From the NCBI RefSeq assembly GCF_001563475.1, contig NZ_LPUT01000001.1:62001-126000 (forward strand): a stretch of DNA of 64,000 bases, in the 5' to 3' direction. The DNA is from Sporosarcina sp. HYO08. GTDB taxonomy: Bacteria > Bacillota > Bacilli > Bacillales_A > Planococcaceae. The notes below the pieces were generated by a model that did not search any database, was not told the DNA's origin, and saw only the letters and a list, made by a program, of their open reading frames with translations. Positions 1 to 64,000 of the stretch are shown piece after piece. Numbering within the stretch: the first letter of the stretch is position 1; each line of letters begins with the position of its first letter. Position numbers and translations under genes: made by a program.

Positions 1-195
1 TAACGGCAAGCTGATTTTAATGAGATAGAAGCCCAAAACGCTGTTTGAATACAAAAGATCCATTAGCGGATTAGCTTCTGTCACATGATCATTACGTAGC
101 CCGAGGTCTGTGAAGTAGGCGTCTGCTACGGCCAATAGGAAAAGGACTGTCACAAGATGTCTATAGTGAGTGATTATGGAGGATGCTGTATTCAT
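1..195 (-). CDS. DUF5658-like membrane protein, 3' part cut off by window edge
   Basis: This is the N-terminal 65 residues of a reverse-strand gene that runs off the window start. The reading frame is open from an ATG at 195, which follows a GGGAG ribosome binding site at about 203-208. Residues 13-25 are hydrophobic, and the segment D-A-Y-F-T-D followed by E-A-N-P-L-M resembles the start of DUF5658 family integral membrane proteins. The function of that family is not known to me. The gene reads away from the DoxX gene, with about 385 bp between them. Confidence 0.6.
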   Translation of the reverse strand, partial: MNTASSIITHYRHLVTVLFLLAVADAYFTDLGLRNDHVTEANPLMDLLYSNSVLGFYLIKISLPL

Positions 196-444
196 ATTCC
201 GCACTCCCTTCGGTTGAATTGCCGTGCGACTCTCATTTGTCGCGCGACATTTCAATGATATTTTGTTTGTAGAATTAGTGTTTGCAGTCAGTTGACAGTT
301 CATACAACTAAAAAATGAGTGAGTGGTAGAATTAGCTCATTCGGATCATAAATTTAGGCAGTAACCAGTCATTTCACATTCCATCCACAGAATTGAAGGA
401 GGAAGGCAGTAAATCCCTCCAATTATGAATAAAATAAAAAGGAT
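196..444. other. Intergenic region between the DUF5658-like and DoxX genes
   Basis: No gene is supported here. The stretch holds the ribosome binding site of the leftward gene, a perfect 12-bp palindrome TGTCGCGCGACA at 238-249 with a related GTGCGAC at 224-230, and a GGAGG-like stretch near 400 that is not followed by a convincing open frame. The palindrome may be a regulator site for the leftward gene. That is inference from position only. Confidence 0.4.
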
Positions 445-462
445 TTGTGAAGTCGTTCACAA
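445..462. promoter_or_regulatory. Rex-type operator, distal copy
   Basis: TTGTGAAGTCGTTCACAA is a perfect 7-4-7 inverted repeat. It matches the TTGTGAA-N4-TTCACAA sites known for the NADH-sensing repressor Rex in Firmicutes. It lies 42 bp (centre to centre) upstream of a second identical-type site, about four helical turns. Confidence 0.75.
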
Positions 463-486
463 CCATGACAAAACTTCTTGACAACC

Positions 487-504
487 TTGTGAAGAAGTTC
501 ACAA
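487..504. promoter_or_regulatory. Rex-type operator, proximal copy
   Basis: TTGTGAAGAAGTTCACAA is a second perfect 7-4-7 inverted repeat with the same half-sites as the one at 445-462. A TTGACA at 478-483 overlaps its left side. A second possible promoter, TTGTGT at 510-515 and TATAGT at 534-539 (18-bp spacer), lies just downstream. Either arrangement would let Rex block transcription of the DoxX gene when NADH is low. Confidence 0.75.
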
Positions 505-581
505 ATGTATTGTGTTGTCCCTTGTTTTTGCGTTATAGTACAGTCAAGAAAGGTTATAACAAACTAAAACAGAGGAGAGAG

Positions 582-1094
582 ATGACAATGAAACAAATCT
601 TAGAGAATAAAGTCGTTGCTGCATTGCTAACAGTTTTACGCATATGGCTCGGCGTACAGTGGTTGAAAGCAGGATTCGGAAAAGTAACTAGCGGATTTGA
701 TGCAGGCGGGTATTTGCAAGGGGCGATTGCAAAATCACAAGGTGAAAATCCAGTTGTACAAGGCTGGTATGCTTCGTTTCTAGAAAATGTTGCATTGCCG
801 AATGCAGGTTTATTTAGTTTTCTTGTTGCATGGGGAGAGTTGCTTGTTGGAGTAGGATTAATACTTGGGGCGTTAACAGTTCCTGCGTTAGCAGCGGCTG
901 GTTTCATGAACTTGAATTTCTTATGGGCTGGCACAATTAGTATAAATCCTACATTATTACTAATAACGGTCGTTTTACTACTCACAGCAAAAAGTGCAGC
1001 ATATTTCGGTGCGGATCGCTTTATCATCCCAGCTGTTCGTGAAATCGATGTTCAGAAAAAACGCTATGATACAGCAGTTGAAACAAGTTTATAA
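582..1094 (+). CDS. DoxX family membrane protein
   Basis: A 170-residue protein with about four hydrophobic segments. The first segment carries R-I-W-L-G-V-Q-W-L-K-A-G-F-G-K, typical of DoxX/TQO-small-subunit-like membrane proteins. The frame stays open upstream to 447, but that part covers the two Rex operators, so I place the start at the ATG at 582 after AGAGGAGAGA at 571-580; the ATG at 588 is equally possible. DoxX proteins are linked to redox stress and thiol homeostasis in some bacteria, but the role here is not established. The gene is monocistronic, ending in a terminator, and is probably repressed by Rex. Family assignment is confident and function is not. Confidence 0.8.
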   Translation: MTMKQILENKVVAALLTVLRIWLGVQWLKAGFGKVTSGFDAGGYLQGAIAKSQGENPVVQGWYASFLENVALPNAGLFSFLVAWGELLVGVGLILGALTVPALAAAGFMNLNFLWAGTISINPTLLLITVVLLLTAKSAAYFGADRFIIPAVREIDVQKKRYDTAVETSL

Positions 1095-1106
1095 AAATGA
1101 TTAAGG

Positions 1107-1147
1107 AAAGCTTGTTCGTTCTTTCAAAGAGAACGAACAAGCTTTTA
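1107..1147 (+). terminator. Rho-independent terminator after the DoxX gene
   Basis: A long stem beginning AAAGCTTGTTCGTTCT pairs with GAACGAACAAGCTTTT across a 5-7 nt loop, followed by TTTTATT. Confidence 0.85.
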
Positions 1148-1310
1148 TTGGAATCCCGATCTAAATTATTGACAATACCTAGGAATCTATTAAAATTATA
1201 GTTAAGAATATTCCGACTACTGTGCGTGCCATTAAAAAAACGCACCTAATCCTTTACTCATTTTTCAAGTTAAAAATCCAAAGTGCTTTTCTGGTATTTT
1301 GTTTTCGGTT

Positions 1311-1352
1311 TTGTTATCATTAGAATTGTATCTAGATAATAATCATTATTAT
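1311..1352 (+). promoter_or_regulatory. katA promoter with PerR/Fur-type box
   Basis: ATAATAATCATTATTAT at 1336-1352 is a perfect palindrome centred on C1344. Its 7-1-7 core differs from the PerR consensus (TTATAATNATTATAA) and the Fur consensus (TGATAATNATTATCA) by about one base per half. It overlaps the likely -10 (GATAAT, 1335-1340), which lies 18 bp after TTGTTA at 1311-1316. Position directly before catalase makes PerR the likely repressor; Fur cannot be excluded by sequence alone. Confidence 0.7.
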
Positions 1353-1368
1353 GTAGGAGTGATAATAA

Positions 1369-2859
1369 TTGAGTAAACAAGAAAATAACAAAAGAAGATT
1401 AACGACGGCTGCGGGGGCGCCGGTGCCGGACAACCATAATTCCATGACAGCGGGACCAAGAGGACCGATGTTGCTGCAAGACGTTTGGTTCTTGGAAAAA
1501 ATGGCGCATTTTGATCGCGAAGTGATTCCAGAGCGCCGGATGCATGCAAAAGGTTCAGGAGCTTACGGGACTTTCACAGTGACTCATGATATTACAAAAT
1601 ACTCAAAAGCTAAAATCTTCTCGGAAATCGGCAAGAAAACAGATATGTTCATTCGTTTTTCCACAGTAGCCGGCGAGCGCGGGGCAGCCGATGCTGAGCG
1701 TGACATTCGAGGATTCTCAATGCGTTTTTATACAGAGGAAGGAAACTGGGATATTGTTGGAAACAATACACCTGTCTTTTTCTTTAGAGATCCCTTACAT
1801 TTCCCTGACTTAAACCATGCTGTAAAACGTGATCCACGTACAAACATGCGTAGTGCTAATAATAACTGGGATTTTTGGACTTCCCTGCCAGAAGCATTGC
1901 ACCAAGTTACGATTGTTATGAGTGAACGTGGTATTCCTAAATCTTACCGTACAATGCATGGCTTTGGGAGTCATACATTTAGTATGATCAATGAAAACAA
2001 CGAGCGCGTTTGGGTAAAATTTCATATGCGTTCACAGCAAGGCATTGAGAATTTAACGGATGAAGAAGCGGCGGAACTGGTTGGAGTAGACCGCGAAAGC
2101 CACCAGCGAGATCTCTATGAAAATATTGAAGAAGGCAATTTCCCAAAATGGAAAATGTATATTCAAGTGATGACAGAAGAAGAAGCAAACAATATGCCGT
2201 ATAATCCATTCGATTTAACAAAAGTTTGGTATAAAAAGGATTTCCCATTAATTGAAGTCGGCGAATTTGAGTTAAATCGAAACCCTGATAACTATTTCGC
2301 GGAAGTAGAACAAGCGGCATTTACACCGGCAAACGTTGTGCCTGGTATTGGCTTTTCACCGGATAAAATGTTGCAAGGGCGTCTATTTTCTTACGGCGAT
2401 GCGCAGCGTTACCGCTTAGGTGTAAATCACCATCAAATTCCAGTGAACCAGCCAAGATGTCCATTCCATAGCTTCCACCGTGATGGTGCGATGCGTGTAG
2501 ATGGCAATATGGGCAGCACGATCCATTATGAACCAAACAGCTATGGCGAATGGAAGCAGCAGCCGGAATACAAAGAGCCGGCACTTGATCTGTTCGGAAA
2601 TGCCGATCGTTGGAATTTCGAGGAAGATGATGACAACTATTTCGAACAGCCTGGTAAACTCTTTAACTTGATGAGTGATGAGCAGAAACAAGTATTGTTT
2701 GAAAATACGGCACGAAATATTGGGCCTGCTGAGAAATTCATTCAACTTCGTCATATTATGCACTGCTACAAAGCAGATCCAGCTTATGGGCAAGGCGTTG
2801 CAGAAGCACTTGGCATTACTTGGGATGAAGTAGAAGCCGCAATTAGTTTAGAAGATTAA
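1369..2859 (+). CDS. katA: Heme catalase KatA (small-subunit clade)
   Basis: Catalase of 496 residues that converts hydrogen peroxide to water and oxygen in the cytoplasm. The distal heme histidine is His59 in R-M-H-A-K-G, the catalytic asparagine lies in V-G-N-N-T-P (residues 130-135), and the proximal heme ligand is Tyr342 in R-L-F-S-Y-G-D. Length fits the small-subunit vegetative catalases of bacilli. The start is a TTG at 1369 preceded by GGAG at about 1356; the following [14 protein letters not shown] segment is typical of the family N-terminus. The gene is monocistronic, with a PerR/Fur-type box over its promoter, so induction by peroxide is expected. Confidence 0.96.
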
Positions 2860-2868
2860 ATGACATCA

Positions 2869-2920
2869 AAAAAACCGTCCGAAAATTTAGGGAATACCCT
2901 GAATTTTAGGGCGGTTTTTT
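2869..2920 (+). terminator. Terminator after katA
   Basis: AAAACCGTCC...GGGCGGTTTTTT forms a stem with an inner pairing of TTTAGGG and CCCTGAATTTTAG arms, followed by a run of six T. Confidence 0.8.
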
Positions 2921-2984
2921 CGCATCTTTCCAACCATTCATGTAATATGAAAGGAACGTTAATTGGCAAAGTGGGGGATTTGGA

Positions 2985-3782
2985 ATGAATAACATTATTT
3001 CAATTGAAAATGGGATGCTTAGAAAAGGAAATAAGGAAATTTTACAAGATATTAATTGGACGATACAAGAGGGGGAACATTGGGGGCTGCTAGGATTAAA
3101 CGGGTCCGGTAAAACGTCGTTGTTGAATATCATTTCCGCCTATCAGTTTCCTTCATCGGGTGAAGTGCATGTGCTTGGCAAACAATTTGGCAAAACGAGT
3201 TTACCTGAACTTAGAAAAGAAATTGGTTTTGTCAGCAATTCGCTAGATCGATTTGCGCAGTTTTTTCAAAATGAAACGGTTGAAAGAATCATCGTCAGTG
3301 GGAAATTTGCTAGTTTTGGCATTCACGAGAAAGTATTGCAGGAGGATTGGGAAAGGGCTAATGCCTTACTTGAACAGTTACGCTTAACCCATTTGAAAGG
3401 GAAGTCTTATCAATTATTATCAGAAGGGGAAAAGCGCCGTGTCCTTATTGCGCGATCCATTATGAGCGATCCAAAAATGCTTATATTAGATGAACCTTGC
3501 TCGGGATTGGATATATTGTCCCGCGAACAATTTCTTCAGTCCGTTAACCAAGTGATTGAAAATAAATGTCATGTTGTTTACGTGACACATCATATAGAAG
3601 AGTTGGTGGAAGGAATTTCCCATGTTTTGCTATTAAAAGATGGCAAGATCGTTGCTGCTGGTCCGAAAAAGGAGGTATTGCAAGAAGATTTGTTAAGTGA
3701 AACGTTCCAAGTACCGGTGCGGATCAACTGGGAGGATGGCCGCCCATTGTTAGGAATAAATAAAACGCCCATGGGTATTTAA
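2985..3782 (+). CDS. Orphan ABC transporter ATP-binding protein, YlmA-like
   Basis: An ATPase of 265 residues. Walker A is G-L-N-G-S-G-K-T near residues 38-45, the signature is L-S-E-G-E-K-R-R near 145 and Walker B is M-L-I-L-D-E-P near 164. It resembles B. subtilis YlmA, a single ATPase domain without a co-encoded permease. The neighbours here (catalase, then an oxidase-type operon) also encode no permease or binding protein. Substrate and partner are unknown. The start is the ATG at 2985 after GTGGGGGAT. It may be transcribed alone, since terminators lie on both sides. Confidence 0.85.
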   Translation: MNNIISIENGMLRKGNKEILQDINWTIQEGEHWGLLGLNGSGKTSLLNIISAYQFPSSGEVHVLGKQFGKTSLPELRKEIGFVSNSLDRFAQFFQNETVERIIVSGKFASFGIHEKVLQEDWERANALLEQLRLTHLKGKSYQLLSEGEKRRVLIARSIMSDPKMLILDEPCSGLDILSREQFLQSVNQVIENKCHVVYVTHHIEELVEGISHVLLLKDGKIVAAGPKKEVLQEDLLSETFQVPVRINWEDGRPLLGINKTPMGI

Positions 3783-3797
3783 TCTAAATAATCTGTT

Positions 3798-3836
3798 GAC
3801 AAACATGTAGGGCAACTCCCTCATGTTTGTTTTTTT
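3798..3836 (+). terminator. Terminator after the YlmA-like gene
   Basis: ACAAACATG pairs with CATGTTTGT around a 14-nt loop that itself contains AGGG/CCCT arms, followed by seven T. Confidence 0.85.
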
Positions 3837-3882
3837 ATTCCCTGCCATGGAAACCTTGCTAGGATGACCTCTGCGAACCAGT

Positions 3883-3930
3883 TGTGATAAAAATCACAGC
3901 CCTTTCTGGAAATTGTCCGTACGATTAAAT
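3883..3930 (+). promoter_or_regulatory. Crp/Fnr-type box and promoter of the first heme-copper operon
   Basis: TGTGATAAAAATCACA at 3883-3898 is a perfect TGTGA-N6-TCACA palindrome, centre 3890.5. A -10-like TACGAT at 3920-3925 would put the start site near 3932, so the box would sit at about -41.5, the class II activation position of Crp/Fnr proteins. There is no good -35, as expected for an activated promoter. The start site is inferred, not seen. Confidence 0.7.
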
Positions 3931-4009
3931 TGTCATGGTTTGGTAACAATTCACTTGATTCAGTTTAGTTGGAAGTATGTGCTTAACCATCAAAGGAGGA
4001 TGTAGACAG

Positions 4010-4534
4010 ATGATTCAATTCATTGCATGGGTCGTAAGTTTATTCTGTATGTTGGCCATTGCGTTTGTTTTCGTATTTGTCGCATTGAAATCCGGCCAGA
4101 GAGAGAACTACGAACCAATCGTTAAAAAATGGTATAAGGTACGGAAAGTGTATGGCATTTCGCTCGTTGTTTTGATAGCGATTGTTAGCGTTTACACATT
4201 AAGAAATCTTCCGTACAACCAGCCGGTTTACGGAAAAGGAATTGAACCGATCGTAGTAGGTGTCGAAGCGTTTCAATTTGGCTTTGACATTAGCCAACGT
4301 GAATTTAATGTGGGCGACTCTGTAGAATTTGATGTGACAACGGCAGATGTAACGCATGGTTTTGGCATTTACGATGAAGACATGAACTTGATTGCCCAGA
4401 CACAAGCAATGCCAGAGTATACGAATACCGTATACATCACCTTCACAAAACCAGGAACTTACCAAATCTTATGTCTCGAGTATTGTGGTCTGGCACACCA
4501 CATTATGGTCGATCAGCTCGTTGTAAAAGAATAG
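4010..4534 (+). CDS. CuA-containing subunit II of a B-type heme-copper enzyme (operon 1)
   Basis: A 174-residue electron-entry subunit. Two N-terminal hydrophobic segments (about 1-26 and 46-64) are followed by a cupredoxin domain outside the membrane. All CuA ligands are visible: His116 in V-T-H-G-F, then Cys155, Glu157 (backbone ligand position), Cys159, His163 and Met166 in C-L-E-Y-C-G-L-A-H-H-I-M. An upstream ATG at 3977 is in frame, but AAAGGAGG at 3992-3999 selects the ATG at 4010. It starts an operon with subunit I and a small membrane protein. A CuA site means the donor is probably a cytochrome c rather than quinol. This is a cytochrome oxidase subunit II by family; the partner subunit I suggests nitric oxide reduction instead. 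Confidence 0.88.
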   Translation: MIQFIAWVVSLFCMLAIAFVFVFVALKSGQRENYEPIVKKWYKVRKVYGISLVVLIAIVSVYTLRNLPYNQPVYGKGIEPIVVGVEAFQFGFDISQREFNVGDSVEFDVTTADVTHGFGIYDEDMNLIAQTQAMPEYTNTVYITFTKPGTYQILCLEYCGLAHHIMVDQLVVKE

Positions 4535-4550
4535 GAAAGGAGCAGGAAGG

Positions 4551-6029
4551 ATGGGGGCAAATACTGTTTTAAAGACAAGAAATAATCAAGTCGTTTTACA
4601 GCTTATTATTTCTGGGGTTGTCATCGTCGCAATGATCGTTTTTGGCGTAATTATGTTACTGGCGCAAGGTGGGGTAATCGAGCTTAGCGCTGCGGCATTT
4701 TATCAAATGTTAACAATACATGGAACCGGTATGATCGGTGCGGCGGCTTTGGCAGGCAGCGCAGTGATGTGGTATTTTCTCGATCATTATGTCAATTTAT
4801 CCAAAAAAATTTTTAATACAAATCTAATTTGCTTTTTAATCGGTGTTGTGATGGTAATCATCGGTGTGTTTTCTTTTGAATATGCAAGTGGGTGGACATT
4901 TTTATATCCACTTCCGGCGTTATCGGCAGGCGCATGGGGAACAGTTGGCGCACTGCTTTACCTCGGCGGCATGCTGCTTATAGGGGTTGGCTTTTTATTA
5001 TTATTTATCGATACGGGAAGGGCAATTATTCAAAAATACGGAAGTCTAGGAAAAGGGCTCGGCTGGGATGTCATTGCTGGGAAGAAATCCGAACTGGATG
5101 CACCGCCGGCAGCTGTTGTAGCGAGTACAATGGTGACAATCGTGAATATTTCCGCTTTAACGGCAGGAGCGACAGTTCTTGTTATGAATATTATTAATGT
5201 CGTGAATCCAGCAATTACATTTGATCCTTTACTTGCGAAAAACTTAACCTATGCGTTTGGTCATATTTTTGCTAACTCAACCATTTACATGGCAGTCGTT
5301 GCGGTGTATGAAATTTTATCACGGGCGACGAATCGACCTTGGAAATCTAATAAGCCATTTTTAATTGCCTGGACGTCGTCAACGATTTTAACAATGATTG
5401 TCTATCCGCATCATTTGCTGATGGATTCTGTGATGCCGAAATGGATTTTAGTTATGGGGCAAGTCTTATCTTATGCAAACGGATTGCCAGTCTTAATCAT
5501 TACCGCATACGGCGCATTAATGATCGTCTATAAATCTGGCATTAAGTGGGAAATGCCATCTGCTCTGATGTTTTTATCAATGTTCGGTTGGACTTCGGGG
5601 GCGATTCCTGCAATTGTTGATGCGACGATTGTCGTTAACCATGTCATGCACAACACGAAATGGGTGCCGGGTCATTTCCATTTGTATATGGGGCTTGGGG
5701 TTGTCGCGATGGTATTCGGCTTTATGTATTATTTAGCTAAAAACGATAGCAGCATTCAAACAAATGGCATGGATCGATTCGCTTTCGTCGTTTATTTATT
5801 ATCCATGTTGGGCGTAAGCGGATCGTTTCTTGTTTCGGGTGCAATCAGTACACCAAGACGTTTTGCAACACATATTCCAGAGTGGATGGGCCCGGCACAA
5901 TTTGGCGCCTACTCCGGTATTTTAGTTGCCCTTGCATTGTCTATTTTTATCATTCATTTTGTACGTTATCTTGTTGTTCGAAGAAAGGCATTGCCTACAA
6001 CCGGACGTGCGCAGCAAGGTATGATTTGA
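4551..6029 (+). CDS. Heme-copper catalytic subunit I lacking the active-site tyrosine; probable NO reductase (operon 1)
   Basis: A 492-residue membrane protein with about 12 hydrophobic segments. Metal ligands are intact: low-spin heme His57 (T-I-H-G-T-G) and His377, high-spin heme His375 (V-P-G-H-F-H), and CuB His238 (A-F-G-H), His287 and His288 (Y-P-H-H). In oxygen-reducing enzymes of the ba3 type a tyrosine four residues after the first CuB histidine is cross-linked to the next CuB histidine; here that position is Asn242. Loss of this tyrosine is known in nitric oxide reductase families of the superfamily, including the CuA-dependent enzyme of Bacillus azotoformans. I infer NO reduction. 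It is shorter than ba3 subunit I (about 560) and only distantly similar to the subunit at 14429. Spacing to subunit II is 16 bp. Confidence 0.82.
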   Translation: MGANTVLKTRNNQVVLQLIISGVVIVAMIVFGVIMLLAQGGVIELSAAAFYQMLTIHGTGMIGAAALAGSAVMWYFLDHYVNLSKKIFNTNLICFLIGVVMVIIGVFSFEYASGWTFLYPLPALSAGAWGTVGALLYLGGMLLIGVGFLLLFIDTGRAIIQKYGSLGKGLGWDVIAGKKSELDAPPAAVVASTMVTIVNISALTAGATVLVMNIINVVNPAITFDPLLAKNLTYAFGHIFANSTIYMAVVAVYEILSRATNRPWKSNKPFLIAWTSSTILTMIVYPHHLLMDSVMPKWILVMGQVLSYANGLPVLIITAYGALMIVYKSGIKWEMPSALMFLSMFGWTSGAIPAIVDATIVVNHVMHNTKWVPGHFHLYMGLGVVAMVFGFMYYLAKNDSSIQTNGMDRFAFVVYLLSMLGVSGSFLVSGAISTPRRFATHIPEWMGPAQFGAYSGILVALALSIFIIHFVRYLVVRRKALPTTGRAQQGMI

Positions 6030-6067
6030 AATAAGTGGCGCAACAATCGTGAAAGGAGAGTTTCAAG

Positions 6068-6634
6068 ATGAAACAAATGATTGGCGGGGGGATTTTGTTT
6101 CTATTGTTAGGAATTCCTTTTACGATTGTTTTTTTGGAGTCGATGATGGTGATCCATATGCTCGTTCAAATCCCATTGCTCATACTTGCGGGGTGGTTGA
6201 TGGGGGCAGGCGTGCTACAAAAGTTCCCACGTTTTTTTGCAAATTGGAATGGCAATGGCGTTTCGGGTATTTTACTAGTATCGATTATTTTAATGTACTG
6301 GATGCTACCGCGTGCGATGGACGAAGCATTGTTAGGCGGTTGGATAGAATTGTTTAAATTTATTAGCCTGCCCGTTGCTGGACTATTCATTAGAGATAGT
6401 TGGACTAAACTAAAAACGAATGGAAAAAGCTTTGTTTTTTTAAACTTCCTGTCGATGTTTGGATTAATGGGCTGGTTATACATGGATGCACCGATTCAAT
6501 TGTGCAACAATTACTTGGAGTTAGAGCAAAAAGCATTGGGCTGGGGGTTTTTGGCCATTACGTTGGCGATGATTTTATATTTGTTACAGAACGTTTTTAT
6601 GGATCATTCTGGCAGGGAGCACGAACCATTATGA
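6068..6634 (+). CDS. Small integral membrane protein of heme-copper operon 1
   Basis: A 188-residue protein with about five hydrophobic segments and no family name I recognise. It is clearly homologous to the protein at 16854-17408, which sits at the end of the second heme-copper operon. Shared blocks are E-S-M-x-V/I-I-H-M, W-N-x-x-G-x-x-G-I-L-L, Y-W-M-x-P-R-x-M-D-E-A-L, F-K-F-I-S-L-P, R-D-S-W and Q-L-C-N-N-Y-L. Conserved His, Met, Cys and acidic residues in or near the membrane suggest metal or heme handling, an assembly role or an accessory subunit. The ATG at 6068 follows GGAGAG. It is 38 bp after subunit I and ends the operon. Confidence 0.75.
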   Translation: MKQMIGGGILFLLLGIPFTIVFLESMMVIHMLVQIPLLILAGWLMGAGVLQKFPRFFANWNGNGVSGILLVSIILMYWMLPRAMDEALLGGWIELFKFISLPVAGLFIRDSWTKLKTNGKSFVFLNFLSMFGLMGWLYMDAPIQLCNNYLELEQKALGWGFLAITLAMILYLLQNVFMDHSGREHEPL

Positions 6635-6638
6635 AGGA

Positions 6639-6671
6639 ACACGGAAGAGGCTGCGATCTTCCGTGTTTTTC
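6639..6671 (+). terminator. Terminator of heme-copper operon 1
   Basis: ACACGGAAGA pairs with TCTTCCGTGT around an 8-nt loop, followed by TTTTC. Confidence 0.88.
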
Positions 6672-6719
6672 TTTTTCAGGGGTGAATTGAAACCGTTTAC
6701 ATCTTTTTGTGAAAACTGA

Positions 6720-6772
6720 TTGACAATTTTCTCTCTTACAACTATTATGCTAATAACGACTAAATAGCGACA
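6720..6772 (+). promoter_or_regulatory. Promoter and RCGAC direct-repeat operator of the NhaC-type gene
   Basis: TTGACA at 6720-6725 and TATTAT at 6743-6748 are separated by 17 bp, a near-consensus sigma-A promoter. The start site is expected near 6755. ACGACTAAATAGCGACA at 6756-6772 lies right on it and matches GCGACTATTTAACGACA at 9835-9851 in pattern: RCGAC, six A/T-rich bases, RCGAC, A. I propose it as the operator of the regulator encoded at 8564-9814, acting as a repressor here. Confidence 0.65.
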
Positions 6773-6814
6773 CTTATTAATTTTATGAAAACTCTATTCT
6801 AGGGGGAGAGTAGG

Positions 6815-8260
6815 ATGGAACGGCAGAGTGAGAAAAAAATTGGTTTTTGGTTAGCTTTACTTCCATTAGCACTCATGATCGTTGTGATGATTATAACAGT
6901 TGTCAAGTTGGAGCAAGGGCCTCACATGCCGCTCATCGTCGGAACGTCGACGGCTGCACTCGTTGCGTGGAAGATCGGTTTCACTTGGAAAGAAATTGAG
7001 GAAATGATGTATAAAGGGATTCGGCTGGCACTCCCAGCTGTCGTCATTATTATGTTAGTCGGACTCACGATTGGTTCTTGGATGGGCGGCGGAATTGTCG
7101 CAACGATGATTTATTACGGGTTGCAAATTATTACGCCATCCTGGTTCCTCGTTGCGATTTGCCTCATTTGCTGTATCGTTTCACTTGCAATCGGGAGTTC
7201 TTGGTCAACGATGGGAACGATCGGTGTCGCAGGAATGGGAATCGGTCTAAGTATGGGGATTCCGGCAGGGATGATTGCAGGTGCGATTATTTCTGGGGCA
7301 TACTTTGGAGATAAAATGTCCCCGTTATCCGATACAACGAACTTAGCTGCCGGATTAACTGGAACGGACTTATTTGACCATATTAAACATATGTTATACA
7401 CGACAATTCCGGGTCTAGCGATCGCACTCGGTGTTTATACATTTTTAGGGAATAAATTTGCGACATCGAAAATGGAAGCAGTTGAAATCGCGCAAACGGC
7501 GAAAGTTTTGCAGGAAAGCTTCCTTATTTCACCATGGTTATTGCTTATTCCATTGGCAGTCATTGTACTTGTCGCAACGAAAGTGCCTGCTGTTCCGGCA
7601 TTGATCATCGGAATTATCTTAGGATTCTTATCTCAAGTTTTCGTACAAGGAGACACACTTGTTAGTGGTCTTGAAGCATTGCAAAGCGGTTTTACGATCG
7701 CTACGGGGAATGAAATGGTCGATGCACTTTTCAATGGCGGCGGATTGGATTCGATGATGTACACCGTTTCTATGACGATCGTTGCGATGACTTTCGGCGG
7801 TATTTTAGAGTTTTCTGGCATGTTGAAGGCATTGATGGAACAATTAATGAAAATTGTAAAATCTACAGGTTCTTTAATCGCATCAACGATCGGTGCTTGT
7901 TTCTTGACGAATGCATCTTGTTCAGAACAATATATTTCTGTCGTTGTTCCGGCGCGCATGTTTAGTAAAGCGTACAGGGAGAAAGGACTTCATTCGAAAA
8001 ATTTGTCCCGTGCATTAGAAGACGGCGGTACACTTACGTCGGTTTTCATTCCGTGGAATACATGCGGTGTCTTCATCCTCGGAACGCTTGGCGTCAGTGT
8101 TGTTCAATATGGACCATATGCAATCTTAAACTTAGTCGTTCCGCTTATTTCGATTTTCTACGCGATGACTGGTTTAACAATCGTGAAGTTAACGGAACAA
8201 GAGAAGAAAGAACTGAAAGAACAAGAACTGAAAAACGAAAATGTTGGTTTAGAATCCTGA
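6815..8260 (+). CDS. NhaC-family Na+/H+ antiporter-type transporter
   Basis: A 481-residue membrane protein with about 12 hydrophobic segments, consistent with the NhaC/MleN family. Features seen include G-A-Y-F-G-D-K-M-S-P-L-S-D-T-T-N-L-A near residue 165, a strongly conserved NhaC block, and T-N-A-S-C-S-E-Q-Y near 367. NhaC proteins exchange Na+ for protons, and MleN of B. subtilis couples malate/lactate exchange to this. The shared operator with the enolase-superfamily gene suggests that its job is uptake or export of a catabolic substrate rather than general pH homeostasis. The ATG at 6815 follows AGGGGGAGAG. It is a single-gene unit. Confidence 0.88.
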   Translation: MERQSEKKIGFWLALLPLALMIVVMIITVVKLEQGPHMPLIVGTSTAALVAWKIGFTWKEIEEMMYKGIRLALPAVVIIMLVGLTIGSWMGGGIVATMIYYGLQIITPSWFLVAICLICCIVSLAIGSSWSTMGTIGVAGMGIGLSMGIPAGMIAGAIISGAYFGDKMSPLSDTTNLAAGLTGTDLFDHIKHMLYTTIPGLAIALGVYTFLGNKFATSKMEAVEIAQTAKVLQESFLISPWLLLIPLAVIVLVATKVPAVPALIIGIILGFLSQVFVQGDTLVSGLEALQSGFTIATGNEMVDALFNGGGLDSMMYTVSMTIVAMTFGGILEFSGMLKALMEQLMKIVKSTGSLIASTIGACFLTNASCSEQYISVVVPARMFSKAYREKGLHSKNLSRALEDGGTLTSVFIPWNTCGVFILGTLGVSVVQYGPYAILNLVVPLISIFYAMTGLTIVKLTEQEKKELKEQELKNENVGLES

Positions 8261-8263
8261 ATG

Positions 8264-8294
8264 AAAAAAAGAGTCTCTATGGAGGCTCTTTTTT
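8264..8294 (+). terminator. Terminator after the NhaC-type gene
   Basis: AAAAAAGAGTCTC and GAGGCTCTTTTTT pair around TATG; the hairpin works in both directions. Confidence 0.85.
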
Positions 8295-8297
8295 GGC

Positions 8298-8498
8298 TTA
8301 TTTGTTAGTTTCACACGAAAATGAGTAATTGATCGCAAAAGTATCACTTTCTATGATGGGCATGCCGCCTGTTGCAAAGCATCTTTCCACTGCGAGGTTA
8401 ATTTCTTGATTATTAAAATACGAGAGCGAGCAAACTGAAAATGACAAACCAATAAAAGTTAAAGTACTTATTGTTATGATCAGATTTTTTCTTTTCAC
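8298..8498 (-). CDS. Small secreted or membrane-anchored protein
   Basis: A 66-residue protein starting with GTG at 8498; AGGAGGT at 8506-8512 sits 7 bp upstream and makes the start convincing. It has a basic N-terminus, one hydrophobic segment (about 5-24) and a short extracytoplasmic part with two cysteines in C-F-A-T-G-G-M-P and Y-S-F-S-C-E that could form a disulfide. I do not recognise a named family. It ends against the NhaC terminator and lies just downstream of the regulator gene on the same strand. Confidence 0.65.
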   Translation of the reverse strand: MKRKNLIITISTLTFIGLSFSVCSLSYFNNQEINLAVERCFATGGMPIIESDTFAINYSFSCETNK

Positions 8499-8563
8499 CA
8501 GGCAGACCTCCTATCTCTCTTTTAACTATAGCAGATTTGCTAGGTCATGAAAGCTATGCTCCC

Positions 8564-9814
8564 TCATCTATACATCGCAAAATTCAATTCATATAAAGCC
8601 CGTGGCCGTCCTTGTTTATAAGCCATTTCTTCTCCAACGATTTTGGCATACTCAAACGCAACAAGTTTCTTTAACATACGCTCCGCCGTTCTGCGCGTGA
8701 CGTTCAAATAAAGGGCTAAGTCATTCGCTGTAAATTGCTTCGTTTGACGTGATTGGTTAAATAGGATGAGCTTTGAAATGTTCGTTGAACTAAGCTTTGT
8801 TTTCTCTGCCATTTCAACAAGGAGCGGTTCGTGCACTTTTAACGCGATTGTCTGCGGGTCTTGTGGAAATGGACCGTGCAGCTTTTTTTGCGAATCCAAT
8901 ACATAAAAGCCAGATGCATCGTCCAAATGGTCAAACTGTAAGGCAAGCCGCGCATTTTCAGTCGCTTCGATAGAGGTTTCTCCGCAGCCGAAAGCAAGTT
9001 TCATTTGTCCTGCATATTCTTTTAACAGCATTAAGAATGCCATGTCTTTCAATGAAGCGTCAATATTGCCCATCGTTGTGAATAGAGAATAAACACCTTC
9101 ATTGTCGGTTGTATGTGCCTGCAAGTTAACTGTTAATTGTTGAACGAACTTTGCGGGGAGTACTTCTTCCGTTTTACTTTTCACCATTCCAACCGCAATT
9201 TGTGCAGCTTTACTTTTATGTAAAATGGCTTTCTGCTTCGCTTCTTCAATACAACGCAAAATCGAACTGGCTGGGTCGATCATTTTAAAAGTGGGAATAT
9301 TACGCAAGGCAAGCTGTTCATAGACGGCATGAATACTTGTAACGGCCATTTTTACTTGTCCGTTTGTAAATTGTTCCTCATGAAAAGCAGTCACTTCTTC
9401 GACAGCTGCGTGGCGATCCAATACATGGACAGATGGCAAAGCAATTGCCTCGTTTAAATCATGCCAAATATGTTGAAGATGTTTTTGATCACGAATATCT
9501 ATTGAAATTTCACTCATGTTTAGTTTTTTCTCCGCGGACATTCGCAGCAGTGTTAAGACAATCGCTGTCTCGTCTTGTTGTAAATAAACGATAGGAACTG
9601 AAATGGCTTGCAGTGCTTCTTTTGCGTAGTGATACGGCAGTGAGCCTGAGAACAGTATTGCATCGCAAGGTTTTAACGTCCGAATGAGACCTGCCGCTTC
9701 TTCCGGTTTTTCATATATATAAGATTCGAGTGCAAGATCTGTTAAATTTGACACAAGTTGTTCAGCTCGTTCACAAAAATCTTTTGGACCAATCATGGCG
9801 ATTTTTATAATCAA
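8564..9814 (-). CDS. Transcriptional regulator with periplasmic-binding-like N-part, CdaR/GGDEF-like middle and C-terminal HTH
   Basis: A 416-residue protein. The N-terminal 130 residues look like an alpha/beta fold (I-A-M-I-G-P-K-D...D-A-I-L-F-S-G). The middle has G-C-G-E-T-S-I-E-A-T-E-N-A-R-L-A-L, the pattern seen in degenerate GGDEF-like domains of CdaR-type regulators. The C-terminus carries a helix-turn-helix (L-A-L-Y-L-N-V-T-R-R-T-A-E-R-M-L-K-K-L). An ATG at 9829 opens the frame, but its own bases form the GGAGGAG ribosome binding site for the TTG at 9814, so I choose 9814. It is divergent from the enolase-superfamily operon. I infer that it binds the RCGAC repeats at 9835-9851 and 6756-6772. 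The ligand is unknown. Confidence 0.75.
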   Translation of the reverse strand: MIIKIAMIGPKDFCERAEQLVSNLTDLALESYIYEKPEEAAGLIRTLKPCDAILFSGSLPYHYAKEALQAISVPIVYLQQDETAIVLTLLRMSAEKKLNMSEISIDIRDQKHLQHIWHDLNEAIALPSVHVLDRHAAVEEVTAFHEEQFTNGQVKMAVTSIHAVYEQLALRNIPTFKMIDPASSILRCIEEAKQKAILHKSKAAQIAVGMVKSKTEEVLPAKFVQQLTVNLQAHTTDNEGVYSLFTTMGNIDASLKDMAFLMLLKEYAGQMKLAFGCGETSIEATENARLALQFDHLDDASGFYVLDSQKKLHGPFPQDPQTIALKVHEPLLVEMAEKTKLSSTNISKLILFNQSRQTKQFTANDLALYLNVTRRTAERMLKKLVAFEYAKIVGEEMAYKQGRPRALYELNFAMYR

Positions 9815-9834
9815 AAATTTCTCCTCCATATATA

Positions 9835-9861
9835 GCGACTATTTAACGACAATGATACAAT
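9835..9861. promoter_or_regulatory. RCGAC direct-repeat operator between regulator and enolase-superfamily genes
   Basis: GCGACTATTTAACGACA at 9835-9851 repeats the pattern found at 6756-6772. It precedes a -10-like TACAAT at 9856-9861 for the rightward operon, so a bound protein would cover the -35 to -10 region. It could also autoregulate the leftward regulator gene. Confidence 0.6.
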
Positions 9862-9899
9862 GGGTCATGAGAATTGCCAATAGAAAGGAATAGAAAAAG

Positions 9900-11012
9900 A
9901 TGAAAATAACTGAAATTGAAATTTTTGCAATCCATTTGCCTTTATATGAACCTTTCATCATTAGCTATGCAAGCTATGATTATATGCCTTCTATCATTGT
10001 GAAAATCACAACGGACACTGGACACGTCGGCTACGGGGAAGGGGTAGCGGATGAACACGTGACAGGGGAAAGCTGGCATAGCACGTTTGAAGTGTTGAAA
10101 AATACACTTGCGCCAAAACTGATCGGTCAAAATCCGATTCAAATGGAAAAAATCCATGAAATCATGGATGCTGAAATTTACGGTGTACCAACTGCGAAAG
10201 CTGCGATCGACATTGCGTGCTACGATGCAGTCGGGAAAGCACTTGGTGTTCCGGTTTATGATTTGCTTGGCGGAAGATACCATGAAGAATTTCCGATTAC
10301 GCACGTACTCAGCATTGCATCGCCAGAAGATATGGCGAACGAAGCGGAAGAACGTGTGGCGGCAGGATACCGTTCGTTGAAAATGAAAGTCGGCACACGA
10401 GTGATGGAAGACGTGAAGCGAATTGAAGCGGTTCGTGAACGTGTTGGCGAAGAAATTGCGATTCGCGTCGATGTGAATCAGGGATGGAAAAATAGTGCCA
10501 GCACGTTGCAAGGACTCAAAAAACTTGAGCATTGTGACTTGGACTGGATCGAACAGCCGGTACTTGCCGATGATTTTGACGGCATGGTAGAAGTGAAGTC
10601 GAAATGTACGGTGCCGGTTATGATTGACGAAGGATTGCGCAGCAAGCGTGAAATGCGTGAAATTATTGCGAAACGTGCTGCGGATAAAGTGAACATTAAG
10701 CTGATGAAATGCGGTGGTATTTACCCAGCGACAAAACTTGCCCATATGGCAGAAATGGCTGGCATTGAATGCCAAGTCGGATCGATGGTTGAATCGTCCG
10801 TCGGTTCAGCAGCAGGTTTCCACGTTTCATTCGCGAAAAAAGTCATTACGAGCGTGGAATTAACAGGACCATTAAAATTCAGTAAAGATGTCGGCAACTT
10901 GCATTACGACGTGCCGTTCATCCGCTTGACAGACAAGCCCGGTCTCGGCGTCGATGTAGATGAGGAAGTGTTGAAAGAATTGACGGTGTTTTCAGAGAAG
11001 GTGAGCGGATGA
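9900..11012 (+). CDS. Mandelate racemase/muconate lactonizing enzyme family protein, possible dipeptide epimerase
   Basis: A 370-residue enolase-superfamily enzyme. It has the N-terminal capping domain and a TIM barrel with K-M-K near residue 163, metal ligands in D-V-N-Q-G-W (Asp about 191), W-I-E-Q-P (Glu about 217) and I-D-E-G (Asp about 242), and a second base in K-L-M-K-C-G-G (about 265-271). Lysines on both faces fit the MLE/dipeptide-epimerase subgroup, and it resembles B. subtilis YkfB (L-Ala-D/L-Glu epimerase). The exact substrate cannot be read from the sequence; an epimerase for cell-wall dipeptides, an N-acylamino-acid racemase or a cycloisomerase are options. The GNAT gene overlaps it by 4 bp, which may indicate acylamino-acid chemistry. 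Confidence 0.82.
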   Translation: MKITEIEIFAIHLPLYEPFIISYASYDYMPSIIVKITTDTGHVGYGEGVADEHVTGESWHSTFEVLKNTLAPKLIGQNPIQMEKIHEIMDAEIYGVPTAKAAIDIACYDAVGKALGVPVYDLLGGRYHEEFPITHVLSIASPEDMANEAEERVAAGYRSLKMKVGTRVMEDVKRIEAVRERVGEEIAIRVDVNQGWKNSASTLQGLKKLEHCDLDWIEQPVLADDFDGMVEVKSKCTVPVMIDEGLRSKREMREIIAKRAADKVNIKLMKCGGIYPATKLAHMAEMAGIECQVGSMVESSVGSAAGFHVSFAKKVITSVELTGPLKFSKDVGNLHYDVPFIRLTDKPGLGVDVDEEVLKELTVFSEKVSG

Positions 11013-11692
11013 ACGAAAAGCATGTATTGAAAAATGGAGCAGAAATTTCGATTCGTCGATTGGCTCCTGAACAGTTGAAGGAAATCATGGCATTACAAGA
11101 AAAAGTAATTGCCGCGTTAACGACAAATGCAATTTTACAACCTTTGTCAGAAGAGGAGTTTCTTCATATCTTACAGGGCAATGGGCAAATGATCGGCGCT
11201 TATGATGGGAATCGGCTTATTGCGTTTCGTGCGATGCTGGATCCAGGAAATGACAAGGAGCATTTGGGCATTGATGCGGGACTTACAGCAGATGAGCTGT
11301 CTCTTGTTCTCTACTCGGAAATTTCGAATGTGGATCCGGCATATCGCGGCAATGGGCTACAGCAGTTGCTTGGGAAAATTATTTTTGGGGAAGTCGATCC
11401 CAATCGCTACCGCTATATTTGTACAACAGTTGCCCCCTATAATATCGCAAGCTTAAAAGACAAGTTTGCACAAGGAATGCAAATTGTTTCTCTTAAAATG
11501 AAATATGGCGGAAAGCTGCGTTATATTTTAATGAAGGACTTAATGCATTCTTCTAGTAAGAAGGGGGATCAGGAATCCCATCTACTGCCGATGGGTGATA
11601 CAGAAGGCCAGCAACGTCTGCTTGAAGATGGATGGTTCGGTGTAGCGATTGAACAACAGCACGGAGAATGGATTGTCCACTATAAGAAATAA
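11009..11692 (+). CDS. GNAT-family N-acetyltransferase
   Basis: A 227-residue protein whose acetyl-CoA binding motif is visible as V-D-P-A-Y-R-G-N-G-L-Q-Q-L-L near residues 111-124. It overlaps the upstream enzyme gene by ATGA, so the two are translationally coupled. It probably acetylates the substrate or product of that enzyme, or detoxifies a related amine. The acceptor is unknown. The C-terminal part after about residue 175 is less typical of GNAT proteins. Confidence 0.8.
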   Translation: MNEKHVLKNGAEISIRRLAPEQLKEIMALQEKVIAALTTNAILQPLSEEEFLHILQGNGQMIGAYDGNRLIAFRAMLDPGNDKEHLGIDAGLTADELSLVLYSEISNVDPAYRGNGLQQLLGKIIFGEVDPNRYRYICTTVAPYNIASLKDKFAQGMQIVSLKMKYGGKLRYILMKDLMHSSSKKGDQESHLLPMGDTEGQQRLLEDGWFGVAIEQQHGEWIVHYKK

Positions 11693-11696
11693 TGAA

Positions 11697-11734
11697 AACA
11701 TCTTCAGCCAACCGAATAGCTGAAGATGTTTTTT
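11697..11734. terminator. Bidirectional terminator
   Basis: AACATCTTCAGC pairs with GCTGAAGATGTT around a 10-nt loop; T runs occur on both strands. It serves the GNAT operon and the convergent NRDE gene. Confidence 0.88.
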
Positions 11735-12494
11735 ATGCTTGAAATTCGAAGCGTTTTTCATTAGCAAATGCCCCATTTTGATACGTTCGTTCAACGAATG
11801 TGATGGTGTTGTTCTGATCGATCAGCAATACAGAGGATGAGCGTGTACCATATTCCGGCATTTGGATGAATAGTGGAGAGAGAAGGCGTTCGTGATTCAA
11901 ACCGATCCCGGTGTCTGGCAGTTGCTCATCCGGTGCTTGTTCCTGATCCGTCAATAGGTCAAACAGAACATCAGTGTCAATCGATTTATTGGCGAGCACG
12001 TAATTCCGCAAATTGGATCGGCTTTTCAAGGCTTTCGGCCAAGGTGTGTTCAGTAAATGATTGCTAAGAGCATGAGTGCCGGGGGTTACTTTTTCAATAG
12101 TTGGCAGTTGGTTAGAATAGTAATAGAGGTCATCCGGATTCCCGACTAAAATGTTAAAACCTGGATAAAGATGTTGGTCTTTTTGTATGTTTTCAAGATA
12201 ATCTTTCGGTGCAATCTGATTTTTTAAATAGTTACTGACAATTTCACCGCGAGATTTTTCTTTTGGCATCATTTCGGACGGTGCCCGAAAGTTTGTCAGC
12301 GCAGCAAATTTCCCCGTTTTTGTTACGCCAAGCCAAGTACCGCCTTTCAATAAATCCCGTCCCGCGAGTATCGTCGGTTCATCTTCCCAAAAATGTGCCG
12401 GCGCAGTTGGACGATTATAAAATTCATCTCGATTCGCGGCAACAATCAGTTTATAAATTGGATGTTCTTTCAGATGTAGCGTAATTAAACACAT
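11733..12494 (-). CDS. NRDE (TANGO2-like) family protein
   Basis: A 253-residue protein. It starts M-C-L-I-T and has A-A-N-R-D-E-F-Y-N-R-P near residue 20, the motif that names the NRDE family. I place the start at the ATG at 12494, which puts Cys at position 2; these proteins resemble N-terminal-nucleophile hydrolases in which Cys2 may be exposed. A longer frame to 12536 exists, but the GGGGGA ribosome binding site lies just before 12494. The eukaryotic homologue TANGO2 is linked to lipid or heme handling; the bacterial function is not established. Monocistronic. Confidence 0.88.
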   Translation of the reverse strand: MCLITLHLKEHPIYKLIVAANRDEFYNRPTAPAHFWEDEPTILAGRDLLKGGTWLGVTKTGKFAALTNFRAPSEMMPKEKSRGEIVSNYLKNQIAPKDYLENIQKDQHLYPGFNILVGNPDDLYYYSNQLPTIEKVTPGTHALSNHLLNTPWPKALKSRSNLRNYVLANKSIDTDVLFDLLTDQEQAPDEQLPDTGIGLNHERLLSPLFIQMPEYGTRSSSVLLIDQNNTITFVERTYQNGAFANEKRFEFQA

Positions 12495-12652
12495 GCACCC
12501 GTCCCCCTTTTCCTCTTTGTTAAATCGAATGATCATCTATCACAAATTATAACCATTTCAGCCTGGATCGGAAGTAAATAGCATTTATTAGTTTTGATAC
12601 TCCTGCAAAGCAACGAGTTTTTCGCATGAATATTATGCTTTCTATAGTATTA

Positions 12653-12689
12653 TTTCTTAAAGACTTGATGATTTTACGCCTTTAAGAAA
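12653..12689. promoter_or_regulatory. Inverted repeat upstream of the Crp/Fnr-family gene
   Basis: TTTCTTAAAG at 12653-12662 and CTTTAAGAAA at 12680-12689 are perfect 10-bp inverted arms separated by 17 bp. The pair lies about 70-100 bp before the regulator gene, between it and the divergent NRDE gene. There is no T run, so an operator is more likely than a terminator. Confidence 0.45.
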
Positions 12690-12757
12690 GTTAAATAGAA
12701 GTAAATATGTTAAAATAAGCATATAGTAAGGTGATCGTTTAGGAGGTGCGCATTAAT

Positions 12758-13444
12758 TTGGATCAATTAAAAAACATCGTTAAAAATATCTCGTTATTTA
12801 AAGATTTATCCGAAGAGGAAATCGAGCCATTTCTGGAATTAATGAGAAAAAAAGATTATCCAGATAAAAGCATGATCTTTTTACATGACACACCTATCAC
12901 TCATGTATATATCGTTGCTTCGGGAAAAGTAAAAGTGTTCCGTAATGATTTAGCTGGAAAAGAACAGATTATTTGTGTGAAGCAGCGTGGGGATATGTTC
13001 CCGAATGTTGGTTTTTTCCGGAAAGAAAATTATCCGGCGCATGCACAAGCGATTGAAGATACGGCACTCTATTCCATTTCCATTACGGATTTTGAAGCAG
13101 TACTCATAGCGAATCCACATATTTCGGTGAAATTATTCAGAATGCTGGGTGATCTCATCGTAGATACAAATAAAAGATTAGAAGAAATGGCCCTTCGCAG
13201 TACAAATGAACGCATCCTGTTGCTGTTATTGCGTTTAAGTGAATCGCATGGAACAGAGCAAAAGGATGGGTGGTTAAAGTTAAATACTAAATTTACAAAT
13301 ACCGATTTAGCCAATATGATCGGTACAACGAGGGAATCCGTCAACCGTATGATTTCACACTTGCGGAAAGATGGGAAAGTGAAACAAGTAGAGGGTAGCT
13401 ATTATATTTATCCACCAAAAATAAAGGAAGAATTAGATCAATAA
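12758..13444 (+). CDS. Crp/Fnr-family transcription regulator without Fe-S cysteines
   Basis: A 228-residue regulator: cyclic-nucleotide-binding-like beta-roll (about 14-110), dimer helix and winged HTH (about 148-225). The recognition helix T-T-R-E-S-V-N-R-M-I has Arg-Glu-x-x-x-Arg as in E. coli Crp, which fits the TGTGA-N6-TCACA boxes seen at 3883 and 13712. The only cysteine is in I-I-C-V-K, so it cannot hold the 4Fe-4S cluster of Fnr; it may sense heme-bound NO like DNR, a metabolite, or thiol state. The start is TTG at 12758 after AGGAGGTG at 12741-12748. It stands directly before the second heme-copper operon and probably activates both operons. Confidence 0.88.
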   Translation: MDQLKNIVKNISLFKDLSEEEIEPFLELMRKKDYPDKSMIFLHDTPITHVYIVASGKVKVFRNDLAGKEQIICVKQRGDMFPNVGFFRKENYPAHAQAIEDTALYSISITDFEAVLIANPHISVKLFRMLGDLIVDTNKRLEEMALRSTNERILLLLLRLSESHGTEQKDGWLKLNTKFTNTDLANMIGTTRESVNRMISHLRKDGKVKQVEGSYYIYPPKIKEELDQ

Positions 13445-13450
13445 ACCTTC

Positions 13451-13500
13451 AAATCCCATCGTGGAAGAGTACGTATACTCTTCCACGATGGGATTTTTTT
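13451..13500 (+). terminator. Strong terminator after the Crp/Fnr-family gene
   Basis: A near-perfect stem of about 20 bp (ATCCCATCGTGGAAGAGTA and its complement) with a CGTA loop is followed by seven T. Confidence 0.92.
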
Positions 13501-13711
13501 ATTCTCAATAAAAAAGCATCCACGTTCGGAAAATTGTCACTTTTATATTTTGCAGAAAAGTCCTCATTAAATTATACCTGTTATGAATTGAGCAATGCTT
13601 AGGAACGCCGTAACGAAAGCATTTATAAGCCTTAAGACACTTAGGGGTATTACCGGAGAAATCGGTGTTATTTATTGAAAATATAAAAAGGCTGCGTATG
13701 TGAATTTCCTT

Positions 13712-13754
13712 TGTGATAAATATCACATCGGTGAGAATGATTATCAAATACTAT
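13712..13754 (+). promoter_or_regulatory. Crp/Fnr-type box, Fur/PerR-type box and promoter of the second heme-copper operon
   Basis: TGTGATAAATATCACA at 13712-13727 is a perfect TGTGA-N6-TCACA site centred at 13719.5. A -10-like TACTAT at 13749-13754 puts the start near 13761, so the box sits at about -41.5. TGAGAATGATTATCA at 13732-13746 matches the 7-1-7 Fur consensus with one mismatch and lies between the activator site and the -10, where binding would repress. This suggests activation by the neighbouring regulator and repression under iron-replete or peroxide-free conditions. Confidence 0.7.
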
Positions 13755-13785
13755 AGAAGTAAGAAGAACACGGAGGTGAAATTTG

Positions 13786-13938
13786 ATGGAAGCAAGAGAA
13801 GTGGACATCAAAAAGAAAGCATCAAATCAACCGGAAGAACTATCGCATAGCGGCACAATGTTCTCATTAAGTATTGTTATGGCAATCATCGTATTTACGT
13901 ATCTTGTTCTCATGTTTGTCTTTAATGCTAGAGTTTAA
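13786..13938 (+). CDS. Subunit IIa-like single-helix peptide of heme-copper operon 2
   Basis: A 50-residue protein. The first 24 residues are polar and a single hydrophobic helix follows (about 26-46, S-L-S-I-V-M-A-I-I-V-F-T-Y-L-V-L-M-F). Size, position before the subunit II gene and sequence character match the subunit IIa family of ba3-type oxidases, a lone helix that replaces the missing first helix of subunit II. The ATG at 13786 follows CGGAGGTGA. Operon 1 has no such peptide; there subunit II has two helices. Confidence 0.72.
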   Translation: MEAREVDIKKKASNQPEELSHSGTMFSLSIVMAIIVFTYLVLMFVFNARV

Positions 13939-13952
13939 GGAGGGGAAAGAAA

Positions 13953-14414
13953 ATGCCACGCAGTGAAAAGATCTGGCTTACCTTAAGTTTCGGAATCATT
14001 ATGGGTTTTATGTTAATCGTTGGTTATCAAGCGTTTGCGCTAGAATTAGGTCCGCCAAGTCACAAGGAAACAATTGATCCGCAAAAAGTGGATGAAACGG
14101 CACCATTCGATAACCCGGGTGTTTTTCAAACGGGCGACAATGAATATGAAGTTGTCATGGTTTTGCAAGCATTTAGCTACACACCGCATGAAATCGAAGT
14201 GCCTGCAGGGGCTAAAGTAACGTTTACGTTAACAACTAAAGACGTTATCCACGGTTTTCAAATCGCAAGAACAAACGTTAACGCAATGGTAGTTCCAGGG
14301 CATATTCAAAAAATTACACAAACGTTCAAAGAACCAGGCGAGTATTTAGTGCTTTGTAACGAATATTGTGGAATCGGTCACCAAATTATGGGGACTACCA
14401 TCACGGTTAAATAA
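13953..14414 (+). CDS. CuA-containing subunit II of a B-type heme-copper enzyme (operon 2)
   Basis: A 153-residue protein with one N-terminal helix (about 8-28) and a cupredoxin domain. The CuA ligands are His100 (V-I-H-G-F), Cys135, Glu137, Cys139, His143 and Met146 in C-N-E-Y-C-G-I-G-H-Q-I-M. The single helix plus the separate IIa-like peptide at 13786 is the arrangement of Thermus ba3. It accepts electrons from a cytochrome c outside the membrane and passes them to subunit I. The start ATG at 13953 follows AAGGAGGGGAA; it begins 14 bp after the peptide gene and ends 14 bp before subunit I. Confidence 0.9.
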   Translation: MPRSEKIWLTLSFGIIMGFMLIVGYQAFALELGPPSHKETIDPQKVDETAPFDNPGVFQTGDNEYEVVMVLQAFSYTPHEIEVPAGAKVTFTLTTKDVIHGFQIARTNVNAMVVPGHIQKITQTFKEPGEYLVLCNEYCGIGHQIMGTTITVK

Positions 14415-14428
14415 GGGAGGGACCAAAT

Positions 14429-16126
14429 GTGACAACAGTGAATGTAGGCGCCTCGGAACGATCACTTAAGCAAAAGGTAGAACAGGCATTGGGAGTCGTT
14501 GCTGAAGACGCTAAATTATCGAAGTCATATATGACTGTTGCATTTATCGCATTATTGATCGGTGGGTTTTTAGGATTATTTCAAGGGTTGGAGCGCGCAG
14601 GACTTATTCAATTACCTTCGTGGTTTACGTATTATCAGGTATTAACAGCGCACGGGATCTTACTCGTACTCGTCTTAACAGCCTTCTTTACAATCGGTTA
14701 TTTTTACGCAGGGCTATCGCAAGTGCTTGGCGGTATATTGCCCCATGTTAGACGGATGGCATGGATTGGTTTTTGGTTAAAAATTGTTGGGTTTGTTTGC
14801 GCGGTTATTCCAATTATTATGAATGACGCAACTGTCATGTTCACGTTTTATCCGCCAATGGCTGCATCCCCATTATTTTATATCGGGCTGGCTTTAATCG
14901 TCATCGGAGTTTGGATGTGCGCATTCGGCGCATTTATCAATGTAGCCACATGGAGAAAGCAAAATCCTGGAAAACAAATTCCAATCTTTGCCTTCTTCGC
15001 GACAGGTGTATTTGTTCTATTGTTCTTCGGAAGCATCGGCGTTACGATTGAAGTCATTATGCTGATCTTCTGGTCAGCCGGAATTCTTGAAACGATAAAC
15101 GTTATGGTGAGCCGTACATTGTTCTGGTCTTTCGGTCACACACTCGTTAACATTTGGTACTTAACAGCTGTTTCAGCATGGTATACAATCGTTCCAAAAA
15201 TTATTGGCGGCAGACGTTTTAGCGATACGTTAACACGCGTCGTTGTCATCCTGCTCGTTATTACAAACATACCAGGTGGATTCCACCACCAAATCGTTGA
15301 CCCGGGAATGGGAGAAGCACTAAAATACATGCACGTATTTATGAGTCTTGCCATTGGTTTTCCATCTTTAATGACTGCTTACGCAATGTTCTCGGTGTTT
15401 GAGCGTACAGGGCGCTTAAAAGGTGGAAAAGGTTTACTCGGATGGTTTAAAAAATTGCCATGGGGCGATGTGCGATTCTTGGCTCCTTTCATTGCGATGG
15501 CAGCATTTGCGCCGGCTGGGGCGGGCGGAATCGCTCAAACTACGAACCAATTGAACCAAGTTGTGCATAACACATTATGGGTTGTCGGACATTTCCACTT
15601 AACTGTCGGAACATCAGTTGTCCTAACATTTTTCGGAATTAGTTACTGGTTGATTCCACATATTTCAAAACGTGTCCTAACACCGCAAATGAATAGAATT
15701 GGGATTATCCAAACAATTATTTGGACAGTTGGTATGCTCTTCATGTCGGGGGCGATGCACTACGTTGGATTACTCGGTTCACCGCGTCGTACATCGTACA
15801 CAACGTATGGTGACCATGCAGTTGCACTGGGATGGGATCCGTATATGATTCTATTGGCAATCGGCGGCACGTTATTGATCGTCGGCGTCATCATTCAAGT
15901 TTACGCAGTATTTAATATGATGTTCTTTGCACCAAAAGGAAAAACTGAATTCCCAATTGCAGAGACTGAAGAAGAGCCGCAAGGGAAAAAACCAGCACTT
16001 TGGGCAGATCGTTGGGGACTTTGGATTGTTCTTATGCTATTAGTCGTTTCAATGGGCTATGTCATTCCATTAGTGGATATGATTGTTAATGCGCCTCCAG
16101 GTTCACCGCCAATTCGAACTTGGTAA
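14429..16126 (+). CDS. ba3-like heme-copper subunit I with Tyr-to-Asn change; probable CuA-type NO reductase (operon 2)
   Basis: A 565-residue membrane protein with about 13 hydrophobic segments that aligns along its length with Thermus ba3 subunit I. Ligands: low-spin heme His75 and His390, high-spin heme His388, CuB His237, His286 and His287. Where ba3 oxidase has G-H-P-I-V-Y (cross-linked Tyr237), this protein has G-H-T-L-V-N, so the catalytic tyrosine is Asn241. Known oxygen reductases need that tyrosine; NO reductases lack it. The CuA-dependent NO reductase of B. azotoformans is a published precedent for a ba3-like CuA enzyme acting on NO. I infer the same function; a tyrosine-free oxidase is the alternative. 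GTG start at 14429 after GGGAGGG. Confidence 0.85.
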   Translation: MTTVNVGASERSLKQKVEQALGVVAEDAKLSKSYMTVAFIALLIGGFLGLFQGLERAGLIQLPSWFTYYQVLTAHGILLVLVLTAFFTIGYFYAGLSQVLGGILPHVRRMAWIGFWLKIVGFVCAVIPIIMNDATVMFTFYPPMAASPLFYIGLALIVIGVWMCAFGAFINVATWRKQNPGKQIPIFAFFATGVFVLLFFGSIGVTIEVIMLIFWSAGILETINVMVSRTLFWSFGHTLVNIWYLTAVSAWYTIVPKIIGGRRFSDTLTRVVVILLVITNIPGGFHHQIVDPGMGEALKYMHVFMSLAIGFPSLMTAYAMFSVFERTGRLKGGKGLLGWFKKLPWGDVRFLAPFIAMAAFAPAGAGGIAQTTNQLNQVVHNTLWVVGHFHLTVGTSVVLTFFGISYWLIPHISKRVLTPQMNRIGIIQTIIWTVGMLFMSGAMHYVGLLGSPRRTSYTTYGDHAVALGWDPYMILLAIGGTLLIVGVIIQVYAVFNMMFFAPKGKTEFPIAETEEEPQGKKPALWADRWGLWIVLMLLVVSMGYVIPLVDMIVNAPPGSPPIRTW

Positions 16127-16138
16127 TGAACATTCACT

Positions 16139-16180
16139 AAGAAGAGATAGCTAATCGCAGTTATCTCTTCTTTGCTTTTT
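16139..16180 (+). terminator. Hairpin between subunit I and the Sco gene
   Basis: GAAGAGATA pairs with TATCTCTTC around a 12-nt loop, followed by TTTGCTTTTT. It probably gives partial termination, lowering expression of the two downstream genes relative to the structural subunits. Confidence 0.6.
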
Positions 16181-16215
16181 TAAAAGGGACAAAATGACAG
16201 AAGGAAGTGGGTTTC

Positions 16216-16857
16216 ATGCAAGCAAAAAAACGTCATACGATCGCTGTCATTGTTGTTTTGTTATTCGGGTTTGCACTTTTTTACATCGGTACGGATGGTT
16301 TTACGGCCTATACGGCTGAAACGGCTCGGGTTAATAAACTAATGGCGGAAAAGCCGCAGTTTCCTAATGTCACATTTGAGGATAGTAATAAACGACAATA
16401 TTCAATGGATGAATTTGCGGGGAAGTATGTATTGGCAACATTTATTTATACATCATGTACGACCGTTTGTATTGATTTGGAAATGAATATGTCAGAAGTG
16501 TATGACCTGCTCCCAAAACAAATGATCGGCAAGGATATACAGTTTTTAAGCATTAGCTTTGATCCGGAAAAAGATGATCCGGAAACATTGGACACGTATA
16601 AGACGATGTTTCCAAATGCGGATGGGGATCAATGGCGCATGACAAGAATTCAAGACCCTAATGAGTTGAAACAATTACTCGACGAATTCGGCGTGATCGT
16701 AATACCGGATGAATATGGAAATTACGCGCATAACTCTGCGTTTTATTTGATCGATCCAGAAGGCACTTTAATCGAAGTGATGGATTATACGAAAATCGAA
16801 GAAGCTGCGCAAAAGATTGTGCAAATCGTCGGTGATGAAAAGGGTGATTCGCTATGA
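16216..16857 (+). CDS. Sco1/SenC-family copper chaperone
   Basis: A 213-residue membrane-anchored thioredoxin-fold protein. An N-terminal helix (about 8-25) is followed by the Sco motif C-T-T-V-C (Cys81, Cys85) and the copper-binding His172 in Y-A-H-N-S-A-F. Sco proteins deliver copper to, or reduce, the CuA site of subunit II. The start is placed at the ATG at 16216 after AAGGAAGTGG; a GTG at 16207 lies within that binding site. It overlaps the next gene by ATGA. Being co-encoded with the CuA enzyme of operon 2, it may also serve operon 1, which has no Sco gene. Confidence 0.9.
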   Translation: MQAKKRHTIAVIVVLLFGFALFYIGTDGFTAYTAETARVNKLMAEKPQFPNVTFEDSNKRQYSMDEFAGKYVLATFIYTSCTTVCIDLEMNMSEVYDLLPKQMIGKDIQFLSISFDPEKDDPETLDTYKTMFPNADGDQWRMTRIQDPNELKQLLDEFGVIVIPDEYGNYAHNSAFYLIDPEGTLIEVMDYTKIEEAAQKIVQIVGDEKGDSL

Positions 16858-17408
16858 CACAAGCTGGTTATGGACTTGCGCTGTTGCTCTTTTTAGCCAT
16901 CCCGCCAATCGCGCATTTGTTTGAATCAATTATGATTATTCATATGCATATGCAAATGCCTTTGTTGGTCATTTCCGGATTTTTTATCGCTACGTTTTTT
17001 CAAAAAAGGTATCCTGGATTTTTTGAGAAGTGGAATGAAGACGGTATTCCGGGCATTCTTTTATTTTCAATTGTTTTTTCCTATTGGATGATTCCGCGGA
17101 CAATGGATGAGGCATTGACGGTTCCAGCGGTGGAAGTGTTCAAATTCATCAGCTTGCCATTTTTATGTGGTGTTCCATTGCGGGACAGCTGGTTTAAAAT
17201 TAGTTTGTTTGTGAAAAAAATCGTGTTCGCAACGTTTACATTACTATTTTTTGCGCTCGGCGTTTTATATATTAAAGCACCTGTTCAACTGTGTAATAAT
17301 TATTTATTAATCGACCAATTGACACTTGGCTGGGGCTTTTTAACAATGGCGATCTGCTTTATGATTTTTATTGTTTACTATGTTTTTACAGAAAAAGAGG
17401 CGACATAA
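16854..17408 (+). CDS. Small integral membrane protein of heme-copper operon 2
   Basis: A 184-residue protein, homologue of the one at 6068-6634. The blocks E-S-I-M-I-I-H-M-H-M-Q-M-P-L-L, Y-W-M-I-P-R-T-M-D-E-A-L, F-K-F-I-S-L-P, R-D-S-W and V-Q-L-C-N-N-Y-L are shared. The first helix is rich in His and Met (H-M-H-M-Q-M), which suggests copper contact. It has about five hydrophobic segments. It is translationally coupled to the Sco gene (4-bp overlap). I know of no assigned function. Its recurrence at the end of both heme-copper operons marks it as an accessory or assembly component. Confidence 0.78.
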   Translation: MTQAGYGLALLLFLAIPPIAHLFESIMIIHMHMQMPLLVISGFFIATFFQKRYPGFFEKWNEDGIPGILLFSIVFSYWMIPRTMDEALTVPAVEVFKFISLPFLCGVPLRDSWFKISLFVKKIVFATFTLLFFALGVLYIKAPVQLCNNYLLIDQLTLGWGFLTMAICFMIFIVYYVFTEKEAT

Positions 17409-17447
17409 AAAGTTAGAAAAAGCAGCGTGCTTTTTCTAACTTTTTGT
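17406..17447. terminator. Bidirectional terminator
   Basis: AAAAAGTTAGAAAAAGCA and TGCTTTTTCTAACTTTTT pair around GCG. It ends heme-copper operon 2 and the convergent thpR gene. Confidence 0.9.
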
Positions 17448-17987
17448 CTTTAATGTGAATGTCGCGATTGCTTTATACTTAGGCGTCTGTTGCGGCTCGA
17501 TTTTAAAGAGCGAGAAAGCATCGACTGGGATGTTAATCGGCTCCATTGTTTCTTTTTGAACCGGATGTTTGTCTTGCGATTTCTTTTTCTTGGCGATCGT
17601 TACATGCGGCGTAAATCGATTGTCCGGTTGTAATTGAAGCTGTTTTGTGACCGATTGTGCAATTTCTTTTTGTAAAGCTGTTAACAGATTGTTTTCATCT
17701 GCAGCAATATAGACAACCCGCGGACCTGATGCAGAACCGAAAAAAGAGAGTTCGTTTAATCGTAAAGTAAAAGCTGAATGTTGCTCGGCGATGCTTGCTA
17801 AACGTTGTTGTAAAGCAGGCAGATCATTGTCATTGACTGAACCTAAAAAGTACAAAGTGATATGCAAATCTTCCACATGCGGGATGACTTTGTAATGTGA
17901 CCGCAATTGATATTGATCCCGAAAAGCTTCTACTTGTTCTTCTATGGATATTGGCATTTTAATGCCGATGAAGTAGTGTGATTGCAC
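17436..17987 (-). CDS. thpR: RNA 2',3'-cyclic phosphodiesterase ThpR
   Basis: A 183-residue member of the 2H phosphoesterase superfamily that opens 2',3'-cyclic phosphates on RNA (formerly called 2'-5' RNA ligase). The two HxTx motifs are visible: L-H-I-T-L near residue 46 and P-H-V-T-I near residue 131. The N-terminal Y-F-I-G-I-K is typical. The ATG at 17987 is preceded by GGGAGGCAT. It is a lone gene on this strand. Confidence 0.92.
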   Translation of the reverse strand: MQSHYFIGIKMPISIEEQVEAFRDQYQLRSHYKVIPHVEDLHITLYFLGSVNDNDLPALQQRLASIAEQHSAFTLRLNELSFFGSASGPRVVYIAADENNLLTALQKEIAQSVTKQLQLQPDNRFTPHVTIAKKKKSQDKHPVQKETMEPINIPVDAFSLFKIEPQQTPKYKAIATFTLKTKS

Positions 17988-18105
17988 TGGAAATGCCTCC
18001 CTTGCTCATTGTCTTTTTATTGTATCCCAAATTTTGTACAATGAATCTGGCGATGATTCAGAATTGCTGTATACTTATAGTCAGAATCAAAGGGGGAAGA
18101 GTCGT

Positions 18106-18894
18106 ATGGTGAAAGTTGTGATTTTTGATTTGGACGATACGTTACTTTGGGATCGAAAAAGTGTGGAAACCGCATTTCATGAAACATGTAAACGGGCGGC
18201 GCAAGTAGTTGATGTCGATCCGATGGTACTCGAAGAAGCAGTGCGCGATGAAGCGCGAAAACTATATGCTTCTTATGAAACTTTCGAGTTTACGAAGTTA
18301 ATTGGCATCAATCCATTTGAAGGCATTTGGGGCGTTTTTAATGATGAAGGGGAATCCTTTCAAAAAATGAAAGAGCTGATGCCTGGGTATCGCCAGGATG
18401 CATGGACGAAAGGGTTGCAGCGTCTCGGTATTGAAGATGAGGCATTGGGACGAGAGCTTGCGGAGCTGTTTCCAGCAGAACGAAGAAAGCATCCATTTGT
18501 TTATGAAGAAACGTTTCGCGTCTTGGATGCATTAAAAGATACATACGAACTCGTATTACTCACAAACGGTTCACCAAGCTTACAGCAAACAAAGCTTGAA
18601 ATTACACCGGAAATTGCGCCGTATTTCAGTCATATCGTCATTTCAGGCGGCTTTGGGGTCGGTAAACCGGATCCATCCATTTTTGAGCATGTATTAAATA
18701 CGTGTGAAACAACGGCTGATGAAGCGATCATGGTCGGTGATAATTTATTAACGGATATTTTAGGCGCATCACGTGTGGGGATTCGCTCTGTGTGGATTAA
18801 CCGTGAAGGCGATGAAATGACTGCCGAACATGCCCCGACGTATGAAATCGATCATTTGGAAAAATTGCTGCCGATTTTGGATGAATTGAAGTAA
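18106..18894 (+). CDS. HAD-superfamily hydrolase (subfamily IA), YsaA-like
   Basis: A 262-residue phosphatase-like protein. Motif I is F-D-L-D-D-T (nucleophile Asp8, acid Asp10), motif II is L-L-T-N-G near 157, and motifs III/IV are G-K-P-D-P near 186 and V-G-D-N near 211. A cap domain of four-helix type lies between residues 15 and 130. The start is the ATG at 18106 behind AGGGGGAAG; an in-frame start at 18034 lacks such a site. It resembles B. subtilis YsaA and pyrimidine-5'-nucleotidase-like HADs. The substrate cannot be deduced. Confidence 0.88.
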   Translation: MVKVVIFDLDDTLLWDRKSVETAFHETCKRAAQVVDVDPMVLEEAVRDEARKLYASYETFEFTKLIGINPFEGIWGVFNDEGESFQKMKELMPGYRQDAWTKGLQRLGIEDEALGRELAELFPAERRKHPFVYEETFRVLDALKDTYELVLLTNGSPSLQQTKLEITPEIAPYFSHIVISGGFGVGKPDPSIFEHVLNTCETTADEAIMVGDNLLTDILGASRVGIRSVWINREGDEMTAEHAPTYEIDHLEKLLPILDELK

Positions 18895-18908
18895 TTGGCA
18901 GGGAAAAG

Positions 18909-18942
18909 AACCTCCAGCGTATTTGTGCGCCGGAGGTTTTTT
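18909..18942. terminator. Terminator after the HAD gene
   Basis: AACCTCC...GGAGGTT with inner GCG/TGC pairing is followed by TTTTTTC. Confidence 0.8.
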
Positions 18943-18956
18943 CGTGTTTGAAATGC

Positions 18957-19082
18957 GAGTTTCCCTGAATGCTCACTGAGTTCCCCGGAACGTCTCGCGA
19001 GTTTCCCGGAAAGCCCGACGAGTTTCCCGAAACGTCTCATGAGTTCCCCTGAACGCCTAATCAGTTCCCCTTAACCAATCTT
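18957..19082. repeat. Imperfect 21-bp tandem repeat, six units
   Basis: Units start at 18957, 18978, 18999, 19020, 19041 and 19062. Each begins GAGTT[TC]CCC[TG]GAA (the last CAGTTCCCCTTAA) followed by a more variable part such as CGTCTCGC. Every unit is exactly 21 bp with no spacers, which excludes a CRISPR array. The array fills the gap between the HAD gene and the 3' end of serA. Confidence 0.85.
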
Positions 19083-19091
19083 TTCTTATAT

Positions 19092-20678
19092 TTACAAGTC
19101 AATCGGAATGGCGTCGAAGATATCTTCTAGCATCTTCAAGTGTTCCACGTTTTCCTCGTTGACTTGGTTATCGACGGTGAGCATCATAATTGCATTTCCG
19201 CCGACTGTGGAACGACCCACTTGCATCGTCGCGATGTTGATATTTTCTTTGGCAAGCAGTGTACCGACACGGCCGATTGCACCTGGCTGGTCGATATGTT
19301 TAATGAATAATAAGTGGCCGGCTGGTTTGACATCTACTAAGTTGTTATCGACACGAACGATACGGGCGCCTAAGCCGTTCAGCAAAGTGCCGGCTACGCT
19401 TCTAACGCCTTTTTCCGTCGTCGTTTCTACCGTAATTAAATTAGAGAAGCCTTTCGGTGTAGTCGATTTATGCTCATTGACCTTGATGCCGAAACGTTCA
19501 GCTAGAAATCTAGCATTGACGTCATTTACGTGATGGCCTAAGTTTCGTTTTAAAATACCTTTCACGGTGTTTCTTGTGAGCGGACGAACGTCGGATTCCG
19601 CAAGTTCACCGGAATAGTAGATATTAATTTCTTCAATAACACCTTCTGCTAATCGTGAAACGAAGACACCCAGCTTGTCTACTAAATCGAAGAAGGGTTC
19701 GACTTTGGCAAGTGCCTCTTTTGATAAGGAAGGTAAATTGACGGGATTTCGAACTGATCCACCATTCAAGAAATTGACAATGTCTTTACTGACATCGATT
19801 GCGACACTTTCTTGTGCTTCGATTGTACTTGCCCCTAAATGTGGCGTAGCAATAACTTCAGGCAAAGTTAACAATTTATGGTCTACGAATGGCTCTGTTT
19901 CAAAAACGTCTAATGCAGCACCCGCAACTTTCCCTTCAACAATCGCATCATATAAAGCATCCTCGTCAATAATTCCACCGCGTGCACAGTTAATAATTTG
20001 GACACCGTCTTTCATCATGGCAAAGGCTTCTTTATTCAGTAAATGCTTCGTTTCTTTCATTAGCGGCGTATGGACCGTGATAAAGTCAGCGGCTTTTATG
20101 ATATCTTCAACAGAACCACAGCGAATGCCTAGTTTTTTTGCTTTGTCTTCCGTTAAAAACGGATCGTAAGCAATGACACTCATTCGTTGTCCTTTTGCAC
20201 GTGCGGCAACTTCTGCGCCAATTCTACCAAGGCCAATGACGCCTAGCGTTTTATTTTTCAACTCTACACCGATAAATGATTTGCGGTCCCATATTTGGTT
20301 TTTTAATGAGTTAAAGGCTTGCGGAATTTTACGCGCCAACGCCATAATCATTGCCATTGTATGCTCAGCCGCGGAGTTTGTATTGCCGTCAGGAGCGTTG
20401 ACGACGATAATGCCTTGTTCCGTCGCGGCATCCAAGTCAATATTGTCGACGCCGACACCCGCTCTTGCGATGATTCGCAAATTCTTCGCGCTTTCAATAA
20501 TTTCCCGTGTCACCTGCGTTTGGCTTCGGACAACGAGCGCATGATAAGGGGCAATTTTTGCCGCCAATTCTTCAGGTGTATGCTCCGTGTCAATTGTAAT
20601 TTCAAAACCTTCAGCTTGTCTTAATGGGTAGATGCCATCCTCGCTTAGTGGATCGCTTATTAATACTCTATAGGTCAT
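19092..20678 (-). CDS. serA: D-3-phosphoglycerate dehydrogenase SerA
   Basis: A 528-residue enzyme, the first step of serine synthesis (3-phosphoglycerate to 3-phosphohydroxypyruvate, NAD). The Rossmann motif is G-L-G-R-I-G (149-154), and the catalytic residues are Arg233 (C-A-R-G-G), Glu262 (E-T-E-P) and His280 (T-P-H-L-G). The long C-terminal part holds the intervening domain and a regulatory ACT domain (about 455-528, H-I-D-Q-P-G-A-I-G), as in bacillar SerA. It overlaps the aminotransferase gene by 4 bp, so both are made from one T-box-controlled transcript. Confidence 0.96.
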   Translation of the reverse strand: MTYRVLISDPLSEDGIYPLRQAEGFEITIDTEHTPEELAAKIAPYHALVVRSQTQVTREIIESAKNLRIIARAGVGVDNIDLDAATEQGIIVVNAPDGNTNSAAEHTMAMIMALARKIPQAFNSLKNQIWDRKSFIGVELKNKTLGVIGLGRIGAEVAARAKGQRMSVIAYDPFLTEDKAKKLGIRCGSVEDIIKAADFITVHTPLMKETKHLLNKEAFAMMKDGVQIINCARGGIIDEDALYDAIVEGKVAGAALDVFETEPFVDHKLLTLPEVIATPHLGASTIEAQESVAIDVSKDIVNFLNGGSVRNPVNLPSLSKEALAKVEPFFDLVDKLGVFVSRLAEGVIEEINIYYSGELAESDVRPLTRNTVKGILKRNLGHHVNDVNARFLAERFGIKVNEHKSTTPKGFSNLITVETTTEKGVRSVAGTLLNGLGARIVRVDNNLVDVKPAGHLLFIKHIDQPGAIGRVGTLLAKENINIATMQVGRSTVGGNAIMMLTVDNQVNEENVEHLKMLEDIFDAIPIDL

Positions 20679-21841
20679 TCGTTATTCTCTCCTTCTACGT
20701 ACACTTTTTGTGCGGCAGCAACACCTTGGCCCAGTGTAATCTTTTTGCCGATTTTCACTAAAGCAATTTCAATCATACTAATCGTTTGCAAGATATCTGC
20801 AGGGGAGCAGTAGCCCATATGACCGATGCGGAATATTTTTCCGCTAAGCTGCTGCTGTCCGCCCGCAACTGTTAAACTGAATTCTTGTTTTAATAGTTTA
20901 CGAAATGCATCTGCGTCAAAGTCAATTGGCTGTACGGCCGTTACTGTCGGAGCAGCATCTTTGTCCGTTGCGAGTAACGGGATGTCCAATGCTTTAAACG
21001 CTTCGCGTGTCATCTTCATCATGAGCGTATGGCGTTCGTACACTTGCTCCAATCCTTCTTCTTCAAATAGCTGGAGGACTTGTTTGAGTCCGAACAATAA
21101 AGAGAGGGCGGGTGTAAATGGTGTCGTATTGTTCAGTAACTGATCACGGTATTTCTTCAAGTCAAAATAAAATCCTCGATGCGGATTGGCTTCAATGATG
21201 TTCCATGCACGCTCGCTTGCGGCAATGAAAGTAAGACCGGCCGGAAGCATAAATGCTTTTTGTGAACCAGTTACCATCACATCGATGCCCCATTCGTCCA
21301 TATTCGTTTCAACACCAGCAACGCAAGAAACGCCGTCTACGATGATCAATGCATCCGATACTTCACGAACAGATTTTGCTAATTGGTGGATAGGATTTAA
21401 AACGCCCGTTGACGTTTCGCAATAAGTAGAAAAGATGGCTTTAATATCAGTATGTTGCTGAACAAATTGCTTCACTTTTTCCGGATCAAAAGCTTGCCCC
21501 CATTCAACGTCAAGACGGTGTGTTTTGATCGAGTGGGATTCACAGATTTTAGCAAATCGATCTCCAAATGCCCCCGTGACAAGGACTAAAACTTCATCCC
21601 CAGGTTTTGCAACATTGACAACAGCAGTTTCAAGTCCAGCCGTTCCACTTCCGGCAACAATGACAACTTCCTCTTTCGTACCAAACACTTTTTTCAATCC
21701 TGTTCGAATGTTTTCGAGCATTGCAGTAGCTTCCGGTCCTCGGTGTCCATGCATTGGCTGACCCATCGCTCGTTCGACAGACGGTGGAATAGGTGTTGGA
21801 CCTGGAATTCTTAAGTATTGCTGATCTTGTAACATTGACAT
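20675..21841 (-). CDS. Class V aminotransferase of the serine operon, probable phosphoserine aminotransferase
   Basis: A 388-residue PLP enzyme of the serine-pyruvate/alanine-glyoxylate aminotransferase group. The PLP lysine is Lys195 in T-G-S-Q-K-A-F, preceded by V-D-G-V-S near 169. It is not a classical SerC (about 360 residues, different motifs). Placement directly before serA, with overlapping ATGA and a shared T-box, points to the second step of serine synthesis: glutamate-dependent amination of phosphohydroxypyruvate. Broad-specificity class V enzymes of this type replace SerC in some organisms. A role as serine-glyoxylate or alanine-glyoxylate aminotransferase is the alternative. Confidence 0.85.
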   Translation of the reverse strand: MSMLQDQQYLRIPGPTPIPPSVERAMGQPMHGHRGPEATAMLENIRTGLKKVFGTKEEVVIVAGSGTAGLETAVVNVAKPGDEVLVLVTGAFGDRFAKICESHSIKTHRLDVEWGQAFDPEKVKQFVQQHTDIKAIFSTYCETSTGVLNPIHQLAKSVREVSDALIIVDGVSCVAGVETNMDEWGIDVMVTGSQKAFMLPAGLTFIAASERAWNIIEANPHRGFYFDLKKYRDQLLNNTTPFTPALSLLFGLKQVLQLFEEEGLEQVYERHTLMMKMTREAFKALDIPLLATDKDAAPTVTAVQPIDFDADAFRKLLKQEFSLTVAGGQQQLSGKIFRIGHMGYCSPADILQTISMIEIALVKIGKKITLGQGVAAAQKVYVEGENNE

Positions 21842-21874
21842 TTCCCCATTTCCTTTAGATTTTATGAAATATAA

Positions 21875-22125
21875 AAAAAGCCCCTCATCCCTTACTTTCG
21901 TAAGGGGCGAGAAGCTTTAATTTGCTCACGCGGTACCACCCTAATTCACTGTCTAATTCAAAACGAAGACAGTCTTCATGAATATGCGTAACGTGCATTT
22001 ATCGTATAGGCCTACTCAGTGTTCAGCCTATCTATTCCGGAGTGCTACTTTATGCGAAAACCGCTGATTTCCACCAACCATCAGCTCTCTGAAGATTTCC
22101 ATTCACAAAGTGTGTCTCCATCAAA
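21875..22125 (-). ncRNA. T-box leader (probable serine specificity)
   Basis: The canonical T-box sequence AGGGTGGTACCGCG lies on the minus strand near 21942-21929. Stem I elements are present further upstream: AGAGAGCTGATGG, then GGTTGGTGGAAATCAGC. A terminator stem (GCCCCTTAC and GTAAGGG/GAGGGGC) with seven T follows at about 21912-21874. The best specifier candidate is AGC (22046-22044), a serine codon followed by A; this reading is tentative, with TCC just downstream as another serine codon. Uncharged tRNA-Ser should favour read-through into the aminotransferase and serA. Confidence 0.9.
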
Positions 22126-22151
22126 ATAGTTTGATTATTAATTTAAAATTC

Positions 22152-22179
22152 ATAATAACAGATCGGTTTGAAATGTCAA
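22152..22179 (-). promoter_or_regulatory. Promoter of the serine operon T-box transcript
   Basis: Minus-strand TTGACA (22179-22174) and TATTAT (22157-22152) are 16 bp apart, about 30 bp upstream of T-box Stem I. Confidence 0.7.
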
Positions 22180-22210
22180 CAATATTTTAATTTTTAATGC
22201 GACAAATTAA

Positions 22211-23194
22211 TTACTTTCTGTGATTTAGACGATCTTCTCGTTCCCACGAACGTAAGGCAGGATAGGGATCAAAAGCCCATTCAGTACGGCCATTGTATTT
22301 ATAAATACCATAATGCAGATGCGGTGGGAAACGACCTGAAGTTCCTTCTTTACCATATCCAGAGCTGCCAACATAGCCAATGATGGTACGCGGTGCAACA
22401 ACATCTCCTTCTTTTAAGTCTTTGTTAAAAGAGGAAAGATGTGCGAAATAATGATAGGAATTATGATTATCGCGGATACCGACACGCCAACCGCCAAATT
22501 CATTCCAACCCATAATTTCAATGACGCCGTAAGAAGTAGATTGTATAGGTGTACCGTATCCCGCGAATAGGTCAGTCCCTTCGTGAATTCTTCGGCCGCC
22601 CCAGCCGCGGCTTGCCCCCCATGTGCTTCTGTAGGAGTAATGGTGTTGAACCGGAATTGGAAACGCGTGTTCATCCAATGCGATCGTTTTAAATTGCTCG
22701 TATAGTTTGGCGATCGTTACGATTTGGTTGACAGTTTCTTCTTTATCGTAATAGGCCATTAAAGCAGATTCAAATGAATCATGTTCGCCCAGGAAAGTAG
22801 CCATTGTATGCAAAATATCTTCGGGATGAGTAGCATCCGCCAGACGATCTCCATTTCCATCTAATCCGTAACCATTAAAAAACGCAATAGACTCGATGGA
22901 AGTATCCGTACGATCTGGATTTAAAGGACCGACCCAGTAATCAGCGGGGAATTGGATGGCAATGGATCCTTCACTCTTCGGAAGATCATTTCGCACTTGT
23001 TGTATGTTCCGTTCATATTGGTCAACGGCAGCTAAATGAAACCAAGGCACTTGGGGACTTTCGAATTGCACATAAAGAGACATCCGCTCGTCCATCAAAT
23101 CCTCTTCCGGTTTTTTTTCATTTGCCGATACAACCGTATAAAACAGAAATGTCCAGGCAAGTAAATAGATCGGAATCCCAAACAAATGACGCAT
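22211..23194 (-). CDS. lytH: M23-family peptidase, LytH-like L-Ala-D-Glu endopeptidase
   Basis: A 327-residue exported zinc peptidase. A signal or anchor helix (about 3-24) is followed by a long N-terminal region and a C-terminal peptidase M23 domain. Zinc motifs are H-E-G-T-D near residue 228 and H-L-H near 300. The block around S-T-W-G-A-S-R-G-W-G-G-R-R matches LytH (YunA) of B. subtilis, which trims peptide side chains of spore peptidoglycan to single L-alanine. The start ATG at 23194 sits 6 bp after AGGAGGT; a longer frame to 23305 has no such site. The spore role is inferred from family and from the other spore genes here. Confidence 0.85.
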   Translation of the reverse strand: MRHLFGIPIYLLAWTFLFYTVVSANEKKPEEDLMDERMSLYVQFESPQVPWFHLAAVDQYERNIQQVRNDLPKSEGSIAIQFPADYWVGPLNPDRTDTSIESIAFFNGYGLDGNGDRLADATHPEDILHTMATFLGEHDSFESALMAYYDKEETVNQIVTIAKLYEQFKTIALDEHAFPIPVQHHYSYRSTWGASRGWGGRRIHEGTDLFAGYGTPIQSTSYGVIEIMGWNEFGGWRVGIRDNHNSYHYFAHLSSFNKDLKEGDVVAPRTIIGYVGSSGYGKEGTSGRFPPHLHYGIYKYNGRTEWAFDPYPALRSWEREDRLNHRK

Positions 23195-23344
23195 GTAAAA
23201 ACCTCCTGTACGATACGTTTCTTTAGAATTCCCTGATTGCTTATTTTCATGAGTATTTCCAGCAAGAAACAAATAAAAAGAAAATGCGGAATTTTTTTGA
23301 TACAATACTAGAGTAGTCGTTTATTTTACAGAGGAGTGAACAAG

Positions 23345-23662
23345 ATGGAAAAATTGCAGTCAATGGAGCAATTTGAACAACTGAAAAACGAGGAGCGTAC
23401 AATTTTTATGTTTTCGGCGGATTGGTGTCCTGATTGTACAGTCATTGAGCCGATTTTACCGGGGATTATGGCAGATTATCCGGAATATCATTTTGTCTAT
23501 GTCGATCGTGATGAGTTTATCGATCTTTGCGCGGAACTAGATATTTTTGGCATTCCAAGCTTCATTGCTTACCATAGCGGGGAAGAAGCGGGCCGATTTG
23601 TCAGTAAGGATCGTAAAACACAAGCGGAAATTGAAGCGTTCATCAATAGCTTATCCGCATAG
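23345..23662 (+). CDS. Thioredoxin-like protein, YtpP-like
   Basis: A 105-residue thioredoxin fold. The active site is W-C-P-D-C near residues 31-35 rather than W-C-G-P-C, and the cis-proline appears in G-I-P-S-F. It resembles B. subtilis YtpP and probably serves in thiol-disulfide exchange in the cytoplasm. The ATG at 23345 lies 8 bp after GAGGAG; a GTG at 23336 is inside that site. The next gene follows after 30 bp and may be co-transcribed. Confidence 0.88.
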   Translation: MEKLQSMEQFEQLKNEERTIFMFSADWCPDCTVIEPILPGIMADYPEYHFVYVDRDEFIDLCAELDIFGIPSFIAYHSGEEAGRFVSKDRKTQAEIEAFINSLSA

Positions 23663-23692
23663 TATAGAGAATAAAAGGGGAATGAGATACGT

Positions 23693-24418
23693 ATGAAACC
23701 TGTCATTGGGATTACAACAGATGTGAAAGATGACGGAAGACAGATTTTGAAAAGTGAATACGTTCAAGCAATTATTCGAGCGGGTGGACTACCATTCATT
23801 GTACCAGTAGGCGTTGAAGAAAACGCTGCGCAAATTGCGGGCATGCTGGATGGGTTATTATTATCGGGCGGTCATGACATAAACCCGTTGTTGTTTCATG
23901 AAGAACCGCATCGTGCTTTAGGGGGCGTATCACCGGAAAGAGATGCGAGTGAACTTGTTCTTGCGAAGGAAATGGCTAAGCTTGATAAGCCGATACTTGG
24001 TATTTGTCGAGGGCTTCAAGTGATTAACGTAGCATTTGGGGGGACGCTCCTTCAGGACATTTACAAACAAAGTACTGGTGAGCTAATCCAGCATATTCAA
24101 CAAGCGCCAAATGATCATGCAACACATTTTGTGCAATTGACGCAGGGGAGCTTACTTGAAACAATCGCAGGGAAAGAAAAGATTGTCGTCAACTCTTTTC
24201 ACCATCAAGCGTTAAAAGATGCTGCGCCTGGTTTCCGCGTGACAGGAGTTGCTTCCGATGGCATTATCGAAGTGCTGGAAAGTGAAAACCATCGATTTAT
24301 CCTCGGCGTACAATGGCATCCTGAACAACTTTTGAAAAAAGATGATGCGGTCTCACTTCGCATTTTCGAGAAATTTATTGAGGAATGCAAAAAAGAAAGT
24401 CCAGTAACAACTGTTTAA
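23693..24418 (+). CDS. Class I glutamine amidotransferase-like peptidase (PuuD/gamma-Glu-GABA hydrolase family)
   Basis: A 241-residue protein. The nucleophile is Cys105 in G-I-C-R-G; an oxyanion-loop S-G-G-H-D appears near 58-62, and the catalytic His is in Q-W-H-P-E near 218. The S-G-G-x-D-I-x-P and V-N-S-F-H-H-Q blocks are typical of gamma-glutamyl-gamma-aminobutyrate hydrolases. Such enzymes release glutamate from gamma-glutamyl amides. The C-R-G rather than C-L-G nucleophile context separates it from HisH. Confidence 0.9.
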   Translation: MKPVIGITTDVKDDGRQILKSEYVQAIIRAGGLPFIVPVGVEENAAQIAGMLDGLLLSGGHDINPLLFHEEPHRALGGVSPERDASELVLAKEMAKLDKPILGICRGLQVINVAFGGTLLQDIYKQSTGELIQHIQQAPNDHATHFVQLTQGSLLETIAGKEKIVVNSFHHQALKDAAPGFRVTGVASDGIIEVLESENHRFILGVQWHPEQLLKKDDAVSLRIFEKFIEECKKESPVTTV

Positions 24419-24423
24419 AAAGT

Positions 24424-24478
24424 AACGGGCTGTCCGAAAAGTCAATTTTCACTGACTTTCTGGACAGCCCTGTTTTTC
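24424..24478 (+). terminator. Terminator after the amidotransferase gene
   Basis: GGGCTGTCC, AAAGTCA and their complements TGACTTT, GGACAGCCC form a long stem, followed by TGTTTTT. Confidence 0.88.
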
Positions 24479-24546
24479 CTTAAAGGAATCCCCATAGGGT
24501 TTTGTTAATTCGCCAATTTCTTTTTTCTGCTATTTCATTAAGAAAC

Positions 24547-25401
24547 CTATTCAGTCTTCTTTTTTACTTCACGTTCGTTTAAAGGTTGGGGAGGTCGATG
24601 GTCATCAGGGAAAATTTCCTGAAATTTATCGATTTGTTCTTTAGACATTTCCATAGGGTTCTCCAACAGAACCCATTTAACAACTTCTGAACATGGAGGA
24701 GTCGTTAAAGAACCATTATAATGAAATGAATCTTTATCTTTTGGCAATAAGCTCATTAAATCAATGGGCTCTGTCAATTTAACATCTTCTGTTGTTACTT
24801 CTGTAGGAATGACGTTCCAAGTCTTTTCAAGATAAGGATTTGCTGCTCCCTCTTTAACCATTAAGCCAAGAACTGCTAACTGATCATTCTCATCCTTATG
24901 GACAAAATGTATTTCCATATCAAAATTTTTCCCATTAACTTGGTGTTCACTTGGTGTATGGAAATGGAGTTGTGCTAACTTATATTCCTTATTGTCAACA
25001 ACAAAAGTGTTATCCAGGGTTGTAGGGTTAGCCTGAATCGTATGTCCATTGTTACTTAAGGAGAACTCAGTAGGTTTATACTTAATATCTAAATTCGCAA
25101 TTTTTTTATCTTCTATAACTTGTGCAGTTTCGATGTTGATCGGGGACTGCTCTTTCCCGGTTGCACATGCTGCATAATCGGGACTTAAGTCACCCCAATG
25201 TTCTGGTCCAGTTTCCCCTTCGTAAGACCAATGGGCTGTATGTGCTTCATTGGATTTTTTCTCTTCTTTGGAAGTATCTTCATTTTTGGAAGTATCTTCA
25301 TTTGTAGCATCATTTTTAGTGGGTGAAGTAGTCCCACAAGCCATTAGGGATAAAACGAGACAAGACATAAAAAACGAGTAAAATAATTTTTTTACTTTCA
25401 C
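24547..25401 (-). CDS. Alpha-type carbonic anhydrase, lipoprotein
   Basis: A 284-residue enzyme for CO2/bicarbonate interconversion, anchored outside the membrane. The signal peptide ends in the lipobox L-M-A-C (Cys22). A polar linker contains two copies of N-E-D-T-S-K. The catalytic domain begins W-S-Y-E-G near 58. Zinc ligands are the two histidines in L-H-F-H-T-P-S-E-H (about 144-146) and one in E-I-H-F-V-H (about 165). Q-S-P-I-N-I and L-T-T-P-P-C-S-E are family hallmarks. It is monocistronic with AGGAG before the ATG at 25401. Confidence 0.93.
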   Translation of the reverse strand: MKVKKLFYSFFMSCLVLSLMACGTTSPTKNDATNEDTSKNEDTSKEEKKSNEAHTAHWSYEGETGPEHWGDLSPDYAACATGKEQSPINIETAQVIEDKKIANLDIKYKPTEFSLSNNGHTIQANPTTLDNTFVVDNKEYKLAQLHFHTPSEHQVNGKNFDMEIHFVHKDENDQLAVLGLMVKEGAANPYLEKTWNVIPTEVTTEDVKLTEPIDLMSLLPKDKDSFHYNGSLTTPPCSEVVKWVLLENPMEMSKEQIDKFQEIFPDDHRPPQPLNEREVKKKTE

Positions 25402-25593
25402 AACCTTAATCTCCTTTTTCTAAGTTGATGTAATGAACATAAAAATATCTTACCCCAATTATTTAATATTAATCGTTGTCCCTCTCTTAGTTCATTCGAC
25501 TGACTTTCATAATTTCTGAAGTTTGTTTGCAGTCTGAAGGGATGGATAAGACCACTATTTTTGCCCACTCTAATTGAAAATGGAGGTGACATC

Positions 25594-25740
25594 ATGCCGA
25601 CAAAAAAGAGTGGGCAAAAAAAGAACGACCGCGAAGAATACGGCTATGGCTATGATCGCAGTGTAGACGATTTAAACGTCATCGGTCAAAATGACGCCGC
25701 GAAAAAACATAATCGAAATGATCAAAAACGACAAAAATAA
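25594..25740 (+). CDS. Small hydrophilic protein
   Basis: A 48-residue, highly charged protein (many Lys, Asp, Asn, Gln, and a G-Y-G-Y segment). The ATG at 25594 follows TGGAGGTGA at good distance and the gene ends directly at a terminator, so it is probably real. No hydrophobic segment and no cysteine. I recognise no family; small spore or stress proteins of bacilli can look like this, but that is only a possibility. Confidence 0.65.
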   Translation: MPTKKSGQKKNDREEYGYGYDRSVDDLNVIGQNDAAKKHNRNDQKRQK

Positions 25741-25784
25741 AGAATGTGCTGGTGCCGATTAGAGGTGCCAGCACATTCTTTACT
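25739..25784. terminator. Bidirectional terminator
   Basis: AAAGAATGTGCTGG pairs with CCAGCACATTCTTT around a 15-nt loop. It ends the small-protein gene and the convergent ypsA. Confidence 0.88.
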
Positions 25785-26337
25785 GCCAATGATTCCATTG
25801 TTCTTCTTCTACAATCATTTGCAGATCATCTGCCGTTATGATCATAATTTCATAATCTTTTTGTTCTGCAAATGTCTCTGCCATTTTTTTCATGAATTTT
25901 GGGGAGCCTTCATTTTCATTGTCATAAACGATTAAAAGTCCATCTGAATTACGGAGTAAAAATTTATCTTTTTCGATGAATTGCCACGGGGCTTCGTACG
26001 GTCTTTTCGTTAAGCTTGTGTAGAAATCGGCTAAGGATACAAGCCGTTCATAATTTTCCTTTTTTAACTCGTTCCAATTTTTTTCTTGCTCCAAAAAAGG
26101 CGTAATGACGGCATACTGTAAATGGGGGTACTGTTCCTGCAAATCGATGACGACTTCTGCTGCCCACGTTTCCACGCCGAGTTGACCGCTTATAATGACC
26201 CATTCTAATCCTTCCTCAATGAGTGGAATCAATCGGGCGGTAATTGCTTTTTTGATATAATGAATACCAGGGTGTTTGTCATCAAATATACCGAGTTCGT
26301 GTTGCTTGTATCCCGTGATGACAAGTCGCTTTAACAT
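25780..26337 (-). CDS. ypsA: SLOG-superfamily protein YpsA (DUF1273)
   Basis: A 185-residue protein. The N-terminal L-V-I-T-G-Y-K-x-H-E-L-G-I-F and the segment I-I-S-G-Q-L-G-V-E-T-W-A-A match YpsA of B. subtilis, a Rossmann-like SLOG protein with a nucleotide-binding cavity that affects cell division. The ATG at 26337 is preceded by GGAGGTGGAC. The frame extends upstream to 26385 but would run over the terminator hairpin at 26366-26397. In B. subtilis ypsA is followed by gpsB; here a convergent gene follows instead. Confidence 0.92.
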   Translation of the reverse strand: MLKRLVITGYKQHELGIFDDKHPGIHYIKKAITARLIPLIEEGLEWVIISGQLGVETWAAEVVIDLQEQYPHLQYAVITPFLEQEKNWNELKKENYERLVSLADFYTSLTKRPYEAPWQFIEKDKFLLRNSDGLLIVYDNENEGSPKFMKKMAETFAEQKDYEIMIITADDLQMIVEEEQWNHWQ

Positions 26338-26365
26338 GGCGTCCACCTCCACAATTTCCTGAACA

Positions 26366-26397
26366 TAAAAAAACCAGCTTCCCATGGAAACTGGTTG
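26366..26397 (-). terminator. Terminator between the 6S RNA and ypsA
   Basis: Read on the minus strand, AACCAG...CTGGTT with inner TTCC/GGAA pairing is followed by TTTTTTT. Confidence 0.8.
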
Positions 26398-26409
26398 AAT
26401 AGTTAATAA

Positions 26410-26600
26410 AAAAAGAAAGCCGCCTTTGCCGTATATTGTTTAGAAAGTTTTAAACCACCACTCCTCAAAGTGGGTGTTCGCAGAAATATTCCTGTTTGTC
26501 CTAATCTAAATGTTAGGCATGCCATTCCAATTTCTAGATAAAACTCCCTTTTACAGCTTAAAGGTTAAAACTTAAAATCCATACGTACAACGCAGCTTGT
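26410..26600 (-). ncRNA. ssrS: Probable 6S RNA
   Basis: An RNA of about 190 nt is predicted on the minus strand. Its promoter is consensus-like. Its two ends pair over a long imperfect closing stem: AAGC with GCTT, CGTAT with ATACG, and AAGTTTTAACC with GGTTTAAAACTT. The middle holds a bubble, a small hairpin CACCCACT/AGTGGTGG on the 3' side, and a terminal stem (GAAAT/ATTTC, loop hairpin CCTAA/TTAGG). Length and architecture match 6S RNA, which binds sigma-A RNA polymerase. RNase P RNA, found near ypsA in B. subtilis, was checked and does not fit. Confidence 0.7.
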
Positions 26601-26606
26601 ATATTG

Positions 26607-26635
26607 ATTATAATATAAAGTCGTGGAAAAATCAA
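26607..26635 (-). promoter_or_regulatory. Promoter of the 6S RNA gene
   Basis: Minus-strand TTGATT and a perfect TATAAT (26612-26607) are separated by 17 bp; the start would fall near 26600. Confidence 0.7.
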
Positions 26636-26866
26636 ATCGGCATTTTAAAGATTCAATAACGGATCCGCTTTAGCATTATTAATTGTCCTAAAGAAAATTT
26701 AGGTACCTCGTGAGGTTACATATATATTATTTTAGTATAACTTAAAGTCAGTATAGGAAAAACGGTTAGGGGAGTCCGAATGTAGTGTTTATTCCCACTA
26801 TTGAAAAAGAATAGTAGATGCCACTTCATTTGATAGAATGGAATGGATGAAAGGTGATGGTTATTG

Positions 26867-27721
26867 ATGAAAAAGGCGATTGTCTACGATTATTTACAGA
26901 TTATTGTGGGGGCTGCTTTTGTTGGGCTTTCCTTTAATATTTTCTTATTGCCGTCTAGAATTGCAGCTGGCGGAGTTTCAGGGATTAGTACGATATTGTA
27001 TGAGCTTTTTCAATTTAATCCCGCTTATGTGCAATGGCTTATTAACATTCCGTTGCTCATTCTAGGCGTCCTTCTCGTTGGACGAGATTTTAGCATGAAA
27101 ACATTAGTTGGAACTTTTTTTGTACCATTTGTCATTTGGTTGACAGCCGATCTTCAACTGTCGGTGGACAACCCTTTACTGAGTTCCATTTATGGGGGCA
27201 TACTGCTCGGCATCGGCCTTGGGATCGTTTACCGGGGAAATGGTTCAACAGGCGGTACTGCTTTAATCGCGCAGTTGGTGAAAAAGTATACGGGCTTGTC
27301 GAGCGGTTTTTCACAGTTGTTCGTAGATGGTGTAGTTGTCATTGCATCCGCATTTGTCTTTAATTTTGAACTTGCCTTGTATGCACTAATGTCCATTTAT
27401 GTCACGAGCAAAGTGATTGATTTTGTGCAGCTTCGAACTTCACCGACGAAGCTAGTTATGATCATCACAGATCAAGAGGAAAAAGTACAAGCGATTATTA
27501 AAGACGAAATTAATCGTGGGCTCACAAAAATCCGTTCGATTGGTGGTTATTCCAATGAGGAAAAAACAATGATCCTATGTGTCGTCGAACAATCAGAAGC
27601 CATCTACTTTAAAAAATTACTTTTGCAACATGAGCCAACATCATTTGTCATATTCCTAAATGCATCTGAAATTTTGGGCCGTGGATTTTCAATTGCAAGA
27701 TATGATGAAGGAATGAAATGA
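26867..27721 (+). CDS. YitT-family membrane protein (DUF161/DUF2179)
   Basis: A 284-residue protein with five or six hydrophobic segments in the first 190 residues (G-A-A-F-V-G-L-S-F-N-I-F-L-L-P near 16-30, G-S-T-G-G-T near 127) and a C-terminal soluble DUF2179 domain (about 205-280, I-S-K-D-like R-G-L-T-K-I-R-S-I-G-G-Y). The transport role of this large family is not established. The start is the ATG at 26867; a TTG at 26864 is adjacent. Monocistronic. Confidence 0.9.
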   Translation: MKKAIVYDYLQIIVGAAFVGLSFNIFLLPSRIAAGGVSGISTILYELFQFNPAYVQWLINIPLLILGVLLVGRDFSMKTLVGTFFVPFVIWLTADLQLSVDNPLLSSIYGGILLGIGLGIVYRGNGSTGGTALIAQLVKKYTGLSSGFSQLFVDGVVVIASAFVFNFELALYALMSIYVTSKVIDFVQLRTSPTKLVMIITDQEEKVQAIIKDEINRGLTKIRSIGGYSNEEKTMILCVVEQSEAIYFKKLLLQHEPTSFVIFLNASEILGRGFSIARYDEGMK

Positions 27722-27728
27722 TAAGTTT

Positions 27729-27770
27729 AAATGATCTGTAGCAAAAATAGCTATGGGTCATTTTTTATTG
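27729..27770 (+). terminator. Terminator after the YitT-family gene
   Basis: AAATGA...GTAGC and AGCTA...GTCATTTTTT form an interrupted stem with a trailing T run. Confidence 0.65.
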
Positions 27771-27817
27771 AAAAAATCGATACAATGAATAATAGACCTT
27801 GAAAGGGGGGCAAGTAG

Positions 27818-28465
27818 TTGTATTATCCATACGCCCAACCGACACCTCGTTTTAGACAGCGGACGATGACCGTCTCCGGAACGGGGAAAATCTCCAAGAC
27901 GCCAAACGTTGTCCATATCCAATTTGAAGTGCGGACAGAAAATCCATCGTTGCAAACTGCACAGCAACAAAATGCACAAACGATGCAACAATTGATCGGG
28001 GCACTTCAATCGGCAGGAATAGCGAAGGAAGATATGCAAACAACTGCATTTACAGTTCAACCGCAATACGACTATGTGGAAGGGCAGCAACGATTTAGAG
28101 GCTATGAAGTGGTCAATCAAATTACCGTGAAAACGGAATCGGTCGAGAGTATAGGAGAAATTATTGACATCGCTATCCAAAATGGCGCTAATCGTGTCAC
28201 GCAGTTACAATTTGGCCTTCAGGATGAACAAACAGCTTACGAGGAGGCATTAAGCCTTGCGCTAAAAAATGCATATAGTAAGGCGCAAACGATTGCCGAA
28301 ACGATGCAGCTACAGCTGAATCCAACACCTATTAAAATTAGTGAAGAAAGCCAGGGTGGGAGGTCGGCCCGGCTTCTTTTTGCTGCCAAGGAGACGGCGG
28401 CAACCCCGATTGAGCAAGGGCAGATCGAAATAATTGCTGTTGTCACTGTACAGTTCCAATATTAG
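27818..28465 (+). CDS. SIMPL-domain (DUF541) protein
   Basis: A 215-residue protein with V-S-G-T-G-K-I-S-K-T-P-N-V near residue 19 and an alternating strand pattern throughout, the SIMPL (DUF541) fold related to oxidative-stress protein YggE. No signal peptide is evident (starts M-Y-Y-P-Y-A-Q-P), so it is probably cytoplasmic or loosely attached. The TTG at 27818 follows AAAGGGGGG. Exact role unknown. Confidence 0.88.
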   Translation: MYYPYAQPTPRFRQRTMTVSGTGKISKTPNVVHIQFEVRTENPSLQTAQQQNAQTMQQLIGALQSAGIAKEDMQTTAFTVQPQYDYVEGQQRFRGYEVVNQITVKTESVESIGEIIDIAIQNGANRVTQLQFGLQDEQTAYEEALSLALKNAYSKAQTIAETMQLQLNPTPIKISEESQGGRSARLLFAAKETAATPIEQGQIEIIAVVTVQFQY

Positions 28466-28528
28466 CAATCTTTGAAACGGTATTTACATTCGAAATTTTA
28501 GTGGTATACTTATTTCTAACTGAATATT

Positions 28529-28632
28529 CTTATCAAGAGAAGCAGAGGGAACTGGCCCGGTGAAGCTTCAGCAACCTCTGACACTGTCAGAAAGGTGCTA
28601 CCTCCAACAAGACCTAGGTCTTGAGAGATAAG
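28529..28632 (+). ncRNA. SAM-I riboswitch (S-box) aptamer
   Basis: The classical S-box elements appear in order: CTTATCAAGAGAAGCAGAGG, then CTGGCCC, TGAAGCTTCAGCAACC, AAGGTGCTACCTCCAACAAGA and closing GAGAGATAAG. It senses S-adenosylmethionine and controls metA. Confidence 0.97.
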
Positions 28633-28645
28633 GTTTGAGCGCTTT

Positions 28646-28687
28646 CAACACCCTCTTTTCTTATCTATCGGAAAAGAGGGTGTTTTA
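28646..28687 (+). terminator. SAM-I riboswitch expression-platform terminator
   Basis: ACACCCTCTTTTC pairs with GAAAAGAGGGTGT around a 10-nt loop, followed by TTTATT; it forms when SAM is bound. Confidence 0.93.
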
Positions 28688-28726
28688 TTGCGGAATTGTA
28701 AGATAGAAAAAGGAGAGAAGTATATT

Positions 28727-29638
28727 ATGCCGATTAAAATCCCAAAGGAATTACCCGTACGTGAAATATTGAAGAAGGAAAAAGTATTTGTTATGGATGA
28801 AGAACGTGCTTTTTCACAAGATATTCGACCGCTTCATATTCTTATACTTAATTTAATGCCGGAAAAAGAACGAACAGAATTGCAGCTTTTAAGACTGCTT
28901 GGCGATACACCATTACAAGTGAATGTTACGTTCATGCATACGGCAACACACGAATCTAAAAATGTCAGCAAAACACATCTCGATACGTTTTACACGACAT
29001 TTGAAGAGATCCGGCATCGCCGTTTCGATGGGCTCATAATTACCGGAGCGCCCGTCGAACAAATGGCATTTGAAGACGTCAACTATTGGCAAGAAATGAC
29101 GGATATCATGAACTGGTCAAAGGAAAATGTCACGTCCGTTTTACATATTTGTTGGGGCGCACAAGCAGCTCTTTACCATCATTATGGGATTGATAAGTTC
29201 GATTTGCCCCGAAAATGCTCGGGTGTTTATACGCATACACTTTCGGACCCGACAGTTAAACTTGCGCGTGGATTTAATGATGTGTTTAGTGCACCGCATT
29301 CACGGAACACGGCTGTCTCCATTGAAGAAATTGAAAGTCATCCGGAACTTTTATTACTTGCAACTTCTGAAGATGCAGGGGCATTCATTATTCTATCCCA
29401 AGATGAAAAGCATGTGATGATTACCGGTCACTTGGAGTATGATGCGGAAACTCTTGGCGAGGAATATGCCCGAGATTTAAACAAAGGTCTCGACATTGAA
29501 ATGCCGGAAAACTATTTTCCGGATAATGATCCGACGAAACAACCTTTGAATACATGGCGTTCACATACCCACCTGTTGTTTTCAAACTGGCTAAACTATT
29601 ATGTTTACCAAGAAACACCGTATGAATGGGTGTTGTAA
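28727..29638 (+). CDS. metA: Homoserine O-acetyltransferase MetA (MetAA)
   Basis: A 303-residue enzyme, first committed step of methionine synthesis. The catalytic Cys142 is in H-I-C-W-G-A, and the catalytic His is in T-G-H-L-E-Y near 235. Position 111 is Glu (G-A-P-V-E), which in the B. cereus enzyme gives acetyl-CoA use, whereas Gly111 in E. coli gives succinyl-CoA. So the likely product is O-acetylhomoserine. The start ATG at 28727 follows AAGGAGAG; an earlier frame start at 28688 lies against the riboswitch terminator. Repressed by SAM through the S-box. Confidence 0.95.
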
Positions 29639-29688
29639 GGACTTCCTTATAGAGTCTTGCATAAGCTAGACGATAGGAGGTGCTTGAA

Positions 29689-30444
29689 GTGCCAGTGTTT
29701 TTCAATCATGATGGTCATCCAGAAGTTTTCCAAAATGCGTCGGCAGTCGTTGGACATAATCAAATGCAGTCGAAAATAGAGCCTTTGGAGGAATGGAAGC
29801 ATGAACAGCGTGAAAAGAATCGTGCAGTTCAGCAGCGATTAGAAACGCTCGATACTGTTTTAGCGGATCAAAAGAAAATGCAATTGTATCAATTGATAGC
29901 GATACGTCAACAATTGCAAGAACTAGTTGATCATAGCGAGCGGCATGATCTATTTGAGCATTCGGTGATGGACTCAATTGAAAAACTGGAAAAAAATCAC
30001 ACAGCACTTCAGGAACAAGTGACGGAAGATCGTTTGTCTACTGATCAATGGGTCGCCGATGTTCATCAGTTAAAACAAGAAACGTATTCGATTGTCAAAC
30101 ATCTAGATGAAATCGTTCGGTTGAATGAGGATCACGTCAACAAACTGAACGAGCAGCTAACGAAACAAAAACAGTTGTCTGATGAAATGAACGAGCAAAA
30201 AGCCACACAGCATGACATGCTTCAGCGCCTAGATGCACAAGAAGGTTTAATTGAAAAAATAGTAAGACGGCTTGATTATTTTCGTTTCATTCTTTATGAG
30301 CGGACAAATCATTTAACCGACAAAATTGAGGAAGGTTATCGATCAATATCTTCCCCTATGACAAATTTACTCATTGATCCGAATAAAACAGGAGCGCGGT
30401 GGGCAAAGGGGAGTCGACATGATTCGGAAGATCCCTCCAATTAA
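29689..30444 (+). CDS. Coiled-coil protein of unknown function
   Basis: A 251-residue hydrophilic protein with no signal peptide. Residues 35-205 are rich in Glu, Gln, Lys and Leu with heptad character (for example E-Q-L-T-K-Q-K-Q-L-S-D-E-M-N-E-Q-K), so a long coiled coil is likely. The short N-terminus begins P-V-F-F-N-H-D-G-H-P-E. The start is GTG at 29689, 8 bp after AGGAGG; a GTG at 29680 overlaps that site. No family recognised. The next gene, a PepSY protein, follows after 63 bp on the same strand. Confidence 0.7.
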   Translation: MPVFFNHDGHPEVFQNASAVVGHNQMQSKIEPLEEWKHEQREKNRAVQQRLETLDTVLADQKKMQLYQLIAIRQQLQELVDHSERHDLFEHSVMDSIEKLEKNHTALQEQVTEDRLSTDQWVADVHQLKQETYSIVKHLDEIVRLNEDHVNKLNEQLTKQKQLSDEMNEQKATQHDMLQRLDAQEGLIEKIVRRLDYFRFILYERTNHLTDKIEEGYRSISSPMTNLLIDPNKTGARWAKGSRHDSEDPSN

Positions 30445-30507
30445 ATTTCACATCTTCGTTGTTCCAGAATACAATAAAGATGAGGAAAGAAGAGTGGGGG
30501 AGATTAA

Positions 30508-30765
30508 GTGACAAATCAGCAGCGATATGATCAGCAAAATCAGTGGAATAGCAATTGGCGAAATCCACAATATCGAAGGATTTCTATGGAAGAGGCAATT
30601 GGAATTGCTTTGCGACGAGTCCCTGGTCATGCCGTTAAAGCCGAATTGGAATATGATGATGGCCTATTAATTTATGAAATTAACATTCGCACAAGAGAAG
30701 GGCAGAAATACGAAGTGAAAGTAGATGCCAATACGGGTGCGATTTTAAGAGTGAAACGCGATTAA
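30508..30765 (+). CDS. Small PepSY-domain protein
   Basis: An 85-residue protein. After a Gln/Asn-rich N-terminus of about 25 residues comes one PepSY repeat: I-S-M-E-E-A-I-G-I-A-L-R-R-V-P-G, Y-E-I-N-I-R-T-R-E-G, Y-E-V-K-V-D-A-N-T-G. PepSY domains bind or inhibit peptidases. No signal peptide is visible, unusual for the family. The GTG at 30508 follows TGGGGGAG. Confidence 0.85.
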   Translation: MTNQQRYDQQNQWNSNWRNPQYRRISMEEAIGIALRRVPGHAVKAELEYDDGLLIYEINIRTREGQKYEVKVDANTGAILRVKRD

Positions 30766-30771
30766 CAAAGT

Positions 30772-30810
30772 AATCCCAAAATGGAAACTTCTCATTTTGG
30801 GATTTTTTTT
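30772..30810 (+). terminator. Terminator after the PepSY gene
   Basis: AATCCCAAAATG pairs with CATTTTGGGATT around 9 nt, followed by six or more T. Confidence 0.9.
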
Positions 30811-30950
30811 GATTAGAACCATAGATTTCAATTTTGTAGTTGATAATACTTAGCACTTTAAAAGCTTCCGGTATTTTTCTATTCTGATCCTGATGTATAG
30901 TCTCCTTTTAATGGTGGCACACTCTTCGTAATGAGGAGGCTCGGATCTAT

Positions 30951-31667
30951 ATGAATTTGGATGAAATATTGAAAATGGATTTTTGGGAAATGATATTAAG
31001 AACGACCGTTGCTTTTATCGTGCTTCTTATTCTTGCAAGATTAATGGGGAAGAAGCAAATTTCTCAATTGACATTTTTCCATTATGTCACGGGGATTACA
31101 ATTGGTTCAATTGCCGCAGATATTGCAGGGGAATCCGAAACCCCTTTTCTGAACGGACTCATATCTATGATTTGGTGGACATTATTAACGATTTTAATGA
31201 GTTTTATCGCGTTTAAATCAAAAAAAGCACGCATTGTTTTGGATGATCGGCCGACTATTGTAATCTATGAGGGGAAGATCATAGAACAAGCGATGAAGAA
31301 GTTAAGGCTGCATCTTAGCGATTTGAATATGATGCTTCGTGAACAGTCCATATTTTCGATTACAGATGTGCACTATGCAATACTGGAAACGAATGGAAAC
31401 TTAAGCGTCTTAAAAAAAGCTGGACAAGAAAATGCAACGAAAAAAGATGTGAACGCCCCGGCGCCTGAACCTAAATATATGCCATCTGAAATTATTGTAA
31501 ATGGTCAAATTGATAAAAAGAATTTGCATGAATTGAATTTAACGGAAGAGTGGGTATTTGAACAATTAAAGAAAAAAGGGATAGGTAAAATCGAACAGGT
31601 CTTTTATGCAGAAATACAAGCCGATGGAAGTCTTCATGTTGATCTAAAAGGACAAACAGAAAAATAA
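30951..31667 (+). CDS. DUF421 (YetF/YcaP-type) membrane protein
   Basis: A 238-residue protein with three N-terminal hydrophobic segments (about 14-28, 42-55, 66-84) containing R-L-M-G-K-K-Q-I-S-Q-L-T, then a soluble DUF421 domain with I-V-L-D-D-R-P-T-I-V-I-Y-E-G and L-R-E-Q-S-I-F-S-I-T-D-V. Homologues are common in multiple paralogues in spore formers. Function unknown. The ATG at 30951 follows GAGGAGG at a slightly longer distance. Confidence 0.9.
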   Translation: MNLDEILKMDFWEMILRTTVAFIVLLILARLMGKKQISQLTFFHYVTGITIGSIAADIAGESETPFLNGLISMIWWTLLTILMSFIAFKSKKARIVLDDRPTIVIYEGKIIEQAMKKLRLHLSDLNMMLREQSIFSITDVHYAILETNGNLSVLKKAGQENATKKDVNAPAPEPKYMPSEIIVNGQIDKKNLHELNLTEEWVFEQLKKKGIGKIEQVFYAEIQADGSLHVDLKGQTEK

Positions 31668-31672
31668 TGAAT

Positions 31673-31719
31673 AAAGGCGTCATAAACATAAATTAACTTC
31701 GTTTACGACGCCTTTTTTT
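31673..31719. terminator. Bidirectional terminator
   Basis: AAAGGCGTC and GACGCCTTTTTTT pair, with inner TAAAC/GTTTA pairing; it ends the DUF421 gene and the convergent malic enzyme gene. Confidence 0.82.
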
Positions 31720-31730
31720 ATTCTATTTTT

Positions 31731-32936
31731 TTATTGGAGCACCAATTCTTTTCTGGTGGGGCACACGCCTGATTCAACTGCTGCAATTGCAACAGCATCT
31801 GCAACGATTTTTGCAACACGATCATCAAATGGATCTGGAATAATATAATCTTCCCTAAGATCTGCTTCATCGATTAAGGAAGCGATCGCATAAGTCGCCG
31901 CAAGTTTCATTTCTTCATTAATTTCTGACGCGCGAACATCTAGTGCCCCTCTGAAAATGCCAGGGAAGGCTAGTACGTTATTCACCTGGTTTGGATAATC
32001 AGAGCGTCCTGTTGCTATAATACGAACTCCGTATTCTTCTGCTTTTGAAGGATCAAGTTCGGGATTTGGATTAGCCAAAGCAAAAATAATTGGATCAGGA
32101 TTCATGCAGTTGATGAGTTCTTTTGTTAGGAGATTTGCGACAGATACGCCAATAAAGACATCAGCGCCCGTCATTGCATCTTGCAAAGTGCCTGTTTGAT
32201 GATGTGGATTTGTGATCTCCGCAATTTCCTCTTTAACTGGATTCATGCCAGTTGGACGTCCTTTGTAAATAATCCCTTTGGAATCGCAAATGACAATATG
32301 ATCGAATCCAAGATTCTTTAAATGTTTAACAATCGCTACGCCGGCCGCTCCAGCACCGTTGACAGCAATTTTAATGTCTTTCGCGTCTTTCTTAACAACT
32401 TTTAATGCGTTGAGTAACCCAGCCGCTGCAACAATCGCAGTTCCGTGCTGATCGTCATGAAAGACAGGGATATCACATTCTTCGCGCAACCTTTCTTCAA
32501 TTTCGAAGCACCGAGGCGCGGAAATATCTTCAAGGTTAATACCGCCAAAAGTTGGACTAATGTTTTTTACTGTTTGAACGATTTCATCGACATCTGTCGT
32601 ATTCAAACAAATCGGAACAGCATCGATATCTGCAAAACGTTTGAGCAACAATGCTTTTCCTTCCATTACTGGCAGTGCTGCCTCGGATCCGATGTCGCCT
32701 AACCCTAAAACAGCAGTTCCATCCGTGACGACCGCAACTAGATTCCCTTTGATCGTATAGTCATATACTGCGGAGGGGTTATTTGCGATCTCGATGCATG
32801 GCTCTGCTACACCCGGAGAGTAAGCTAAGCTCAGATCCACTTTATTTTCAAGCGGCACTTTTGAGACTGTCTCCATTTTCCCTTTGTTCACTTGATGCAT
32901 TTCTAGGGATGTACGATAAGAACTTGTCAAAGCCAT
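31731..32936 (-). CDS. ytsJ: Malic enzyme, YtsJ-type
   Basis: A 401-residue cytosolic enzyme that decarboxylates malate to pyruvate with NAD(P). It has [12 protein letters not shown] (residues 36-47), [10 protein letters not shown] near 155-165 (metal-binding Asp), and the Rossmann motif N-G-A-G-A-A-G near 190. Length and sequence fit B. subtilis YtsJ (410 residues), the NADP-preferring housekeeping form, better than the larger MaeA type. The ATG at 32936 is preceded by AATGGGG. Confidence 0.93.
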
Positions 32937-33054
32937 TACCCCATTTCTTCAGTATATTGTGTTTCTGTTATATAATATAAACACATTCAAGAAAAATTAC
33001 AAGGGATGAGCACTTCCAGTTGTCCGAAAATTTAAATTAATTAAGCGGTTTCAT

Positions 33055-33070
33055 TGCGATAGCTATCGCA
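33055..33070. repeat. Perfect 16-bp palindrome TGCGATAGCTATCGCA
   Basis: A self-complementary 16-mer in the 280-bp gap between malic enzyme and the coat protein gene. No spacer and no T run, so it is not a terminator. It may be a protein site. Nothing else in this gap looks like a gene. Confidence 0.5.
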
Positions 33071-33159
33071 TTTCTTAAAGGATAAATTTACTGGAAATTA
33101 TTTTTAGGGGTTTCATCATTTGAAATAATTACATTGAATTTCAACTTCAACCACTTGTG

Positions 33160-33212
33160 ACAAAAGAGATACCTCTTATATTTATACATATAGAAGGTAT
33201 CTCTTTTGTTGT
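33160..33212. terminator. Hairpin downstream of the CotF-like gene
   Basis: ACAAAAGAGATACCT and GGTATCTCTTTTGT pair around about 20 A/T-rich bases. It sits right after the coat gene on the minus strand; the T run is inside the stem, so strength is uncertain. Confidence 0.55.
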
Positions 33213-33218
33213 CGGAGT

Positions 33219-33863
33219 TTATTGAATTGTGTTGTCTGTTGGCATGCCTGGCTGGCCTTGGGAAGAGGCAAAGGAATTTAAGATTTGCTGCATGTCTTGT
33301 TGGGCAAGTTGCGGCACTTGATAATAATGATGTTTATTTTGATAAATGGCCAATTCATATGCCATTTCGATACAGTTTGGAACTGAGTCGGCGAGTACTC
33401 TTCGAACGACGGGATTGCATGTTTCCAATGCCGCCATTGTTTTTGCAGAAGCTCCAGCTTTACAGTTGCTCAGAAGAAAACCAGAGATAATTTCATCGGT
33501 CAATTCACTATCCGAGTGAATGGGTTTTTTCGGTTGAGAAGGTTTCATACCATAAACAAAGTCATTCCCGCTTTTCATTTGATAAGATCCAGTCGGATGG
33601 GAAGGATCGCGACCTGTTTTAAAGCTTTCGACCGTAATATTGTATTCGTCTAATGTAAATCGGTATTGACGATCTAAAATATCAAGCAGCTCAGGATCTT
33701 TGACGTGAGGGCGTAGAAGTATGGCCTGATTTAAAGAAGCGACCGTACAAGAGAGCGCTTCGTGAACGTCGAATAGTTCATGCCCGCCGTGGTTCATTTG
33801 CTGTGATACCGAACCTGTGTGCATATTTTGATGCGTTTGACTGTCGAATTGATTTTGCGTCAC
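33219..33863 (-). CDS. Spore coat protein, CotF-like family
   Basis: A 214-residue protein. The central part (E-L-F-D-V-H-E-A-L-S-C-T-V-A-S-L-N-Q-A...P-E-L-L-D-I-L-D-R-Q) and the later L-T-D-E-I-I-S-G-F-L-L-S-N-C-K-A-G-A segment match the ferritin-like CotF family of spore coat proteins. Ends are rich in His, Gln, Asn and Met. The start is the GTG at 33863 behind AGGAGGATATGCA. The frame is open upstream to 34214, but that part runs over the divergent LysM gene and is not translated. Expected to be made in the mother cell late in sporulation. Confidence 0.85.
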   Translation of the reverse strand: MTQNQFDSQTHQNMHTGSVSQQMNHGGHELFDVHEALSCTVASLNQAILLRPHVKDPELLDILDRQYRFTLDEYNITVESFKTGRDPSHPTGSYQMKSGNDFVYGMKPSQPKKPIHSDSELTDEIISGFLLSNCKAGASAKTMAALETCNPVVRRVLADSVPNCIEMAYELAIYQNKHHYYQVPQLAQQDMQQILNSFASSQGQPGMPTDNTIQ

Positions 33864-34018
33864 TGCATATCCTCCTAATGATGTAATCGAAAATAGTATG
33901 GTTTGAAGAACTGTAACTATACAGCTTATTGAGGGCCCGCAAAGTTCCGTGATAGGCATATTTTTCAATTTCAAAAAATAGTCTAGGTAGAGAGGATACC
34001 TTATTTTTTGAAAGGCAG

Positions 34019-35311
34019 ATGATGAACGTGCAGATCCATGTTGTACAACAGGGTCAAACATTAAGTGGTATTGCCCAAGTTTATGGGACAACATATCAAG
34101 AGATTGCCGAAGCAAATGAAATTCCTGCACCTTATTGGTTAGCAGTTGGGCAAGCATTGGTGATTCCGATTGATGGCAGCTATCATTGGGTACAAGCCGG
34201 ACAAACGTTAACAATTGTTGCGCGTATGTACGGTGTATCTGTCAATGAACTTGCGCGCATTAATAACATTTCACCAAGTCAAGGATTGCAAGTAGGGCAG
34301 AGGCTTTATATTCCACCAAGACCGAAAAGATCAGCAGAAGCATTGCTTTACGTTGAGCCAAGAACACCGATTGCACCATCGATGATCGAAGAGGTGAGAA
34401 GACGGTCGCCGCAGATTACTTATTTGGCGATGTTTAGTTATGAAGTACAGCGAGATGGATCGTTAAAAGCGCCTAACATCGATGATATTCCCTCGATAGC
34501 CAGGGCAGCAGGTGCTACAAATGCACTCGTTTGCAGTAATTTAGAAGAATTTGCGTTCAGTGCAGATTTGGCGCATGTTGTGTTTACGGATCAAACAGTT
34601 CAAAATCGTTTGATTGACAATCTCGTACAGACTGCAAAAGAAGTCGGGTATCGGGACATTCACTTTGATTTCGAAATCATGCATCCAGAAGACCGAGAAC
34701 TGTATAATAGTTTTTTACGAAAAGCGAGAGACCGTTTTCATGCGGAAGGTCTTACCATTTCGACAGCCCTTGCACCGATGGCAAGTGATGTTCGAACAGG
34801 TATTTACGGCGCGCATGATTACGCAGCCCACGGAGAAATCGTTGATTTTGTTTCTTTGATGACGTACGAATGGGGCTATATGTTTAGTAATCCTGGACCA
34901 GTAAGTCCGCTGCCCCAAGTTCGCGGGGTCGTTGAATACGCGGTCACGAAAATTCCGCGCCATAAAATTTTCCTCGGGCAAAATTTATACGGCTACGATT
35001 GGTCCGCCCCTTTTCCGCCGGAAGGAGGTCCGCCTGCAAGAGCGATTAGCCCGCAAAATGCTGTTATGCGGGCAATAAATGAGCGAGTTGCCATTCAATA
35101 TGATTATCGTGCGCAAGCACCGCATTTTACGTATACTGATGACGCTGGTGTTCGTCATGAAGTATGGTTTGAAGACGCACGAAGCATTCAGGCGAAATTC
35201 GATCTCATTAAAGAGTTTCAATTACGTGGAATTATGTATTGGAAACTTGGTTTGGATTTTCCTCAAAATTGGCTATTGCTCACTGATAATTTCAATATTC
35301 GTCAACTTTAA
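34019..35311 (+). CDS. yaaH: LysM-GH18 spore cortex-lytic protein, YaaH/SleL-type
   Basis: A 430-residue protein. Two LysM repeats (about 5-50 and 53-99: V-Q-Q-G-Q-T-L-S-G-I-A..., V-Q-A-G-Q-T-L-T-I-V-A) bind peptidoglycan. A glycoside hydrolase 18 domain follows (about 113-430) with D-I-H-F-D-F-E-I-M, whose Glu (about 221) is the acid. It resembles B. subtilis YaaH and SleL, N-acetylglucosaminidases that degrade cortex fragments during germination. No signal peptide, as in YaaH; it is placed in the spore from the mother cell. The start is ATG at 34019 (or the adjacent 34022) after AAAGG. Confidence 0.93.
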   Translation: MMNVQIHVVQQGQTLSGIAQVYGTTYQEIAEANEIPAPYWLAVGQALVIPIDGSYHWVQAGQTLTIVARMYGVSVNELARINNISPSQGLQVGQRLYIPPRPKRSAEALLYVEPRTPIAPSMIEEVRRRSPQITYLAMFSYEVQRDGSLKAPNIDDIPSIARAAGATNALVCSNLEEFAFSADLAHVVFTDQTVQNRLIDNLVQTAKEVGYRDIHFDFEIMHPEDRELYNSFLRKARDRFHAEGLTISTALAPMASDVRTGIYGAHDYAAHGEIVDFVSLMTYEWGYMFSNPGPVSPLPQVRGVVEYAVTKIPRHKIFLGQNLYGYDWSAPFPPEGGPPARAISPQNAVMRAINERVAIQYDYRAQAPHFTYTDDAGVRHEVWFEDARSIQAKFDLIKEFQLRGIMYWKLGLDFPQNWLLLTDNFNIRQL

Positions 35312-35320
35312 AAGGAAAGA

Positions 35321-35356
35321 AAAGACGAACCGCCAAATTGCTGCGGTTCGTTTTAA
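35321..35356 (+). terminator. Terminator after the YaaH gene
   Basis: ACGAACCGC pairs with GCGGTTCGT around a 9-nt loop, followed by TTTAAT. Confidence 0.8.
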
Positions 35357-35403
35357 TATGACTTCTATTCGGATGCTTTTTATACTTTGGGCTGATTCAA
35401 CTA

Positions 35404-35544
35404 TTAATCTTTGTTTAAGTAGTTGCTAAAGTTTTGCAGAATCTCGATGTCAGGATTTACGAGTAGCGCGGGAAGGAAGGCAAATGTCATGACCAACATT
35501 ACAATGCCACCAATTGAAACACGAAAAAACTTTTTCACTTTCAT
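35404..35544 (-). CDS. Small membrane protein
   Basis: A 46-residue protein: basic start M-K-V-K-K-F-F-R, one hydrophobic helix (about 9-27), and a short polar tail. The ATG at 35544 is preceded by GAGGGAGAG at good spacing. No family is recognised. It could be a single-pass regulator peptide. Confidence 0.55.
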   Translation of the reverse strand: MKVKKFFRVSIGGIVMLVMTFAFLPALLVNPDIEILQNFSNYLNKD

Positions 35545-35940
35545 AACGCTCTCCCTCTTTCTGTGCAAAGTGTCCAAACATTTGCCTTGCGAGGCTGGTT
35601 TACTCCAGTGCTTATGACTTATTATCTGACTACTTAAACAATACTATTAATTCGCAATGATGTAAATGATTATTTTTAATAAATTAGACACAAATTGTTA
35701 TGCTAATACATTCTTTCATAAAAAAATGTTGTGTATGATTCGATTTTCAGTGATAATAAATTAAAAAGAAGTTATGATTCCGAATTATCAATAACTTTTT
35801 CGGGGATACGATCATACTATATTTTGCTTTAGCAAAAATTTCTCTGATTCATATTCGGCGGCTGTTGCCAATTTTTAAATGACTCCGATGGCGCCGATGT
35901 ATGATAGATATAGGATGTTTTTGGAAAGGAATGAGGGTGA
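35545..35940. other. Intergenic region before gdhA
   Basis: About 395 A/T-rich bases without a convincing gene. A hairpin AAGTTAT...ATAACTT with trailing TTTTTC lies at about 35769-35800 and a short one TTTTGCTTTAGCAAAA at 35823-35838. These could terminate or attenuate a transcript towards gdhA. I see no known riboswitch. Confidence 0.4.
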
Positions 35941-37326
35941 ATGACAAACATTGAAATAAGCGTAACAACGGATTATAAAAAAAGAGCGAATGACTACGTT
36001 CATGAAGTATATGACCTAGTAAAAAAAAGAAATCCAGATGAAAAAGAATTTCTTCAAGCAACAAGGGAAATTTTCGATTCACTACGTCCGGTATTTATAA
36101 AGCATCCCGAATACATCAAAAACGGTATTCTTGAACGGATCACTGAACCAGAGCGCATTATTCAATTTCGTGTTGCTTGGGAGGATGACCAAGGGAAGGT
36201 CCATGTAAATCGTGGGTATCGTGTCCAGTTTAACAGTGATTTAGGACCTTACAAAGGCGGTATTCGATTTCATCCTTCTGTCAATAGCAGCATCATGAAG
36301 TTTCTTGCTTTCGAGCAAATCTTTAAAAATGCCTTAACTGGCCAGCCAATCGGCGGAGGAAAAGGCGGTGCTGACTTCGATCCTAAGGGTAAGTCAGAAC
36401 GAGAAATTATGCGTTTCACCCAAAGTTTTACAACAGAGCTTAGCAAATACATCGGACCAGATGTGGATGTTCCGGCGGGTGATATCGGCGTTGGACGTCG
36501 CGAAATTGGCTATATGTTCGGCCAATATAATCGTTTAAAAGGCGGCTATGAAGCAGGCGTCTTCACCGGCAAAGATCCGAATCATGGAGGCAGTCTTGGC
36601 CGTAAAGAAGCGACTGGCTACGGTACGGTCTACTTTGTGGATGAAATGTTAAAAGCTAAAAACTTGAGTTTTAAAGGCAAAACAGTCATCGTATCAGGTT
36701 CTGGGAACGTCTCGATCTATGCGATGGAAAAAGCAATGCAACTTGGTGCGAAAGTCGTTGCTTGCAGTGATTCTGATGGTTATATTTATGATAGAAATGG
36801 CATTGACTTAGATCTCGTTAAACAATTAAAAGAAGTGGAAAACAAACGGATTTGGGAATACACAAAAGAGCATCCAGAAGCAGAGTATCATGAGGACCGT
36901 TCAAAAATTTGGTCGATCAAATGTGATATTGCCTTGCCTTGTGCTACACAAAATGAGCTTGATGAAATAGCGGCGCATATGCTTGTTGCGAATGGTGTGA
37001 TAGCGATTGGAGAAGGGGCCAATATGCCTTGTACACTTGAAGCAATTGATCTTTTCCAGGAGCATGAAGTGCTTTTTGCACCGGCAAAAGCGGCGAATGC
37101 GGGTGGAGTCGCAGTTTCCGCTATGGAAATGTCTCAGAATAGCATGCGCCTTTCTTGGACAGTTGAAGAAGTTGATGAAAGACTTCAAGCGGTAATGAAA
37201 AATATTTATGCAAGCTGCATAGATGCGGCCGAACGATTCGGTCATCCTGGGAATATCGTTGTCGGAGCGAACATTGCAGGATTTTTAAAAGTCGCAGACG
37301 CTATGGTGGCACATGGAATTAACTAA
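35941..37326 (+). CDS. gdhA: NADP-type glutamate dehydrogenase GdhA
   Basis: A 461-residue enzyme of the hexameric small-subunit class that aminates 2-oxoglutarate. Features are G-P-Y-K-G-G-I-R-F (101-109), the catalytic lysine in P-I-G-G-G-K-G-G-A-D near 140, D-V-P-A-G-D-I-G-V-G-R-R-E near 180, and the Rossmann S-G-S-G-N-V near 258. Length and the N-terminal extension fit the NADP-dependent biosynthetic form (about 450), not the catabolic RocG/GudB (about 425). It may provide glutamate for the histidine and serine transaminases nearby. Confidence 0.94.
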   Translation: MTNIEISVTTDYKKRANDYVHEVYDLVKKRNPDEKEFLQATREIFDSLRPVFIKHPEYIKNGILERITEPERIIQFRVAWEDDQGKVHVNRGYRVQFNSDLGPYKGGIRFHPSVNSSIMKFLAFEQIFKNALTGQPIGGGKGGADFDPKGKSEREIMRFTQSFTTELSKYIGPDVDVPAGDIGVGRREIGYMFGQYNRLKGGYEAGVFTGKDPNHGGSLGRKEATGYGTVYFVDEMLKAKNLSFKGKTVIVSGSGNVSIYAMEKAMQLGAKVVACSDSDGYIYDRNGIDLDLVKQLKEVENKRIWEYTKEHPEAEYHEDRSKIWSIKCDIALPCATQNELDEIAAHMLVANGVIAIGEGANMPCTLEAIDLFQEHEVLFAPAKAANAGGVAVSAMEMSQNSMRLSWTVEEVDERLQAVMKNIYASCIDAAERFGHPGNIVVGANIAGFLKVADAMVAHGIN

Positions 37327-37343
37327 CTGTCATATCCAAACGT

Positions 37344-37387
37344 AAAAGCGAGTACACAGTCAAAAATGTGTACTCGCTTTTATTTTT
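37344..37387. terminator. Bidirectional terminator
   Basis: AAAAGCGAGTACACA pairs with TGTGTACTCGCTTTT around an 8-nt loop; it separates gdhA and the convergent hisJ. Confidence 0.92.
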
Positions 37388-38192
37388 ATAACAGCTCATC
37401 GATCGCGTGGAATGTCGGTTCCATACGATCAAACGTAGCAATATATTTAAAACCAATGGATTGAAACAATTCCAATGACTCCTGAAATTGAAATGCAATA
37501 TCTTGTGGTTTATGTGCGTCTGAACCAAGCGTCAAAATTTCGCCGCCGCATTCCTTATAAAGCTTCAAAATATCATCGCTCGGCATTCCGGACGGCATAT
37601 TGTAACGTACTCCGGACGTATTGAGTTCAATTCCTTTTCCATCCGCAATAATCACTTTAAAAATTTCACGTAATTCTTCATGAAACAGATACTCAAAATC
37701 TTGCTTGCGATATCTTTTGACAAGATCAATATGACCAAGCACACTATATTGCTTGTACTTTTTAACGCATGCGAACAGTTCCTCATAGTAAAGCGCGTAC
37801 GCTTCTTCAATTGATCTTCCTTTGAAAAATTCCCCAAAATGCATTTCTTTTCGGTCCGCTGTATGGATAGAACAAATGACAAAATCGAATTGTCCCTTCT
37901 CCATTAATGTTTCGTATTGATCGAGTAAATGTGGCTGAACCCCAATTTCAACGCCTTTTTTAATCCGAATGCGATCGGCGAATTGCTGCTGCATATTCTT
38001 TATTTTCGCGTCATATTCTTTTTGATCAAAATCGAACACAATTGTATCGTCTGGATACTCATAATCAATATGATCTGTAAAACAAATTTCGGTCAAACCT
38101 TTTTGAATCGCGGCTTCAATCATTTCTTCCATCGGTATGTTGCAATCCGCTGAAAAAGCACTATGCATATGATAATCAAACAAATCTTTCAT
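37386..38192 (-). CDS. hisJ: Histidinol-phosphatase HisJ (PHP family)
   Basis: A 268-residue PHP-superfamily phosphatase, the penultimate-but-one step of histidine synthesis (histidinol phosphate to histidinol). Metal-binding motifs are D-Y-H-M-H-S at the N-terminus, F-T-D-H near 42, C-S-I-H-T-A-D near 112, and L-G-S-D-A-H near 228. The start is uncertain: the ATG at 38192 touches its GGGGG ribosome binding site, while a TTG at 38183 is 9 bp away from it and may be the true start. It is divergent from the his operon, which lacks any other phosphatase gene, so it completes the pathway. Confidence 0.92.
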   Translation of the reverse strand: MKDLFDYHMHSAFSADCNIPMEEMIEAAIQKGLTEICFTDHIDYEYPDDTIVFDFDQKEYDAKIKNMQQQFADRIRIKKGVEIGVQPHLLDQYETLMEKGQFDFVICSIHTADRKEMHFGEFFKGRSIEEAYALYYEELFACVKKYKQYSVLGHIDLVKRYRKQDFEYLFHEELREIFKVIIADGKGIELNTSGVRYNMPSGMPSDDILKLYKECGGEILTLGSDAHKPQDIAFQFQESLELFQSIGFKYIATFDRMEPTFHAIDELL

Positions 38193-38200
38193 CCCCCTAG

Positions 38201-38255
38201 TTGACAATTCTGAAATATACCATTATAGTACTAAATAACTTTAGTCTAGTAAAGT
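38201..38255 (+). promoter_or_regulatory. his operon promoter and candidate operator
   Basis: TTGACA (38201-38206) and TATAGT (38224-38229) with a 17-bp spacer form a near-consensus promoter. Just after the expected start, ACTTTAGTCTAGTAAAGT at 38238-38255 is an inverted repeat with perfect 6-bp arms. It could be the site of the TrpR-family histidine repressor (YerC/HisR) of Firmicutes; that link is from memory of the family, not shown here. No T-box or terminator leader precedes the operon. Confidence 0.65.
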
Positions 38256-38275
38256 AATAAAGTAGAGGTGTGGAA

Positions 38276-39514
38276 ATGGTCAATCAAGAACTATATCCTA
38301 AACGAATGCAACAGTATCACGAAAAATTTGAACGGATCATTAAAACGATCAATAAACGATTTACGACTTACGGCTATAAGCGGATTAAAACTTCTGCTTT
38401 TGAACAATATGATCTATATTCCAAAGTGAATAGCTCGACTGACCAAACAGAGATGATGAAAGTCATCGATCGAACAGGGGAAGTGCTTGTGCTGCGTCCA
38501 GACGTTACGATCCCCATTACACGGGAGTTGGCACAAAACTTTTCTCGATTACCGAGTGAGCTTCGATATTTTTACGTCCAAGAAGTTTTCCGTCAAACGC
38601 AAGATACCAATACATCCATTGAAAGCACACAAGCAGGCATTGAATATTTTTGTGAAAGTTCACCGGAAGCGGATGCAGAAGTGATTGCGCTTGCCTGTCA
38701 CACAATGAAAGACTTAGGCTTTACAGACATTAAAATTGAGATCGGTCACGCGGCATTTTTTAGTGAGCTTGTCCAAGGACTTCCGCTTTCCCTGCAGCAA
38801 ATCAATCAATTGAAAACGCTCATTCAAGCAAAAAATGTCGTGGAAATCGGACCATTTCTACGACAATTTCAAATAGATCCCGAAGTGATGGAAGCGATTG
38901 AGCGGATCCCATTTTTATATGGCAATATTGAAGATGTTGTTAAACGGGCATCGAAAACATTGTTGACGACAAATATGGAAAAAACGCTTGATTATTTACT
39001 GAAATTACATGCTACATTGAAAACGTATGGTTTGGAACAGTATATCATTATTGATTTAGGCTTAATTAATCATATGGGCTATTATTCTGGTGTGATTTTC
39101 CAGGGATTTGTTGAAAAATATGGGAAGCCGGTATTAATGGGCGGTCGCTATGATGAATTGGGTGAAAAGTTTGGCGCAGTGCTTCCAGCGATCGGATTTG
39201 CCTGTGAGATTGAATCGCTCGTTCAAGTGACAGAGCAAAGAGAAGTTTCTGCCGCGTTCCCGATTGATGTGAAAATCGTTTACGAAGAAGAACAGTTAAA
39301 CTTTGCGATCACAATTGCCAATGAACTGCGTGAAAGAAATTATACGGTACTTTCCTTTCCGATAAGAAAAGAAAAAGCCGATCTACAAAAAACGGTTTAC
39401 GAAATACGATTACAAGTAGGAAGCTTTTCATTAGCTGATCAAGAACAGGTTATACCTTTCAAAGATTTAAAAGAGCTCTTAACACTGCTTGTTGGATTGA
39501 AAGGAGGCGCCTAA
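38276..39514 (+). CDS. hisZ: ATP phosphoribosyltransferase regulatory subunit HisZ
   Basis: A 412-residue paralogue of histidyl-tRNA synthetase without tRNA charging ability. It has a class II synthetase-like core (L-R-P-D-V-T-I-P near 78, G-G-R-Y-D-E-L near 285). It activates and regulates the short HisG encoded next. Start: ATG at 38276 after AGAGGTG; a GTG at 38270 lies in that site. It ends 1 bp before hisG. Confidence 0.94.
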   Translation: MVNQELYPKRMQQYHEKFERIIKTINKRFTTYGYKRIKTSAFEQYDLYSKVNSSTDQTEMMKVIDRTGEVLVLRPDVTIPITRELAQNFSRLPSELRYFYVQEVFRQTQDTNTSIESTQAGIEYFCESSPEADAEVIALACHTMKDLGFTDIKIEIGHAAFFSELVQGLPLSLQQINQLKTLIQAKNVVEIGPFLRQFQIDPEVMEAIERIPFLYGNIEDVVKRASKTLLTTNMEKTLDYLLKLHATLKTYGLEQYIIIDLGLINHMGYYSGVIFQGFVEKYGKPVLMGGRYDELGEKFGAVLPAIGFACEIESLVQVTEQREVSAAFPIDVKIVYEEEQLNFAITIANELRERNYTVLSFPIRKEKADLQKTVYEIRLQVGSFSLADQEQVIPFKDLKELLTLLVGLKGGA

Positions 39515-39515
39515 T

Positions 39516-40142
39516 TTGTCTTATTTAACAATTGCCATGGGGAAAGGACGAACGGCGAAGCAAGCGATGAATTTTTTGGAACAGTCAGGCATAAAGTTCC
39601 CCGATTTTCATGAAAAAAGTAGAAAGCTTGTATTCATCGATAGCACGGAGCGAGTGAAGCTGATTTTTGTCAAAGCAGTGGATGTACCGACTTACGTTGA
39701 AAATGGCGCTGCAGACATCGGAATTGTCGGGAAAGACACGATTATGGAAGATCCCGCTGATGTGTATGAAATGCTCGATCTTGGGATTGGAAAATGTAAG
39801 CTTGCCGTTGCAGGATTTCCAGATAAGCAGTTTACGAATAGTGCACCGCTCACTGTTGCTTCGAAGTATCCCGCCATTGCAAAAGAATATTTTGAGCGGA
39901 ATGGCATACGAACAAAAACGATCAAATTAAATGGTTCCGTTGAGCTTGCACCACTCATCGGCATGTCGGATGTCATCGTAGACATTGTTGAAACAGGGAC
40001 GACGTTAAAAGAGAACGGCTTAGTCGTTCTGCAAGATATCGCGGACGTCAGTGCCAGACTCATTGTGAATAAAGCGAGCTTTGCAACGAAAACAAACCAA
40101 ATTCAACAATTCATTTTGGATTTGAGAGCTGTATTGGAGTGA
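39516..40142 (+). CDS. hisG: ATP phosphoribosyltransferase HisG, short form
   Basis: A 208-residue catalytic subunit for the first step of histidine synthesis (ATP plus PRPP). The short length lacks the C-terminal regulatory domain, so it needs HisZ. The PRPP-binding loop is seen as D-I-V-E-T-G-T-T-L near 151-159. TTG start at 39516, 8 bp after AAGGAGG. Confidence 0.95.
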   Translation: MSYLTIAMGKGRTAKQAMNFLEQSGIKFPDFHEKSRKLVFIDSTERVKLIFVKAVDVPTYVENGAADIGIVGKDTIMEDPADVYEMLDLGIGKCKLAVAGFPDKQFTNSAPLTVASKYPAIAKEYFERNGIRTKTIKLNGSVELAPLIGMSDVIVDIVETGTTLKENGLVVLQDIADVSARLIVNKASFATKTNQIQQFILDLRAVLE

Positions 40143-40143
40143 A

Positions 40144-41430
40144 ATGAATATGCAAATCATGACATTGGAACAGTACAAGCAAGAAAAGATGCAGCAAACA
40201 AACACGCAACAAGCAGATTTTGGGCTCGATCAAGCAGTCCTTGAAATTATTGGAGAAGTACGCGAACAGGGCGACGCTGCTTTAAAGAAATACACAGAAA
40301 AATTTGATGGCATTCAGCTGGAGCAATTTGCCGTAACACAAGCAGAGTATGAAGAAGCGGATCAACTTGTTTCATCCAGTTTTCAAAAAGCATTGGCTAA
40401 GGCGAAAGAAAATATTTCAAGTTTTCATGCGGAACAAAAAGAAAAGTCGTGGTTGATCGATCAAGCGCACGGCGTATTATTAGGTCAAAAAGTTTCTCCG
40501 CTCGGTAGTGTCGGGATTTACGTTCCGGGAGGAAAAGCCGCCTATCCGTCAACGGTGTTGATGAATGCCATTCCGGCTAAAATTGCAGGCGTCAAAAGGA
40601 TTGCCATGGTGACGCCGCCCCAGCCAAATGGAAAAGTAAATCCGCACGTACTTGTTGCTGCCAAAGAAGCGGGGGTCGATATCGTTTATAAAGTCGGCGG
40701 AGCGCAGGCAATTGCAGCGCTTGCTTACGGCACAGAATCAATTCAAAAAGTCGCGAAAATTACGGGGCCCGGCAATGCCTTCGTGGCGCGTGCAAAAAAA
40801 TGGGTGTACGGGGATGTTGCGATAGATATGATCGCGGGTCCGAGTGAAGTTTGCATTGTTGCGGATGACAGCGCACCTGCTCAGTTTGCTGCCGCGGATT
40901 TACTTGCTCAAGCAGAGCATGATGAACGTGCAACAGCCATTTGTGTGACGACAAGCACTAGATTTGCTGAGGAACTTCAGCGAGAAGTTGCGGTACAAAT
41001 GGAACAAGCCCCACGAAAAGCGATCATTGAGCAGTCAATTATGGATAATGGACGCATCATTCTAGTAGAAAATTTAGAAGCAGCTTGGACGTTCGTCAAT
41101 GAGCTGGCACCGGAACATTTACAGTTAATGGTTGAAAATGCTTTAGAAAAATTGCCGAAAATCCACAATGCGGGTGCGGTTTTTCTAGGAAACTATTCGC
41201 CGGAAGCGTTAGGAGATTATATGGCAGGTCCAAACCATACATTGCCAACGAGTGGAACAGCGGTATTTTCATCACCACTAGGGGTCTACGACTTTATGAA
41301 AAAAACGAGCATCATTCATTATACGAAAAAGGCTTTAGACGAAGTATCGGCAGATATTATTGAACTCGCGAATGCGGAGGGGCTCCAAGCACACGCGAAT
41401 TCAATCGACATACGAAAGGCGGGACTGTAA
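40144..41430 (+). CDS. hisD: Histidinol dehydrogenase HisD
   Basis: A 428-residue zinc enzyme for the last two oxidation steps from histidinol to histidine. Family blocks include S-V-G-I-Y-V-P-G-G-K-A near 121, K-I-T-G-P-G-N near 205, D-M-I-A-G-P-S-E near 224, A-E-H-D near 259, and a late G-P-N-H-T-L-P-T near 360. The start is ATG at 40144 or 40150. The stop overlaps the hisB start by one base (TAATG). Confidence 0.96.
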   Translation: MNMQIMTLEQYKQEKMQQTNTQQADFGLDQAVLEIIGEVREQGDAALKKYTEKFDGIQLEQFAVTQAEYEEADQLVSSSFQKALAKAKENISSFHAEQKEKSWLIDQAHGVLLGQKVSPLGSVGIYVPGGKAAYPSTVLMNAIPAKIAGVKRIAMVTPPQPNGKVNPHVLVAAKEAGVDIVYKVGGAQAIAALAYGTESIQKVAKITGPGNAFVARAKKWVYGDVAIDMIAGPSEVCIVADDSAPAQFAAADLLAQAEHDERATAICVTTSTRFAEELQREVAVQMEQAPRKAIIEQSIMDNGRIILVENLEAAWTFVNELAPEHLQLMVENALEKLPKIHNAGAVFLGNYSPEALGDYMAGPNHTLPTSGTAVFSSPLGVYDFMKKTSIIHYTKKALDEVSADIIELANAEGLQAHANSIDIRKAGL

Positions 41431-42014
41431 TGCGGAGTAAAACAATTTCTAGACAAACGTCAGAAACGAAAATTGAACTGGACTTTGCGATCGACGGCAC
41501 AGGGACAGCGAACGTCAATTCAGGCGTCGGTTTTTTCGATCATATGTTAACGGCTTTCACAAAGCATGGCCTATTTGATTTAAATGTAAAATGCGATGGC
41601 GATATTGAAGTGGATCAGCACCATACCGTTGAAGATATTGGGATTGTACTCGGTCAAGCATTCCATGCGGCGATTGGCGGCAAGGAAGGAATTGAGCGAT
41701 ATGCCACTGTTTCAGTGCCGATGGACGAAGCGCTGTCGACTGTCTCGCTCGACATTAGCGGCAGGCCGTATTTTGTTTATAACGTAGAAGGTTTAAAGGA
41801 TAAAGTCGGTCAGTTTGATACGGAGCTTGTGGAAGAATTTTTCCAAGCTTTCACAAGCCATGCAAAAGTAACGCTACATATTAACTTGCAGTACGGAAAA
41901 AACAGTCACCATATCATCGAATCGATTTTCAAAGCATTTGGACGCGCTTTGCGGACGGCAAGTGCACTGAATCCGAATATTAAAGGGATTCCTTCGACGA
42001 AAGGCTCTTTATAA
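41430..42014 (+). CDS. hisB: Imidazoleglycerol-phosphate dehydratase HisB
   Basis: A 194-residue manganese enzyme. Metal-binding histidine pairs are visible in D-Q-H-H-T-V-E-D near 61-68 and N-S-H-H-I-I-E-S near 157-164; G-F-F-D-H-M-L near 33-39 is typical. Monofunctional, without a phosphatase domain, consistent with the separate HisJ. In most Bacillales hisH follows here; in this window hisA follows after 50 bp. Confidence 0.96.
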   Translation: MRSKTISRQTSETKIELDFAIDGTGTANVNSGVGFFDHMLTAFTKHGLFDLNVKCDGDIEVDQHHTVEDIGIVLGQAFHAAIGGKEGIERYATVSVPMDEALSTVSLDISGRPYFVYNVEGLKDKVGQFDTELVEEFFQAFTSHAKVTLHINLQYGKNSHHIIESIFKAFGRALRTASALNPNIKGIPSTKGSL

Positions 42015-42064
42015 GTCGGAATAGATGGATGTTACTAAAAAGTTATCTAAAAGGAGACAGCATT

Positions 42065-42787
42065 ATGATTTTATTTCCAGCAATTGATATCCGCGGCGGT
42101 AAATGTGTCCGTCTTGTTCAAGGGGATTACAATCAAGAAGTCATTTATAACGATTCACCAACTGAAATGGCGAAGGAATGGGAAAAGCAAGGGGCGGAAT
42201 ATATTCACGTTGTCGACTTAGACGGAGCGAAAACGGGCAACTCATTAAACAAAGAAGCGATCCGTGCACTTGTCCAAGCTGTATCGATTCCTGTTCAAGT
42301 TGGCGGTGGTATTCGCAATATGGAGATAGTCGATCAACATATTGAAGCAGGCGTTCGCCGGGTTATTATTGGAACAGCGGCCATTCAAAATCAGCAGTTT
42401 TTAAAAGACGCAGTCAATAAATATGGCGATCAAATTGCGGTGTCCATCGATGCAAGAGGCGGCCTCGTTGCGACAGACGGATGGACGGAAACGAGCGATG
42501 TGAAGGCGGTGGACCTTATTCAAGAGTTAGCAGAAATCGGTGTCAAAACTGTTATTTATACAGACATTTTAAAAGACGGTATGCTGCAAGGCCCTAATTT
42601 CCATGAGTTGCAAGTGATGAACGAAGCGACAGCGATTGACATCGTGGCATCAGGCGGCGTGACGACAGAGGAAGATGTTGCGCAACTTCGAAAATTAGAC
42701 ATGTATGGGGCGATTATCGGAAAGGCGCTTTATGAAGGCAAACTATCCTTGGAAAAATTATTGGAGGACGACAATGATGACAAGTAA
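42065..42787 (+). CDS. hisA: Phosphoribosylformimino-AICAR-phosphate isomerase HisA
   Basis: A 240-residue TIM barrel that opens the ribose ring of ProFAR. Catalytic aspartates appear in F-P-A-I-D-I-R (Asp8) and Y-T-D-I-L-K-D-G (near 127-129); V-G-G-G-I-R is the first phosphate loop. Start ATG at 42065 after AAAGGAGA; the open frame from 42029 lacks a binding site. It overlaps hisF by 14 bp. Confidence 0.95.
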   Translation: MILFPAIDIRGGKCVRLVQGDYNQEVIYNDSPTEMAKEWEKQGAEYIHVVDLDGAKTGNSLNKEAIRALVQAVSIPVQVGGGIRNMEIVDQHIEAGVRRVIIGTAAIQNQQFLKDAVNKYGDQIAVSIDARGGLVATDGWTETSDVKAVDLIQELAEIGVKTVIYTDILKDGMLQGPNFHELQVMNEATAIDIVASGGVTTEEDVAQLRKLDMYGAIIGKALYEGKLSLEKLLEDDNDDK

Positions 42788-43532
42788 TCGAATCATTCCA
42801 TGTTTGGATGTTGACAACAGAAGGGTCGTAAAAGGAAAGAAGTTTCTAGACGTGCAAGACGTTGCGGATCCGTTGACACTTGCTAAAAAGTACGTTGCGG
42901 ACGGAGCGGATGAACTGGTCTTTTATGATATTTCCGCATCTACGAAAAACCGGGCGATGTTTCTCGATTTAATCGCAGCTATTGCAAAAGAAGTGCCGAT
43001 CCCGTTCATCGTTGGCGGCGGTATTCGGACTGTAGAAGATATTCAAAAAATCTTCGATGCAGGCGGGAATAAAGTTTCCATTAACAGTGCTGCTATAACG
43101 AATCCTTCTATTATCAAGGAAGCGGCACAGAAATTTGGTTCGGAACGCGTCATCTTGTCGATGGATGTGAAAGAAATCGCTCCTTCTAAGTGGGTCGTCT
43201 ACGCAAGCGGCGGTACAAAAGATACCGGTATTGACGCGATCGAATGGGCGATCCAAGGTGAAAAGCTTGGAGCGGGTGAACTTGTTGTGAATAGCATCGA
43301 TGAAGACGGCGTAAGAGATGGTTACAATCTCGCGCTCACGAAGACGATTGCGGAAGCGGTCAATATTCCTGTCATTGCAAGCGGGGGCGCTGGAAAGCCA
43401 GAACATTTTGCCGCTGTTTTGACTGAAGGGAAAGCGGACGCGGCGCTTGCGGCATCTGTATTCCACTATGAAGACATTCACATTGCGGATTTGAAAAAGT
43501 ATTTAAGCGAAAATGTCGCAGAGGATGAGTAA
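42774..43532 (+). CDS. hisF: Imidazole glycerol phosphate synthase cyclase subunit HisF
   Basis: A 252-residue TIM barrel forming IGP and AICAR from PRFAR and ammonia. Catalytic Asp12 is in P-C-L-D-V-D and a second Asp in N-S-I-D-E-D-G near 131; I-V-G-G-G-I-R and A-S-G-G-A-G are phosphate loops. It normally receives ammonia through a tunnel from glutaminase HisH, which is not encoded here. Start ATG at 42774 (or 42777) with GGAGG 7 bp upstream, inside hisA. Confidence 0.95.
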
Positions 43533-43533
43533 A

Positions 43534-44175
43534 ATGACAATCGAACTAGAAAAGCTTGTATACAATAAGGATGGACTCATTCCTGCAATTATCCAGGATG
43601 ATCGCACAGGAAATGTCCTCATGCTTGCTTATATGAATGAAGAAGCTATTCAAAAAACACTTGAAACGAAAGAAACATGGTTTTATAGCCGTTCTCGGCA
43701 ACAATTATGGCATAAAGGTGCAACGTCCGGCAATCGTCAAATCGTCAAGCGACTATCTGTAGACTGTGACCAAGACGCTTTGTTGATCCAAGTGGAGCCG
43801 ATGGGGCCTGCTTGCCATACAGGTAAAATAACATGTTTTTATGAACCTGCATTTGAAGAAGAACAACCGAATCGACAAGTCATCCACGATCTTGTAGATG
43901 AAATTAAACGCCGTCGGGAAAACCCGATCGAAGGCTCTTATACAGCGTATTTATTCCGCGAAGGGATCGATAAAATTTTAAAGAAAATTGGTGAAGAGTC
44001 AACGGAAGTCGTCATTGGTGCGAAAAACCGTGACAAAGAAGAACTAACGAATGAACTGGCGGATTTAACGTATCACTCGCTTGTCTTAATGGAATTATTG
44101 GACGTTGCAGTGGATGATGTGAAAAATGTCTTAAGAAATAGACGAATGAAAAGCGAAGTGAAGACGGATGAGTAA
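43534..44175 (+). CDS. hisI: Bifunctional phosphoribosyl-AMP cyclohydrolase/phosphoribosyl-ATP pyrophosphatase HisIE
   Basis: A 213-residue fusion of two enzymes for steps 2 and 3. Residues 1-110 are the cyclohydrolase ([15 protein letters not shown]; zinc ligands in D-C-D-Q-D and G-P-A-C-H-T-G). Residues 120-205 are the pyrophosphatase ([15 protein letters not shown]). Start ATG at 43534 after GAGGATGAG, 1 bp after hisF. It overlaps hisC by 8 bp. Confidence 0.95.
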
Positions 44176-45238
44176 ATTTTGGAGCAGTATGGTGAAGCGG
44201 ACGGATCCATACGTACCTGGGGAACAAGTGAATGATGCCACTATCATTAAGTTGAACACGAACGAAAATCCTTACCCGCCAAGCCCGAAAGTGTTTGCGG
44301 CCATCCATGAAGAAATGGAGCGCAGCTTGCAGCTTTATCCTTCACCGACAGCGGATCATTTACGCGAAGTGATCGGGCAGCAAAACGGCTTATCTAAGGA
44401 AGAAGTTTTTGTTGGAAACGGTTCGGATGAAGTATTAGCTTTTTCTTTCATGGCATTTTTTGAACCGGGCCAGACGATCAAATTTCCGGCTATTACGTAT
44501 AGCTTTTATCCGGTATACGCAAAGATTTTTGACATCCCATACGAAGAAGTGTCTTTAAATAAAGACTTTACTTTGCCGCACGAGCAGTTTTTTCAATCCG
44601 AAGGCGGCGTCATTTTACCAAATCCAAATGCGCCAACGAGCATTTATGCAACATTGGATCAAATAGAATTGATTGTGAAAAATAATCCCGAGAAAATTGT
44701 AATTATTGACGAAGCGTATATAGATTTTGCGCAAGAGTCGGCGGTCAAATTGGTGCGGACTTACGATAACTTACTCGTCGTTCAAACGACGTCAAAATCG
44801 AGGTCATTAGCGGGTCTGCGCGTCGGTTTTGCCATGGGGCACCCGTCATTAATTGAGGCGTTGATCCGCATTAAAGATTCATTCAACTCTTATACGATTG
44901 ACCGATTAGCACTTGTTGGTGCGACAGCAGCGTTTGAAGATGTGGCATACTTTCGACAAACGACGGAAAAAATATGTGCAACGCGAGAACAAACAATCGA
45001 ACGACTCAATCGTTTAGGATTTACGGTGTTGCCATCGCAAGCAAACTTTGTGTTTGCAACGCATAGGGCGGAATCAGCAGTGCATTTATATGAGCGTCTA
45101 AAACAAGAAGGCGTACTCGTTCGATACTTCAATAAGCCAGAGATTGATCAGTATTTACGCATTACAATTGGGACAGATGAACAAATGAATAGATTTTTTG
45201 AAAAGCTAGAACAGATTGTGAATGCATGTTCATTGTAA
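44168..45238 (+). CDS. hisC: Histidinol-phosphate aminotransferase HisC
   Basis: A 356-residue class II PLP aminotransferase. [10 protein letters not shown] near 28 is typical of HisC, and the PLP lysine is in [10 protein letters not shown] near 211. Last gene of the his operon. Unlike B. subtilis, where hisC lies in the trp operon, the aminotransferase is here with the his genes. It may also act on aromatic amino acids. Confidence 0.94.
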
Positions 45239-45246
45239 TATTCTTT

Positions 45247-45291
45247 AAAAAACGCTACAATTCATGTGGAAATTGAATGGTAGCGTTTTTG
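45247..45291 (+). terminator. Terminator of the his operon
   Basis: AAAACGCTACAATTCA pairs with TGAATGGTAGCGTTTT, followed by a T run. Confidence 0.85.
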
Positions 45292-45317
45292 TATTTAAAA
45301 GAATGGAGAGTTAAACA

Positions 45318-45497
45318 ATGAGAAAATATATAGACCTTGCATTTATGGTGTTTATGGGGTATTTTGCCTTGACCCAATTCAGTAATGGCCGCACGGGTTA
45401 TGCCATCTTATTTGCAGTTTTAGCACTGTTGAATCTGATGACATTTATGCTGAAAGCAAAGCAAGAGCAGACAAATGAAAAATCTAAGACAGAATAA
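45318..45497 (+). CDS. Small two-helix membrane protein
   Basis: A 59-residue protein with two hydrophobic segments (about 6-20 and 28-46) and a charged tail (K-A-K-Q-E-Q-T-N-E-K). The ATG at 45318 follows TGGAGAG. It is followed by its own terminator. No family recognised. Confidence 0.65.
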   Translation: MRKYIDLAFMVFMGYFALTQFSNGRTGYAILFAVLALLNLMTFMLKAKQEQTNEKSKTE

Positions 45498-45501
45498 TGG
45501 G

Positions 45502-45546
45502 GAATTGGACAATCTAAGAAGAACTAGGTTGTCTAATTTTTTTGTT
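45502..45546 (+). terminator. Terminator after the small membrane protein gene
   Basis: AATTGGACAATCTA and TAGGTTGTCTAATT pair around 8 nt, followed by a T run. Confidence 0.8.
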
Positions 45547-45630
45547 GTTCGGTTGAAAATTTTCCTGTAGTATAAGTAAGTATCGCAATTACGCAACGGC
45601 GCAATTGATTGAATGAAAAGAGGAATCCAA

Positions 45631-46695
45631 ATGAAAAAATCAATATACGGTTTGACTATCGACCAGTTAACGGAATGGATTGTCGAACATGGACAGAAGA
45701 AGTTTCGTGCCGCACAAATTTGGGATTGGCTCTATAAGAAACGCGTGACGAATTTTGAGGATATGAAAAATATAAATAAAGAATGCATTCAATTATTGGC
45801 GGATCATTTCGTCATCCAAACATTGGAGCAAACAGTGAAGCAAGAATCCAAAGACGGGACGATTAAATTTTTGTTTCGCTTGGAGGACGGCAATTTAATT
45901 GAGACAGTGCTCATGAAATTTCCGTACGGCTATTCAGTTTGTGTGACAACACAAGTTGGCTGTAATATCGGCTGCAGTTTCTGTGCGAGCGGCTTATTAA
46001 AGAAGAGCCGTGATTTAGATGCTGGAGAAATTGTCGAGCAGATTATGAAAGTACAATTCCACCTCGATGCAAAAGGGCAGGGCGAACGCGTCAGCCACAT
46101 CGTAGTTATGGGAATTGGTGAACCATTCGACAACTATACAAACTTGATGAATTTCCTTCGTGTTATTAATGACCAAAAAGGTTTATCGATCGGTGCACGT
46201 CACATTACTGTTTCGACAAGTGGTTTAACGCCTAAAATAAAAGAGTTCGCAGATGAAGACATTCAAATTAACTTGGCAGTATCATTGCACGCACCAAACA
46301 ATGCGCTTCGTTCACGCATTATGAAGATTAACAAAGCTTTCCCAATCGAAAAACTGATGGATGCGATCGATTACTATTTACAATCTAAAAACCGTCGCAT
46401 TACATTCGAATACATTATGCTGCATGATGTTAATGATCATATTGAAGAAGCCCAGCAACTCGCAAGACTCCTTGAAAACAAACGTCACCTATCGTACGTC
46501 AACTTAATTCCATATAATCCCGTTGATGAGCACGATCAATACCGCAGAAGTACACCAGAGGCGATCAAAGCATTTTATGAAACATTAAAGAAAAAAGGCA
46601 TACCTTGCGGTGTTCGACTTGAACAAGGCACCGATATTGATGCGGCTTGCGGACAGTTAAGAAGTAAGCAAATTAAAAAAGAATCAGCGAAATAA
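45631..46695 (+). CDS. rlmN: 23S rRNA (A2503-C2)/tRNA (A37-C2) methyltransferase RlmN
   Basis: A 354-residue radical SAM enzyme. The cluster motif is C-N-I-G-C-S-F-C near 112-119, and the methyl-carrying cysteine is near the C-terminus in D-A-A-C-G-Q-L (about 340). [12 protein letters not shown] is family specific. Cfr, the resistance paralogue, is less likely given the match to the housekeeping motifs. The start is ATG at 45631 after AGAGGA; an in-frame ATG at 45613 lies before that site. Confidence 0.95.
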
Positions 46696-46733
46696 AAGAC
46701 GCGGCCGCGTTAAAGTCGGCCGCGTCTTTTATG
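46694..46733 (+). terminator. Terminator after rlmN
   Basis: AAAAGACGCGGCCG pairs with CGGCCGCGTCTTTT around 9 nt, a very GC-rich stem. Confidence 0.9.
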
Positions 46734-46748
46734 TAAGAAGCTACAACA

Positions 46749-47117
46749 TCACTTGTTTTTCCTCATAAGTTTTACAACAAACTGCACACCCAACGCAAGA
46801 ACAAGTCCAAACGTTGAAAATAAAAACAACGACAAAATCCCGATTAAATCGCCAAATCCATTATCAACGAAGATGAAATTTCGGAAAAGTTCCAGAAATC
46901 CGAGCACAAGGGCAGGCATAAAAATCCAAAAAGCAATTTTTAAGCCATAAAATAATAAAAGAAATGCTACTGTTCCAACGATTAAACCGAAAACACCAAA
47001 AGCTAAGTAATTTTTCCAGACAAGTGTTTGATCCAGTACATTTCGGACACTTACAATTAATAGTACAAACGAAATAAGTCCAGTAAATAACCCAATCTTC
47101 CCCATGCGTTGACTCAA
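46749..47117 (-). CDS. Four-helix membrane protein of unknown function
   Basis: A 122-residue protein, mostly hydrophobic, with about four membrane segments. The likely start is TTG at 47117 (M-S-Q-R-M-G-K-I-G) after AGTAGGTG; the frame stays open to 47180 without a better site. No family recognised. It lies downstream of, but on the same strand as, the two-component genes, separated by their terminator. Confidence 0.6.
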   Translation of the reverse strand: MSQRMGKIGLFTGLISFVLLIVSVRNVLDQTLVWKNYLAFGVFGLIVGTVAFLLLFYGLKIAFWIFMPALVLGFLELFRNFIFVDNGFGDLIGILSLFLFSTFGLVLALGVQFVVKLMRKNK

Positions 47118-47208
47118 AATCCGACACCTACTTTCCAGACTATCATACCGAAAAGAAAGAAAGTCCGCCAGAATCATCATTCGACCTTACATTTATCTGA
47201 AATAAAAA

Positions 47209-47242
47209 GGTTGACTGGCATTCTAGCCAGTCAACCTTTCTC
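47209..47242 (-). terminator. Terminator of the two-component operon
   Basis: On the minus strand AAAGGTTGACTGGC pairs with GCCAGTCAACCTTT and continues TTTATT. The stop codon of the kinase gene lies inside the stem. Confidence 0.88.
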
Positions 47243-48640
47243 ATCCCATTCCATTGCAGGCAATTTCACAGTGATGATTGTCCCTATTTTTGAATCGCTT
47301 GATATAGAAAATGTTCCGTCATGCAGACGAATAATTTCTTTCACGATGGAAAGCCCTAACCCTGTGCCTCCGGTTGTGCGGGTCCGTGCTTTATCCGTGC
47401 GGAAAAACCGTTCTCCGATGCGTGCCAAATCTTCCTGTTGAATGTGAATGCCCTCGTTTCGCACTTTAAACTCTACAAAAGAGTGCTCTTCTTTTAGGAC
47501 TATGGCAAGAATTCCACCGATAGACGAGTATTTAATCGCATTATCAAGTAAATTATAAAAAACTTGTTGAACACGTTTCGGATCACCCATCACAATTAGA
47601 TCTTCTTCAACTGACAAGGCAAGCCGCAATTTCTTTTCCGCGATATGAATTTTAAACAAATCCAGCGTATCCAAGAATAACTGTGCCAGCGCAATCGGCT
47701 GACGATCGATCACATACATGTCTTCTTGCAAATGATTTAACTCCGCCAAGTCATTTATTAATTTACCTAAACGCTCCGCTTCTTTTTCAATCGTTGTTAA
47801 ATAACTGTCTGCTTCATTAGGGGATGAATGTATTTTATCTTTTAATACATGTGTGTAGCCACTAATGTATGTAAGCGGTGTACGAAGCTCATGAACAACA
47901 TTTGATGAAAATTCTTTTTTTCGCTCTTCCTGCTGTTCAAGAGAGTAGCTCATTGAATTAAATGCCTTCATCACTTTTCCGATTTCATCGTCCCGATCTG
48001 TTTGAATCCGACTTGAATAATTGCCGCGTGACACTTCGTTTGATAAGGTTTGCAATTCTTGAAGTGGACCAAGAATGGAATACCAAATGCGGTTTAATAC
48101 GAGAAAAAGGATAAAGAAAAATAAAATCCCAAATGCAACGAGCAGCGGCAGACTTTCTCTAAACGCATTTGGAATGGAAGCGAGCGTTGTAAAGATAAAA
48201 TAATATCCGGCGGTTGCTCCCTGTTTTTCGATAGGAAAGACAGCACCTAACACTTCTTGCTTGTTTTCATTTAGAAAACCTTCAACAAACGCATAAGATT
48301 CTTTTTCCAACTGTTTAACGATCGTATCCTTCAACAAATCCTGATCGTTTAAGATATCCGGAAAGAGTGCAGGAAGCTCTTCCAAGTGATTCAATTGAAG
48401 GATTTCATACTCCGTCATGGAGTTATGCCATTGAATAGGATCACTTGATTCGATCAATGATGTGTCATGCTGGGAAAGCATGACAAGTTGGCTGCCTTGA
48501 TACAAAATCGATTCCTCAATTGTCGATAAATACAATCGGGAATATAAAAAATGAATAAAAAAGAATGAGAAAATGACGGTGCATCCAATAATGGCAACGA
48601 GAGAAAGGAGCATTTTCGTACCAAATTTAATGCGCCTCAT
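47231..48640 (-). CDS. Two-component sensor histidine kinase
   Basis: A 469-residue membrane kinase. Two helices (about 9-32 and 164-186) flank an extracytoplasmic sensor region of about 130 residues with no recognised domain. HAMP (about 187-240), phosphoacceptor His in V-V-H-E-L-R-T-P-L (about 253), and ATPase boxes N (N-L-L-D-N-A-I-K-Y) and G (G-T-G-L-G-L) follow. Encoded 2 bp after the response regulator. The divergent lipoprotein gene at 49498 is a plausible target or signal partner. Signal unknown. Confidence 0.92.
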   Translation of the reverse strand: MRRIKFGTKMLLSLVAIIGCTVIFSFFFIHFLYSRLYLSTIEESILYQGSQLVMLSQHDTSLIESSDPIQWHNSMTEYEILQLNHLEELPALFPDILNDQDLLKDTIVKQLEKESYAFVEGFLNENKQEVLGAVFPIEKQGATAGYYFIFTTLASIPNAFRESLPLLVAFGILFFFILFLVLNRIWYSILGPLQELQTLSNEVSRGNYSSRIQTDRDDEIGKVMKAFNSMSYSLEQQEERKKEFSSNVVHELRTPLTYISGYTHVLKDKIHSSPNEADSYLTTIEKEAERLGKLINDLAELNHLQEDMYVIDRQPIALAQLFLDTLDLFKIHIAEKKLRLALSVEEDLIVMGDPKRVQQVFYNLLDNAIKYSSIGGILAIVLKEEHSFVEFKVRNEGIHIQQEDLARIGERFFRTDKARTRTTGGTGLGLSIVKEIIRLHDGTFSISSDSKIGTIITVKLPAMEWDEKG

Positions 48641-48642
48641 AC

Positions 48643-49317
48643 TTATCCCCCATATTTATAGCCGATGCCCCAAACTGTTTCAATAAGCTCGCCATCCGCC
48701 CCTAGTTTTAGTCGTAATGTTTTAATATGTGTATCTACAGTTCGGGCGCTGCCTTTATGATCTTCTCCCCAAATCGTTTGCAGTAGCTGTTCTCTTGTGT
48801 ATACACGGCCCTTGTTTTTAACGAGCAGCCGTAGGAGACCGAATTCCTTTAGTGTTAACGAAATAGGTTTCCCATTTAGTGTCACGGAGTGCGCGTCATC
48901 ATCAATGACAAGAGGACCCACTTTCAACGTGTCAGCCGTGAAATTGTGTTGATAAGTACGGCGGAGAACAGATTCTACCCTTGCCAGCAGTTCACCGGGC
49001 TGAAAAGGCTTTACGATATAATCATCCCCGCCAAGTTTCAAGCCATGGATTTTATCCCATTCTTCTCCTTTTGCAGATAGAAAAATTAAAGGAGTATTAG
49101 ACATTCGTTTTACTTCTTTTGCAAGCGTAAATCCATCCATATAGGGCATCATTACATCAACAATTAATAAATGCGGAGAAACTTTTTCAATGAGTTCAAG
49201 TGCTTCCATGCCATCCGTCGCTTCAACAACATGATAGCCATCCTTTTCTAAAAATGTACGGATGAGTGATCTCATTTGTTGTTCGTCATCGATAATCATT
49301 ATAGTTGATGGGTGCAT
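48643..49317 (-). CDS. OmpR/PhoB-family response regulator
   Basis: A 224-residue regulator. Receiver domain with phosphorylated Asp in L-I-V-D-V-M-M-P (about 54), Thr/Ser switch in F-L-S-A-K-G near 82 (Lys about 104 in V-K-P-F), and a winged-helix domain from about 128 (L-T-L-K-E-F-G-L-L-R-L-L). First gene of the pair with the kinase. It is transcribed divergently from the YtkA-like lipoprotein gene with 180 bp between them. Confidence 0.94.
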   Translation of the reverse strand: MHPSTIMIIDDEQQMRSLIRTFLEKDGYHVVEATDGMEALELIEKVSPHLLIVDVMMPYMDGFTLAKEVKRMSNTPLIFLSAKGEEWDKIHGLKLGGDDYIVKPFQPGELLARVESVLRRTYQHNFTADTLKVGPLVIDDDAHSVTLNGKPISLTLKEFGLLRLLVKNKGRVYTREQLLQTIWGEDHKGSARTVDTHIKTLRLKLGADGELIETVWGIGYKYGG

Positions 49318-49497
49318 GATAAAAAACCTCGTTTCAAATAAATACTAAGTACTTCTATTTTCGCTTAAAAATGTGAAAGTAATATGAATATTAAATGAAA
49401 ATGCTGTGAAAGACGTTGGCAGTAAACGGTATTTCACGACATATCATACTAGATTTATAAACAATAGTTAAGCATAATACTTGTAGGAGGCGATTTG

Positions 49498-50247
49498 ATG
49501 AAACGGAATTTATGGTTATTGCTACTAGTAAGTGTACTTGTCATCTTATCGGCGTGCAATCAAAAAGTAGATGAACAAAACAATGCCACGGAAGAGGCGC
49601 CACAGCCAATCGCAGTCGAGTTAACGGTAACGGAGAAGGCAGATGTGGATAGTCCCGTTGAAATGACGGCTCTTGTCACACAAGGTGAAGAAAAAATCGA
49701 AGATGCAGATAAGGTTGTTTATGAAGTTTGGGAAGAAGGCAAAAAAGATGAAAGCATCATGATTGATGCGACGAATGAGGAAAATGGTCTTTATACGGCT
49801 GAAACGTCTTTTGGCCACGATGGACTCTTTCATATTCAAGTTCATGTAGATGCTAGAGGCATGCATACGATGCCGAAAAAGGAAGTTGTTGTCGGAGACG
49901 GCGGTCATTATGAAGAAGCGCATGACGAAGGCGATGAACATGGACACACTGAAGGTTTTTCAATGCATTTTGATCTGCCTGAAAGCATTTCTATAACTGA
50001 ATCTACTGACTTAGTTGTTCATATAGAAATAGATTCTACGCCATTAGAAAAAGCACGGGTACGCTATGAAATTTGGAATGAAGCAGATGCTGACAAACGT
50101 GACTGGATTGAGGCGGATGAACCAAAAGCTGGAGAATATATCGGCAAGCACACATTTGCAGCAGCAGGAACATATCACATTCAAATACATGTGGAAGATG
50201 CACATGATTTGCATGAGCATGAAGAATTTACGGTCATTGTAAATTAA
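49498..50247 (+). CDS. Lipoprotein with two YtkA-like domains
   Basis: A 249-residue surface lipoprotein. Lipobox L-S-A-C puts the anchor Cys at about 20. Two homologous YtkA/FixH-like beta domains follow (about 38-130 and 155-249); each has V-x-Y-E-V/I-W and a late H-I-Q-V/I-H-V block. The linker is rich in His and acidic residues (G-H-Y-E-E-A-H-D-E-G-D-E-H-G-H) and Met occurs near it, which suggests copper or other metal binding. The ATG at 49498 follows TAGGAGG. Divergent from a two-component system that may control it. Confidence 0.85.
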   Translation: MKRNLWLLLLVSVLVILSACNQKVDEQNNATEEAPQPIAVELTVTEKADVDSPVEMTALVTQGEEKIEDADKVVYEVWEEGKKDESIMIDATNEENGLYTAETSFGHDGLFHIQVHVDARGMHTMPKKEVVVGDGGHYEEAHDEGDEHGHTEGFSMHFDLPESISITESTDLVVHIEIDSTPLEKARVRYEIWNEADADKRDWIEADEPKAGEYIGKHTFAAAGTYHIQIHVEDAHDLHEHEEFTVIVN

Positions 50248-50256
50248 TTTGGCTAT

Positions 50257-50293
50257 CAAAAGCTGTTCACATACGTTGTGGACGGCTTTTTTG
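50257..50293 (+). terminator. Terminator after the YtkA-like lipoprotein gene
   Basis: AAAAGCTGTTCAC and GTGGACGGCTTTTTT pair around 7 nt. Confidence 0.82.
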
Positions 50294-50334
50294 TATACTA
50301 AAGTAAAAGATAGTAGAGGAGAGAGGATTTAAAA

Positions 50335-50784
50335 ATGGCAGAGCATTATTTTTATTTGAAAGCGGACTGGCCGGGGCTTCGAAATGATGTCGGATCGATG
50401 GCAGCCGGTAATTTAAAAGCGGAAATTTCAATTCCGAAAGAGATGGACGGTCCTGGTATTGGGACAAATCCGGATGAAATGTTATTAGGGGCTGCTGCGA
50501 CGTGTTATATTATTACGCTTGCAGCGATAATGGAGCGCAGTAAATTGGAGAAAGATGCACTAACAATGGAGTCCGTCGGTGTTGTCGATTATACGAATGG
50601 CGTGATCACCTATAAGAAAATTATTCATAAACCTCATATCGTTTTAACGTCGGAGGCAACTGAAAAAGATCTTGCACTAGCCTATAGACTTGCCGAAAAA
50701 GCGGAGCAGTCGTGTATGATCAGCCGTGCAATCAAAGGTAATGTTGCAGTAGAACTGGAAGCAACTATCACAAAAACGACTTAA
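50335..50784 (+). CDS. OsmC/Ohr-family peroxiredoxin-like protein
   Basis: A 149-residue protein of the OsmC fold. The two redox cysteines are in A-A-A-T-C-Y (about 62) and E-Q-S-C-M-I (about 125), the usual spacing for peroxide-reducing OsmC/Ohr members. N-P-D-E-M-L-L-G-A precedes the first. It belongs to the SACOL1771-like subgroup by general pattern. ATG at 50335 after GAGGAGAGAGG; monocistronic. Confidence 0.9.
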   Translation: MAEHYFYLKADWPGLRNDVGSMAAGNLKAEISIPKEMDGPGIGTNPDEMLLGAAATCYIITLAAIMERSKLEKDALTMESVGVVDYTNGVITYKKIIHKPHIVLTSEATEKDLALAYRLAEKAEQSCMISRAIKGNVAVELEATITKTT

Positions 50785-50816
50785 AAAACTCAGCGCTTGT
50801 CGGCTGAGTTTTTTGT
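50784..50816 (+). terminator. Terminator after the OsmC-family gene
   Basis: AAAACTCAGC pairs with GGCTGAGTTTT around 6-7 nt, with TTTT following. Confidence 0.85.
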
Positions 50817-50845
50817 TATAGCTTTTGCAAATCCATCTGCTAATT

Positions 50846-52042
50846 TTAAACCGTTCGATCCCTTGCAGCTTGAAGTCCGATCACCAACAATAGACAAGCA
50901 GCGCCAATTAATAGGAATAGCGGGACTGTCCAACTTGCGGTTAGGTCGAATAAGAGGCCGAATAAGGGCGGCGTTGTGGCAGCAAGTAAATAGCCAAACG
51001 ATTGCGCCATTGCGGAAAGGTCTGCTGCTTGGTGAGCGTCAACAGTTTTTAATGTAAAAAACATCATCGCTAATGCAAATGCAAAAGCACCTGCAATGCC
51101 AAGGCTAATGACGGATGGCAAGATGAGGAGATTGCCGCCGAATAATATACCGCACAGTCCCGCAACCATGAATAGGAAAGTAATCCAAATAAGTGGCACT
51201 TGGTTTTTCATTTTCCCGGCGATGATTGGAATGATGAACATAAATGGTATTTGAGTGAACTGTACTAGCGCTAACATGAAACCGGAATGCGATGCGGTCA
51301 TGCCTTGATCTTGTAAAATAATAGGAAGCCAAGCAACGAGTGAATAAAATAATAATGATTGAAGCCCCATGAAAAGCGTCACTTGCCAGGCAAGCGGAGA
51401 CCGCCATAAGTGGGCTTTTTTTGCCGTTTGTGAATCGGATGACGAATTGTTTTTCTTTTGGAGTTGCGGAATCCAAGCGACTAATGCAATAACGGCAACG
51501 ATTGACCAGATGCCAATGGAACCTTTCCATCCTAAACCGCTTGCCATCGCAACGGGAATACTAATTGCCGTGGCAATAGCACCTGTTAAATTCATGGCGA
51601 CGGAATAGATGCCTGTCATGAGACCAATATGATTTGCAAAGTTCATTTTTACAAAGGCTGGCATTAACACATTGGTGATCGCAATTGCTGCACCGATAAA
51701 AATCGTTCCGCCATATAGGACAGTTAGATGTCCAAGCGGTCTAATAAGAGAACCAAAAGTTAAGACAATGAGCACAAAAAATAATACGGTTTCCATGCCG
51801 AAGCTTCTTGCAAGCCGAGGTGCAAAGGGAGAAATGAGCGCAAAGGCTAGAAGTGGAATGGTAGTCAAAGCCCCTGTCATCGCATTAGATAGACTAAGGT
51901 GGTCGCGGATCGATGCAGCAACTGGTCCAACAGATGTAATGGGGGCTCTCATATTCGCCGAAAGAAAAATAATGCCAATCACTAATAAATACAGATTTGC
52001 AATTGTGCTTTGTGATTTTTTACCTTCGATGAATGTGTTCAT
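50846..52042 (-). CDS. MFS transporter, CynX/NimT-type
   Basis: A 398-residue protein with about 12 hydrophobic segments. The N-terminal N-M-R-A-P-I-T-S-V-G-P and later G-I-Y-S-V-A-M-N-L-T-G-A are typical of the CynX/NimT family (cyanate, nitroimidazole and related exporters). Start ATG at 52042, 9 bp after AAAGAGGT; the ATG at 52063 has no such site. Substrate unknown. Confidence 0.88.
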   Translation of the reverse strand: MNTFIEGKKSQSTIANLYLLVIGIIFLSANMRAPITSVGPVAASIRDHLSLSNAMTGALTTIPLLAFALISPFAPRLARSFGMETVLFFVLIVLTFGSLIRPLGHLTVLYGGTIFIGAAIAITNVLMPAFVKMNFANHIGLMTGIYSVAMNLTGAIATAISIPVAMASGLGWKGSIGIWSIVAVIALVAWIPQLQKKNNSSSDSQTAKKAHLWRSPLAWQVTLFMGLQSLLFYSLVAWLPIILQDQGMTASHSGFMLALVQFTQIPFMFIIPIIAGKMKNQVPLIWITFLFMVAGLCGILFGGNLLILPSVISLGIAGAFAFALAMMFFTLKTVDAHQAADLSAMAQSFGYLLAATTPPLFGLLFDLTASWTVPLFLLIGAACLLLVIGLQAARDRTV

Positions 52043-52203
52043 ATCATTAAAACCTCTTTTCATCGAATATTCAATCTACTATCCATTTGAGTTAGTGTAT
52101 CAATTATATCTTCAATTGTAAATGTACGATAAGTTTTGATGTGAAAGTTGGGCTATTTCGATGACTCCTCTAGAGTAAGAAAATTCCTCTTAGGAAAATT
52201 GTT

Positions 52204-52232
52204 TTGACGAAATTCTTTGAATGTTGTATGAT
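52204..52232 (+). promoter_or_regulatory. Promoter of tcyABC
   Basis: TTGACG at 52204-52209 and TATGAT at 52227-52232 are separated by 17 bp. No S-box or T-box lies between it and the first gene. Confidence 0.7.
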
Positions 52233-52273
52233 ACAAAAAACCAAGTAAAGTACAAGACATTGGAGGAAACAAC

Positions 52274-53101
52274 ATGAAAAAGAACCGTATCTGGTTTCTT
52301 CTGCTTGCTAGCTTGCTGTTATTGTTAGCTGCATGCGGGAATGCCAATAATGGGAACAACACAGAAAGTTCGAAAGAAGATAATGGCAAAGCAACTGGAG
52401 ATCTTTGGGAAAAGGTTCAAAAAGAAGGGAAACTTGTGATTGGTACCGAAGGAATCTATCCGCCTTTTAGTTTTCATGATGAGAAAGGTGACTTAACTGG
52501 ATTTGATGTTGAACTCGCAACTGAAGTCGCAAAACGTCTCAATGTTGAACCGGTATTTTTGGAAACACAATGGGATGCGATGTTTGCGGGACTTGATGCG
52601 AAACGATTTGACATGGTGGCAAATCAGGTAGGAATTCGTGAGGATCGCATTGAGAAGTATGATTTTTCAGAACCCTATATTTCATCAGCTGCCGTTTTAA
52701 TTGCAAGTGAAGATAACAATGACATCAAAAGCTTTGAGGACATGAAGGGATTAAAATCGGCACAGACGTTAACGAGTAACTTTGGTGATTTGGCGAGATC
52801 TTACGGAGCAGAGATTGAAGCAATCGAAGGATTTAACCAGGCCGTTGAGCTGATCCTGACGAAGCGTGTAGATGTGACGATTAACGACAAACTATCGTAC
52901 TTAGATTTTAAAAAGCATAAGCCGGATGCTGCCGTTAAAATTGTCGCAACTTCAGAAGACGCGTCGCAAAGTGGCTTCTTATTTAGAAAAGGAAGCGAAA
53001 CGTTAATCACAGAAGTAAACAAAGCGTTGAATGAGATCATTGAAGACGGAACATACGACAAAATTTCCGAGAAATGGTTTGGTGAAAATGTACTTAAATA
53101 A
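52274..53101 (+). CDS. tcyA: Cystine ABC transporter substrate-binding lipoprotein TcyA
   Basis: A 275-residue lipoprotein: signal peptide with lipobox L-A-A-C (Cys21), then a type II solute-binding fold. [20 protein letters not shown] and [10 protein letters not shown] match B. subtilis TcyA closely. It delivers cystine (perhaps also related diamino acids) to TcyBC. ATG at 52274 after TGGAGGAA. Confidence 0.9.
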
Positions 53102-53792
53102 TATTTTTGCCGACCCAGAAAGAGTTCAAAAGTTAATGGATATTGCCATTAGTTCCCTCCGGCCTTTGTTGGAGGGAACTATTCTCTATACGATTCCTTT
53201 AACATTGCTGTCTTTTTTATTCGGCATCATACTGGCTGTGTTAACAGCGCTCGCTCGGCTTTCTCCTAGTAAGCTGTTACAAATCATTGCAAGAGTTTAT
53301 GTGTCTGCTATCCGGGGTACACCATTGCTCGTTCAGCTCTTTATTTTGTTTTTTGGGTTGCCGACAATTGGAATTATTATTGATCCATTCCCTGCAGCGA
53401 TCGTTGGGTTTTCGCTAAACGTCGGTGCTTATGCGTCTGAAATTATTCGAGCGGCTATTTTATCCATCCCGAAAGGCCAGTGGGAAGCCGCACATACGAT
53501 TGGCATGAATTATTCTCAAACGTTGAAGCGAATTATTTTACCGCAAGCGGCACGTGTATCGATTCCACCGCTTTCAAATACATTTATCAGCTTAGTGAAA
53601 GATACTTCATTGGCATCCGTAATTTTAGTGACTGAAATGTTCCGGCGTGCACAACAAATCGCTTCCGCGAACTATGAATTTCTTTTAGTTTACATAGAAG
53701 CTGCACTTATTTACTGGGTAGTTTGTTTTATCCTTTCCATTATTCAAGATCGGATTGAGCAACGATTAGATCGCTATGTCGCGAAACGATGA
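53088..53792 (+). CDS. tcyB: Cystine ABC transporter permease TcyB
   Basis: A 234-residue polar-amino-acid permease with five hydrophobic segments and the EAA loop [11 protein letters not shown] near 150. R-G-T-P-L-L-V-Q-L near 86 is typical. It overlaps tcyA by 14 bp; start ATG at 53088, with a GTG at 53082 as alternative. Confidence 0.9.
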
Positions 53793-53811
53793 AAGGATGG
53801 AGGGAAAGCGC

Positions 53812-54546
53812 ATGATATCGATTAAGAACTTACATAAAAGTTTTGGGGACCTCGAAGTACTGAAAGGTGTCGACCTCGAAATTGACAAGGGGGAGGTTGT
53901 TGTCGTCATCGGCCCATCCGGATCCGGTAAAACGACACTTCTTCGGTGTTTAAATTTATTAGAAATGCCAACGTCAGGCAGCATCCTATTAAATGGACAC
54001 CTTGCGGATTTCTCAAAAAAAGTACAGAAAAAAGACATCGATACGTTTAAAAGAGAAACTGGCATGGTTTTTCAACATTATAATTTATTTCCACATAAGA
54101 CGGCACTTGAAAATGTAATGGAAGGTCCTGTCATTGTGAAAAACATACCTAAAGAAAAAGCGCGCAAAAAAGCAGTGAACTTATTGGAGAAAGTCGGGTT
54201 AGGAGACAAGCTAGATTTTTATCCTTTTCAACTATCCGGGGGTCAGCAGCAGCGCGTCGGCATTGCGAGAGCGTTGGCAATGGAACCTCAAGTGATGTTG
54301 TTTGATGAGCCGACTTCGGCACTTGATCCTGAGTTAGTAGGAGAAGTGCTACAAGTGATGAAAGACCTTGCCAATGAAGGCATGACGATGGTCGTTGTCA
54401 CTCATGAAATGCGCTTTGCTCAGGAAGCCGGAAACGAAGTCATTTTTATGGATGGCGGGAAAATTGTTGAGAGAAACAAACCGAGTGAACTATTTACAAA
54501 TCCGAAAGAAGAAAGAACGAGACAATTTTTAAATTTACTTACGTAA
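53812..54546 (+). CDS. tcyC: Cystine ABC transporter ATP-binding protein TcyC
   Basis: A 244-residue ATPase of the polar-amino-acid family. Walker A is G-P-S-G-S-G-K-T near 34, the signature L-S-G-G-Q-Q-Q-R near 140 and Walker B V-M-L-F-D-E-P near 160. Start ATG at 53812 after GGAGGG; 19 bp after tcyB. Confidence 0.92.
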
Positions 54547-54550
54547 TACG

Positions 54551-54594
54551 AAGGGACGATTGGCGACTGAAGAGGTGCCGGTTGTCTCTTTTTT
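54551..54594 (+). terminator. Terminator of tcyABC
   Basis: GGGACGATTGGC and GCCGGTTGTCTC pair around about 10 nt (with mismatches), followed by TTTTTT. Confidence 0.7.
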
Positions 54595-54692
54595 GTTACG
54601 AATAAACGAAAACTACAGTGGATGACTCGCAAAAAAGCTGAAGAATGGCTATGATTAAAGAGAAGTGAATATTATGAAACGAGGCGACTGAA

Positions 54693-55025
54693 ATGAATGA
54701 ATATCCAAAAAAGACTTGTGAAATTGAACGTCTTGTCACGATTCCCGAAGATGTTGCACGCGTACTAAATTGTCAAAAAACAGCGACACGCCGCAACGGT
54801 GTCTATGCACATCCAGGCGAAATAATGACGTTGGAAGGACAAGAGTTTGTGATCGATGCGCTTTATTCTCAAGAGCTTGGTGAGATGACGGATGCAGATG
54901 CTTTACGAGAAGGATTTGAAAGTTTAGAAGCATACAAAGAATCCATTCTTTCTATCCATCCAAATATGCCTTGGTTGCCGACGATGAAAGTTTGGGTACA
55001 CGAATTTAGCCCTGTAAAGAAATGA
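54693..55025 (+). CDS. ASCH-domain protein
   Basis: A 110-residue protein: the motif Q-K-T-A-T-R-R near 28, P-G-E near 40, and the C-terminal K-V-W-V-H-E-F fit the ASCH fold, a beta-barrel related to PUA that can bind RNA. An insert Q-E-L-G-E-M-T-D-A-D-A-L-R-E-G-F is common in this family. Role not established. ATG at 54693; the next gene starts 8 bp after its end. Confidence 0.8.
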   Translation: MNEYPKKTCEIERLVTIPEDVARVLNCQKTATRRNGVYAHPGEIMTLEGQEFVIDALYSQELGEMTDADALREGFESLEAYKESILSIHPNMPWLPTMKVWVHEFSPVKK

Positions 55026-55033
55026 TGTTCTAA

Positions 55034-55480
55034 ATGAAGTACGATGTTGTCTATGGCATAATTGTTTTTGCCCATGTCGTGAGTGCAGTACTTTCGATTG
55101 GTCCTTTAGTTCTTTTAATGCCGGTGATTAAGCGGTTGCATGGAGTAAAGGAAGAAATTGAAGAGATTTACTTAGCCATCATTAAAGTAATTATTCGAGT
55201 TGTCATGCATGCAGGGCATGTACTTGTTTTTAGTGGGGTTCTCTTATTGATACTTGGACCATGGCCATGGTATACGTCCTGGGTGATTATGACGATTGCT
55301 GTCATGCTGTTATCGGGTGTTTTTCTTGCGAAAGGATTTACATTTGTCCTTCGAAGGTTTCATGACCCGGGCGTTGACAAGAAGAATATTCTTTTTCGAT
55401 TGAATCGTACCTCTTGGATTTACCTCGGTTTAATGCTCATTATGCTATGGCTTATGGTACAAAAACCGATGCTTTGGTAA
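55034..55480 (+). CDS. DUF2269-like membrane protein
   Basis: A 148-residue protein with four hydrophobic segments (about 7-27, 58-76, 83-100, 128-142). Two histidines in or next to helices (A-H-V-V-S near 13, M-H-A-G-H near 59) recall DUF2269 predicted membrane proteins. Function unknown. It probably forms an operon with the ASCH gene. Confidence 0.7.
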   Translation: MKYDVVYGIIVFAHVVSAVLSIGPLVLLMPVIKRLHGVKEEIEEIYLAIIKVIIRVVMHAGHVLVFSGVLLLILGPWPWYTSWVIMTIAVMLLSGVFLAKGFTFVLRRFHDPGVDKKNILFRLNRTSWIYLGLMLIMLWLMVQKPMLW

Positions 55481-55490
55481 CCTACATACT

Positions 55491-55525
55491 AAGAAGGGGC
55501 TGTCTAGAACGGCCCCTTCTTTAAC
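55491..55525. terminator. Bidirectional terminator
   Basis: AAGAAGGGGC pairs with GCCCCTTCTT around 11 nt. The UDG-like gene's stop codon lies in the loop region. Confidence 0.8.
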
Positions 55526-56094
55526 GTTTGATAACCCGTTGAAACAAAAGATAAATCTTCTATGAAAAGTTTCCATAGATTCGGGCGGCGTCTGACGGCT
55601 AGTGGATGGTAAGCAACAGCTGTTCGATAACCGTGAACCTGATGCCATTTCCCTCTAAATGTTTTGACTTCGGCTTCCTGATTTTCAAAAAAAGATTGTA
55701 CGGCTATATTACCTAGACAAATGATTAGTAATGGCTTATTCTCCTTTAATTGTTTTAACAAATGTTTATGCATGCACGTCGCGCGTGTTTGTTCCTTATC
55801 ATAGGCACGGGTCGGTTTTCTTTTAATAATAAAAGTTACATATAGATCAGACGGTGAAAATCCAACTTCATGCAAAGCTTTTTGTAATGTTTGCCTTGTA
55901 CCGCAAACGAATGAATTTCCTTCCCGGTCTTCCCGTGCACCCGGATTATCAAGAATGATCATGATGGGGGCAGCTGGATTGCCTTCGCCCCAAACCATGC
56001 GAGTTCCGTGCTCTAGAAGGCCGCAATCCGGACAATCTATTTGAGAAGGTGGAGTAGGGTCTTTCCGCCATTCAATGGGACAGAAATTAGACAC
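55504..56094 (-). CDS. Uracil-DNA glycosylase family 4/5-like protein
   Basis: A 196-residue protein of the uracil-DNA glycosylase superfamily. Motif 1 appears as L-D-N-P-G-A-R-E-D near 48-56 and motif 2 as A-Y-H-P-L-A-V-R near 162. The N-terminal C-P-D-C (21, 24) and C107 could bind an Fe-S cluster, but the usual fourth ligand in the K-C-R-P position is replaced (I-K-R-K-P). So cluster and activity are uncertain. GTG start at 56094, 9 bp after GGAGT. Confidence 0.78.
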   Translation of the reverse strand: MSNFCPIEWRKDPTPPSQIDCPDCGLLEHGTRMVWGEGNPAAPIMIILDNPGAREDREGNSFVCGTRQTLQKALHEVGFSPSDLYVTFIIKRKPTRAYDKEQTRATCMHKHLLKQLKENKPLLIICLGNIAVQSFFENQEAEVKTFRGKWHQVHGYRTAVAYHPLAVRRRPNLWKLFIEDLSFVSTGYQTLKKGPF

Positions 56095-56149
56095 AACGAT
56101 TCAACTCCATTTTTCTAATTAGGATGGATAAAATGAACTTGATTATGCA

Positions 56150-56466
56150 TGTGAAATGATTGCTATTTTCATGTGATCTAAATATAATAGAGAATTGGAT
56201 GCTTGTATAATAATCGGCTATGCTAAAAATTAGTGTTATGCAGGCATATTTTTGACATCGCGTGTTACGAATAGGGAGAAACGTGTCACGGAGGGAAATG
56301 TTATAGCACGGGTAAAATGATTGCGATTCCCATGAAATTGACATATTATAGAAAGTTGTATGCTTCTATAATAGAATGCCGTGCTGAAAATTAGCATTGT
56401 GCGGGTATTTTTTTGACATCGCGTGTTACGAATGTGAAGAAATGTGTTACGATCGGGAGGTGTTAT
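56150..56466. repeat. 161-bp tandem duplication upstream of nikR
   Basis: Copy 1 covers about 56150-56305 and copy 2 about 56311-56466, with a constant offset of 161 bp. AAATGATTGC occurs at 56154 and 56315, and GACATCGCGTGTTACGAAT at 56254 and 56415. Each copy ends in two GTGT[TC]ACG direct repeats 21 bp apart. Copy 1 contains a decayed version of the nikR ribosome binding site and start. The copies differ at many positions, so the duplication is old. Confidence 0.8.
56344..56373. promoter_or_regulatory. Candidate NikR operator
   Basis: TATTATAGAA (56344-56353) and TTCTATAATA (56364-56373) are perfect 10-bp inverted arms around a 10-bp spacer. The arms resemble the A/T-rich dyads bound by some NikR proteins. 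The dyad lies 95 bp before nikR; the equivalent place in the upstream repeat copy has lost the symmetry. Confidence 0.55.
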
Positions 56467-56467
56467 T

Positions 56468-56887
56468 TTGGAAGATTCAACATTAAAAAGATTCGGTGTT
56501 TCGATGGAAGGAAGCTTGCTGCGCAAATTTGATCACTTGGTACAGCAACAGGGGTATGAAAATCGGTCTGAAGCCGTACGGGATCTTGTACGAGAAGCCA
56601 TTCTCCATCAAACATGGGAAGATGGTGATCAGGAAATAGCTGGAAGTATAATATTGTTTTATGACCATCACCAACGAAATTTATTGGACGAAATGACAGT
56701 GATTCAACATGATGTGCACCATTTAATTCTTGCGACGATGCATTTTCACGTTAATCATGATAGCTGTCTTGAAATCATCGTAGTAAGAGGAAAAGCGAAG
56801 GAAGTACAAGCACTAAGTCATCAGTTAACGAGTTTAAAAGGTGTGACCTATGGAAACTTCACAGTTGCACCTGTTGAACAAATTTAA
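56468..56887 (+). CDS. nikR: Nickel-responsive regulator NikR
   Basis: A 139-residue regulator. An N-terminal ribbon-helix-helix DNA-binding domain (about 4-45; L-K-R-F-G-V-S-M, R-S-E-A-V-R-D-L-V-R) is followed by an ACT-like nickel domain. All four E. coli NikR nickel ligands have counterparts: His81, His92, His94 and Cys100 (M-H-F-H-V-N-H-D-S-C). With Ni bound it should repress the importer genes that follow. TTG start at 56468 after GGGAGGTG. Confidence 0.95.
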   Translation: MEDSTLKRFGVSMEGSLLRKFDHLVQQQGYENRSEAVRDLVREAILHQTWEDGDQEIAGSIILFYDHHQRNLLDEMTVIQHDVHHLILATMHFHVNHDSCLEIIVVRGKAKEVQALSHQLTSLKGVTYGNFTVAPVEQI

Positions 56888-56900
56888 AGGAGTGTTAGAG

Positions 56901-58520
56901 TTGAATAAAAAACGCATCGGATTTATGATCCTATTTAGTTTTATGCTAGCAATTGTATTGGCAGGTTGTTCGTCCAAATCGAATCCAGCCAAAGAGAGTA
57001 AGGATCAGGATAATTCTAAGCCAAAAGACGAGCTCGTTCTATCATTTGGCTCCGAGCCGGCAACAGGCTTCGATCCGACAACTGGTTGGGGACGTTATGG
57101 ATCGCCTTTATTTCAGAGCACTTTATTAAAAAGAGATGACGATTTAAAGATCGTTAACGATTTAGCAACGGATTATGAAGTAAGCGAAGACGGTAAAGTT
57201 TGGACGGTTGTTATTCGCGATGATGTGAAATTTTCAGATGGTGAACCGCTAACCGCAGAAGATGTGAAATTCACATTTGAAACAGCTGCTGAAAACGGAT
57301 CCGTTGTCGATTTAAATGTGATCGAGAAAATTGAAGTCGTAAACGATACAACGATTCAATTTACTTTAAAAGAAGTACAATCAACATTTGTCAATTCCCT
57401 CGTTGCAACAGGTATTGTACCTAAACATGCGTACACGAAAGATTATGCAGAAAATCCAATTGGTTCAGGTCCTTTCCAATTCGTTCAATGGGACAAAGGT
57501 CAGCAGCTGATTGTAGAAGCAAATCCAAATTATTATGGTAAAGAACCATACTTCAAAAAGATTACGTTTTTATTTTTAAGCGAAGATGCAGGGTTAGCGG
57601 CTGCCAAAGCTGGTACTGTTGACTTTGTCGCTGTTCCAGCAGCATTTGCCGATACAAAAGTTCCTGGTATGACATTAAAATCAGTTAAAACTGTTGACAA
57701 CCGCGGCATCGTGTTTCCATATGTGCCGTCTGGGGAGCAAACTGAAGATGGACTTCCTATTGGAAATGACGTAACCGCAGATCCAGCCATTCGCCAAGCG
57801 ATCAATATAGCACTTGACCGCCAAGCGTTAGTTGACGGTGTATTAGGTGGATACGGTTCTCCAGCTTATACATCTGTTGATGGATTGCCATGGTGGAATC
57901 CGGATACTGTCATCGAAGATGGAGATCTAGAAGCTGCTCGTAAATTGTTAGAAGATGCGGGATGGAAAGATATAGACGGTGATGGGATTTTAGAGAAGGA
58001 TAATTTGAAAGCGGAATTTTCACTTTACTATACGGCGGATGATGCTGTCAGACAATCCTTGACGATTGCTGTTGCAGATATGTTAAAACCTCTTGGCATT
58101 TCGGTTAAAGTAGAAGGCGCAAGCTGGGATGTCATTGCACAAAAGATGTTTTCTGAGCCTGTTTTAATGGGGTGGGGAAGTCATGATCCGCATGAAATGT
58201 ACAATATTTATGGTGGTGCAAATGCAGGAGTTGACTGGTACAATACAGGCTATTACAAAAATGAAACAGTAGATGACTATTTTGCAAAAGCACTTCAAGC
58301 GAGAAGTGAAGAAGAGGCACTGGAATTTTGGAAAAAAGCGCAATGGGATGGCACGACGGGCTTAAGCGCAAAAGGTGATGCACCTTGGGCGTGGCTTGTG
58401 AACATCGATCACCTTTATTTTGTAAAAGATGGATTGGACATTGGCAAGCAGCGTATTCATGTTCATGGACATGGCTGGCCTGCAACAGATAATATTGCAG
58501 ACTGGAAATGGAGTCAGTAA
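56901..58520 (+). CDS. nikA: Nickel ABC transporter substrate-binding lipoprotein NikA-type
   Basis: A 539-residue binding protein of the oligopeptide/nickel family (SBP_bac_5). Lipobox L-A-G-C with Cys near 23. D-G-K-V-W-T-V-V-I-R-D-D-V-K-F-S-D-G-E-P-L-T near 110 is typical. Nickel specificity is inferred from NikR directly upstream. TTG start at 56901 after AAAGGAG, 13 bp after nikR. A late H-V-H-G-H-G segment could contact metal. Confidence 0.9.
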   Translation: MNKKRIGFMILFSFMLAIVLAGCSSKSNPAKESKDQDNSKPKDELVLSFGSEPATGFDPTTGWGRYGSPLFQSTLLKRDDDLKIVNDLATDYEVSEDGKVWTVVIRDDVKFSDGEPLTAEDVKFTFETAAENGSVVDLNVIEKIEVVNDTTIQFTLKEVQSTFVNSLVATGIVPKHAYTKDYAENPIGSGPFQFVQWDKGQQLIVEANPNYYGKEPYFKKITFLFLSEDAGLAAAKAGTVDFVAVPAAFADTKVPGMTLKSVKTVDNRGIVFPYVPSGEQTEDGLPIGNDVTADPAIRQAINIALDRQALVDGVLGGYGSPAYTSVDGLPWWNPDTVIEDGDLEAARKLLEDAGWKDIDGDGILEKDNLKAEFSLYYTADDAVRQSLTIAVADMLKPLGISVKVEGASWDVIAQKMFSEPVLMGWGSHDPHEMYNIYGGANAGVDWYNTGYYKNETVDDYFAKALQARSEEEALEFWKKAQWDGTTGLSAKGDAPWAWLVNIDHLYFVKDGLDIGKQRIHVHGHGWPATDNIADWKWSQ

Positions 58521-58521
58521 C

Positions 58522-59523
58522 GTGAATAAACGAATGTTACAAAAGACAGGTACTTTTCTTCTGTTGAAAAGTATAAGAATGGCGACATTATTAATAGCCA
58601 TTTGTTTCATTTCATTCCTATTAATAAAGAATTCTCCCATCGATCCTATCCGAGCTTATATCGGAGCCGACATGTTAAAAGTCGGCCCCGAGCAACGGGA
58701 GAAAATTGCGGCTTATTGGGGGCTGGATGAGCCCCTAATGGTGCAATTTTTCAATTGGGGATCATCTTTACTCGCCGGGGATTTAGGAACTTCAATGATT
58801 TTCCGCCGTCCTGTATCAGAAATTATTCAAGAACGATTTATGAATTCGCTTATTTTGATGATTACTGCATGGGTTATATCGGGCGTGCTCGGTTTTGTGT
58901 TAGGTGTTGTTGCGGCTATGAAAAAAGGTACGTGGATTGATCGTATCATTAAATGGTATTGTTTCACACTTGCGTCAACACCAACATTTTGGATGGGACT
59001 TCTGACGCTCATAGTGTTTGCGGTATGGCTTGGATGGTTCCCAGTTGGGTTAGGGGTGCCAGCTGGCGTCTTAGCACAGGACGTAACTCTCGCCGAGCGA
59101 ATTCATCATTTAATTCTTCCGGCATTGACGTTAAGTATACTAGGCGTGGCCAATGTCGCCTTGCATACGAGACAAAAGTTGATCGATGTATTAGCGAGTG
59201 ATTATGTGCTCTTTGCAAGAGCAAAAGGTGAAAAAGGTTTTCCGCTGTTCTGGAAGCATGGTTTACGAAATGTCGCATTGCCGGCCATTACATTACAATT
59301 TGCCGCTTTTAGCGAGCTGTTCGGCGGCGCGGTGCTGGCTGAACAAGTCTTCTCGTATCCAGGTTTGGGCCAAGCAACAGTTGAAGCGGGGTTAAGAGGC
59401 GATGTGCCGTTATTATTAGGGCTCGTCATTTTTAGTACATTATTTGTTTTTGTTGGTAATTTGCTTGCCGATATTGTTACTTACCTTGTCGATCCTAGAA
59501 CGAGGGAGGGGAAATCGTTATGA
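58522..59523 (+). CDS. nikB: Nickel ABC transporter permease NikB
   Basis: A 333-residue permease of the DppB/NikB type with about six hydrophobic segments. P-I-D-P-I-R-A-Y near 35 and the coupling-loop A-R-A-K-G near 232 are typical. GTG start at 58522, 1 bp after the stop of nikA. It overlaps nikC by 4 bp (ATGA). Confidence 0.9.
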   Translation: MNKRMLQKTGTFLLLKSIRMATLLIAICFISFLLIKNSPIDPIRAYIGADMLKVGPEQREKIAAYWGLDEPLMVQFFNWGSSLLAGDLGTSMIFRRPVSEIIQERFMNSLILMITAWVISGVLGFVLGVVAAMKKGTWIDRIIKWYCFTLASTPTFWMGLLTLIVFAVWLGWFPVGLGVPAGVLAQDVTLAERIHHLILPALTLSILGVANVALHTRQKLIDVLASDYVLFARAKGEKGFPLFWKHGLRNVALPAITLQFAAFSELFGGAVLAEQVFSYPGLGQATVEAGLRGDVPLLLGLVIFSTLFVFVGNLLADIVTYLVDPRTREGKSL

Positions 59524-60368
59524 GGCAAGCAATTCAAACCGATCGTTTGGCGCTCAACCGGCGTCATTGGATGATTTTTTTCACAATCTTCGCCGCGGTT
59601 TTTTTGGCGCTCGTTGTGATTGGCGGTACATTTTTGAACCCGGAACGTATTGCCACAAACTTTCAGGAGAAAAATTTAGCGCCTTCGCTTCATCATTTGT
59701 TTGGAACAGATTGGCTTGGACGTGATATGTTCAGCCGGACGGTTATGGGGCTTTCTCTTAGTATAAAGGTAGGGCTAATTGGCGCGATTGGCAGTACATT
59801 CATTGCTGTTTCTCTGGGTATGATTGCGGCAACGATGGGAAAAGCAGCTGATCGGATCGTCTCTTGGTTAATCGATTTATTTTTAAGTGTGCCGCATCTT
59901 GTCGCCCTTATTCTCATTGCGTTTACTTTAGGCGGTGGATTTAAAGGCGTTGTCTTTGGCTTAATGCTGACGCATTGGCCGAGCCTTGCCAGGGTTATAA
60001 GGGCGGAAGTGATGCAAGTTCGTTCTTCCGAGTACGTAAAAATATCTAAACGGATGGGGAAATCAAGCGTTTGGATTGCCGCACACCATATTTTTCCGCA
60101 CCTGTTGCCACAAATGATCATTGGTTTTCTGTTGTTATTTCCTCACGTAATTTTACATGAAGCAGCAGTAACCTTTATCGGGTTAGGGTTGTCTCCGCAC
60201 GAGCCCGCCATTGGGGTCATTTTATCGGAGTCAATGAAGTATTTATCTTCGGGCATGTGGTGGCTTGCCTTTTTCCCAGGTTTGTCATTGTTGTTGATTG
60301 TTAGGATTTTCGATTGGGTAGGGGAAAATATTCGCATACTTGCTGATCCAACGAAAGCTCATGAATAA
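59520..60368 (+). CDS. nikC: Nickel ABC transporter permease NikC
   Basis: A 282-residue permease of the DppC/NikC type with five or six hydrophobic segments. H-L-F-G-T-D-W-L-G-R-D near 59-69 is the family hallmark; the coupling loop S-K-R-M-G-K-S near 179 follows R-S-S-E-Y-V. Coupled to nikB by a 4-bp overlap. Confidence 0.9.
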   Translation: MRQAIQTDRLALNRRHWMIFFTIFAAVFLALVVIGGTFLNPERIATNFQEKNLAPSLHHLFGTDWLGRDMFSRTVMGLSLSIKVGLIGAIGSTFIAVSLGMIAATMGKAADRIVSWLIDLFLSVPHLVALILIAFTLGGGFKGVVFGLMLTHWPSLARVIRAEVMQVRSSEYVKISKRMGKSSVWIAAHHIFPHLLPQMIIGFLLLFPHVILHEAAVTFIGLGLSPHEPAIGVILSESMKYLSSGMWWLAFFPGLSLLLIVRIFDWVGENIRILADPTKAHE

Positions 60369-60389
60369 ATGCATGAAAGGGGGAGTGAA

Positions 60390-61313
60390 ATGCCTATCTT
60401 AGAAGTTGAAGATTTATCTATATCATTTAAGCAATATACAAGTAAATGGCAACAAGAGACATTAACTGTTATTTCAGGTTTAGATGTTGTTTTAGAAGAA
60501 GGCGAGATTCTTGCGGTCGTCGGTGCGAGCGGTTCGGGGAAAAGTTTGCTTGCCCATGCGATTCTTGGCATACTTCCTGGAAATGCAATTCAGAGCGGCA
60601 CGATTAAATATAAGGGTGAAACGTTAACATCCGCAAGACAAGAGGAGTTGCGGGGAAGTGAAATTTCACTAATTCCGCAGTCCGTCAATTATTTGGATCC
60701 TTTGATGCGTGTTGGGAAGCAAGTGCGCGCTTCTGCTAAATCGGGAGACCCAGTCACTTTGCAAAGAGACGTTTTTGAACAGTTGCATTTACAGGAGGGC
60801 GTTGAAAATCTTTACCCGTTCCAACTATCGGGAGGGATGGCAAGGCGGACGTTGTTATCAACTGCGATGGTCAGCGGTGCGAAAGTAATCATTGCAGATG
60901 AACCAACGCCTGGACTTGATCCTGTTGTCATTAAAGAGGCGCTCAAAAATTTTCGTGCTTTTGCCGATCAAGGATGCGCAGTCATGCTGATCACGCATGA
61001 TATTGAATCAGCATTAACAATTGCCGATAAAATTGCCGTATTTTACGCGGGAACGACGATGGAAATTGCACCTGTCGAAAATTTTAAAGGGAAAGGTGAA
61101 GCTTTGCGGCATCCGTACAGTAAAGCGCTTTGGAACGCACTGCCGCAAAACGGTTTTACACCGATCCCAGGATCACAGCCACAGTCGAATGCATTGCCGC
61201 CTGGATGTCTATTTGCGCCGCGCTGTCCAATTGCAACGCCGGCTTGCGGTGAAGCAAGACCGGAAATGCGTGAACTGCGGGACGGAAAGGTGAGGTGTAT
61301 TCATGAAGATTGA
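60390..61313 (+). CDS. nikD: Nickel ABC transporter ATP-binding protein NikD
   Basis: A 307-residue ATPase. Walker A is G-A-S-G-S-G-K-S near 44, signature L-S-G-G-M-A-R-R near 142 (slightly divergent) and Walker B I-I-A-D-E-P near 166. The C-terminal oligopeptide/dipeptide-type tail has C-L-F-A-P-R-C-P-I-A near 275 with further cysteines, as in DppD/NikD proteins where it can bind an Fe-S cluster. Start ATG at 60390 after AAGGGGGAG. Confidence 0.9.
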   Translation: MPILEVEDLSISFKQYTSKWQQETLTVISGLDVVLEEGEILAVVGASGSGKSLLAHAILGILPGNAIQSGTIKYKGETLTSARQEELRGSEISLIPQSVNYLDPLMRVGKQVRASAKSGDPVTLQRDVFEQLHLQEGVENLYPFQLSGGMARRTLLSTAMVSGAKVIIADEPTPGLDPVVIKEALKNFRAFADQGCAVMLITHDIESALTIADKIAVFYAGTTMEIAPVENFKGKGEALRHPYSKALWNALPQNGFTPIPGSQPQSNALPPGCLFAPRCPIATPACGEARPEMRELRDGKVRCIHED

Positions 61314-61917
61314 GGCGAAAAATCTAGGATTTCGTTATGATGGGTATCCTTGGTTATTTCGAAACGTTGATTTAACCATTCAACCCGGGGAAATTGTAGG
61401 GCTGAAGGCTCCGAGCGGCTATGGGAAAACATCGCTATGCAAAATTTTAGCTGGATATGAAAAGCCAGTAGAGGGCGAAGTATTGTTAAACGGTGAGCCA
61501 ATCAATTCAAAAGGCTTTCACCCTGTCCAATTGATCTTTCAACATCCAGAAAAAGCCGTGAATCCGCGTTGGAAAATGGACAAAGTATTAAATGAAGGAT
61601 GGCGTCCAGATCAATCCTTATTAGACTTATTAGGAATTGAAAAAGAATGGATGACGCGGTGGCCAAACGAGTTATCAGGTGGCGAACTGCAACGTTTCTG
61701 TGTCGCAAGAGCGCTTGGACCAGATACAAAATTTTTGATCGCAGATGAGATGACGACGATGCTAGATGCGATTACACAAGCGCAAATTTGGCATGCAGTG
61801 CTTGAAATTGTCCGTGAAAGAAATATGGGCATGATCGTCGTCAGCCACGAGGAAAAACTTGTTCAAAGACTTTGTCATCGTGTGATTAATCTAGATGAAA
61901 TAACATCCCGTATGTAA
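61303..61917 (+). CDS. nikE: Nickel ABC transporter ATP-binding protein NikE
   Basis: A 204-residue ATPase, shorter than E. coli NikE because the C-terminal extension is missing. Walker A is A-P-S-G-Y-G-K-T near 39, signature L-S-G-G-E-L-Q-R near 125 and Walker B L-I-A-D-E-M near 145 (Met instead of Pro). It overlaps nikD by 11 bp and ends the operon. Confidence 0.88.
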   Translation: MKIEAKNLGFRYDGYPWLFRNVDLTIQPGEIVGLKAPSGYGKTSLCKILAGYEKPVEGEVLLNGEPINSKGFHPVQLIFQHPEKAVNPRWKMDKVLNEGWRPDQSLLDLLGIEKEWMTRWPNELSGGELQRFCVARALGPDTKFLIADEMTTMLDAITQAQIWHAVLEIVRERNMGMIVVSHEEKLVQRLCHRVINLDEITSRM

Positions 61918-61934
61918 TATGTTAACATGAATAA

Positions 61935-61985
61935 GCAGACGATCCCGTTGCAAAGAAATTTTCACGGGATCGTCTGTTTATTTTT
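61935..61985 (+). terminator. Terminator of the nik operon
   Basis: CAGACGATCCCGT pairs with ACGGGATCGTCTG around 15 nt, followed by TTTATTTTT. It lies just before the end of the convergent gene. Confidence 0.9.
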
Positions 61986-62421
61986 GACTATTGATAAAAA
62001 AATGTTGGAGCCATGCTACATCGATGGGTCCACCAACGATTTCGTAGTAATTGGAATCGCTTTGTATAATGATATTTTCATCTAGAAAGATCGTCAAGAC
62101 ATTATGGTTATTATCTTTTAGACTAATACTATACCGAGGCTCGACGACATCAAAAATGACCTCTTCCTGTTTTAGTTTACGGATTTGGTAATTATCTAGA
62201 AAGCTGATCAGATCATCAATTTTCCCCTCATCTTCAACCATCCACGTATTCGGAGTAGCGCCAGTAGTAGAAGGTTGATTGAATACAAGAGAAGTAAATT
62301 CAGTATCGAGTGAACCGACGAAATCCCGAAAGTTTTTTTCATTGTATTCGGTGTAGGATTGAATCATAGCGTACGTTCCGCCGACCAATATGATGATGAG
62401 CAGGAAAGCCCTCATTTTCAC
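61978..62421 (-). CDS. Membrane-anchored or secreted protein of unknown function
   Basis: A 147-residue protein with one N-terminal hydrophobic segment (about 4-20) and a soluble outside domain. GTG start at 62421 with AGGAGG about 8 bp upstream. The C-terminal part (Y-S-I-S-L-K-D-N-N-H-N-V-L-T-I-F-L-D-E-N) looks like a beta-rich small domain. I do not recognise the family. Confidence 0.7.
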   Translation of the reverse strand: MKMRAFLLIIILVGGTYAMIQSYTEYNEKNFRDFVGSLDTEFTSLVFNQPSTTGATPNTWMVEDEGKIDDLISFLDNYQIRKLKQEEVIFDVVEPRYSISLKDNNHNVLTIFLDENIIIQSDSNYYEIVGGPIDVAWLQHFFINSQK

Positions 62422-62551
62422 GTGTAATTCCTCCTGAAAATCGTTTCTACAGTATACGCAAATCAGACAGATAAAATTAGTAATCTGACCTCTGAAGATT
62501 CAGAAACTAGTGTTATACTTAAATGAGGTATGAGAACGGGAGGGATGTGCA

Positions 62552-63034
62552 ATGGAAAATAAAGTAGTACATGCAATTCAAGATGATTATCCAGACGATT
62601 TTGCCTGGTGTTTTGGATGCGGTCGTTTAAATGAAGGAGGATATCATTTTCGAACAGGTTGGCAAGGAGAGGAAACAGTTACTTTTTACGGGCCCGAACA
62701 GAAACATATGGCGCTTCCTGGATTTGTTTATGGCGGCCTCATCGCGTCATTTATAGATTGTCATGGAACAGGATCTGCCGCACTTGCCCTACATCGGAAA
62801 AACGGACATGAGCCGGGTAGCGGAGAGGAACCGCCTCGGTTTGTTACTGCCTCGTTACATGTGAATTATGTAAAACCGACGCCTCAAGGGAAAGGATTGA
62901 AAGCGGTTGGGAAAGTGGAGGAAGTCCATCCAAAGAAATGGAAAGTAGCAGTGGATGTTTTTGCAGATGATGTACTCTGCGCAACTGGGGAAGTTGTCGC
63001 AGTCGTCATGCCCTCCACTTTTTTACAAAAATAA
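62552..63034 (+). CDS. Hotdog-fold thioesterase-like protein (PaaI/4HBT type)
   Basis: A 160-residue protein. C-F-G-C-G-R-L-N-E-G-G near 20-30 and G-G-L-I-A-S-F-I-D-C-H-G near 62-73 are typical of the hotdog thioesterase family; the Asp near 70 would be catalytic. V-N-Y-V-K-P-T-P is the central strand. Probably hydrolyses an acyl-CoA; substrate unknown. ATG at 62552 after CGGGAGGGA. Confidence 0.85.
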   Translation: MENKVVHAIQDDYPDDFAWCFGCGRLNEGGYHFRTGWQGEETVTFYGPEQKHMALPGFVYGGLIASFIDCHGTGSAALALHRKNGHEPGSGEEPPRFVTASLHVNYVKPTPQGKGLKAVGKVEEVHPKKWKVAVDVFADDVLCATGEVVAVVMPSTFLQK

Positions 63035-63042
63035 ATAAATGT

Positions 63043-63075
63043 TAAAAGCACTGACTAACAATCAGTGCTTTTTTG
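63043..63075 (+). terminator. Terminator after the hotdog gene
   Basis: AAAAGCACTGA pairs with TCAGTGCTTTT around 7 nt, with T run. Confidence 0.85.
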
Positions 63076-63277
63076 ATTTTCATTAAATACAAGATTAAAT
63101 GTGAAGCATTATTAAAATGAAAAATGTATGCAATCCGAATAGATGGGTAGACTGCTTGGGCGGAATCGGATTAACTTGACTTGGTAGTTGTTAATAGAGG
63201 AATTGCGAACGTCAATTGCCTCCGAATTAAGTTAAGCCTCCGATGATTTCAATATACGTACCAAGGGGGGATTGAAT

Positions 63278-63391
63278 ATGAAAAATATAATTGACAGCTT
63301 TGGCGTCATTATAATGGTCATTATGGCTGGAAAACGTGAAAGTGATTTGATTGAAAAATTGGTGGAGGAAGGACGAACAAATAGGCTGTAA
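63278..63391 (+). CDS. Very short possible peptide gene
   Basis: A 37-codon frame with a strong AGGGGGG 7 bp before the ATG. The product has a hydrophobic start (I-I-D-S-F-G-V-I-I-M-V-I-M) and a charged tail. No homologue recognised. The ribosome binding site is the main support; it could also be a leader peptide for the lipoprotein gene 98 bp downstream. Confidence 0.4.
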   Translation: MKNIIDSFGVIIMVIMAGKRESDLIEKLVEEGRTNRL

Positions 63392-63489
63392 TCGAACAAT
63401 TTCGTAAAATACAGCTGCAAGATCCAATGTTTAACTTCTATGGAAAGAGGCAAAATTAATGGCATAGGACTTAGAAAGGTTGTGAAGCG

Positions 63490-63975
63490 ATGAAAAAGTT
63501 TACGGTAATTTCAGTAATCGCGTTGTCAGGTGTATTAATACTTGGCGCTTGCGGAGGGAAAAATACGAATACGACGCCAGAAACGACAAACCCGCCAGCT
63601 ACAAATGGACAAGGAAATACAACGACACAAGAAAACACAAATACTGTAAATGAAGCAACACATGATTATGGCTTTCAAAAATTTGATCTTGAAATCGATG
63701 TCGATGGCAAAGACGCGATTGATGTAGATTATAAGACGAGTGATATTGCGGATTCAGATTATGAAAATAAATTAACGAATATCAATGTAACTGGTGACGC
63801 GGCGATGGACGAGCTTCATAAATTATTTATGGAGTTAAATATTACAGCAAATAAAGCACAGCAAGAAATCATTGATCAAATCATGAAATACTTTAGCTTG
63901 GATTCGTATTCCAAGTTTGATCTTGAAGTAGACTTTAACGATGGGACAAAACTCAATATTGAAGATGTGAAGTAA
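63490..63975 (+). CDS. YusW-like lipoprotein
   Basis: A 161-residue lipoprotein with lipobox L-G-A-C (Cys21), a Thr/Asn-rich linker (about 24-55) and a C-terminal domain with Y-G-F-x-K-F-D-L-E-I-D-V-D-G and K-F-D-L-E-V-D-F-N-D-G-T, resembling the YusW-like family. Function unknown. ATG at 63490 after AAAGGTTGTGAAG. Confidence 0.75.
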   Translation: MKKFTVISVIALSGVLILGACGGKNTNTTPETTNPPATNGQGNTTTQENTNTVNEATHDYGFQKFDLEIDVDGKDAIDVDYKTSDIADSDYENKLTNINVTGDAAMDELHKLFMELNITANKAQQEIIDQIMKYFSLDSYSKFDLEVDFNDGTKLNIEDVK

Positions 63976-64000
63976 TTTAAAGGGGCTGCTGTTGCAGCCT

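Follow-up and report, generated by a model that had tools for sequence, protein, structure and literature searches.

The window, a stretch of 64,000 nucleotides from a Sporosarcina-like strain, carries operons for two CuA-containing heme-copper enzymes about 8 kb apart, both with an asparagine in the position where oxidases have a cross-linked tyrosine. What kind of enzyme is encoded at 4010–6634, and which reaction does it catalyze? Judged from its residues and its place in a family tree, it is a member of the known family sNOR (qCuANOR type II; NorSY in nitrifiers), and it probably reduces NO to N2O without a K-channel, beside an electrogenic bNOR encoded by the second operon. The definitions of sNOR and bNOR are taken from PMC11388526, PMC8756737 and PMC3475470, bNOR being the name used in the later papers for qCuANOR type I.

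Gene layout and metal ligands

The operon consists of three genes, for a CuA subunit II, a heme-copper subunit I and a third membrane protein (Table 1). The reading frame of subunit II is open from 3977, and the start is most likely at 4010, since relatives begin at a homologous methionine (M-V-Q-T-V-A-W). An earlier note on this DNA had described subunit II as a complete CuA protein, and subunit I as a chain of 492 residues with all metal ligands and Asn242 at the tyrosine position; both descriptions hold. All CuA ligands of subunit II (His116, Cys155, Glu157, Cys159, His163, and Met166) are present, each kept by 95% or more of the 80 rows compared, and two TM segments are located at the N terminus. 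Subunit I matches PF00115 at 166.6 bits, and its six ligand histidines (His57, His238, His287, His288, His375, and His377) are invariant in an alignment of 79 rows that includes the window sequence, as are Tyr246, Tyr253, Asp292, and Asp357. Asn242 lies four residues after His238, in the position of the cross-linked Tyr237 of Thermus ba3, and is present in 78 of the 79 rows, the remaining row having an unknown base. Where the B-type ba3 O2 reductases have tyrosine at H+4 of helix VI, the sNOR alignment thus has asparagine. Structure modeling, proposed earlier as a check together with a phylogeny, gave a subunit I with 12 TM helices (mean pLDDT 83.7, pTM 0.88). A fold search with subunit I returned A-, B- and C-type heme-copper oxidases with no useful ranking among them, and the assignment to a type therefore rests on sequence.

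Gene order across 77 classifiable related sNOR loci is II-I-SCO-III in 38, II-I-SCO in one, II-I-III in 13, and II-I in 25, the window operon having the SCO-less II-I-III form. Because the SCO/SenC gene, the usual companion of sNOR, is absent in 38 of these 77 loci as well as from the window operon, a linked SCO gene is not counted as defining sNOR. Twenty-five Neobacillus/Cytobacillus-like loci (L073, L082–L115) encode subunits II and I only, with neither SCO nor the third protein. Subunit II is shortened in N. bataviensis (L090), and in three genomes (L040/L041, L067, and L091) subunit I is encoded in two separate frames, through either decay or assembly error.

The third membrane protein is common to the ends of both NOR operons. 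Twelve of 27 members match PF07185 (best 1.8e-6), and DUF1404-like proteins of this type are conserved across phyla. The predicted model is confident (pLDDT 93), and a PDB fold search with it gave nothing at E < 0.001, which does not show a new fold. A relationship to CtaG was considered and rejected, the probability being 0.2% when profiles were compared with the CtaG encoded in the same genome. The protein probably serves in assembly or in another accessory role.

Table 1. Features of the sNOR and bNOR operons and their surroundings (window positions)
Feature	Position	Strand	Remarks
Crp/Fnr-type operator TGTGATAAAAATCACA, 111 nt before subunit II start	3883..3898	+	exact TGTGA-N6-TCACA
sNOR subunit II, norS-like; two TM helices and CuA cupredoxin domain	4010..4534	+	PF00116; CuA ligands kept
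sNOR (qCuANOR type II) subunit I, norY-like, Asn242	4551..6029	+	PF00115, family alignment, tree, model
Third membrane protein, DUF1404-like	6068..6634	+	44% identity with last gene of bNOR operon
Terminator-like hairpin with T run, directly 3' of third gene, closing the sNOR operon	6635..6670	+	
Crp/Fnr-family regulator, CRP-like recognition helix (TRESVNR), without Fe-S cysteines	12746..13444	+	
Crp/Fnr-type operator TGTGATAAATATCACA before bNOR operon	13712..13727	+	exact TGTGA-N6-TCACA
50-aa one-TM protein, counterpart of 46-aa cbaC in the B. azotoformans bNOR cluster	13786..13938	+	position and size as in PMC3475470
bNOR subunit II (CuA), Glu of B-type K-channel entrance (MPRSEKIW)	13953..14414	+	
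bNOR (CuANOR, qCuANOR type I) subunit I, Asn at Tyr position	14429..16126	+	
SCO1/SenC copper chaperone; neither operon has another	16207..16857	+	PF02630
Paralogue of third membrane protein, bNOR operon	16854..17408	+	44% identity to 6068–6634

Relatives in Bacillota and in nitrifiers

Two CuA NO reductase clusters were described in Bacillus (Schinkia) azotoformans LMG 9581 by Heylen and Keltjens (2012; PMC3475470), and the type I cluster was identified with the purified CuANOR. In the type II enzyme they noted the Asn and a subunit I shortened to 12 TMHs; its subunit II has two TM segments, and the cluster also includes SCO and a gene for a protein with 4–5 TMHs. As for this enzyme (BAZO_04695–04710), the window operon combines the same Asn with a short 12-TMH subunit I, a two-TM CuA subunit II and a third membrane protein, in the order II-I-III, but the B. 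azotoformans cluster includes a SCO gene that the window operon lacks (PMC3475470). The subunits I of the two enzymes are 59% identical (L070). The sNOR of Nitrosomonas and other Betaproteobacteria (NorSY-SenC; PMC8756737 Table A4, PMC6967387) likewise has the Asn, a CuA subunit and no predicted proton channel, but belongs to a different phylum, and its operon in nitrifiers contains SCO/SenC.

The pairing of bNOR and sNOR seen in the window is already reported, and was previously described in Bacillus. Their presence within one Bacillota genome is reported as common, with qNOR, bNOR and sNOR together in 26 genomes of this phylum and sNOR seldom alone (PMC11388526). In our searches, bNOR was co-present in six of seven Bacillota sNOR genomes (67–85% identity). 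The linkage of the two operons recurs, since complete bNOR and sNOR operons adjoin divergently in Mesobacillus maritimus (L110:1332–7425).

A scan of named genomes yielded 80 relatives, mostly from Bacillaceae, with additional ones from Rhodocyclaceae, Burkholderiales, Thiohalobacter and Mariprofundus; none were found in the viral contigs scanned. In the phylogeny, all sNOR sequences cluster together with support, separately from a group in which bNOR is joined with Tyr-bearing B-type oxidases (96% SH-aLRT), and the window enzyme is placed in groups of 99–100% SH-aLRT with the B. azotoformans type II enzyme and, further out, the proteobacterial rows. It lies outside the bNOR group and does not keep the bNOR K-channel residues. 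Six features of sNOR are accordingly found together: the six histidines, the Asn, the two-TM CuA subunit II, the short 12-TMH subunit I, the lack of most B-type K-channel residues, and the placement in the tree. Because the Asn rows do not form one clade, an ancestor with tyrosine would most simply have lost it twice, the root position not being settled by the tree.

Enzymes 52% identical to that of the window are present in 2 of 12 AmoA-bearing Burkholderiales genomes and group with the proteobacterial rows or close to them, which ties the window clade to nitrifier sNOR if AmoA is taken as the mark of a nitrifier. On the same grounds, the sNOR of nitrifiers seems to be of type II and not, as stated in PMC3475470 (data not shown), of type I. 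A B-type-like enzyme encoded near sNOR in a Ramlibacter MAG (Burkholderiales; L121:1–1684, minus strand) has Gln in place of the Tyr, as is listed for eNOR, and a split neighbor of sNOR in L111 is similar to it.

Proton channel and regulation compared with bNOR

The two enzymes of the window are both B-type-like CuA enzymes with Asn at the Tyr position, a third membrane protein and a Crp/Fnr box. The earlier note had judged them only distantly similar, rightly so, because identity is 27% over the aligned half of subunit I (239 aa), and bNOR has a single-TM subunit II and a longer subunit I. The latter is 66% identical to the type I enzyme of S. azotoformans LMG 9581 (L134). The 50-residue protein encoded in front of the bNOR subunits has no Pfam match.

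The residues of the B-type K-channel we take to be Tyr244, Tyr248, Ser309, Thr312, and Glu15 of subunit II (ba3 numbering). In a residue comparison, Tyr244, Ser309 and Thr312 are present in the Tyr-bearing B-type enzymes. In bNOR, Tyr244 is replaced by Val, while Ser309 and Thr312 (PSLMT) and the Glu of subunit II (SEKIW) are kept, and the enzyme groups with Tyr-bearing B-type oxidases. Unlike bNOR, sNOR has Val or Ile in place of Ser309, in addition to Val in place of Tyr244, one residue is inserted before Thr312, and the N-terminal helix of subunit II is without Glu, only Tyr248 of the channel being clearly kept. The B-type oxidase of Thermus, ba3, has the same fold, six histidines and CuA as the window sNOR, but it is an oxidase with Tyr237 and a complete K-channel. 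By this comparison, sNOR has lost most of the K-channel residues that bNOR retains. The residue differences agree with Table A4 of PMC8756737, which lists Asn and no proton channel for sNOR (Betaproteobacteria, Geobacillus), and Asn and one proton channel for CuANor (Bacillus). For the CuANOR of B. azotoformans, electrogenic turnover was reported, with an analogue of the K-pathway as the probable route and a respiratory control ratio of about 2.4 (PMC5826923). Since the K-channel residues are mostly absent in sNOR, its protons probably do not pass through a B-type K-channel, and the enzyme is probably not electrogenic, or less so than bNOR.

Both operons are preceded by an operator of the same kind (Table 1). 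With at most one mismatch, the box occurs upstream of sNOR subunit II in 30 of 79 related loci, compared with 1% of shuffled copies, and in Bacilli a Crp/Fnr box before sNOR is a conserved feature. The regulator encoded at 12746 is a candidate controller of both operons, and a Crp/Fnr-family protein would probably turn on both under low oxygen or NO. Two more exact TGTGA-N6-TCACA boxes (446–461 and 488–503) precede a DoxX-family gene (PF07681, start about 564), which may for that reason share the regulon.

Catalytic function and genome context

In the proposed mechanism, electrons would enter sNOR at CuA on subunit II and proceed via the low-spin heme (His57/His377) to the high-spin heme (His375) and CuB (His238/His287/His288), where two NO would be converted to N2O and water. 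The cross-linked Tyr that Asn replaces is the fourth electron donor for O–O cleavage in oxidases, and its loss would fit a two-electron reaction with NO. Activity of sNOR as a NO reductase is probable; no purified-enzyme assay of it was found in the literature searched. The SCO protein encoded with bNOR probably supplies copper to the CuA site of sNOR.

The genome encodes NarG (1837 bits) and a NirK-like lipoprotein that scores 193 bits, under the TIGR02376 cut-off of 296 bits, with multicopper domains and copper-binding motifs present. Genome searches gave no match for NosZ, cNOR or qNOR, and because the latter two have no match, the searches leave sNOR and bNOR as the only candidates for a heme-copper NOR. 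From its gene content, the genome looks like that of a nitrate-to-N2O partial denitrifier. Its oxidases are a caa3 enzyme and one Tyr-bearing B-type enzyme.

A main function in high-affinity O2 reduction, which has been proposed as a possible role of Nitrosomonas sNOR, would be in line with the ability of heme-copper centers to reduce O2, and with a 2.7- to 10.8-fold increase of sNOR transcription in N. europaea under O2 limitation (PMC6967387). For the window enzyme we consider it unlikely, as the redox Tyr is absent in all readable relatives and no invariant Tyr exists at the C-type position, caa3 and Tyr-bearing B-type oxidases are already available in the genome, and the common Crp/Fnr box links sNOR to the bNOR operon. 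We would likewise be surprised if sNOR were not chiefly a NO reductase and catalyzed some other reaction at its Tyr-free site, such as the reduction of O2 when oxygen is low; if this were true, the bNOR/sNOR pair would divide two different jobs under one regulator. A tyrosine reaching CuB from another helix, as in C-type cbb3 enzymes, is scarcely credible, although Tyr285, two residues before the helix-VII histidine pair, is present in 92% of the rows, and Tyr246 and Tyr253 are invariant. The C-type redox Tyr, six residues before the pair, was not found in any of the 79 rows (Thr in 70, Val in 9), six of the 79 have Phe or Trp for Tyr285, and Tyr246 and Tyr253 would be located some two and four helical turns beyond His238 on helix VI, presumably too far away to cross-link a CuB histidine. 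The earlier note had named such a tyrosine as an objection to its own reading, and it does not apply here.

That note had left a choice between a pair of NO reductases, unlike in affinity or conditions, and one NO reductase alongside a still undescribed activity. The former is the better reading, the two being of different types, sNOR (qCuANOR type II) and bNOR (qCuANOR type I). An activity other than NO and O2 reduction could be suspected from the presence of two Asn-type CuA enzymes in one genome, but is highly improbable considering that bNOR is 66% identical to the purified CuANOR, and that many Bacillota have this pair together with genes for reducing nitrate and nitrite. It is also not needed, both types and their co-occurrence having been published (PMC3475470, PMC8756737, PMC11388526). 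The short subunit I does represent a little-studied branch, as had been suggested, but not an unrecognized one, since both types are in the literature (PMC3475470, PMC8756737 Table A4, PMC11388526).

With NO reduction by sNOR as the preferred reading, the details added here are the contrast in K-channel residues, the Crp/Fnr boxes at both operons, the common DUF1404-like protein, and the NOR context of the genome. The sNOR enzymes are a likely source of N2O in bacteria, and standard annotation labels them cytochrome c oxidase (PMC11388526). The genome provides a clean pair, one NOR predicted to have and one predicted to lack a B-type K-channel, with the same kind of operator. Because of this pair, and of a background with no cNOR or qNOR match, the Sporosarcina-like strain would be a simple host for asking what role sNOR plays and whether energy is conserved by it.
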